Of a stretch of DNA of 33,222 nt, positions 1 through 33,222 are shown in pieces. Position numbers and translations under genes: made by a program. Origin of the DNA: an uncultured Ignavibacteriota bacterium (GTDB lineage: Bacteria > Bacteroidota > Ignavibacteria > Tepidaquicellales > Tepidaquicellaceae). Position 1 is the first letter of the stretch; each line of letters begins with the position of its first letter. The stretch is taken from assembly GCA_903831845.1 (NCBI GenBank), contig CAIKZJ010000049.1, positions 1 to 33,222 of the forward strand, given 5' to 3'. The notes under the pieces are model-generated. The model saw only the letters and a program-made list of their open reading frames with translations. It searched no databases and was not told the origin of the DNA.

Positions 1-383
1 ACAACATAAAGCTGAAAAAGAATTACGACCTGAACTCTCTGATGATAACGTGCAATCCGCAGAAGATACAGCAGGCGATAATTTCGCTGCTAATTAATTC
101 AATCGAGGCTATGTCGAACAGAGGAGGGACGATAACTCTTGATCTGACGCATGACGGTGTTAACGCGATACTGAGAATAAAGGACGAAGGATACGGCATA
201 GACGAGAAGGACATTCCTTACATTTTTGAGCCGTTCTTCACGACAAAGGAAGCTGCCAAGGGCACCGGGCTCGGACTTTCGATAGTTTACGGAATAATAA
301 GTTCGCATAAGGGAAACATAGAGGTTGAGAACACGTCCAGCATGGGCACGACTTTCAAGCTCACATTACCAATAAACATTTGA
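1..383 (+). CDS. Sensor histidine kinase, C-terminal fragment (5' end outside window)
   Basis: This is the catalytic end of a histidine kinase that would phosphorylate the response regulator encoded next. The reading frame is open from base 3, before the first ATG at 42, so the gene begins upstream of the window. Visible parts of the HATPase domain are an N-box (QQAIISLLINSIEAM), a G1-type box (DEGYGID), an F-box (FEPFFTTK) and a G2 box (GTGLGLSI), ending in the usual GTTFKLTLPI strand. The H-box with the phosphorylated histidine and any sensor region lie off the window, so the stimulus cannot be read. Only 7 bases separate its stop from the NtrC-type regulator, so the two are almost certainly one operon and a cognate pair. 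The PFFTTK...GTGLGLS layout is typical of NtrB/AtoS-like kinases. Confidence 0.93.
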   Translation, partial: NIKLKKNYDLNSLMITCNPQKIQQAIISLLINSIEAMSNRGGTITLDLTHDGVNAILRIKDEGYGIDEKDIPYIFEPFFTTKEAAKGTGLGLSIVYGIISSHKGNIEVENTSSMGTTFKLTLPINI

Positions 384-390
384 CATCACA

Positions 391-1755
391 ATGAGAGAAA
401 ACAGAATTTTAATAGTTGACGACGAAAAAATTGTCAGGGAATCGCTGACACACTGGTTTGAGGAAGAGGGTTACATAATTGAAACCGCCGAGAACGGAAA
501 CGAAGCCCTTAAAATATTCTCGAGAGGCAAATTCGACCTCGCACTTCTCGATATGAAAATGCCGGGAATGACCGGACTGGAACTGCTCAGGAAAATAAAG
601 GAAATAGACGAAGACTGCATAGTAATACTCATTACGGCATTCGCATCCGTTCCGACTGCGATTCAGGCGCTGAAGGACGGGGCATACGATTACGTAACCA
701 AGCCCGTAGACCCTGACGAACTGAACAACATTGTGCATAATGCTCTTGAAAGCAGGAATCTGCGCAAGGAAAACGTAGAGCTTAAGAAACAGATTGACAA
801 CTTTATTATACCCGAGAATCTTGTCGGCGAAAGCCCGCAGATGAAAAAAATAATCGACCTGATTCAGACCGTCGCTGAAACGGATTCGACGGTAATGCTA
901 AGGGGCGAAAGCGGAACGGGCAAGGAGCTCGTGGCGAAAGCAATTCATCAGAACAGCAAGCGGAAATACTTCCCCATAATTACGGTTAACTGCGGCGCGC
1001 TTTCAGAATCGCTGCTTGAAAGCGAGTTGTTCGGACACGAAAAGGGCGCTTTCACGGGTGCGCATTTCAGGCGAAAAGGTAAATTCGAAATAGCCAACGG
1101 CGGAACTATTTTCCTGGATGAGATAGGCAGCGTGTCGGCAAAAACGCAGGTAGAGCTTTTAAGGGTAATCGAATCCAAGAAATTCAACCGAGTCGGCGGC
1201 AACGAGATGGTGGAAAGCGATTTCAGGATAATCACCGCAACGAACGAACCGCTTGAGAAGTTCATTGACGACGGCAAGTTCAGGAAAGACCTTTATTACA
1301 GACTTAACGTAATAACAATAAACATACCGCCGCTGCGTGAAAGGATACAGGACATACCCATACTCGCGAATCACTTCCTTAAGAAATATTCTGAATTAAT
1401 GAACAAGGGAGTCAACGGAATTTCCAACAAAGCGCTCGACCAGCTTTTGAATTATGAATGGCCGGGCAACGTGCGCGAGCTCGAGAATACAATCGAGAGG
1501 GCTATAGTTATAGGAAAATCCGATTTCATCGAGCCGGACGACCTGCATCTGAAGGAATCCAATTTCCAGATAACGAACGGCTTTGCTCTAAACGGGGATT
1601 CGGGGAACAGCCTTGAAGACATAGAGAAGAAATACATAATCAAGGTACTCAACACGAACAACTGGAACATATCGAAGAGCGCTGAAATACTCGAAATCGA
1701 GAGGGTTACGCTTTACAATAAAATTAACAAATACGGTTTACGGAAGATTAAGTAA
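391..1755 (+). CDS. NtrC-family sigma-54-dependent response regulator
   Basis: This 454-aa protein is a transcription activator that remodels sigma-54 RNA polymerase when phosphorylated. The receiver domain (about 5-120) has the acidic pair D10/D11, phospho-acceptor D54 and conserved K104. The AAA+ domain (about 143-370) has Walker A GESGTGKE at 172-179, the sigma-54 contact loop GAFTGA at 219-224, Walker B TIFLDE at 239-244 and the sensor II stretch WPGNVRELEN. The last 45 or so residues form a Fis-type helix-turn-helix. All key residues are intact. The gene sits 7 bases after the kinase and its stop overlaps the next start by one base, so kinase, regulator and archaemetzincin appear co-transcribed. 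Its targets are unknown. I did not find a convincing -24/-12 sigma-54 promoter by eye in the window. Confidence 0.96.
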   Translation: MRENRILIVDDEKIVRESLTHWFEEEGYIIETAENGNEALKIFSRGKFDLALLDMKMPGMTGLELLRKIKEIDEDCIVILITAFASVPTAIQALKDGAYDYVTKPVDPDELNNIVHNALESRNLRKENVELKKQIDNFIIPENLVGESPQMKKIIDLIQTVAETDSTVMLRGESGTGKELVAKAIHQNSKRKYFPIITVNCGALSESLLESELFGHEKGAFTGAHFRRKGKFEIANGGTIFLDEIGSVSAKTQVELLRVIESKKFNRVGGNEMVESDFRIITATNEPLEKFIDDGKFRKDLYYRLNVITINIPPLRERIQDIPILANHFLKKYSELMNKGVNGISNKALDQLLNYEWPGNVRELENTIERAIVIGKSDFIEPDDLHLKESNFQITNGFALNGDSGNSLEDIEKKYIIKVLNTNNWNISKSAEILEIERVTLYNKINKYGLRKIK

Positions 1756-2300
1756 TGAACCTGAATATTGTTCCTCTCAAATTTTCCAACGATCCATTGC
1801 TTAGGAAGTTGATAGAACGTCTTTCTTTGTATTTTGAGGATGTTAAGGTGTTCTACACTCCCGTAAACATAGAACCTTCGTACAACCAGCTGCGCAGGCA
1901 GTATCATTCTACCAGGATACTTGAATCAATAATTAAATCGAACCCCGAAGGCGACGGTTTGTTTCTTGTTCTGACTGACATGGACCTTTTCGTGCCTGTA
2001 CTCACACATGTATTCGGAGAAGCGCAGCTGAACGGCAAATTTTCAATCGTTTCGGTTTGCAGGCTTTACGAGGAATTTTACACTGCAGAATCGAACCCGA
2101 AAATACTGCTTAGCAGGAGTTTCAAGGAAATACTGCACGAAATTGGCCACAATTTCGGATTGTACCACTGCAGGAACTGGGAATGCGTTATGCACGCCTC
2201 GAATTCCGTCGAGGACATAGATGTAAAGGGAAACGTTTATTGCAGCGAGTGTTCGGCGATTCTGACATCAAAGAATATACCTCATCCCGCGGTATTATAG
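1755..2300 (+). CDS. amzA: Archaemetzincin-type zinc metalloprotease
   Basis: This 181-aa protein is a probable soluble zinc peptidase of the archaemetzincin family (M54). The diagnostic signature is complete. HEIGHNFGLYHC starts at H128, with E129 as the catalytic residue and H128, H132 and H138 as zinc ligands. C139, C144, C163 and C166 supply the second, structural zinc site, and M146 is the Met-turn residue. There is no signal peptide or membrane segment, so it should act in the cytoplasm. The length matches the 170-200 aa usual for the family. The ATG shares its A with the TAA stop of the NtrC-type gene, indicating translational coupling. Archaemetzincins are widespread in archaea and patchy in bacteria, and their substrates are poorly known. 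Membership of a two-component operon is the main clue to its role. Confidence 0.93.
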   Translation: MNLNIVPLKFSNDPLLRKLIERLSLYFEDVKVFYTPVNIEPSYNQLRRQYHSTRILESIIKSNPEGDGLFLVLTDMDLFVPVLTHVFGEAQLNGKFSIVSVCRLYEEFYTAESNPKILLSRSFKEILHEIGHNFGLYHCRNWECVMHASNSVEDIDVKGNVYCSECSAILTSKNIPHPAVL

Positions 2301-2470
2301 GGAATAAGGTTGTAATTGGAAGTATATAATTGTATTTTGACTAAGGAGAAGAACGGATTCCTACTGGCCTGTAAATTACGTCAATGACAATCGGATCACA
2401 CAGAATCATCATAATTATCAGTTATTAATTTTCACGGCCGGAAATCTTTTCTTTCTTCAATTTTTTCAAC

Positions 2471-2487
2471 GTTTACATAATGTAAAC
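2471..2487. promoter_or_regulatory. Palindromic operator-like site upstream of the RRM gene
   Basis: GTTTACATAATGTAAAC is a perfect inverted repeat with 8-base arms around a single A. It ends 32 bases before the start codon of the RRM protein and is the only clear structure in the 219-base gap 2301-2519. The size and symmetry fit a dimeric repressor or activator site. The cognate protein is unknown. Confidence 0.5.
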
Positions 2488-2519
2488 ATTAAAAGTCCAC
2501 CGGGACAGGAGATACAAAA

Positions 2520-2864
2520 ATGAAAATTTACGTAGGCAACATTGCAAGAGAATCGACCGAAGCAGAAGTTAAAGCACTGTTTGAAGAATTCGGAACAGTA
2601 GAAAGCATTACATTAATCCGCGACAACTATACGAAGCAACTAAAAGGATTTGGATTCATAGAAATGCCGAACGACGAAGAAGGACAGAATGCGATAAAGA
2701 GCCTTAACGATCAGTTGTTCAACAACAGGCCGTTGAGTGTCAGCGTCGCAAAACCCAAAACGGACAACAAACGGTCCGGCGGCGGTTTCAACCGCGGCGG
2801 CAACAGGGGCGGTAGCGGCGGAGGCGGATATCATAAGCCCAAAAGATACGGTTCGGATTATTAA
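2520..2864 (+). CDS. RRM-domain glycine-rich RNA-binding protein
   Basis: This 114-aa protein carries one RNA recognition motif and a disordered basic, Gly-rich tail. RNP2 is IYVGNI at 3-8 and RNP1 is KGFGFIEM at 42-49, both with the aromatic residues that stack on single-stranded RNA. The tail (about 85-105) is Gly/Arg/Asn-rich, then ends KPKRYGSDY. This is the architecture of the small bacterial RRM proteins found in cyanobacteria and Bacteroidota, many of them cold-induced, which act as RNA chaperones. A Shine-Dalgarno-like AGGAG lies about 10 bases before the ATG. The gene has a palindrome upstream and a strong terminator downstream, so it is a single-gene unit. Cold induction is an inference from the family. 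Confidence 0.93.
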   Translation: MKIYVGNIARESTEAEVKALFEEFGTVESITLIRDNYTKQLKGFGFIEMPNDEEGQNAIKSLNDQLFNNRPLSVSVAKPKTDNKRSGGGFNRGGNRGGSGGGGYHKPKRYGSDY

Positions 2865-2887
2865 AAGAATTTGTTTCTAAAAAGAAG

Positions 2888-2921
2888 CCCTTCCCGTCGT
2901 AACGGGAAGGGTTTTTGTTTT
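2888..2921. terminator. Bidirectional rho-independent terminator between RRM gene and acs
   Basis: CCCTTCCCGT, loop CGTA, ACGGGAAGGG forms a perfect 10-bp stem (2888-2911). It is followed by a T-run on the plus strand and has a T-rich run on the minus-strand side. It lies 24 bases after the RRM stop and downstream of the convergent acs gene, so it can serve both. Confidence 0.9.
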
Positions 2922-2944
2922 TATTTGTAATATATGAGAATTTC

Positions 2945-2968
2945 GTTCCCAAAGAGGACTTTGGGAAC
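2945..2968. repeat. Palindromic REP-like unit (CCCAAAG-AGGA-CTTTGGG type)
   Basis: GTTCCCAAAG, AGGA, CTTTGGGAAC is a 10-bp perfect hairpin. The same core with the same AGGA loop recurs at 16931-16956, with GTGCCC instead of GTTCCC at the edge, so this is a dispersed repeat and not a local structure. Confidence 0.8.
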
Positions 2969-2994
2969 AGCAATATGATTATTTTCGTCCGAAG

Positions 2995-3006
2995 CCGGAG
3001 CTCCGG
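2995..3006. repeat. Short perfect palindrome downstream of acs
   Basis: CCGGAGCTCCGG is fully self-complementary and sits 19 bases beyond the acs stop. It has no T-run on either side, so it is not an obvious terminator. It may be another small repeat unit next to the one at 2945-2968. Confidence 0.5.
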
Positions 3007-3024
3007 AAGCAGAGCTCAAGGACA

Positions 3025-4911
3025 TTATTCTTCCAAAGTCGAAATATTCCCCGGATCCTGTCCGAGTGCGCGGGCTTTAAGCACGCGTCTCATTATTTTT
3101 CCGCTTCGTGTTTTCGGAAGCACATCCACGAATTCGACGTTTTCCGGTTTTGCAATCGGTCCTACTTCATGCCCGACATGCTTTATTAACTCTTCGCGCA
3201 GCTGCTCCGATTTCTCGAAACCCGCTTTAAGAATTACATACGTGTATATCGCATTACCTTTGACTTCATGCGGAAGACCAATAGCAGCCGCTTCTGCAAC
3301 TGAAGGATGGCTTACGAGCGCGCTTTCAATTTCCGCGGTACCGAGCCTGTAACCGGATACTTTAAGGACGTCGTCCGTTCTGCCGATAATCCAGTAATAG
3401 CCGTCTTCATCGCGCCTTGCCGAGTCCCCTGTCAGATACATTCCTTCATACTTGCTCCAGTATTTTTCTATATACTTTTCAGGGTCCTTGTAAATCGTTC
3501 TCATCATTGAAGGCCACGGTGTTTTTATCACAAGATAACCTTCTTCATTTGCCTTCACGGGATTACCGTCTTCATCGAGTATATCCATTTTAAGACCAGG
3601 GAAAGGTTTCGTGCCCGAGCCGGGTTTCAGGGGGACGCTCGGAGTCGGCGTTATCATAAAGCATCCGGTTTCCGTCTGCCACCACGTATCCATAATCGGG
3701 CATTTTTCTTTTCCTATAACCTTATAATACCATTTCCACGCTTCGGGATTGATCGGCTCCCCTACCGAACCCAGAAGCCTTAAGGATGAAAGGTCGTGTC
3801 TGTTCGGCCACGCGTCGCCGAATCTCATAAGTCCTCTTATCGCGGTGGGAGCGGTATAAAGAATATTAATTCCGTATTTCTCTACCATCTGCCACCATCT
3901 GTTCGGGAACGGGAAATTCGGAGCGCCTTCGTACATAAAAGAAGTCGCGCCGTTCAGGAGCGGACCGTAAACTATGTAACTATGTCCCGTAATCCATCCC
4001 GGGTCGGCAGCGCACCAGTACCTGTCAGTATCTTTAATATCAAAGACATATTTCAATGTCGAATAAGTCCCTACCATATAGCCGCCCTGCGTATGAAGAA
4101 TGGCTTTAGGCTTTCCGGTCGTTCCTGAAGTGTAAAGAAGGAACAGCGGGTCTTCGGCGTCCATAACTGTCGCCTCGCATTTTGAATTAATTATCGGGAG
4201 ATTGACGAGTTCGTGATACCAGATATCCCTGCCGTATTCCATGTTAATGTTCTCGCCCGTTCTCTTTATTACAAGGACGCTTTCGACCGAAGCGGCTCTC
4301 TGGAGCGCCTCGTCGGCTATTGCTTTAAGAGGAACGATTTTCCCTCTCTGGAAAGCGCCGTCGCAGGTAATAAGAACTTTCGAGTGACTGTCTTCGAGTC
4401 TTTCATGGAGCGACTCAACGGAGAATCCACCGTAAACCACGGAGTGAACGGCTCCGATTCTCGCGCAGGCAAGCATTCCCATCATCAGTTCGGGAACACG
4501 TCCCATGTAAAGAGTTACCCTGTCTCCTTTGTTTACGCCGAGGCTTTTAAGCACGTTGGCGAAGCGCGAGACTTCGCGGTGCAGCGCGAAATATGAAAAA
4601 ACGCGGACTTCGCCGTTCTCGCCTTCCCAGTAGAATGCGACCTTGTTCTTTCTGTGAGTCTTCAGATGCCTGTCGAGGCAGTTGTAGGCAATGTTAACTT
4701 TTCCGTTCGTGAACCATTTGTAGAAGGGTTTTCCGGAATCGTCAAGCACTTTATCCCATTTTTCGAACCATTCGAGTTCTTCGGCTTCCTTTGCCCAGAA
4801 TCCTTCAAGGTCTTTTGAGGCGTAATCATTGAGTTTGTCCCAGTCTTTAAGGTTGGCGTTGTTGACCACTTCCTCGGAAGGATAGAATACTTCTCCGTTG
4901 AGTTTTTTCAT
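3025..4911 (-). CDS. acs: Acetyl-CoA synthetase, AMP-forming
   Basis: This 628-aa enzyme converts acetate, ATP and CoA to acetyl-CoA, AMP and pyrophosphate in the cytoplasm. The adenylate-forming motifs are complete: YTSGTTGKPKA at 260-270, WWQTETG at 410-416, YLTGDSARRDEDGYYWIIGR from 492 with the hinge region after it, and PKTRSGKIMRR at 599-609. In that last motif K605 is the catalytic lysine, which in related enzymes is controlled by acetylation. The length is slightly below the 640-660 aa common for Acs, with a short N-terminus. It lies downstream of ackA on the same strand, separated by 217 bases and a terminator, so it is transcribed separately. Together with pta-ackA it gives both the high-affinity and the reversible acetate routes. 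Confidence 0.96.
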   Translation of the reverse strand: MKKLNGEVFYPSEEVVNNANLKDWDKLNDYASKDLEGFWAKEAEELEWFEKWDKVLDDSGKPFYKWFTNGKVNIAYNCLDRHLKTHRKNKVAFYWEGENGEVRVFSYFALHREVSRFANVLKSLGVNKGDRVTLYMGRVPELMMGMLACARIGAVHSVVYGGFSVESLHERLEDSHSKVLITCDGAFQRGKIVPLKAIADEALQRAASVESVLVIKRTGENINMEYGRDIWYHELVNLPIINSKCEATVMDAEDPLFLLYTSGTTGKPKAILHTQGGYMVGTYSTLKYVFDIKDTDRYWCAADPGWITGHSYIVYGPLLNGATSFMYEGAPNFPFPNRWWQMVEKYGINILYTAPTAIRGLMRFGDAWPNRHDLSSLRLLGSVGEPINPEAWKWYYKVIGKEKCPIMDTWWQTETGCFMITPTPSVPLKPGSGTKPFPGLKMDILDEDGNPVKANEEGYLVIKTPWPSMMRTIYKDPEKYIEKYWSKYEGMYLTGDSARRDEDGYYWIIGRTDDVLKVSGYRLGTAEIESALVSHPSVAEAAAIGLPHEVKGNAIYTYVILKAGFEKSEQLREELIKHVGHEVGPIAKPENVEFVDVLPKTRSGKIMRRVLKARALGQDPGNISTLEE

Positions 4912-5050
4912 AAGAATATATTTTAAGTTTTGGTAAACTTCTTTTGTCTCCTAAGCCGGGAAACGCACTTATCTCTGAAAGCGCTAGAATTAAAACACAG
5001 TTTTTATAATAATTGTTTCAGTGAAATGTATTTTTCGGGATGGTAAATTA

Positions 5051-5079
5051 AAATAAAAAGACGCGCTTTGGCGCGTCTT
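5051..5079 (-). terminator. Rho-independent terminator of pta-ackA
   Basis: On the minus strand AAGACGCGC, loop CAAA, GCGCGTCTT forms a 9-bp stem (5058-5079), followed by a T-rich run (TTTATTTTAATTT). It begins 50 bases past the ackA stop and separates ackA from acs. Confidence 0.9.
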
Positions 5080-5128
5080 AATGGAAAGATAAGATAAAAT
5101 AAACTAAACTAATGTAAGGTAAACTTAT

Positions 5129-6331
5129 TTATGCTTTTACAGCCTGAATGCTTTTTACTATTTCAAGTGTGTCGCGGGCTATCATCAGTTCTTCGTTTGT
5201 CGGAATCACATAAACTTTTACTTTTGATTCCGGCAGGGATATTTCAGCGAGTTCGCCTCGGACTGATTTGTTCTTTTCGACGTCGAGATAAAGTCCCATG
5301 AATTCCATTCCCTTGCATGCTTCGTATCTTGTTTCGTAATCGTTCTCGCCGATACCCGCCGTAAACACGAGCGCATCGAGTCCGCCCATGGCTATGGTAT
5401 AAGCGCCGATAAACTTTTTCAGCCTGTAATCGAACATTTCCAGCGCGAGTTTAGCCCTTCTGTTTCCTTCGTGAAACGCGTTTTCAAGGTCACGGAAATC
5501 ATTGCTGATGCCCGATACGCCGAGCATTCCGGATTTCTTATTCATAATATCGTCAATCTGCTTCGCCGAAAGTCCTTCTACGTTTTCGAGTATCGGTATA
5601 AGCGCAGGGTCAACATCGCCGCATCTCGTGCCCATTATAAGCCCGCCTGTCGGTGTATGTCCCATGCTTGTATCGATGCTCTTCCCGTTAAGCACAGCGC
5701 AAACGCTCGCGCCGTTGCCGAGATGGCAGGAGATTATCTTCGATTCCTTCTTGCCGAGAAGTTCCATCGCGACCTGCGAGACGTACCTGTGCGAGGTTCC
5801 GTGGAATCCGTATCTGCGGACTCTGTATTTTTCATACAGTTCGTAAGGCAACGCGTACATGTACGAATAATCGGGCATTGTCTGATGGAATGCGGTGTCG
5901 AATACGCCGACCATCGGCACGTCCGGCATCACTTCCTGGCAGGCCCTGATACCTTTGATATTCGGCGGATTGTGAAGGGGCGCGAAGAACGAGCACTCGT
6001 CCAGCGCGTTCACTACGTCTTCCGTTATTAGAACCGAACCCGAATATTTTTCACCAGCATGCACGACTCTGTGCCCAACCGCGTCGATTTCCGAAATGTC
6101 CGTTAAAACTCTATCTTCTTTCAGAGTTTCAAAAACGAGCTTGATAGCATCCGTGTGATTCGGAATTGTTTTTTCTATTTTTCTTTTTTCTCCCTTAACA
6201 TGATAGGTCATTGAAGAGCCCTCTGTTCCTATTCTTTCGACGAGCCCTTTTGAGATCACTTCTTCCCCGTTCATTTCTATCAACTGATATTTCAGAGACG
6301 AACTTCCTGTATTTACTACGAATATTTTCAT
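5129..6331 (-). CDS. ackA: Acetate kinase
   Basis: This 400-aa kinase interconverts acetyl phosphate plus ADP with acetate plus ATP. The N-terminal NTGSSSLKY motif contains N7. [13 protein letters not shown] contains R88, [12 protein letters not shown] contains D145, [13 protein letters not shown] contains H177, and [10 protein letters not shown] follows. All correspond to substrate-binding or catalytic residues known for the family. The length is standard. The start lies 21 bases after the pta stop, so pta-ackA is one operon, ending at the hairpin at 5051-5079. The 20 bases before its ATG are A/T-rich with no Shine-Dalgarno, as is common in Bacteroidota-like genomes. Confidence 0.97.
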
Positions 6332-6352
6332 TATATATTAAGTATTAAAATT

Positions 6353-7348
6353 TTATCCAATTGCCTGTACGGCTGTTATTGCAACGACGTCGACTATTTC
6401 CTCCGGAGTGCATCCGCGCGAGAGGTCGTTTATCGGCAGGGCGAATCCCTGACTGACAGGTCCTATAGTATTGGCTTTTGCGAGCCTCTGAACCAGTTTG
6501 TATCCTATGTTTCCCGCCTGAAGGTCGGGGAAAATCACTACGTTTGCTTTTCCCGCAACGGGACTGTTTTTCGCTTTCAGCATACCGACTTCCGGAACGA
6601 GCGCGGCGTCAAGCTGAAGTTCGCCGTCAATCAGGAGTTCAGGCATTTTTTCTTTCGCAATTCTTGTCGCTTCAACGACCTTGTCAACGAGTTCATGCTT
6701 GGCGGATCCGTGAGTTGAGAAAGAAAGCATCGCCACACGCGGCTCGATGCCGAGAAGCGACTTTGCAGTCGCTGCGGTTGATATCGCGATAGACGCGAGT
6801 TCTTCCGCATTCGGGTTCGGGTTGATGGCGCAGTCGGCAAAGACGATTGTGCCGTTATCGCCGAAAGTGCAGTCGGGCACTTCCATCACGAAGCAGCTCG
6901 AGACAATCGTGATGCCGGGGGCAGTTTTGATAATCTGAAACCCGGGTCGCAGCAGATCGCCCGTCGAGTGAATTGCACCGGAAACGAGGCCGTCGGCGTC
7001 GCCTGTTTTCACCATCATTGTTGCATAATAGATCGTGTCCTTCATAGTCAAAAGAGCGTCCTCGTAAGTTACGCCTTTCGACTTTCTCATTTCATAAAAC
7101 TTTTTCGAATACTCTTCGTGTTTATCTGAAGTTTCAGGATTGATAATTTTAATGCCGGAAATATCCGCGCCGTGTTTCTTTGCTTCATCACGAATCTGAA
7201 TTTCGTTGCCAAGCAAAATAACTTCAGCGAGTTTTTCCTTTGTAATTTTTTCCGCGGCGAGGAGATTTCTTCTTTCGCAGCCTTCGGGAAGTGCAATCGT
7301 TTTCCTGACAGAACGAGCCTTGTCCCATATCTTTTTCATCACAGACAT
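6353..7348 (-). CDS. pta: Phosphate acetyltransferase
   Basis: This 331-aa enzyme interconverts acetyl-CoA and acetyl phosphate, feeding ackA directly downstream. It is the short single-domain form, containing only the PTA catalytic domain and no N-terminal DRTGG/BioD-like regulatory part. Recognisable features are the start KTIALPEGCERRNLLAA, the core VKTGDADGLVSGAIHSTGDL, the stretch FADCAINPNPNAEELA, and the C-terminal region ending near ANTIGPVSQG. An operator-like palindrome lies 15-32 bases before the start codon. The malic enzyme at 19666 carries a related domain but is a separate, fused paralogue. Confidence 0.96.
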   Translation of the reverse strand: MSVMKKIWDKARSVRKTIALPEGCERRNLLAAEKITKEKLAEVILLGNEIQIRDEAKKHGADISGIKIINPETSDKHEEYSKKFYEMRKSKGVTYEDALLTMKDTIYYATMMVKTGDADGLVSGAIHSTGDLLRPGFQIIKTAPGITIVSSCFVMEVPDCTFGDNGTIVFADCAINPNPNAEELASIAISTAATAKSLLGIEPRVAMLSFSTHGSAKHELVDKVVEATRIAKEKMPELLIDGELQLDAALVPEVGMLKAKNSPVAGKANVVIFPDLQAGNIGYKLVQRLAKANTIGPVSQGFALPINDLSRGCTPEEIVDVVAITAVQAIG

Positions 7349-7362
7349 GTTAATCGCTTAAA

Positions 7363-7380
7363 TTTGAATGGTCATTCAAA
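7363..7380. promoter_or_regulatory. Operator-like palindrome upstream of pta-ackA
   Basis: TTTGAATGGTCATTCAAA is an inverted repeat with perfect 8-base arms and a 2-base centre, ending 15 bases upstream of the pta start codon. The TGAATG...CATTCA shape resembles sites bound by TetR-type regulators of acyl-CoA metabolism. That resemblance is from memory and no regulator gene is in the window. Confidence 0.5.
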
Positions 7381-7522
7381 ATAATCAATAATATTTAAAA
7401 ATGATATGCATAAAATACTCTTTCGGGCTGAAAATGCGCATTTTCTTCTTAATGCAGGTTCACGAAGCACCACAACGTCAAAGCAATGTGACACAAAGAG
7501 GATTCTGACAAATAACGGAAAA

Positions 7523-8200
7523 TTACGGTTGAAAAATAATACCCGCGCCGAGTGTAAACTCCACTGTCTTTCCGATAATATTAGTTTCAAATTCAGGAGA
7601 AATATTGAACAGTTTTGATACAGGAATTACGTATCCAAAACCGAGTTTAACAACAGGCGGAGTCGAGATAGTTTCATTATATAGTTTAGTCGAGGTACGG
7701 CTCATAGATCCGAAACCAATCTTACCGTAAATCGGCGGGTCTTTTTTGAATGGATATACTTTCAGGCCCATGCTGACGAGAAAGGCAAATTTCATGCTTT
7801 CATAAAGTGTAGCCGAGCTGCTGTTCGTCGTTTCTTTTTCTATGAATTTCATGCGGCAGACTGTGACTTCGGTGAAGAAGGTCAGCACTGAACCCATTGT
7901 AAACTGCGCAGACGGGGAAACGCCGTAACCGTAAGTATAATATGCGGTGCTCATTTCATTCGCTGTAACAACTCCCAGAAGTTTCAGGTTAAAAACTGTA
8001 TTACCGGGTATACGGTCAGATTTATCATGAGGAGTAAAACCGGTTATAGATGAATTTATTTTTTCATTTAACCGCATCGAGGCACATTGCGCATATAATT
8101 CCTGATTGCTTGTTTGCAGCGATAACAGTAAAACTGCAAAAAATATTGAAAATTTTGCAAATCCCGATCTCACGAAACTCTGCAAATGACTTAGCCTCAT
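7523..8200 (-). CDS. Secreted beta-barrel-like protein, paralogue 1 of 4
   Basis: This 225-aa protein is of unknown function. It has an N-terminal signal peptide (hydrophobic stretch FSIFFAVLLLSL, likely cleavage after LYA near residue 37). The rest is a run of short amphipathic strands rich in Gly and aromatic residues, as in an outer-membrane beta-barrel. It shares an ordered set of motifs with the three genes upstream: YGYG then a strand ending in QF, MGLKVYP, YGKIGFG, KLGFGY, SPEFE, and a final Gly-rich strand (LGAGIIF). It is the most diverged of the four, with YGYG where the others have NGYG and IYGKIG where two of the others have VYLK. It lies last in the array, beyond an imperfect hairpin at 8242-8267. 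A porin, adhesion or surface-sensor role cannot be told apart. Confidence 0.75.
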   Translation of the reverse strand: MRLSHLQSFVRSGFAKFSIFFAVLLLSLQTSNQELYAQCASMRLNEKINSSITGFTPHDKSDRIPGNTVFNLKLLGVVTANEMSTAYYTYGYGVSPSAQFTMGSVLTFFTEVTVCRMKFIEKETTNSSSATLYESMKFAFLVSMGLKVYPFKKDPPIYGKIGFGSMSRTSTKLYNETISTPPVVKLGFGYVIPVSKLFNISPEFETNIIGKTVEFTLGAGIIFQP

Positions 8201-8241
8201 ACCTTTAATTAATAATGAAATATAATTCAGGGGACTTCAAT

Positions 8242-8267
8242 AAAAAAGGCTGTCCTTTGGGACATCC
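8242..8267 (-). terminator. Imperfect hairpin with T-run after barrel paralogue 2
   Basis: GGCTGTCC, loop TTTG, GGACATCC pairs with one mismatch (8248-8267). The minus strand then reads TTTTTT. The left half of the sequence is the same as that of the perfect terminator at 10262-10291, suggesting a copied and partly decayed terminator. Confidence 0.55.
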
Positions 8268-8307
8268 ATAGTAAATAATTTCCGGCAATTCAGCTTGAAT
8301 GACGATA

Positions 8308-8877
8308 TCAGTGAAATAGCGATAACCCAAGCGAAAAAGAATACCGGGTCGAGGATTTATTTCCCGAATAATATAATTCTGTTTCGGGGTAAATACTGAA
8401 TTTGTCGGATAAATTAAAATCGTACCCGAGTCCTGCTATAAAAGTCGGATACGGAAAAGACATCGCCAGACCCGATTTCAGATAAACCGGAAATTCCGCC
8501 CTATTCGGGTAAGTTCTTATGCCCGCCTGTATTATTATTAAGGGTTCGTTTTTATCGGACTTCAAGTATGGATTCGGAGTCGAAGTTTCCCATTCTATAT
8601 GTCTTATTGCGCCGATCGCAAGTTCTGCGTACCAGGATACAACACGTCCGGCCGGGAACTGGATTGAAAACGCTCCGCCGTAACCGTTTTTATAATGCGA
8701 TTTATTTTCCGTTTCTTTAGGTGAAAATATTCCGAGAGCTCTGAATTTTAAAACTGTTTCTTCCCAGTATTTATTGTCATGCTTCGTCAGAAGATTATCT
8801 TTGCCTGATTGAGCTGCCGAAGGCAGATTAGACACAAGGAATAACAGCAGGGTGAATAAAATACTTGCAATTCTCAT
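8308..8877 (-). CDS. Secreted beta-barrel-like protein, paralogue 2 of 4
   Basis: This 189-aa protein is of unknown function. The signal peptide is clear (MRIASILFTLLLFLVSNLPS, cleavage about AAA/AQS near residue 22). The mature part shows the family pattern: an FRALGIF strand, KNGYG followed by a strand ending in QF, WYAELAIG, AGIRTYP, PVYLKSGLA, AGLGYDF, SIYPETE and a terminal SLGLSLF strand ending on an aromatic side. That C-terminal pattern suits insertion by the BAM machinery. It starts 45 bases after paralogue 3 ends and 2-to-1 spacing is 107 bases, so the array is probably partly co-transcribed. No enzymatic motif is visible. Confidence 0.78.
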   Translation of the reverse strand: MRIASILFTLLLFLVSNLPSAAQSGKDNLLTKHDNKYWEETVLKFRALGIFSPKETENKSHYKNGYGGAFSIQFPAGRVVSWYAELAIGAIRHIEWETSTPNPYLKSDKNEPLIIIQAGIRTYPNRAEFPVYLKSGLAMSFPYPTFIAGLGYDFNLSDKFSIYPETELYYSGNKSSTRYSFSLGLSLFH

Positions 8878-8922
8878 ATTACACTGATCATTTAAGTTTT
8901 TAAAATGGCTGTACCCGGTGTA

Positions 8923-9510
8923 TTACAATCTCACGGAAATTCCCGCCCCGAAATGAACCTCCGAGGCTTCGTTAACGAATACATGAGAAATTTCAGGATA
9001 CAGGTTAAACCTGTCAGACAGCCAGAGTTCATAACCAATTCCCAATTCTCCCGTAAACGGGGGAACAACGGTTGCATCTTTGTTTACTGATGATTTTCTG
9101 AACATGACATCGACACCAAACTTAAGATAAACGGGATATTCATCCTTTAATGGATACGCACGAACGCCGATATTTAAGGAAGAGGCCGGGGTTAATTTAT
9201 CAGCGACAATATAGGACGGGTAAGTTTCGCTCTTTTCAACGAGTTTCATCTGCGCAATATCGAGACCGAAATAAACCGAAAGGTAGTCCATAGTCTTAAA
9301 CTGAAGCGAAGCGGAAATTCCGTAACCGTTCTGCCAGCGTGTGCCTCCGGCCCCGCCTGTTCTGCTTGCGCCGTAAAATTTGAGTTTGAGTTCCGTTCCG
9401 CGTCTGATTTTTTCCGGCGAACCGCAACCTGAAGAATTTTTTTGCTGGGCAGTCAGAGGATAGCAATAGAACAGTAAAATCAGAAGAATAACAGAGGAAA
9501 ATATTTTCAT
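8923..9510 (-). CDS. Secreted beta-barrel-like protein, paralogue 3 of 4
   Basis: This 195-aa protein is of unknown function. It has a signal peptide (MKIFSSVILLILLFYCYPLTAQQ, cleavage near residue 21), then the family pattern: LKFYGAS, QNGYG with a strand ending in QF, VYFGLDIAQMKLVE, IGVRAYP, PVYLKFGVD, ELGIGYELW, NLYPEI and a closing FGAGISVRL strand. The VYLK and YP elements match paralogue 2 most closely, suggesting these two are the nearer pair. The pattern of alternating hydrophobic residues with Gly/Tyr turns fits an 8-stranded barrel of the OmpA/OmpW size class, but a soluble beta protein is not excluded. Confidence 0.78.
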   Translation of the reverse strand: MKIFSSVILLILLFYCYPLTAQQKNSSGCGSPEKIRRGTELKLKFYGASRTGGAGGTRWQNGYGISASLQFKTMDYLSVYFGLDIAQMKLVEKSETYPSYIVADKLTPASSLNIGVRAYPLKDEYPVYLKFGVDVMFRKSSVNKDATVVPPFTGELGIGYELWLSDRFNLYPEISHVFVNEASEVHFGAGISVRL

Positions 9511-9625
9511 ATTTATTAATTGAATTTAGCTGACATTTTAAAATATTCTATAATCTCCAATAAAAAAAGGCTATCTAAATATGTCAGGCTTTTGAGAAAT
9601 AAATATATTATTGCATTAGAATATC

Positions 9626-10216
9626 TTAAAATAAATATGAAGCCCCTATGCTCAGTGAAAATTCATTTTTACTGCTTCCTAATGTATAAAACTCAGCTTC
9701 CGGATACATATTAAACTTATTTGATACCCAGAAATCATAACCCAGTCCTAAATCCAGCATTGGGACGACGTAATAAGATTTTCTAGTATTAGAATATTTC
9801 CTGTAAGGAATAATAATTCCTGTTTTAAGATATCCGTTAAAGTCCGTAACTTTAGGATATATTTTTACACCCGCTCCTAATGAATAAAAATTTATCATAC
9901 CATCGAATATTACAGCGGGATTAGAGACATCCTTTTCATATTCCACATACTTAATTTTACCGAAATTAAATTCAGAATAAAAGTTAACGACGGAACCGTT
10001 TAAAAACTGTAAAGAGACCCCCATACCATAACCGTTTCCATAGTCCCTTTCAGATTTAGGAGCCATTGCAGTACTGCCGATTAATCTTACCCTGAACAAT
10101 GTTCCGTATTTTGCAATATTAATTTCCGGTTTCGCTGGAAGATTCCCCGGTGTTTGAGGATATAACGGAGAAATTGATAGTATATATGTTAATAAAAATA
10201 AACAGAGAAATTTCAT
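9626..10216 (-). CDS. Secreted beta-barrel-like protein, paralogue 4 of 4
   Basis: This 196-aa protein is of unknown function. The frame is open to an earlier ATG at 10258, but starting at 10216 gives a clean signal peptide (MKFLCLFLLTYILSISPLYP) and a length like those of paralogues 2 and 3, so that start is preferred. The mature protein has LIGSTAM, GNGYG with a strand ending in QF, FYSEFNFGKIKYVE, AGVKIYP, GYLKTGI, LGLGYDFW, NMYPEAE and a final SIGASYLF strand. The LGLGYDFW and MYPEAE elements tie it to paralogues 2 and 3. Its codons look more A/T-rich than those of the neighbouring peptidase gene. It lies 96 bases after the C25 peptidase stop, with a strong terminator in between. Confidence 0.76.
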   Translation of the reverse strand: MKFLCLFLLTYILSISPLYPQTPGNLPAKPEINIAKYGTLFRVRLIGSTAMAPKSERDYGNGYGMGVSLQFLNGSVVNFYSEFNFGKIKYVEYEKDVSNPAVIFDGMINFYSLGAGVKIYPKVTDFNGYLKTGIIIPYRKYSNTRKSYYVVPMLDLGLGYDFWVSNKFNMYPEAEFYTLGSSKNEFSLSIGASYLF

Positions 10217-10261
10217 CCGATAAGTAATAAGTTCATGAATATTAGATATAAATAACACAAT

Positions 10262-10291
10262 AAAAAAGGCTGTCCTTTGGGGACAGCCTTT
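10262..10291 (-). terminator. Terminator of the C25 peptidase gene
   Basis: AAAGGCTGTCC, loop TTTGG, GGACAGCCTTT gives an 11-bp perfect stem (10265-10291). The minus strand continues as a T-run. It lies 22 bases past the peptidase stop and should separate it from the barrel genes. Confidence 0.9.
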
Positions 10292-10312
10292 ATATATCTT
10301 AAGATTTCTCCT

Positions 10313-13300
10313 TTACTTGAGAAGAATGAATCTCTTGACGTCAGTGAACGTGCCTGCGGTAATCCTGTAGAAATAGACGCCGCTTGCGAAGTTGCTGCCG
10401 TCGAAATCAACCGTATAATAACCCGGCTGTTTTGTATCGTTAACGAGTGTCGCGACTTCCCTTCCGAGAATGTCATACACCTTAATCGCAACGAGAGACT
10501 GTTTCGGCACTCCGTAGTTGATCTTCGTTACGGGGTTGAACGGATTCGGATAGTTCTGCGACATTGAGAATGTTTTCGGAACCGAGCCGAGTTCTCCGCC
10601 TGTGCCCGTAGCGGGGTTGAAGAACAGAGTGATATTCGGACGTAATGACTGAACCGCGCCGCTTGTCATCGTGCAGCCCGCGCTGTTGTCAGTATAATAT
10701 CCGTATGTCATGCCTGCAACCGATGTAGCGAATACCGGCGAGTAGCTAGTATAGCTCGTATTATCGTAGCAGATCTCAATAAGCAGGTTGCTTGTGCCGT
10801 TGTAGATTAACGGCGTTGTCATGTCGATATACTGCCAGCCCGTTCCGGGAACCGTATAAGTTCCGCTGTAGCAGGTCTGCCATCCGGATGTCACCCAGCC
10901 GGTTACCGATGTCGCGCTTGTCATCTGCATTCTGACGTTAAAGCCGTTCATTACCTGCGATGAAGCGCTGCTGACGTTGAAACCGATACGGCTGATCGCG
11001 CCGTTGAAGTTCGGGTTCATCATCGCGCTGCCCGCGTTGATTTCTGCTGCCGTGTAGAGTATCTGTGTCCTTCCGTCCATCCAGTACGTAGTGTAAGGAT
11101 AGTTGGATGTTGATGTACCTGTTCCGATTATCGACCAGTTCTGACCGATAGTTACCTGGAACGAGTCGACTGACGAGATAACGCCGCCGAGGGTGTACAT
11201 TCTTACTTTAAATTTCGCTATCGTGCCGATCGGAGCGCCGCCGGACGCTGAAAGCTGGAACGGCATCCTTACAGAGTCTGCCGCGTTTATGTTGCCGTAC
11301 GACAATGTATCCGTTATCATGGTAATGAAAGGAGATGTCGTCACGAGTTTCGCGCTTACAGTTCTGGCCTGCGATGTACCGTTGTTCCTCAAAGCTATCT
11401 TGAATTTCGCAGTTTCACCCGGATCGATTCTACCGTTGTTATTGCCGGTTGAGTCCGTGATGATGTTTGTACCGAGTTTCACAATCGGAGCATGGCCTGT
11501 GATTGTGAATCCGCTCGTCCACGTATCAGTTCCGTTAGTCGCTATTGTCGTGAAATCGACGGGCGTGTTGTCCGGAATGAAGTTTGACACGTTGTAAGCG
11601 AACGCGTTGTTTATCATGACAGTTCCGCTTGCGGGAATGTTTCCGAACGATTCGGTGCTGTCTGTAATCGTGATATACGGAGAAGTAGTTCTTAACTTTA
11701 TTGTTACGCTGTTAGCAACCGCCGAGCCTACGTTTTTAGCTCTGAAGTTGAGAAGGTTCGTTTCGGCGTAATCAAGCTTTCCGTTGCCGTTGCCGTAAGG
11801 AGAAGCGTCGTTGATCGCGACAGAATCCTGAACTACGTACGGTCCCGAAGCCGGGATTACGTTGACGTAGCCTGTATATCTGTAATAATTCTGTTTCGTA
11901 ATGACTACTTTCATTACCTGTCCCGGGACCTGCGAACCGGGAATTGTAATGTTGACGGGCGAGCCCGTAGCTGTCGCCGTACCGAGAATGTTACCGTTGA
12001 TCGATAACGCTATGAACGCTCCTGAATTTGCAGTTACAGCAAACTGTGTCGCTCCCGCGATTACCGCCGCGGAGTGATTCACTGTCAGGTTCTGCGGTAC
12101 TTCGGAGAACAGGTTAAGGAACGCGTCTCCGTGCATATGGAACAGCCTGTATGTTACAAGCTTATCGCCTGTGTTGTAAGGCCATGACGACTGCTGAAGG
12201 AAATATTTTCCCGCGGCCATGCCGAACGCCGGTTTTTCGCCTCTGGGAACCGGAGTGGATCCGTAAGCGGGCATGAAATCCGGCCACATGTTGTCATACA
12301 TTCCCCATACGTATGTATCGTTTACGAATGAGTAAGATACTTCTGACGGGCATACCATACCGAGCGCGCCGGCATTCTGTCCGTTGTATTTATACCTGTA
12401 AAACACTTCGACGAAACTGCCTTCAGCCGGACATCCCGAAGGATTGTGATAGCCGCCGGTCTGGCAGTTAATTGAATATATAAACGAAAGGTCAGTATTT
12501 GTAAGTGAAGGAATATTCGATGTTGTGAAACCGGGTTCGCCCCATCCTGTATACATTCCGTGGTCGCGGTGCTGGAGCAGGAATGAGCCTGAATTCAAAG
12601 CGCTGACAACCATCGCGGGAGTACCGCCGTCGAAACCGCCGACTGAATCCGGAGTCATGGGAATATATCCGAGTCCCGTCGTACCGAAGTAGTTAACGAC
12701 AGTCGCGGTGTTCGTGGCTGTTGACCATACCGTTCCCGGCGTGCCGGAATAAACCTTGTTGATTCTGACGGGATGTTTGTTCTTAATCTTCTTGAAGTAA
12801 CCGCCTACGAGTTCCGAGCAGAGCTGGAACCATCTTTCCGTCTGCCATCCAAGAGCAGTGATCGGATGGTCATAATAAGTAGACGCCGTGGGAGGGTTTT
12901 TTTCGTAATTAAGCTGTTTGGTTATTAAAGTCTGAAGCTGGTCATTATTATTTGCAATAATTCTCGAGAATACTATTTCCGGCATTTCATCGTTGTTTAC
13001 GTCCGCATAATAGTTATCTGAAGCGAAATCGGGATAACCGGAGTCAGGCTGAAGTTTTGATATTATCGTGCTTGCGCCCGAAGCGTCGGTACCATAGTCC
13101 GCCAGCAGGCAAATTGCGGCGGGTTTAATCGTCCAGGTGTTATAAGCATTCTGGACCCACGCTTTAATAACTTCTATGTTGTTGCTGCCGATATCAGAAA
13201 TCTTGTAGATACCGGTCTTGATTCCCTGTTCGGTTCTGAAATTCTTAATCGTATCGGCCCATGCAGAAAATTCGGGATTGTTCGGTACGATAATAACGTA

Positions 13301-14053
13301 TTCATAACCGTTCTCGAGCATAACATCTTTATACCTGTGTTCAAAATCAATTGAGGGCAGAGACGAATAATTAAGAATCGCGTCGCTGAGAATCGGCTCC
13401 CACCATCTGTTTCTGTAGGAATCGTTACCGAAATGGCCGTTGCCTCCTATGAAGCTGATATCGACTTTTATATCGGTATAAACCGTAAGTTCTCTTGTTA
13501 CCGGATTATACTGGAACGGCGTGATACCGAGCATAATCACGTCAACGCCTCTTATCTGCATTGGAGTAGAGACCTGGACGGGACTTTCAGGATATTTCGC
13601 GTTCTTGCTGTAGATTGCCCTGTCTCTGGGATATTTCAACGGAGAAGGATCGTCGTCCTTCGGAATAATCGGAGCAGGAGCAATGTCAATATCCTTAATT
13701 ACTTCTGTTCTGAATGATACAATTTTGTATGTGACCGTTGCACCCTGAGGTATGGCAATATAGCGGCCTGTTCCTGCGAGGTCGGGTTTTCCGGCGTCGT
13801 TCGGGAGAAATATTCCCGGAACTTTTGCGGCTTTCATGTTCACGCCGTCGACGTTTACGTCGTCGAGATATAGTTTCGGTACAGAGAAATTAACTTCGAC
13901 GCCTGATGACATCTGCCTGTTCAGCGTCATACCCTGGGGACCCCAGGTATTCTTGTAGTTAATTTCCTGGGCGTTCGCTGCCGACAATAACATTGCAAAT
14001 ACAAACATCACGGAAAGACAGCGAAGGGGAAAAGAAAGAAAAATGTTTTTCAT
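10313..14053 (-). CDS. Gingipain-like C25 cysteine peptidase with type IX secretion sorting domain
   Basis: This 1246-aa protein is a secreted cysteine protease. Order of parts: signal peptide (1-28, ending ANA/Q); an N-terminal propeptide-like region (about 30-240); and a C25 catalytic domain (about 245-660). In that domain the catalytic pair is seen as H498 in HRDHG and C530 in YSINCQTGG, with DNYYAD and PEIVFSR upstream as in gingipains. Next come an Ig-like segment, then two repeated CARDB-like beta domains (YAETNLLNFRAKN and PGETAKFKIALRN mark them), and a further beta domain rich in Thr/Ser/Gly (about 1000-1150). Last is a type A sorting domain (about 1165-1246) beginning FSMSQNYPNPFNP and ending KRFILLK. 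It should cross the outer membrane through the type IX system, lose its tail and be anchored or released. Substrate specificity cannot be read. A terminator follows, then four barrel genes. Confidence 0.94.
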   Translation of the reverse strand: MKNIFLSFPLRCLSVMFVFAMLLSAANAQEINYKNTWGPQGMTLNRQMSSGVEVNFSVPKLYLDDVNVDGVNMKAAKVPGIFLPNDAGKPDLAGTGRYIAIPQGATVTYKIVSFRTEVIKDIDIAPAPIIPKDDDPSPLKYPRDRAIYSKNAKYPESPVQVSTPMQIRGVDVIMLGITPFQYNPVTRELTVYTDIKVDISFIGGNGHFGNDSYRNRWWEPILSDAILNYSSLPSIDFEHRYKDVMLENGYEYVIIVPNNPEFSAWADTIKNFRTEQGIKTGIYKISDIGSNNIEVIKAWVQNAYNTWTIKPAAICLLADYGTDASGASTIISKLQPDSGYPDFASDNYYADVNNDEMPEIVFSRIIANNNDQLQTLITKQLNYEKNPPTASTYYDHPITALGWQTERWFQLCSELVGGYFKKIKNKHPVRINKVYSGTPGTVWSTATNTATVVNYFGTTGLGYIPMTPDSVGGFDGGTPAMVVSALNSGSFLLQHRDHGMYTGWGEPGFTTSNIPSLTNTDLSFIYSINCQTGGYHNPSGCPAEGSFVEVFYRYKYNGQNAGALGMVCPSEVSYSFVNDTYVWGMYDNMWPDFMPAYGSTPVPRGEKPAFGMAAGKYFLQQSSWPYNTGDKLVTYRLFHMHGDAFLNLFSEVPQNLTVNHSAAVIAGATQFAVTANSGAFIALSINGNILGTATATGSPVNITIPGSQVPGQVMKVVITKQNYYRYTGYVNVIPASGPYVVQDSVAINDASPYGNGNGKLDYAETNLLNFRAKNVGSAVANSVTIKLRTTSPYITITDSTESFGNIPASGTVMINNAFAYNVSNFIPDNTPVDFTTIATNGTDTWTSGFTITGHAPIVKLGTNIITDSTGNNNGRIDPGETAKFKIALRNNGTSQARTVSAKLVTTSPFITMITDTLSYGNINAADSVRMPFQLSASGGAPIGTIAKFKVRMYTLGGVISSVDSFQVTIGQNWSIIGTGTSTSNYPYTTYWMDGRTQILYTAAEINAGSAMMNPNFNGAISRIGFNVSSASSQVMNGFNVRMQMTSATSVTGWVTSGWQTCYSGTYTVPGTGWQYIDMTTPLIYNGTSNLLIEICYDNTSYTSYSPVFATSVAGMTYGYYTDNSAGCTMTSGAVQSLRPNITLFFNPATGTGGELGSVPKTFSMSQNYPNPFNPVTKINYGVPKQSLVAIKVYDILGREVATLVNDTKQPGYYTVDFDGSNFASGVYFYRITAGTFTDVKRFILLK

Positions 14054-14363
14054 AAAATTTGGTTAAGGAAATTTATAGAAATTGAATTAATTAATGAGAG
14101 AGATGATTTCGATTTCGAATAAATCTTTTTGTTCCTCAATTGAAATATTATTTTAGGGAAATTGATATATAAACAAAATTAATCAGAAATTTCTATTTTT
14201 TAAACCGCAAAAATTCAATACACGTAAAAAATTAAATTACTGATTAAATAAAGTTTCATAAAAATAATTATTGAAGATTTTTCTTTTTTTGTTCAATAAC
14301 CGGGCAGAATATATATACGTGGATTTTTATTGGAAAAAACGCATTTTTCGGCTGTAATAAAAC
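14054..14363. other. A/T-rich intergenic region upstream of the C25 peptidase
   Basis: These 310 bases hold no supported gene. They are very A/T-rich and should contain the peptidase promoter on the minus strand, but no -35/-10 pair stands out enough to name. The distal end abuts the terminator of iorB. Confidence 0.6.
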
Positions 14364-14390
14364 AAAAAACCGGATTTTACCCGGTTTTTT
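14364..14390. terminator. Terminator of iorAB
   Basis: AAAAAACCGG, loop ATTTTAC, CCGGTTTTTT forms a 10-bp stem with T-runs on both strands. It lies 23 bases past the iorB stop and insulates iorAB from the peptidase gene. Confidence 0.88.
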
Positions 14391-14412
14391 AATCTCTTTT
14401 ATTTAGTTCGGT

Positions 14413-14994
14413 TTAGATTTTCTTTTCAGCGATCCCCCTACCAGCTTTCATCGCTTTAAGGTTGACGTTCACTACCGAATCGCCTTTTCTGCCGAATATT
14501 ATCTTTATTGCTTCTTCTAGTTTTCCGTAATCAATATCAAGGAAAGGCGATGAAGCTCCGAGTATAACCATATTCGCGGACCTCAAAGAACCGGATTCCT
14601 TCGCGATCTTATCTGCGTCAATTGCTATGTTGTGCTGTCTTGCGGAAAGCTCTTTCATCACGTTTTCCTGTTCGGGATAATTCGGAATATTCACGAACGG
14701 TTTGTCGTTCGTTATTATCCAGCCGTCAGGAGAAAGATACGGGAGATACCTTAACGATTCCATCGGTTCTACTGAAATAATCATATCTGCCTTGCCGAAA
14801 GGGATAAGGTCGGAATAAATTATTTTATCAGAAAGGCGGAGATGCGACTGCACGTCGCCGCCGCGCTGGCTCATACCGTGAACCTCTGCCTGTTTAAGAT
14901 GAAGCCCTATGTTTACTGCCGCGACGCCGATTACCGACGCTATAGAAAGTATTCCCTGTCCGCCTACACCTGCGAGTATAATGTCTTTTTTCAT
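14413..14994 (-). CDS. iorB: Indolepyruvate:ferredoxin oxidoreductase, beta subunit
   Basis: This 193-aa protein is the gamma-type subunit partner of IorA in oxidative decarboxylation of aryl-2-oxoacids to aryl-acyl-CoA, reducing ferredoxin. It has the POR-gamma signature: a GVGGQGILSI nucleotide-fold motif near residue 9, then EVHGMSQRGGDVQSHLR and DMIISVEPMESLRYLPYL. The length is normal for the family. Its ATG overlaps the iorA TGA (ATGA), so the two are translationally coupled and made in equal amounts. A terminator follows at 14364-14390. Confidence 0.94.
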   Translation of the reverse strand: MKKDIILAGVGGQGILSIASVIGVAAVNIGLHLKQAEVHGMSQRGGDVQSHLRLSDKIIYSDLIPFGKADMIISVEPMESLRYLPYLSPDGWIITNDKPFVNIPNYPEQENVMKELSARQHNIAIDADKIAKESGSLRSANMVILGASSPFLDIDYGKLEEAIKIIFGRKGDSVVNVNLKAMKAGRGIAEKKI

Positions 14995-16604
14995 TTGGGT
15001 CTTTCCCCTCCTGTTTTATCTTTTCCTTTTTTTCCTATTGTCTGTATGCATTCCCTTCTCGGGATAATCACTGAAACGCCGTCGTACGAAAGTTCTTTCT
15101 GTATGAGTTTCATGTTTTCTTCGTGATATCTCTTCATTGGATTTATTACGTGAATGTGGTCTTCTTCGACACCGACTCCCTTGCATATATCTTCAATCCT
15201 TCCGTATGCGGAAGACGTCTGTCCGCCTGTCATCCCGGTCGTCGCGTTGTCCAGTATAAAGATAGTTACGTGAGCATTGTCGTTAACGCAGTCAAGGAGT
15301 CCGGTGATACCAGAATGCGTGAAAGTCGAATCGCCGATTACGGCCACAGCAGGAGTCAATCCTGCTTCCGAAGCGCCTTTCGCCATTGTAATCGAAGCTC
15401 CCATATCAACGCAGGAATTTACGGAATTGTACGGGGGCAGTGCGCCGAGAGTGTAACATCCGATATCCGCGAAAACGCGGCCGGGCGTGTATTCCGCCAG
15501 TACAGCGTTAAGGTCAAGATAAGAATCAATGTGCGGGCAGCCCGCGCAGAGGGACGGAGGTCTGGGCACGACGAGAGAAGGTATATCATCGCCACGCGTA
15601 TCAGTAAGACCGAGTGCTCTTGCGGCAATGTTCGGATTAAGTTCGCCGTCTCTGGGAACAGTCCCGTCCAGCCTGCCTTTTATCTTACCGCCGTTATCGA
15701 GTATGCCTCTTAAAAGTTCTTCAATCATCGGAGCGCCTTCTTCAAGAAGAAGCAGTTCTTCGCATTCATCTGAAATCTTTTTCAGAAGGTTCAGAGGCAT
15801 CGGATACTGACAAATTTTAAGAACAGGATGAGGACACCCGTTCTCGCCGTAGTTTTCCATGAGATAATTATATCCGAGACCGCTTGCTATTATTCCGAGT
15901 TTCTTGTCCTTGCCTTCATAGTAATGGTTGAATCCGGAAGTTTCCGCTTCTTTCCTGAAATTATCCTGATTCTTAAGAAGGTCCTTGTACTGTCTTCTCG
16001 CAATCGCGGGAAGAAGCACGAACTGAGTCAGGTTCTTCGGAAGGGAAAGTTCGTTCTGCCCTTTAGCATCTTTTCTCGTAACGCCCGCTCTTGAATGCGC
16101 CAGCCTTGTTGTGATTCTGAGCATCACGGGAATTTTATATTTCTCGGAAATTTCGAATCCGTAATGAACCATATCGTATGCTTCCTGCTGGTTAGCAGGT
16201 TCGAGTATGGGAATCATGGCGAACTTGCCGAGGACTCTGGAGTCCTGCTCGTTCTGCGACGAGTGCATCGAGGGGTCGTCGGCAGCGACGACAATCATTC
16301 CTCCGTTGGCGCCGGTGATGGCGGAGTTAACGAACGGGTCGGCTGCGACGTTAAGTCCGACGTGTTTCATGCAGACCATCGAGCGCTTGCCGGCGTATGA
16401 CATGCCGAGAGCCGCTTCCATTGCTGTCTTTTCGTTCGTGGACCATGACGCTCGTATACCTTTTTCCTTCGCCTCTTTCGAGTGCTGAACGTATTCGGTG
16501 ATTTCGGTTGAAGGTGTTCCGGGATAAGCATAAATACCGGAGATGCCTGCATCGATAGCTGCCTGCGCTATCGCTTCATCACCCAGTAAAACTAATCTTT
16601 GCAT
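14991..16604 (-). CDS. iorA: Indolepyruvate:ferredoxin oxidoreductase, alpha subunit, lacking C-terminal ferredoxin domain
   Basis: This 537-aa thiamine-diphosphate enzyme works in aromatic amino acid breakdown: the transaminated acids (indolepyruvate, phenylpyruvate and similar) are oxidised to acyl-CoA. The N-terminal pyrimidine-binding domain starts with YAYPGTPSTEI near 25-35. The C-terminal TPP domain has CAGCPH at 353-358, DIGCYTLG near 380, and the GDS...LDN metal/TPP motif from 424 to 453. The protein stops at ...IIPRREC plus a short basic tail. The ferredoxin-like domain with two [4Fe-4S] clusters found at the end of classical archaeal IorA (about 600-650 aa) is missing. The overlap with iorB and an intact reading frame argue against a recent truncation. 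Electrons must leave by another route, or by an external ferredoxin. Confidence 0.93.
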   Translation of the reverse strand: MQRLVLLGDEAIAQAAIDAGISGIYAYPGTPSTEITEYVQHSKEAKEKGIRASWSTNEKTAMEAALGMSYAGKRSMVCMKHVGLNVAADPFVNSAITGANGGMIVVAADDPSMHSSQNEQDSRVLGKFAMIPILEPANQQEAYDMVHYGFEISEKYKIPVMLRITTRLAHSRAGVTRKDAKGQNELSLPKNLTQFVLLPAIARRQYKDLLKNQDNFRKEAETSGFNHYYEGKDKKLGIIASGLGYNYLMENYGENGCPHPVLKICQYPMPLNLLKKISDECEELLLLEEGAPMIEELLRGILDNGGKIKGRLDGTVPRDGELNPNIAARALGLTDTRGDDIPSLVVPRPPSLCAGCPHIDSYLDLNAVLAEYTPGRVFADIGCYTLGALPPYNSVNSCVDMGASITMAKGASEAGLTPAVAVIGDSTFTHSGITGLLDCVNDNAHVTIFILDNATTGMTGGQTSSAYGRIEDICKGVGVEEDHIHVINPMKRYHEENMKLIQKELSYDGVSVIIPRRECIQTIGKKGKDKTGGERPK

Positions 16605-16700
16605 ATTGAATTAAAGTTTGGAATTAAGGTTAGATGCATAAAAATAACTATTTCGGGAGTAAAAAATAAGGTGAAAACGGAATGCCATTACCTGAATTGA

Positions 16701-16740
16701 ACACAGAAAGAACGGATTAAACAGATTTTCACAGATTATT
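16701..16740 (+). repeat. 40-base direct repeat, copy 1
   Basis: This 40-base unit begins ACACAGAAAG and ends ACAGATTATT. A second copy lies at 16757-16796 with 35 of 40 bases identical. The spacing of 56 bases and only two copies rule out a CRISPR array. Confidence 0.85.
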
Positions 16741-16756
16741 CTCCTATATAGATTAC

Positions 16757-16796
16757 ACACAGAAAGTGCGGATTGAACAGATTTACACAGATAATT
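16757..16796 (+). repeat. 40-base direct repeat, copy 2
   Basis: Second copy of the unit at 16701-16740. The five differences are at the AA/TG step after ACACAGAAAG, one A/G, one T/A before CACAG, and one T/A in the final block. Such CGGATT-AACAGATTT-CACAGAT units are typical of dispersed intergenic repeats. Confidence 0.85.
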
Positions 16797-16800
16797 GAAA

Positions 16801-16813
16801 GCCGCGTAGCGGC
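16801..16813. repeat. Palindromic unit GCCGC-GTA-GCGGC
   Basis: A 5-bp perfect hairpin with GTA loop. It is followed by a TAATATTGGTAGA-type tail. It has the same layout as the GCCCC-GTA-GGGGC unit 49 bases on, with the stem bases changed in compensating pairs. Confidence 0.75.
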
Positions 16814-16849
16814 GTAATATTGGTAGATAATGATATAATATTCATACAA

Positions 16850-16862
16850 GCCCCGTAGGGGC
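16850..16862. repeat. Palindromic unit GCCCC-GTA-GGGGC
   Basis: A 5-bp perfect hairpin with GTA loop, followed by GACATATT. The shared loop and framework with 16801-16813, and compensating stem changes, mark these as members of one repeat family. Confidence 0.75.
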
Positions 16863-16874
16863 GACATATTATTT

Positions 16875-16904
16875 CTCATTCCCAAGCTGGAGCTTGGGAA
16901 TGAG
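16875..16904. repeat. Palindromic unit with 14-bp arms (CCCAAGCT-GG-AGCTTGGG type)
   Basis: CTCATTCCCAAGCT, GG, AGCTTGGGAATGAG is a perfect 14-bp inverted repeat, the longest in the window. The central CCCAA...TTGGG is shared with the hairpins at 2945-2968 and 16931-16956. Confidence 0.85.
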
Positions 16905-16930
16905 GAGAGTGCCAAGGACCTAATATTGCG

Positions 16931-16956
16931 CGTGCCCAAAGAGGACTTTGGGCACG
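16931..16956. repeat. Palindromic REP-like unit (CCCAAAG-AGGA-CTTTGGG type)
   Basis: CGTGCCCAAAG, AGGA, CTTTGGGCACG is a perfect 11-bp hairpin. The core and loop are identical to the unit at 2945-2968. The tail GGGCACGAGATA recurs again at 16983-16994 after a small AACC-TTC-GGTT hairpin, so a third, partly rearranged unit follows. Confidence 0.85.
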
Positions 16957-16971
16957 AGATACAAAAAACGA

Positions 16972-16996
16972 ACCTTCGGTTTGGGCACGAGATATA
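16972..16996. repeat. Third, degenerate unit of the same repeat cluster
   Basis: A short AACC-TTC-GGTT hairpin runs into TTGGGCACGAGATATA, nearly the same flank as that following 16931-16956 (GGGCACGAGATACA). It appears to be a related or decayed copy. Confidence 0.6.
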
Positions 16997-17014
16997 AAAT
17001 TAATATTGAATGTA

Positions 17015-18367
17015 CTATTTAATCCCTTCAATCCACTTCGCTATTTCATCTATAACCGTGTCGTTGAAATTATTGTAATAATAACCGGGAATGCTCTTAT
17101 TCTTGAAACTTTCCTCCGGTGTCTTCGACGTAGCGAAACCGTGGTCCATATTAGGTATCAGAAGGAATTTCGCCTTCCCGGGACTGTACGTGTTCACGAT
17201 TTTTTCTATGTCTTCATGCTCCTTCGTCGAAAATGCCTCGAAATCCCCTTCGCCTCTGATAATCAGCACGTTCGCTTTTACGTTCTTCCAGACGAGCGGC
17301 ATGTTTAGGTCGTTTAGTTCCTGCCAGAACTTGTAATGCCTCGACCATACGTGATCGCCGCCGTCGAATTCGAGATATTCCTTCATTTCATTTTTCAGTT
17401 CGGGAGTAACTGCAAGGTCTTTCGGATGTTTTTTCAGAACCAGATAATCGTACAGGACTTTAATCATATCAGTCACGACCTTCTCGTTCTCGATGTAATC
17501 GACTCCGGATATGGGATTCTGGAAACGGAACATATCTATAATATACTCATACCACGTCTTTAGCCCTGTTCCGCATACAATGACTCCTTTCGCGACCCTG
17601 TCCTTATCTACCATCGGCGCTTCATATCCACCGAGCGAATGGCCGAACACGAATACATTGTCCTTATCGACAAAATCGTAAGTCAGCATTTTCTGGAATC
17701 CCGCTTCGAACGCCTCAAGTTCCGTGCTGTAGTCGATTTCAAAGCAATCGGGAGTGTTATAGCAGTCTCCCATCGCGGGTTTCTCGACTCTGAAAACTGA
17801 ATAACCCTTTTCGCTTAGTTTCTCTACGACCTGCCCGTACGGATGTTTGCCGATGTTATCGAGAGAATAGCACATGTAACCGGGAATGAATAATATTGTT
17901 TTAAACTTTCCTTCCTTCTTCGGCTTGGTCGCGATTATTCTGAGGTATCCGTCTTTGAATTTCACTTCGTCATAAATTACGTCGTACTTGTCAGACTTTT
18001 CGAATGGCAGCGGCTCGGCAACACCCGACAGAACGAGATTAAGTCCGCTCCTGACAACGGCAAATTTCACGGGTATCTTTTCGCGGAAATTCTTGACGGC
18101 GTCCCTGTATTCCTTTACTGTCCTGACATTCGCGTCGTTAACGGATTTCAGCACGTCGTTGATTTTTATTCCGAGTTTATCGGCGGTGGAATTGGCGGTA
18201 ACGTTTGTAACCGCAAGACCTTCATTAGTTTCAAGATTCAGAGCGGTCTTAATGGAATCGTTGACTTCAACGAGCCTGAGACCGAGAAAAGCTTTTCGGG
18301 TAATATTCTGTGAATATGCAGTTGATACAATAAGCAGAATTACGAATGGTAATAATAGTTTTTTCAT
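17015..18367 (-). CDS. Exported PDZ-alpha/beta hydrolase fusion
   Basis: This 450-aa protein has a signal peptide (MKKLLLPFVILLIVSTAYSQ), so it acts in the periplasm or is surface-linked. Residues about 25-115 form a PDZ-like domain (KAFLGLRLVEV... ADKLGIKINDVLKSVND). Residues about 128-450 form an alpha/beta hydrolase: the nucleophile elbow GHSLGG with S244, a candidate acid D375 (RGEGDFEAF) and a candidate histidine H409 (PNMDHGF). The insertion between S244 and D375 is large and would form a lid. The substrate is unknown; peptide, ester and acyl substrates are all possible, and dienelactone-hydrolase or S9-peptidase-like enzymes are the nearest fold relatives. PDZ domains are common on proteases but seldom fused to alpha/beta hydrolases. 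It stands alone, flanked by repeats on one side and an unrelated gene on the other. Confidence 0.85.
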   Translation of the reverse strand: MKKLLLPFVILLIVSTAYSQNITRKAFLGLRLVEVNDSIKTALNLETNEGLAVTNVTANSTADKLGIKINDVLKSVNDANVRTVKEYRDAVKNFREKIPVKFAVVRSGLNLVLSGVAEPLPFEKSDKYDVIYDEVKFKDGYLRIIATKPKKEGKFKTILFIPGYMCYSLDNIGKHPYGQVVEKLSEKGYSVFRVEKPAMGDCYNTPDCFEIDYSTELEAFEAGFQKMLTYDFVDKDNVFVFGHSLGGYEAPMVDKDRVAKGVIVCGTGLKTWYEYIIDMFRFQNPISGVDYIENEKVVTDMIKVLYDYLVLKKHPKDLAVTPELKNEMKEYLEFDGGDHVWSRHYKFWQELNDLNMPLVWKNVKANVLIIRGEGDFEAFSTKEHEDIEKIVNTYSPGKAKFLLIPNMDHGFATSKTPEESFKNKSIPGYYYNNFNDTVIDEIAKWIEGIK

Positions 18368-18435
18368 AGCATAATTTTTATTCTGTTTACGGGGATTTGT
18401 TTACAAAGTTACTGTTATTTTAATTGAATATTATT

Positions 18436-19398
18436 TTATTTGCCCCATTTTTCATAGCTACCGAGAGCTTGGTCAATGTATCTGTTGAGTTTTGTATTTC
18501 CTGCTTGACGCTTTAACCGAATCAGGAATTCCCTTGCAACCGTTTTATCATTCTTTTTCGTATAATAATCCACACAATCCCATACCAGCACTTCGCAGTC
18601 GATTGACTCAGGTTTATGAGCGAAAAAGGTTTCTATATCCGTAATAAAAGAATCATCATATTTATAATTATATTGTTTTCGATACTGAACACAAAACAAG
18701 AAAAGATTGTCAATGAAATTTAAATTTATATATTTTCTTACATATACCATTCCGGAATCAATATCTTCTTGCACTGAGCCAGAACCCGTTTTTATAAAAT
18801 TAAGATTTTTCTCTAATTTGGAAAGTAAGATGTGTATAGAAACAAGTGAATCCGGCTCCGGCTGAACACTGAATTCTATTGTATTTGATATAGCACTCCT
18901 TATAAAAACCGTAGACGGGGATTCTATCCTGTACCTGCAAACCGCTTTATAATTACCTGCTCTGAAATATTCACTATAAATTATATGCTCGCCTCTAAAA
19001 TAATCATTGAGATTGTCTGTTACTGAATAGTCTTCTCCCGGCTTGAGTATTTTATAGCTATCATGAAAATAATCAGGTTCAATACCGCTCCATTTCACTG
19101 TATCTTTTTCATCTCGGATACATGTTATCCTTTGGGCAAGAGAGTTTGGGAAAAAATACGTTACAGATATAGTATCAATTTTCTTTCCTGTATTAAGAAT
19201 TCTGAAAGTTATTTCTATATTTTCCCCGAATGAATAAATATTTTTGTTCGTAGATATTTCAAACTTGAAGTCATGCTCTGTAGTATCATGATTCAATAAT
19301 TCGGCAGATATAATGCTATTTGAGAAAAGGCTATTAATAATTGACAGCAGCAAGAAGATAACCAGCGGAAATGGCGCAATAAATTTGATTTTATTCAT
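18436..19398 (-). CDS. Hypothetical secreted protein with Ig-like N-terminal domain
   Basis: I do not recognise this 320-aa protein. It starts with a hydrophobic segment (FIAPFPLVIFLLLSIINSLF) that looks like a signal peptide, possibly uncleaved. Residues about 45-190 are beta-rich and resemble Ig-like or BsuPI-type domains (ISTNKNIYSFGENIEITFRILNTG... LKPGEDYSVTDNL... YKAVCRYRI). Residues about 200-320 are predicted helical and charged, with cysteines C231, C273 and C280 by eye. Base composition is clearly more A/T-rich than the flanking genes, and Lys/Asn/Ile are abundant, which may mean recent acquisition or weak constraint. Its start is 267 bases upstream-facing to the malic enzyme gene, so the two are divergently transcribed. 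Confidence 0.7.
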   Translation of the reverse strand: MNKIKFIAPFPLVIFLLLSIINSLFSNSIISAELLNHDTTEHDFKFEISTNKNIYSFGENIEITFRILNTGKKIDTISVTYFFPNSLAQRITCIRDEKDTVKWSGIEPDYFHDSYKILKPGEDYSVTDNLNDYFRGEHIIYSEYFRAGNYKAVCRYRIESPSTVFIRSAISNTIEFSVQPEPDSLVSIHILLSKLEKNLNFIKTGSGSVQEDIDSGMVYVRKYINLNFIDNLFLFCVQYRKQYNYKYDDSFITDIETFFAHKPESIDCEVLVWDCVDYYTKKNDKTVAREFLIRLKRQAGNTKLNRYIDQALGSYEKWGK

Positions 19399-19486
19399 AA
19401 GCCCGGATTTATTGTGTTAATATATTATGAAATTATAATGCAAATTAATATGCATTTCTGTTATTGTCTTTTATAAAGACTTAAAT

Positions 19487-19504
19487 AAACCGTTGAAACG
19501 GTTT
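19487..19504. repeat. Palindromic unit AAACCGTT-GA-AACGGTTT
   Basis: A perfect 8-bp inverted repeat with GA loop, in the 267-base gap between the divergent genes at 18436 and 19666. It shares the GTTGAAAC centre with the next unit. Confidence 0.75.
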
Positions 19505-19528
19505 TCAATCTATTCTCTATTTCTTAAT

Positions 19529-19548
19529 CCCACGGTTGAAACCGTGGG
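19529..19548. repeat. Palindromic unit CCCACGGTT-GA-AACCGTGGG
   Basis: A perfect 9-bp inverted repeat with GA loop, followed by CTACGG. It is a relative of 19487-19504: both share GTTGAAAC and a G/C-rich outer stem. No T-run follows, so a terminator role is unlikely. Confidence 0.78.
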
Positions 19549-19665
19549 CTACGGAATAATCATATCATTCGCTGAAAGCAAAAATTACTGAAAAATTTTA
19601 TCTTATAATCAAAAAACATTTTCACTATATTTATACATACCTCATTTTAAATAAAAACTACAATC

Positions 19666-21924
19666 ATGATCAGGAAACAAGACGCTCTGGATTATCACAA
19701 GACCGGACGTCCGGGTAAAATCGAAGTCATCTCCTCAAAGCCCTGCGCAACGCAAAGAGACCTGTCTCTCGCATACACTCCCGGAGTCGCGGAACCATGT
19801 CTGGAAATCGAAAAGAATCCTCTGGACGCTTATCATTACACCGCAAAAGGAAATCTCGTAGCCGTCGTATCGAACGGCACGGCCGTGCTCGGACTCGGCA
19901 ATATCGGCGCTCTCGCCGGCAAACCCGTAATGGAAGGCAAGGGTGTTCTGTTCAAAAGATTCGCGGACGTTGATGTTTTCGACATAGAACTTAACACCGA
20001 AGACTCAGACGAGATCATAAAGGCCGTAAAGCTTCTCGAGCCTACTTTCGGCGGTATCAACCTTGAAGATATTAAAGCTCCCGAGTGTTTTTACATAGAA
20101 GAAGAACTCAAGAAAATAATGTCGATACCCGTCTTTCACGACGACCAGCACGGCACCGCCATCATCAGCGGCGCGGCGCTTATCAACGCCCTTGAGATAG
20201 TAAACAAGAAAATCGGCGACGTTAAGGTGGTATTCAGCGGAGCGGGCGCGGCCGGCATCGCATGCGCAAAGCTTTACGAATCCCTTGGAGTCAGACACGA
20301 GAACATTGTTCTTGTTGACACTAAAGGAGTGTGTTACAAAGGGCGCAAGGAAGGAATGAACAAGTACAAGGATTATTTCGCCGTGGACACAGACAAGAGA
20401 ACTCTTGCAGACGTTATGAAAGACGCCGATGTATTCTGCGGAGTATCGAAGAAGGGCGTGCTCTCGAAGGAAATGGTCAAATCGATGGCAAAAGACCCGA
20501 TTGTTTTCGCAATGGCGAACCCAGACCCTGAAATAACATACGACGACGCGAAAGACGCAAGAGAAGACGTGATAATGGCAACGGGCAGAAGCGATTATCC
20601 GAACCAGGTCAACAACGTTCTCGGATTCCCGTTCATATTCCGCGGAGCGCTTGACGTTCGCGCATCTACAATAAACGACGAAATGAAAATCGCTGCGTCT
20701 CACGCACTAGCTCAGCTTGCAAAAGAGGATGTACCCGATTCTGTTATCAGAGCATACGGCGGTAAGAGGATTGAATTCGGAAGAGAGTATATCATTCCGA
20801 AGCCATTCGACCCGCGCGTGTTACTCTGGGAAGCCCCTGCTGTGGCAAAAGCGGCGATGGACACGGGCGTGGCGCAGAATCCTATACAGGATTTCGAGGC
20901 CTACAAGGACGCACTCGACGCGCGTCTGGGCAAATCGCGCGAAATTATGAGATTCTTCATTCACAAGGCGCAGAAAACAAACAAGAAAATCGTGTTCCCC
21001 GAAGGAGAGGAAAAAAGCATTCTCCGCGCAGCGCAGATTATAACGGACGAAAAAATCGCGACCCCTATACTTCTCGGTAACAAGAAAGTAATACAGAAAA
21101 ACATTGAGGAACTCGGACTAAGCATAGAAGCCGATGACTTCGTCATAATGGACCCCGTCACTTCCAAGAAGAGCGAAAAATATCTGGAGGAATTCTATAA
21201 CCTCAGAAAAAGAAAAGGAATAACATACTTCGACGCAAAGAGACTCATCAAAACACCGAATATCTACGGAATGATGATGGTCAGAAACGGAGAGGCTGAC
21301 GGACTCATATCAGGGCTTACTCAGCACTATCCTGATACTGTGAAACCCGCTCTGCAGATTATCGGCAAGGACGACGGTGTGAGGAACATAGCGGGCATGT
21401 ACATGCTTGTGTTCAAGAACCAGAGGATATTCATCGCCGACGCTACTGTAAATATCGACCCGAACGCTGAAGAGTTAGCCGAAATCGCCATGCTCGTTGC
21501 GGACAAGGTCAAACAGCTCGGAGTGATACCGAAAATTGCTATGCTTTCATTCAGCAACTTCGGAAGCACGAGACATCCGTTCACGGAAAAGGTGCGCATC
21601 GCGACTCAAATAGTGAAATCAAAACGGCCGGATCTTACGATTGAAGGCGAAATGATGGCCGATACGGCGATGAACCCGGAAATCATCAACGAGTTCTTCC
21701 CGTTCAGCGACCTGAAAGAAAAAGCTAACACGCTTGTTTGCCCGGGACTAACATCCGCGAACATTGCATACAAACTACTGACATATCTCGGAAACGCTGT
21801 CGCTATCGGACCTATACTTCTCGGAATAAAGAAACCCGTTTACTTGCTCGGACCGGGATGTTACGTCGAAGATATCGTAAATATGACGGCCATGGCTGTA
21901 TACGAAGCGGAAAGCAAGAAATAG
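19666..21924 (+). CDS. maeB: NADP-type malic enzyme fused to a phosphotransacetylase-like domain
   Basis: This 752-aa protein oxidatively decarboxylates malate to pyruvate with NAD(P)+. Residues about 15-150 are the malic enzyme N-domain ([15 protein letters not shown] and the active-site region [15 protein letters not shown]). About 160-400 is the Rossmann domain with GAGAAG in [16 protein letters not shown]. About 430-750 is a phosphate acetyltransferase-like domain, starting [17 protein letters not shown] and containing [18 protein letters not shown]. The length matches the E. coli MaeB type (759 aa), in which the C-terminal part is regulatory, responding to acetyl-CoA and other ligands, and not known as a working transacetylase. 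It is monocistronic, with a strong terminator right after it. A separate pta gene (6353-7348) performs the transacetylase step. Confidence 0.95.
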
Positions 21925-21942
21925 AAATTCAATTCTTAAAAT

Positions 21943-21973
21943 AAAAAAGGCTGCGTAAAACGCAGCCTTTTTT
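21943..21973. terminator. Bidirectional terminator between maeB and the Asp-box protein gene
   Basis: AAAAAAGGCTGCG, loop TAAAA, CGCAGCCTTTTTT is a 13-bp stem with T-runs on both strands, placed between convergent genes. Confidence 0.92.
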
Positions 21974-21992
21974 TACTTTTATTCAGAAGTAC

Positions 21993-23786
21993 TTATTTAA
22001 CCAGTATCATTTTCTTTGTTTCGCTGAATCCGTCCGAAGAGGATAAAGTGTAGAAATATATTCCGCTTGTAAGACCGGAACCGTCGAATTCGACTTCCTT
22101 GGTGCCTGCCGAGACTGTTTCGTTGTTTGCAAGAGTTCCGACAAGCTGTCCGAGTATATTATAAACCTTCAAAGTTATTTTCGAAGCTTTTGATACGTCG
22201 AACCTGATTTTGGTCGAAGGGTTGAAAGGATTCGGGTAATTCTGTTTCAGAGAGAACTTTTCGGGCACATTTGAGCCTATGTTCTGAATGCCGACGTTAG
22301 CCGGATTGAAGGTTCTGTATACCTGATACACTCTGTATGTCGGCGCGTTATCCGTAAAGCTCTGGCTTCCGGGACCTCTGGTCGCCTGAAACTTGATCTT
22401 GAACGATGTGTTCGTATTACCTGTCAGCGAAAGAACCGGATAAAGTTCATCCCAGGTAGGCGTGTTCGTAAGTTTTACGGGATTTGCCCAAGTTGCGCCG
22501 CCGTTATCCGAATACGTGACCCAGATATTGTTATACGTAAATCCGTCCAGCGAATCTCCGGGCTGGAATCCCGAAAAAGCCACGCAGATTCTGGAGCCGT
22601 CTTCGGAAAAAGCGATGCTCGGGTGTGAAACGGGCGTTACACCGACCTGAAGGCTCTGTCTGTTATTGAACAAAGCCGTATCGGAGATGATATTGATATT
22701 GCTCTTGCCTGCAACTTCAACGGGCAGACCGCCGTTTATGCCGGGCGAGCTGAAAAGTATCTTGCATCCCTGATTGTAACCCGAATTCTGGCCGCCGGTA
22801 GGAAGCCTGTACAAAGTGCTCCACACAGCTGCCCAGGTCGCGCCTGTGCCGGGTTTATAAGCCGCGTCTATGCCGAACCAGGGGCTGCATGTATCGCCGT
22901 TAACGACTCCGCCGAAGCCGCGCGACATCTGAATAGTGCCGAGCGAACTCCATGTAGTGCCGCCGTCGGACGATGTTTTATATCTTATTGCGTAATCGTT
23001 CGTGCCCGTTGTGGTGTCATTATCATACCACAATCCGAACAGGTTATTGCCTTTCGATATCATTCTGTACCTGACGTTACCTTCGATGCCGTTACCCTGT
23101 GTCGCCAATACTGTTTTCCCGGACATTGTATTTGAGACAACGTCATACTTACAGAAGAAAAGAGTATCGACGCTCGGTGAAGTCGTAAACGGAGAGCTGA
23201 AAAATCCTCCGTAAAAATTACCGGTTATGAAAGCCCCGAAATAGTCTCTGCCTGGTTCAGGCACATACGCTGAATTAAACGAGCCGGATCCGAGGAACGG
23301 GTCCGTCCACGCTCCGCCGCGCGAATTCGAACCGTTGTATTTCCTTCCGGACAGCACTACGCCGGGATTTCCGCCGTAGATGTAATACGCTATATCCGGG
23401 TATCCGCTCCTGGCCGGAAGAGTAGTAAGCTGCAGAGGCGTCTCCCATGTAACACCGCCGTTATAGCTCAGGATATAGAAAGCAAGTCTTGTGGATGTGC
23501 CTGTCGGGTCTGTCGAGTCGACCGAAGGATACGCAATTACAACCGTATCGCCATGGACGAACAACTGATGGAGGCACGCGCCGTTTGTCTGGTAATCCCA
23601 GAAGTTTGACGCAACCGTTACAGCGCCGGGGTAAGTCTCGAGAATTGTCTTCCCGTATTTAACTACTTCAGGCGCCTGCCCTTTACCGTCTTCATAGTAG
23701 TAAGGCAGAGGGGCTGATTTTTGGAATTGGGCTAAAAGAATTGAAGTAACTGTCAAAAACAGTAATAAGAAGGTAACCCTTTTCAT
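21993..23786 (-). CDS. Type IX-secreted protein with Asp-box (sialidase-like) repeats
   Basis: This 597-aa secreted protein has a signal peptide (MKRVTFLLLFLTVTSILLAQ). At least three Asp-box repeats of the SxDxGxxW kind mark a beta-propeller: YNGGVTWETP near 150, SSDGGTTWSS near 290 and YSDNGGATWANP near 440. The end is a type A sorting domain (about 515-597) with FSLKQNYPNPFNP, then KVYNILGQLV and KKMILVK. The propeller resembles sialidases or BNR proteins, but the RIP motif and catalytic residues of true sialidases were not identified, so glycan hydrolysis is not claimed. A strong Shine-Dalgarno (AAAGGAG, about 6 bases before the ATG) is present, unlike many neighbours. The gene shares the terminator at 21943-21973 with maeB. 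It is likely a surface or extracellular carbohydrate-binding or processing protein. Confidence 0.9.
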   Translation of the reverse strand: MKRVTFLLLFLTVTSILLAQFQKSAPLPYYYEDGKGQAPEVVKYGKTILETYPGAVTVASNFWDYQTNGACLHQLFVHGDTVVIAYPSVDSTDPTGTSTRLAFYILSYNGGVTWETPLQLTTLPARSGYPDIAYYIYGGNPGVVLSGRKYNGSNSRGGAWTDPFLGSGSFNSAYVPEPGRDYFGAFITGNFYGGFFSSPFTTSPSVDTLFFCKYDVVSNTMSGKTVLATQGNGIEGNVRYRMISKGNNLFGLWYDNDTTTGTNDYAIRYKTSSDGGTTWSSLGTIQMSRGFGGVVNGDTCSPWFGIDAAYKPGTGATWAAVWSTLYRLPTGGQNSGYNQGCKILFSSPGINGGLPVEVAGKSNINIISDTALFNNRQSLQVGVTPVSHPSIAFSEDGSRICVAFSGFQPGDSLDGFTYNNIWVTYSDNGGATWANPVKLTNTPTWDELYPVLSLTGNTNTSFKIKFQATRGPGSQSFTDNAPTYRVYQVYRTFNPANVGIQNIGSNVPEKFSLKQNYPNPFNPSTKIRFDVSKASKITLKVYNILGQLVGTLANNETVSAGTKEVEFDGSGLTSGIYFYTLSSSDGFSETKKMILVK

Positions 23787-23873
23787 AGCTGCTCCTTTTA
23801 AAATTAAGAAATGATGATTTTCCTTATATGTTAATTATACGGAACATGCCTTAAAAAAGATACAGAGAAACTA

Positions 23874-24113
23874 TTAATTCAGCCCGCACATCCCGCCGGA
23901 ACAGCCGCCGTAAGAAGGCGTACCGCAGGAACCGTCCGAGCACCCCCCCGAAAAACTATCGGATTTAAAGCTCGAAGAGAACGCCGATACGAGTTTTACG
24001 TTCTTTTTAGAACTGCATTTGGGACAGACAACGTCCTCTTTGCTTGATGATGATTTGTGCAGAACGTCATAAACCGTTCCGCATTCCTTGCATTTATATT
24101 CGAATATTGGCAT
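23874..24113 (-). CDS. FmdB-family zinc-ribbon protein
   Basis: This 79-aa protein belongs to the FmdB putative regulatory family. It begins MPIFEYKCKECGTVYDV; the cysteine pairs C8/C11 and C30/C33 form the zinc ribbon. The rest is a Ser/Gly tail with four further cysteines (C58, C63, C71, C76) that is not part of the ribbon and resembles the tails often seen in this family. Its function is unproven; the family was named from a regulator linked to formamidase or formate metabolism. It stands alone between the Asp-box gene and the sigma factor. Confidence 0.9.
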   Translation of the reverse strand: MPIFEYKCKECGTVYDVLHKSSSSKEDVVCPKCSSKKNVKLVSAFSSSFKSDSFSGGCSDGSCGTPSYGGCSGGMCGLN

Positions 24114-24260
24114 AACTTAAATTTTAATTATTAGTTGCTATTAGCAAATATAATTTTTATAAATGAAAAATTAAACATCAAAATAAAAAATTTTCTGCGG
24201 CTCCAAAAGTCTTCTTTAAAGAACGGTCCTTCGGCAAGAGGGTCATACAAGGCTCTTGCA

Positions 24261-24296
24261 CATAAAAAAAGGCTGAATTTTGTTCAGCCTTTGTTT
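24261..24296 (-). terminator. Terminator of the sigma factor gene
   Basis: AAAGGCTGAA, loop TTTTG, TTCAGCCTTT is a perfect 10-bp stem (24268-24292). The minus strand then reads TTTTTT-like, and it lies 67 bases past the sigma gene stop. The rest of the 245-base gap holds no supported gene. Confidence 0.9.
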
Positions 24297-24358
24297 TATA
24301 ATCGTCTATGTATTTTTCAGTAATTACTAATTATTAATTATTAATTACTAATCGAAAA

Positions 24359-25216
24359 TTACTGTCCGAGATATGCCTTAAGCGTCTTGCTTCTGGACGC
24401 CTGTCTGAGTCTGCGGATAGCTTTTTCCTTGATCTGTCTTACGCGTTCTCTCGTAAGCTTATACTTGTCGCCTATTTCCTCGAGCGTTAAAGGATTTTCC
24501 TTTTCAAGTCCGTAATAAAGTTTTACGACTTCTTTTTCGCGCTGGGAAAGCGTGTCGAGAGCGCGTTCAATTTCTATTCTGAGAGAGTCTTTAAGAAGTC
24601 CCTGGTCGGGCATCTTTTCCGCCTTATCCGGCATTATGTCGATAAGTTTCGTGTCCTCGCCGTGAATGCTGGGCGCGTCCATTGACACATGACCGCTTGA
24701 ATTTTTCAGGGTTTCCTGGACTTCATATATGCTCATATCAAGCTGTTCGGCGATTTCAAGAACGTTCGGAGCTCTTTCGTTCCTCTGTTCGAGTTCGCTT
24801 ATTGTCTTCGAGATCTTGCTCTTCTGCTGGACAATGTTCAGTGGCAGTCTTACGACGCGCGACTGTTCGGCAAGCGCCTGAAGTATTGACTGTCTTATCC
24901 ACCATACGGCATAGGATATGAACTTGAAACCTCTCGTCTCGTCGAATTTTTTCGCTGCTTTGATCAATCCGAGATTTCCCTCGTTTATGAGGTCATTAAG
25001 CGAAAGTCCCTGATTCTGGTATTGTTTTGCAACGCTGACCACAAACCTGAGGTTAGCTTTAACCAGAGTATCGAGGGCTTTTTTGTCGCCCTTTTTGATT
25101 TTTTTCGCGCAGTCGATTTCGTCTGCAACGCTAAGAGGCGTCGTTTTACTGATCTCCTTTAGGTAAATATCCGTTGACTGATTTTCGCGGCTTGTGTATT
25201 GTTTGCCTAATTTCAT
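24359..25216 (-). CDS. rpoD: Primary-type sigma-70 factor (short RpoD/SigA form)
   Basis: This 285-aa sigma factor directs RNA polymerase to promoters. It lacks region 1.1 and the large non-conserved insert of the E. coli protein, as in the Bacteroidota primary sigma. Region 1.2 is at about 15-45 ([14 protein letters not shown]). Region 2 (about 55-125) includes [22 protein letters not shown] and the -10 contact stretch [10 protein letters not shown]. Region 3 follows with [10 protein letters not shown]. Region 4 (about 215-280) contains [20 protein letters not shown], the -35 helix-turn-helix. The gene follows rplW on the same strand but is separated by a 44-base hairpin (25266-25309) and so may have its own promoter. 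A housekeeping role is likely from length and conservation, but a paralogue elsewhere cannot be excluded. Confidence 0.92.
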
Positions 25217-25265
25217 AATTTTTCCAAAACAGGTAAATTAACTTATCTGCTTTTTATTAAACTAC

Positions 25266-25309
25266 AAAAATAGGAACTTAGTTTCATCCGAAACCAAATC
25301 CCTATTTTT
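25266..25309 (-). terminator. Hairpin between rplW and the sigma factor gene
   Basis: Outer arms AAAAATAGG (25266-25274) and CCTATTTTT (25301-25309) pair perfectly, and inside them GTTTC-ATCC-GAAAC forms a second stem. T-rich flanks lie on both strands. It starts 42 bases after the rplW stop, so it is a good candidate for the end of the str-S10 operon. Confidence 0.7.
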
Positions 25310-25351
25310 ATTTAAATTTTTCGTTGTTCTTCTTTATTAATTCCCGAAATT

Positions 25352-25654
25352 TTATTCAGTAGGAGTTCCGCCGATTAAGTCAATCTTGTCTTCCTTGTGC
25401 AGGGTAACGATGGCTTTCTTTCTGTCAGCCCTGTATCCCGTGAACCTGCCTTTTCTTGTCATAAGAGCTTTCTGCTTGCCTTTCATTATGACGGTTCTGA
25501 CGCTTGTGACCCTTACGTTGAATTTCTTCTGGACAGCGTTTGCAATTTCAATCTTATTTGCGTCCAGACCGACTTCAAACGCGTACTGGTTCTTCTCTTC
25601 CTGAAGAATAGTGTTCTTTTCGGTTATTAACGGTCTGATTATGATTCTTTTCAT
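25352..25654 (-). CDS. rplW: 50S ribosomal protein L23
   Basis: This 100-aa protein sits at the ribosomal exit tunnel and docks trigger factor and signal recognition particle. The frame is open to an ATG 45 bases earlier that would overlap rplD, but starting at 25654 gives the normal N-terminus (MKRIIIRPLITEKN) and a 13-base gap after rplD. NQYAFEVGLDANKIEIANAV and VTSVRTVIMKGK are recognisable. It is the last gene of the ribosomal run here; rplB, its usual next neighbour, does not follow. Its first isoleucines are coded ATC, ATA, ATC and ATA, so the AUA codon is used even in a highly expressed gene. Confidence 0.93.
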   Translation of the reverse strand: MKRIIIRPLITEKNTILQEEKNQYAFEVGLDANKIEIANAVQKKFNVRVTSVRTVIMKGKQKALMTRKGRFTGYRADRKKAIVTLHKEDKIDLIGGTPTE

Positions 25655-25667
25655 TTTTTTAATTCTG

Positions 25668-26297
25668 TTATGATAATAACGGCTTACATAATTTTTCAAC
25701 CGCTGATTTCTGAATCAGGAGCATCTTATTGTTAAGCAGGTCATAAGTTGCAGCCTGGTCGGAGATGAGCACGTTGAGTTTCGGGATGTTTCTTCCCGAC
25801 TTGTACAGGCTTTCGTTCTTTTCCGTAACGAGAAGGAGAGTCTTTGTCGCGTCGAGTTTAAGCGACTTCAGAATCTCAACCATATCTTTCGTTCTGGGTT
25901 TATCGAACGAGAAATCCTCAACAACCGTTATTTCGTTATCTTTCGCCTTGAGGCTCAGAGCGCTCTTGCGCGCAAGTTTCGCGGCTTTTTTGGGTATATC
26001 GAGGTAATACCTGTGCGGTTTCGGACCGAACACGTTGCCGCCGCCTACCATCACGGGTGAACGGCTGGTACCGCGTCTTGCGTTACCGGTGCCTTTCTGC
26101 CTGTAAGGTTTCTTGCCGCCTCCGCTGACTTCGCTTCTTTCCTTGGTCTTGTGAGTGCCCTGTCTTCTGTTGGAAAGATAGCTTCTCACCGCCTGGTAGA
26201 TAAGGTGCGTGTTCGGCTCGATGCCGAATATTGAGTCAGGGAGATTCACGACTTCACCGCTGTCATTACCGTTTATTTTTAATACTTTAAGTTCCAT
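25668..26297 (-). CDS. rplD: 50S ribosomal protein L4
   Basis: This 209-aa protein binds 23S rRNA and lines the exit tunnel with its long loop (about 45-100). That loop is seen here as QGTHKTKERSEVSGGGKKPY then RQKGTGNARRGTSRSP, with the G/K/R-rich tip conserved. In enterobacteria L4 also represses its own operon; no such site was sought here. The gap to rplC is 3 bases and the gene is within the rpsL-to-rplW run. Confidence 0.96.
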   Translation of the reverse strand: MELKVLKINGNDSGEVVNLPDSIFGIEPNTHLIYQAVRSYLSNRRQGTHKTKERSEVSGGGKKPYRQKGTGNARRGTSRSPVMVGGGNVFGPKPHRYYLDIPKKAAKLARKSALSLKAKDNEITVVEDFSFDKPRTKDMVEILKSLKLDATKTLLLVTEKNESLYKSGRNIPKLNVLISDQAATYDLLNNKMLLIQKSAVEKLCKPLLS

Positions 26298-26300
26298 TGT

Positions 26301-26924
26301 TTAATTTTTATAAATTTCCACTAATCCTGAATTGGCGCCGGGAATGGAGCCTTTCAGTAAAATAAGGTTCGAATCGGGAATTATCTTCACGACTTTCAGA
26401 TTGGCGATAGTGACCTTGTCGCCGCCCATTCTTCCGGCCATTCTCTGGCCTTTAAGAACTCTTGACGGGTAGGAAGACGCGCCGATGGAACCCGGTGCTC
26501 TTTCCCTGTCGCTCTGTCCGTGTGTACGGACGCCGCCGCCGAATCCGTGTCTCTTGACGACACCCTGGAATCCTTTACCTTTTGACAAACCGGTAACTTT
26601 AACCTTATCTCCGACTTTAAACAAGATGTCTATTTTCAATTCGTCGCCTACCTTAAGGTCCGCAAGGGGAAAATCCCTCAGTTCCTTAACATAGCGAGGA
26701 GGAGCTATTTTTAAGTTTTGGTAGACCTTTCTCTGGGGGTTGCTGACCTTCTTTTCCTTCTTCGTGCCGAAACCTACTTTCACCGCCTCGTATCCGTCTT
26801 TATCCTTTGTCTTAATCTGGGTCACTACGCAGGGTCCCGCTTCTATGACTGTGCATGGAACGGCGTTTCCCGAGTCCTCAAAGAACGTAGTCATACCTAT
26901 TTTTTTTCCTAATATACCTAACAT
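26301..26924 (-). CDS. rplC: 50S ribosomal protein L3
   Basis: This 207-aa protein helps form the peptidyl transferase centre. It begins MLGILGKKIGMTTFFEDSG and contains the central loop segment GFQGVVKRHGFGGGVRTHGQ, which carries the conserved Gln that is methylated in E. coli (not verified here), followed by PGSIGASSYPSRVLKGQRMAG. The length is normal. It lies 34 bases after rpsJ. Confidence 0.97.
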   Translation of the reverse strand: MLGILGKKIGMTTFFEDSGNAVPCTVIEAGPCVVTQIKTKDKDGYEAVKVGFGTKKEKKVSNPQRKVYQNLKIAPPRYVKELRDFPLADLKVGDELKIDILFKVGDKVKVTGLSKGKGFQGVVKRHGFGGGVRTHGQSDRERAPGSIGASSYPSRVLKGQRMAGRMGGDKVTIANLKVVKIIPDSNLILLKGSIPGANSGLVEIYKN

Positions 26925-26957
26925 TTGAGTATAATTAATTTTTAACAGATCTTACGA

Positions 26958-27266
26958 TTAAACTTTAATTTCTATATCAACACCGCCCGGAGGATCCAGT
27001 TTTGTAAGCGCATCGACAGTCTTGTTCGAGGAGTTAAGAATATCAATAAGTCTTTTGTGAGACCTTGTTTCGAACTGCTCTCTCGACTTTTTATCGACAT
27101 GCGGCGACCTGAGAACAGTATAAATGTTCTTCTTTGTCGGAAGCGGAATCGGTCCGCTGACTATCGCGCCTGTCTGTTTGATAGTCTTTATAATCCTCTC
27201 AGTCCACTTGTCAAGCAAAGCGTGGTCGTAAGATTTTAATTTAATCCTGATTTTTTGTGTAGCCAA
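26958..27266 (-). CDS. rpsJ: 30S ribosomal protein S10
   Basis: This 102-aa protein is part of the small-subunit head and, as NusE in E. coli, also takes part in antitermination. It begins [20 protein letters not shown] and includes [31 protein letters not shown] in broken form; the family core is intact. It opens the S10 part of the cluster, 62 bases after tuf, with a hairpin in that gap. Confidence 0.97.
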
Positions 27267-27291
27267 TTTTTGTTTATTTAATATTTTTACG

Positions 27292-27313
27292 GGAGGAGCG
27301 TCGCCGCTCCTCC
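27292..27313 (-). other. Hairpin in the tuf-rpsJ gap
   Basis: GGAGGAGCG, loop TCGC (top strand), CGCTCCTCC forms a perfect 9-bp stem 16 bases past the tuf stop. No T-run follows on the minus strand, so it is probably a processing or mRNA-protecting structure, or a weak attenuator, and not a full terminator. Confidence 0.6.
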
Positions 27314-27328
27314 GTAATCTAAAATGTA

Positions 27329-28537
27329 TTATTCAACAATTTTTGTAACAACACCTGAACCGACAGTTCTGCCGCCTTCTCTGATGGCGAATCTTAACTT
27401 TTCTTCCATCGCGATGGGGGCAATAAGGTCGATCTTAAGACCGTCGAGGTTATCGCCGGGCATTACCATCTGAACGCCTTCGGGCAATGTTACGACACCC
27501 GTTACGTCAGTCGTTCTGAAATAGAACTGAGGTCTGTAGTTGTTGGAGAACGGTGTATGACGTCCGCCTTCTTCTTTCGACAGAACGTAGACCTGAGCTT
27601 CGAATTTCGTGTGAGGTGTAACGGAACCCGTCTTGGCGAGAACCATTCCTCTTTCGATTTCCTTCTTGTCAACGCCTCTTAACAGAAGACCGCAGTTGAA
27701 TCCCGCGACCGCTTCGTTAAGAGTTTTGTTGAACATTTCAGCTCCTGTTACGACTGTTTTCTTGTGAGCGCCGAGACCGATAAGTTCAACTTCGTCTCCG
27801 ACTTTCACTTTTCCTCTTTCGACTCTTCCGGTCGCTACTGTACCGCGTCCCGTGATAGAGAACACGTCTTCAACCGACATAAGGAACGGCTTGTCAGTTT
27901 CGCGCGCAGGCTCGGGAATGTACGAGTCAACCGCGTCCATGAGTTCCCAGATGCATTTAAGTCTGTCGTCTTCGATACCGATTGATTCGTCAAGACCGGC
28001 TTCCATGGCCTTTAACGCCGAACCTCTGATGATAGGAATATCGTCGCCCGGGAAATCGTACTTCGAAAGAAGCTCTCTGATTTCCATTTCGACGAGTTCG
28101 AGTAACTCGGGATCCGCCGCGTCAACTTTGTTGAGGAATACGACCATTGCGGGTACACCTACCTGACGTGCAAGAAGGATGTGCTCTCTGGTCTGCGGCA
28201 TGGGACCGTCTGTTGCAGCAACTACAAGAATGGCACCGTCCATCTGTGCGGCACCGGTAATCATGTTCTTTACGTAGTCAGCGTGTCCGGGACAGTCGAC
28301 GTGCGCGTAGTGTCTCTTTTCAGTCTGATACTCTACGTGCGCGGTCGCAATCGTGATACCTCTTGCTTTTTCTTCAGGTGCCTTGTCAATTTCGTCGAAT
28401 TTCTTAACTTTTGCTGAGCCTTTTCTGGCTAAGCACATTGTGATGGCAGCGGTTAACGTGGTTTTGCCGTGGTCAACGTGCCCGATGGTTCCGATATTAA
28501 CGTGTGGTTTTGACACGTCATATGTTTCTTTTGCCAT
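27329..28537 (-). CDS. tuf: Elongation factor Tu
   Basis: This 402-aa GTPase delivers aminoacyl-tRNA to the ribosome. G1 is GHVDHGKT at 19-26, G3 is DCPGHADY at 81-88, and G4 is NKVD at 136-139, each intact. Domains 2 and 3 follow with [17 protein letters not shown] in the usual place, ending near [21 protein letters not shown] Shine-Dalgarno (AGGAG) lies about 8 bases before the ATG. It lies after the tRNA gene in the fusA-tuf interval. A second tuf gene, common in bacteria, would lie outside the window. Confidence 0.98.
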
Positions 28538-28589
28538 TTTGTAAATCTCCTATAGAGTTTTTATAAATTAGTAAATAATTAAAAACTTG

Positions 28590-28663
28590 TGGGTCAGGGA
28601 GGAATTGAACCTCCCACCTCGTGCTTATAAGGCACGCGCTCTAACCAACTGAGCTACTGACCC
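28590..28663 (-). tRNA. tRNA-Ile, anticodon UAU
   Basis: This 74-base gene folds into a full cloverleaf: acceptor stem GGGTCAG/CTGACCC, D stem GCTC/GAGC, anticodon stem CGTGC/GCACG, T stem GGAGG/CCTCC with loop TTCAATT, and discriminator A73. The seven-base anticodon loop reads CTTATAA, so the anticodon is TAT (bases 28627-28629 on the top strand). This reads AUA, isoleucine; tRNA-Ile(GAU) would have CTGATAA here. No CCA is encoded (the sequence goes on CAA). It lies between fusA and tuf in the same direction, so it is probably cut from the operon transcript. UAU isoleucine tRNAs are rare in bacteria, which usually modify a CAU tRNA to lysidine. Function as tRNA-Ile is inferred from anticodon and fold. 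Confidence 0.93.
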
Positions 28664-28799
28664 AATCTTGTCCTTCCGGACGGAAACCTTACACAATCCG
28701 CGGAGTCGTGTTACGGTTTTATAGAGCGTTTTTTCGTGTCTGATTCACGAGTTCTGTCCCCGCTGTTAACGGCGGGGCTGACCCAAACTTATTAAAGAA
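28664..28799 (-). other. fusA-tRNA spacer with hairpins
   Basis: This 136-base spacer has no gene. Just past the fusA stop a CCCCGC, TGTTAACG, GCGGGG hairpin (28758-28777) is seen, and a TCGTG/CACGA stem follows. The 13 bases at 28778-28790 match those at 28657-28669 (the 5' edge of the tRNA and its upstream flank) with one change. No T-run follows the hairpins, so readthrough into the tRNA and tuf seems likely. Confidence 0.55.
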
Positions 28800-30887
28800 C
28801 TATCTTCTCTTGCCTGTATAATTTTCGATTATCTTTTCAGAAACCGATTTCGGAGCTTCGTCGTAATGCGAGAACTGCATCGTGTAAATAGCGCGTCCCT
28901 GAGTCATCGAACGGAGCTGCGTCGCGTAGCCGAACATTTCGGACAGCGGCACCATCGACCTGATAACCTGCGCGTCGCTTCTCTGCATCATTCCTTCGAT
29001 TCGTCCCCTTCTCGAACTGAGGTCGCCCATTACGTCGCCCATGTAATCGTCGGGCGTCACCACTTCTACGTCCATGATAGGCTCGAGAAGAACCGGATCG
29101 GCTTTCCTCGCCGCATCCTTGAACGCCATCGAACCGGCAATCTTGAATGCCATTTCCGAAGAGTCGACATCGTGATAAGAACCGTCGTACAGAGTCGCCT
29201 TGATATCCTCGACCGGATAGCCGGCGAGCACGCCGTTCTTCATAGCTTCTTCGATTCCCTTTTCGACCGGGGTAATGTATTCCTTCGGAATCACGCCGCC
29301 GACAATCTTGTTCTCGAACACAAATCCTTTTCCCTTTTCATTCGGTTCAACCTCAATCCATACATGTCCGAACTGTCCTTTACCGCCCGACTGTCTGACG
29401 AACTTGCCTTCCTGTTTGACTTTCTTGCGTATCGTTTCTTTGTACGCCACCTGCGGCTTGCCGACGTTGGCGTCAACCTTGAATTCTCTTTTCAGTCTGT
29501 CGACGATGATCTCAAGATGAAGCTCGCCCATACCTGCAATGAGGGTCTGGCCTGTTTCTTCATCCGAGCTGACCTTGAATGTTGGGTCTTCGTCCGACAG
29601 TTTCGAAAGCGATTCGCCAAGCTTATCCTGATCGGCTTTCGTCTTGGGCTCAATCGCGATCTGAATTACCGGCTCGGGGAACGTCATCTTCTCAAGAATG
29701 ATAGGATCGTTTTCCGAACAAAGCGTATCGCCTGTCTTAGTGTTCTTAAGACCGACTGCCGCGGCAATATCGCCGCTGAAAACTTCTTTTATATCTTCCC
29801 TGTGATTCGCGTGCATCTGAAGAATTCTTCCGAGACGCTCTTTCTTTCCGGTTATCGGGTTAAAAATATAGCTTCCGGCTTCCGCTTTACCGGAATAAAC
29901 CCTGAAGAAGCAGAGTTTGCCGACATACGGGTCCGTCATGATCTTGAACGCGAGAGCTGTAAACTCTTCATCGTCCGAAATCTTTCTTACTATATGATCG
30001 TCCTTATGAACGTGGTGACCCATAATTTCCTTAAGGTCGTTCGGCGTAGGCAGAAGGTCGACAATCATGTCGAGCAGATTCTGCACGCCCTTGTTCTTGA
30101 ACGAAGAACCGCAGAGCACGGGAATAATCTTCACCTGAATCGTCGCCTGTCTCAACACTGCAAGAATTTCCTTTTCGGAAATTTCCTTGCCTTCGAGGAA
30201 TTTCTCAAGCAGCGTATCGTCAACGTCAGATACCGCTTCAAGCAGTTTCTGCCTGTATTCGTTCGCCTGGTTCTTCATTGACGCGGGTATATCGATATCC
30301 TCGAACGTCGCGCCGAGAGTGTCCTCGTTGAACATCCTGGCTTTCATCGAGATAAGATCGATGATTCCCTTGAACATATCGCCCTGACCTACTGGGATAG
30401 AAATGGGAACCGCGTTAGCTTTAAGCCTGTCCTTCATCATCTGCACGGCGTTGAAGAAATCCGCTCCCACCCTGTCCATCTTGTTCACGAAAGCTATTCT
30501 CGGAACGTTGTACTTATCGGCCTGACGCCATACGGTTTCCGACTGCGGCTCAACGCCTCCGACGGCGCAGAAGAGAGCGACCGCTCCGTCAAGAACACGC
30601 AGCGAGCGTTCGACTTCGGCCGTAAAGTCGACGTGACCCGGCGTGTCGATAATGTTTATTCTGTGGTCTCTCCAGAAACAAGTTGTTGCGGCCGAGGTTA
30701 TCGTGATACCTCTTTCCTTTTCCTGTTCCATCCAGTCCATTGTCGCGGCGCCTTCATGCACTTCACCCATGCGGTGCAGTCTTCCGGTATAGTACAGTAT
30801 CCTTTCGGTAGTTGTAGTTTTACCTGCATCGATGTGCGCCATGATGCCTATATTCCTCGTATTTTCTATTGATACCTGTCTCGGCAT
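28800..30887 (-). CDS. fusA: Elongation factor G
   Basis: This 695-aa GTPase drives ribosomal translocation. G1 is AHIDAGKTT at 17-25, G3 is DTPGHVDF at 81-88, and G4 is NKMD, all intact. Further domains are recognisable ([18 protein letters not shown] in domain III, then [18 protein letters not shown] in domain IV). The length matches the family. It stands between rpsG and the tRNA gene, in the usual str order. Confidence 0.98.
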
Positions 30888-30914
30888 TTAGAACTTAGAA
30901 CTCCTTCCTTATTT

Positions 30915-31382
30915 TTACCATTTAAAATGCGCGAATGCCTTGTTCGCTTCAGCCATTCTGTGAACATCCTCTTTTTTCTTCACAGAACTTCCTTCGCCGA
31001 CTGACGCGGCCATTAATTCGTTCGCGAGCCTTAAAGACATTGTCTTCTCGCCTCTTGCGGACGAATAAGTAAGTATCCATTTAATCGCGAGCGCGACTCT
31101 TCTGTCAGGCCGGACTTCAGTCGGGATCTGATAGTTCGAACCGCCGACTCTGCGCGAACGGACTTCTATTGAAGGCATTACGTTGTTTATAGCCTTGTTG
31201 AAAACTTCAAGAGGATTGCTCTTTGTTTTTTCCTCGATTATGTCAAAAGCACTGTACATAATGCGCTGGGCAACCAATTTTCTGCCCTCTTTCATGATAG
31301 AATTTATGAATCTTCCGACCAGGACGTCATTATACCTGAAATCAGGGATTCTGATTCTCTTCTCTGCTCTTTTTCTTCTCAT
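30915..31382 (-). CDS. rpsG: 30S ribosomal protein S7
   Basis: This 155-aa protein nucleates assembly of the 30S head and, in E. coli, is the str operon autoregulator. Recognisable parts are the N-terminal basic patch (MRRKRAEKR), FINSIMKEGRKLVAQRIMY, and VGGSNYQIPTEVRPDRR. The length is normal. It lies 27 bases before fusA and after rpsL. Confidence 0.97.
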   Translation of the reverse strand: MRRKRAEKRIRIPDFRYNDVLVGRFINSIMKEGRKLVAQRIMYSAFDIIEEKTKSNPLEVFNKAINNVMPSIEVRSRRVGGSNYQIPTEVRPDRRVALAIKWILTYSSARGEKTMSLRLANELMAASVGEGSSVKKKEDVHRMAEANKAFAHFKW

Positions 31383-31408
31383 TAAAAAAGATATATTTTA
31401 TTTGAAAA

Positions 31409-31795
31409 CTACTTTGCTACGGATTCTTTTGCCTTTTTGGCACCGTATTTAGATCTAGACTTCTTTCTGTTGGCGACGCCAGCGGTATCGATTGCACCAC
31501 GAATGATGTGATACCTAACGCCCGGAAGGTCTTTTACTCTTCCGCCCCGGATTAATACTATGGAGTGTTCTTGCAGATTGTGACCTTCGCCCGGAATGTA
31601 AGCTGTGACTTCGATTCCGTTGGTCAATCTAACTCTGGCTACTTTCCTCAACGCAGAATTCGGCTTCTTAGGTGTGGTGGTATATACGCGCGTACATACA
31701 CCTCTCTTCTGCGGGCATGAATCCATCGCAGGAGCTTTGCTCTTGTAAACCTTGTCCTTGCGTCCTTTACGAACTAATTGATTAATTGTTGGCAA
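31409..31795 (-). CDS. rpsL: 30S ribosomal protein S12
   Basis: This 128-aa protein is part of the decoding centre. It begins [12 protein letters not shown] and contains [17 protein letters not shown] and [18 protein letters not shown]43 and K88, where substitutions give streptomycin resistance in other species, are both the ancestral lysine, so the allele looks wild-type. It is the first gene of the str operon, 27 bases before rpsG and with a promoter-like site 40 bases upstream. Confidence 0.97.
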
Positions 31796-31836
31796 ACGTA
31801 CCTAAATTTTTGTTTATCAAAATATTTGAAACATCA

Positions 31837-31865
31837 AAAATAATAAATTTTCAGTTTTTAGTCAA
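31837..31865 (-). promoter_or_regulatory. Sigma-70-like promoter of the str operon
   Basis: On the minus strand TTGACT (31860-31865), a 17-base spacer and TATTTT (31837-31842) fit a sigma-70 consensus. The -10 box is 42 bases before the rpsL start codon. Its TTGACT -35 box differs from the TTTG/TANNTTTG pattern usual in Bacteroides. Confidence 0.55.
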
Positions 31866-31937
31866 CACCATTAGACCTGCTCCGGATGATTTTTTCCTGA
31901 TTTCACAGTTGGGATTCCGGCCGGTTTTCTTCGATTT

Positions 31938-32546
31938 CTACAGGCCGTTTATGACTATACTGCCGTTTGTAATTTCCGTGAGGTCTTTCCCGAATTCGGC
32001 TGTTTTTCCAAGCCTGACATCGCATTCAAGTTCAACTCGCTCTCCCGAATTATTCGAATTTACACGGATTCCTGATTTTTCCAGATATTTCATGACCTGA
32101 CTTATAAATGCATAAGAAAACATTATCTTAATCGATTTCGTCCTTATAATTTCCTTTATTCTGCATTTTTTCAGGCATTCTTCGGCGGATTCAAAATAAG
32201 CCCTTTTGAGACCTCCTACACCGAGTTTAATTCCGCCGAAATACCGCGTTATTATTACTATAACATCTTTGAGCTCATATTTGTTTATCGCGTCATAAAC
32301 CGGTTTGCCCGAGGAACCCCCCGGCTCCCCGTCGTCATTATACCTGAAAATACCGTTTTCATATAATACATAAGCGAAAGGATGGTGGCGGGCGTCAAAA
32401 TATTTTTTCCTGATAACAGATAAACAATCTTCTGCTTCTTCGATTGATTTAACAGGGTATGCGTTTGCGATGAATTTCGACCGCTCAATTTTTATTTCGG
32501 CCGAAACGTGTGAATCTATTGTAAGGTAACTATCTACCGTTGGCAT
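31938..32546 (-). CDS. YigZ/IMPACT-family protein
   Basis: This 202-aa protein belongs to the IMPACT family. The N-terminal domain (about 1-110) has the signature DDGEPGGSSGKPVYDAI, then VIIVI-like strands with RYFGGIKLGVGGLKRAY at about 105-122. The C-terminal part (about 140-200) is a shorter domain as in bacterial YigZ. Eukaryotic IMPACT regulates translation under starvation; the bacterial protein's job is unclear, though an RNA- or ribosome-linked role is often proposed. Its start lies within the 3' end of pcm (17-base overlap), so the two form an operon. Confidence 0.93.
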   Translation of the reverse strand: MPTVDSYLTIDSHVSAEIKIERSKFIANAYPVKSIEEAEDCLSVIRKKYFDARHHPFAYVLYENGIFRYNDDGEPGGSSGKPVYDAINKYELKDVIVIITRYFGGIKLGVGGLKRAYFESAEECLKKCRIKEIIRTKSIKIMFSYAFISQVMKYLEKSGIRVNSNNSGERVELECDVRLGKTAEFGKDLTEITNGSIVINGL

Positions 32547-33201
32547 TTTCCCAGCCCTCTTCCCCTATCAAAGGAACGAACTTGAAATATTGGTATTTTT
32601 CGGTTGCGTAGGTTTCTTTTCCTTCTTTGTCTTTCGATTTAGTGATGCACCAGATTTCCTGAGTACTTCTGTCGCCGACAGGTATGACGAGTCTGCCGCC
32701 GTCGCCGAGCTGTTTAAGGAGCGTTTCCGGTATTCCCGGGCTTCCAGCAGTGACAATAATTCCGTCATACGGCGAATGCTCTTTCCATCCCTTCGTGCCG
32801 TCGGAGCATTTGAGCTTCACTTTATAGTTCGCTTTCTTCAGAATGATTCCGGCATCGTTGTAAAGCTGTTCGATTCTTTCCACTGAAAACACTTCCGCTC
32901 CGAGTTCGCAAAGAACTGCTGCCTGATAACCAGATCCGGTGCCGATCTCAAGAATTTTATCGCCCGGTTCGACCTTAAGTATTTCCGTCATGAACGCCAC
33001 CGTATACGGCTGCGAGATCGTCTGGCTGCTTCCTATGGGGAGCGCGTTGTTTTCGTATGCGAAACGCCTTAATTCAGGACTGACAAAGAGTTCGCGCCGG
33101 ACCGTATTCATGGCGTCGAGGACTCTTTTATCCTTGATACCCGATTCGACGAGTTTTTTTATTAAGTCTTTTCTCTGGAAATCCTGGAGTGATACGGACA
33201 T
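32530..33201 (-). CDS. pcm: Protein-L-isoaspartate O-methyltransferase
   Basis: This 223-aa enzyme uses S-adenosylmethionine to methylate L-isoaspartyl residues of aged proteins and start their repair. Motif I is ILEIGTGSGYQAAVL at 83-97, with the SAM-binding glycines intact. The substrate loop includes IGSSQTISQPYTVAFM at 56-71 and the post-I and later strands follow with GDGGRLVIPVG near 165. The length is standard for the family. The last 17 bases overlap the YigZ gene start. Confidence 0.95.
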   Translation of the reverse strand: MSVSLQDFQRKDLIKKLVESGIKDKRVLDAMNTVRRELFVSPELRRFAYENNALPIGSSQTISQPYTVAFMTEILKVEPGDKILEIGTGSGYQAAVLCELGAEVFSVERIEQLYNDAGIILKKANYKVKLKCSDGTKGWKEHSPYDGIIVTAGSPGIPETLLKQLGDGGRLVIPVGDRSTQEIWCITKSKDKEGKETYATEKYQYFKFVPLIGEEGWENANGR

Positions 33202-33222
33202 TTAATTATACCTTATCTTCAT

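Follow-up and report, generated by a model that had tools for sequence, protein, structure and literature searches.

A directly encoded tRNA-Ile(UAU) between fusA and tuf and the putative TilS-free reading of AUA in an order of Ignavibacteria

The lysidine synthetase TilS is usually taken to be a drug target that nearly all bacteria possess and cannot do without. A tRNA-Ile gene with the anticodon UAU in the str operon of an Ignavibacteria genome raises the question of how AUA codons are read in this lineage, and the initial annotation had suggested that they may be decoded either without TilS or by both routes. Our analyses support the first alternative, and we hold it to be very probable that the whole order reads AUA by its directly encoded tRNA-Ile(UAU) and without TilS, with a change at residue 738 of the isoleucyl-tRNA synthetase (IleRS) that we infer to be the charging adaptation; this reading is drawn from sequence comparisons, without any biochemistry.

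The window, i.e., the whole analysed stretch of 33,222 nucleotides, forms contig 49 of a MAG of 3.2 Mb (94% complete, 470 contigs), and the closest relative among the genomes compared, G001, has fusA and tuf genes that are 95% and 99% identical to those of the window. In all counts, order and class follow the kinship labels that the search tool assigns. The order was represented by 44 genomes of 2.2–4.6 Mb from 19 genera and two families, and the class by 293 genomes that are at least 90% complete, 37 of them inside and 256 outside the order. Two relatives recur below: G028 is the complete single chromosome of Ignavibacteria bacterium Ch128a (CP054675.1), of which 2.0 of 2.4 Mb were scanned, and G029 consists of two contigs and is 100% complete.

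The tRNA gene and its place in the str operon

ARAGORN predicted a tRNA-Ile(tat) at c[28589,28663], the sole tRNA gene of the window, with the anticodon loop CTTATAA on the minus strand, and the Rfam tRNA family RF00005 matched positions 28590–28663 of the same strand over its full length with 74.6 bits (gathering score 29, E 8.9e-15). The gene was thus rightly annotated as a complete tRNA with a UAU anticodon, and this full-length match led us to reject the possibility of a pseudogene. A sequencing error at base 28629 could likewise be rejected, as seven other family members (G001–G004, G009, G019, G023) carry the same 74-mer unaltered; versions with 89–99% identity are found in nearly all remaining genomes of the order. 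The gene is about equally similar to tRNA-Val(UAC), tRNA-Ile(GAU), and tRNA-Ile2(CAU), with values of 0.75–0.83, and its origin therefore remains unresolved.

The tRNA gene follows fusA after 136 bp and precedes tuf by 52 bp, all on the same strand (Table 1). Its annotated place between these genes held up when the fusA–tuf gap was compared, as the order fusA–tRNA–tuf is kept in every examined relative that has both flanks on a contig. Such a site is not without precedent, since tRNA genes also precede tufB in E. coli. A leader between fusA and the tRNA is kept through the order and comprises a boxA-like GTTCTTTAA (28792–28800), GGGTCAG (28778–28784), a variable hairpin (28758–28777), AACTCGTgaATCAGACAC, and CTCTATAAAA; across the order, it also includes AACTCGT..ATCAGACAC. 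The hairpin shows compensatory changes, and five of the eight predicted pairs have them, but the overall consensus energy is weak, and no Rfam family matched the leader, which is possibly an antitermination or regulatory RNA. The place of the tRNA gene between fusA and tuf, with a conserved leader ahead of it, suggests joint expression with the translation machinery, and a tie of tRNA-Ile(UAU) to translation capacity is plausible, although both are inferred, the latter from position only.

Table 1. Features of the window around the tRNA-Ile(UAU) gene
Feature	Position	Strand	Basis
tuf, elongation factor Tu, 402 aa, downstream neighbour	27329..28537	-	ORF; conserved order
tRNA-Ile gene, anticodon UAU, without encoded CCA	28590..28663	-	ARAGORN; RF00005, 74.6 bits; identical in 7 other genomes
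Anticodon UAU, U34 = base 28629	28627..28629	-	Sequence; ARAGORN anticodon (tat) at position 35 of the 75-base call
Leader between fusA and the tRNA, kept through the order	28717..28800	-	Comparison across the order (relatives L042-L070, L304-L311)
fusA, elongation factor G, 695 aa, upstream neighbour in the str operon	28800..30887	-	ORF; order fusA-tRNA-tuf kept in relatives
rpsG (S7), str operon	30915..31382	-	ORF, assigned from sequence
rpsL (S12), str operon	31409..31795	-	ORF, assigned from sequence

Four relatives, G022 (L387), G030 (L388), G032 (L389), and G043 (L385), carry truncated tRNA-like repeats between the UAU tRNA and tuf, in which the T-arm and the 3' half of the acceptor are kept and a GC-rich REP-like hairpin replaces the anticodon arm. 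A small ORF resembling GIY-YIG nucleases lies directly upstream in G022, G030, and G032, and the arrangement looks like a mobile element aimed at that tRNA.

TilS, CAU tRNAs, and AUA usage

TilS was detected in none of the 44 genomes of the order. In the class sample, it was present in 248 of the 256 genomes outside the order (97%) and in 0 of the 37 inside. The TilS N-domain model gave only weak matches below the cut-off in the genome from which the window derives, and these could be discarded as a hidden TilS because they correspond to GuaA, to MnmA, and to a protein resembling sugar amidotransferases; tblastn with four TilS proteins of neighbours against 2.0 Mb of CP054675.1 found nothing below E 0.1. 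The exact pattern of the UAU tRNA showed the opposite distribution, occurring in 33 of the 37 genomes of the order and in none of the 256 others. Two of the four genomes missed by the pattern, G014 and G042, do carry the tRNA, with changes in the T-arm. No intact UAU tRNA was found in G008, G034, G040, and G043, which is probably due to assembly gaps. The eight genomes outside the order that lack TilS also look like assembly gaps, since none has the UAU pattern and all six whose IleRS was read have kept the tryptophan discussed below.

The MAG of the window has an incomplete tRNA set, in which neither fMet nor GAU was found, and the absence of tRNA-Ile2(CAU) therefore rests on relatives. Among the 41 distinct tRNAs of G029 are Ile(GAU) and Ile(UAU), and its CAU tRNAs number exactly two, fMet and elongator Met. 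G028 and G010 have no other CAU tRNAs than these either, and scanning 2.0 Mb of G028 directly with ARAGORN revealed no third one; an Ile2-like CAU tRNA is present in one genome outside the order. The initial annotation had proposed to list all Ile and CAU tRNAs and to search for tilS genome-wide, and the outcome is an order without TilS and two near-complete relatives, G028 and G029, whose tRNA sets lack tRNA-Ile2(CAU). As tRNA-Ile(GAU) is present in seven relatives (G009, G011, G012, G013, G017, G029, G033), AUA is the only codon left for the UAU tRNA to read. In the 2.0 of the 2.4 Mb of G028 that were scanned, no tRNA-Ile(GAU), tRNA-Ala(UGC), 16S motif, or rRNA operon was detected, and whole-genome searches did not yield GAU either.

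AUA was described as a common codon, even in rplW, and the counts agree: it accounts for 97 of the 302 isoleucine codons (32%) in 13 genes of the window, or 23.8 per 1000 codons, with three in rplW, and in Ch128a for 38% of isoleucine codons, or 38.3 per 1000 (761 long ORFs). More than 10 per 1000 has been classed as high use (PMC12514573). With 32–38% of isoleucine codons being AUA, the UAU route must work. Within the operon, tuf has no AUA among its 25 isoleucine codons, and nearby ribosomal protein genes use AUA freely.

UAU isoleucine tRNAs were said to be known in a few bacteria such as Mycoplasma mobile. The occurrence is correct, but "few" cannot be upheld, as a GTDB-wide scan with the UAU pattern returned at least 114 records, mostly of Patescibacteria. 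Among the matches listed, 43 UAU-bearing genomes were analysed for TilS (mostly Patescibacteria, one chlamydia, Bifidobacteriaceae, and others), and TilS passed the cut-off in just one of them, Bifidobacterium pullorum, and not in the other 42. Among the matches listed (L188–L301), tRNA-Ile(UAU) is widespread in Patescibacteria and also occurs in one Planctomycetota-labelled, one Dormiibacterota-labelled, and one reduced Cytophagales MAG.

IleRS residue 738 and the competing explanations

A further aspect, which the initial annotation had not considered, is a matching change that is present in the IleRS sequences. Taniguchi et al. reportedly found the M. mobile IleRS changed at the position of E. 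coli W905. The IleRS of the order is of type 2, i.e., eukaryote-like, with the PF19302 C-terminal domain and without the zinc finger PF06827, and the IleRS of neighbours outside the order is likewise type 2. W905 therefore has no counterpart in either group, as the region is missing from their type 2 enzymes, and an adaptation of the M. mobile type, with Arg at the W905 position in the zinc domain of a type 1 IleRS, is absent here. In a first comparison of 14 sequences from the order with 11 from neighbouring families, one radical change stood out, in that residue 738 is Arg in all 14 and Trp in all 11. It lies in the motif NWYVRRNRxRF-W/R and, by Pfam assignment, in the anticodon-binding domain, which does not imply a contact with base 34. 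The ileS gene of the window's genome (L172:979-4107) also shows GIHH in place of the HIGH motif, a non-canonical form that has been linked to mupirocin hyper-resistance (PMC10485003).

Residue 738 was further tested on sequences outside the set used to find it. Trp is present in 30 of 30 additional class neighbours outside the order, including the six without detected TilS, and in T. thermophilus and Priestia IleRS2, whereas all 25 readable IleRS of other UAU-bearing, TilS-less genomes among the matches listed have Lys, Ala, Gln, or Asp, in Patescibacteria, a chlamydia, and Pseudoscardovia. B. pullorum, which has both TilS and the UAU tRNA, retains Trp, and its TilS-less relative Pseudoscardovia suis has Ala. 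Yeast and human cytosolic IleRS have Lys, as read from PDB chains matched by a 61-residue eukaryote-like probe. When all alignment columns were scanned, only 738 had a residue that is invariant in the TilS-positive rows and that none of the 39 UAU rows shares; at the next-best column, 10 of the 39 share it. These rows are related by descent and may represent four or five independent switches rather than 39, so that a simple Fisher value overstates the support. Columns 503, 648, 652, 822, 834, and 864 are also fixed in the order, but they do not separate the other UAU lineages and were rejected as the switch.

The mechanism that we favour would then be as follows. The tRNA-Ile(UAU) would be the lineage's sole AUA-reading tRNA, and as its anticodon can pair directly with AUA, neither tRNA-Ile2(CAU) nor TilS would be needed; the sequences show that the order has lost both. 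AUU and AUC are left, where this could be read, to the separate tRNA-Ile(GAU), seen in seven relatives. Charging with isoleucine, predicted from sequence alone, would require a type 2 IleRS that accepts U34, and we infer that the loss of Trp738, here to Arg, may permit this: Trp738 may favour lysidine-34 or exclude U34, and Arg, Lys, Ala, or Gln may open the site. As a reading only a little more likely than not, we extend this to residue 738 of IleRS2 as a general gate of bacterial AUA reading, with Trp accompanying lysidine-34 and Arg, Lys, Ala, or Gln accompanying U34, which would have switched several times independently, in Ignavibacteria, Patescibacteria, a chlamydia, and Bifidobacteriaceae; given these independent switches, a single gene would be enough to predict, by this residue, how a genome decodes AUA.

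It has to be asked whether the UAU tRNA could be a mere accessory, with a diverged or unassembled TilS and a tRNA-Ile2(CAU) still doing the main AUA decoding, as in B. pullorum or Lactobacillus plantarum. That B. pullorum carries TilS together with the UAU tRNA shows the combination to exist, L. plantarum has CAU and UAU tRNAs (Tomikawa 2018, cited in PMC9976931), and most of our genomes are MAGs. However, none of the 44 genomes, from 19 genera, has TilS by the same search that finds it in 97% of the neighbours, two near-complete tRNA sets lack Ile2(CAU), and the IleRS of the order lacks the Trp that B. pullorum retains, so that this explanation is largely refuted and we regard it as very improbable. 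Even less credible is a tRNA that does not accept isoleucine, for example a valine tRNA with a drifted anticodon that inserts valine at AUA. Its similarity to the tRNA-Val(UAC) of relatives is indeed as high as to their tRNA-Ile(GAU) (0.79–0.82), but A35, U36, A37, A38, and A73, which are among the isoleucine identity elements of E. coli, all fit isoleucine identity, the IleRS covaries with the presence of the UAU tRNA, and misreading would be massive, as AUA makes up to 38% of isoleucine codons and is used in ribosomal protein genes.

A more serious objection concerns residue 738 itself. The exchange of Trp for Arg, Lys, Ala, or Gln could be lineage drift unrelated to the anticodon. In that case, the tRNA swap would be real, but the adaptation for charging would have to be sought at another place in IleRS, or type 2 enzymes would accept U34 unchanged. 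The further columns fixed in the order and the distance of the Patescibacteria IleRS are compatible with drift, and since 44 of 45 UAU genomes among the matches listed have a type 2 IleRS, the type itself may be permissive. Against this, 738 alone splits all UAU-bearing, TilS-less rows from all TilS-bearing rows, including within Bifidobacteriaceae and between the order and its class, and Lys occupies the site in the eukaryotic IleRS, whose substrates include a UAU tRNA. We consider drift unlikely but cannot dismiss it, and we therefore keep the adaptation of IleRS as an inferred part of TilS-free AUA reading.

Comparison with known AUA-reading systems

The open-licence literature contained no mention of Ignavibacteria or of the IleRS2 Trp in the context of AUA decoding. 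The replacement of the lysidine route by a UAU tRNA is already known from M. mobile, some Bifidobacterium, and Neorickettsia; what is new is that an order with genomes of ordinary size has fixed it, and that IleRS2 carries a switch residue, the function of which we infer. An entire order in which AUA encodes about one third of the isoleucines has dropped TilS, and the same solution is widespread in Patescibacteria among the matches listed. With the covarying residue, the question of the Ile/Met codon box can be put to an experiment on one residue of ordinary enzymes, such as the IleRS2 of T. thermophilus or Priestia, and the residue may serve as a marker for mapping AUA decoding over the bacterial tree.

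The U34 of the M. mobile tRNA-Ile(UAU) is unmodified, and Fabret et al. are said to have described in 2011 a bacterial UAU tRNA replacing tRNA-Ile2(CAU). M. mobile combines the UAU anticodon with the loss of TilS, and its IleRS had to change for the swap (Taniguchi et al. 2013, summarised in PMC4014445 and PMC4013482); the replacement is also known in hemoplasmas (PMC4014445). The order resembles M. mobile in the encoded UAU, the absent TilS, and the altered IleRS, with acceptance of U34 only inferred here, but M. mobile, a reduced parasite, has a type 1 IleRS, whereas the order has genomes of ordinary size and a type 2 IleRS in which another Trp covaries. Surveys list tRNA-Ile3(UAU) in 17 bacterial genomes, including some Bifidobacterium, Mycoplasma, and Neorickettsia (tRNAscan-SE 2.0; PMC8450103), and a UAU tRNA-Ile in 19 species in tRNADB-CE (PMC4013482). 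In these genera, too, the UAU tRNA replaces tRNA-Ile2(CAU), but unlike in the 17-genome set it is here fixed across an entire order at a constant place between fusA and tuf. L. plantarum is a free-living bacterium with a UAU tRNA-Ile (Tomikawa 2018; Uesugi 2022, cited in PMC9976931), which coexists there with the CAU tRNA, whereas the CAU route is absent from the order. The system of TilS and tRNA-Ile2(k2C-AU), which likewise solves the discrimination of AUA from AUG, is the one that the order lacks. The eukaryotic UAU anticodon is pseudouridylated. In its components, the eukaryotic cytosolic system is akin to that of the order, as it also has a tRNA-Ile(UAU), a homologous type 2 IleRS, and a residue other than Trp, namely Lys, at the switch site.
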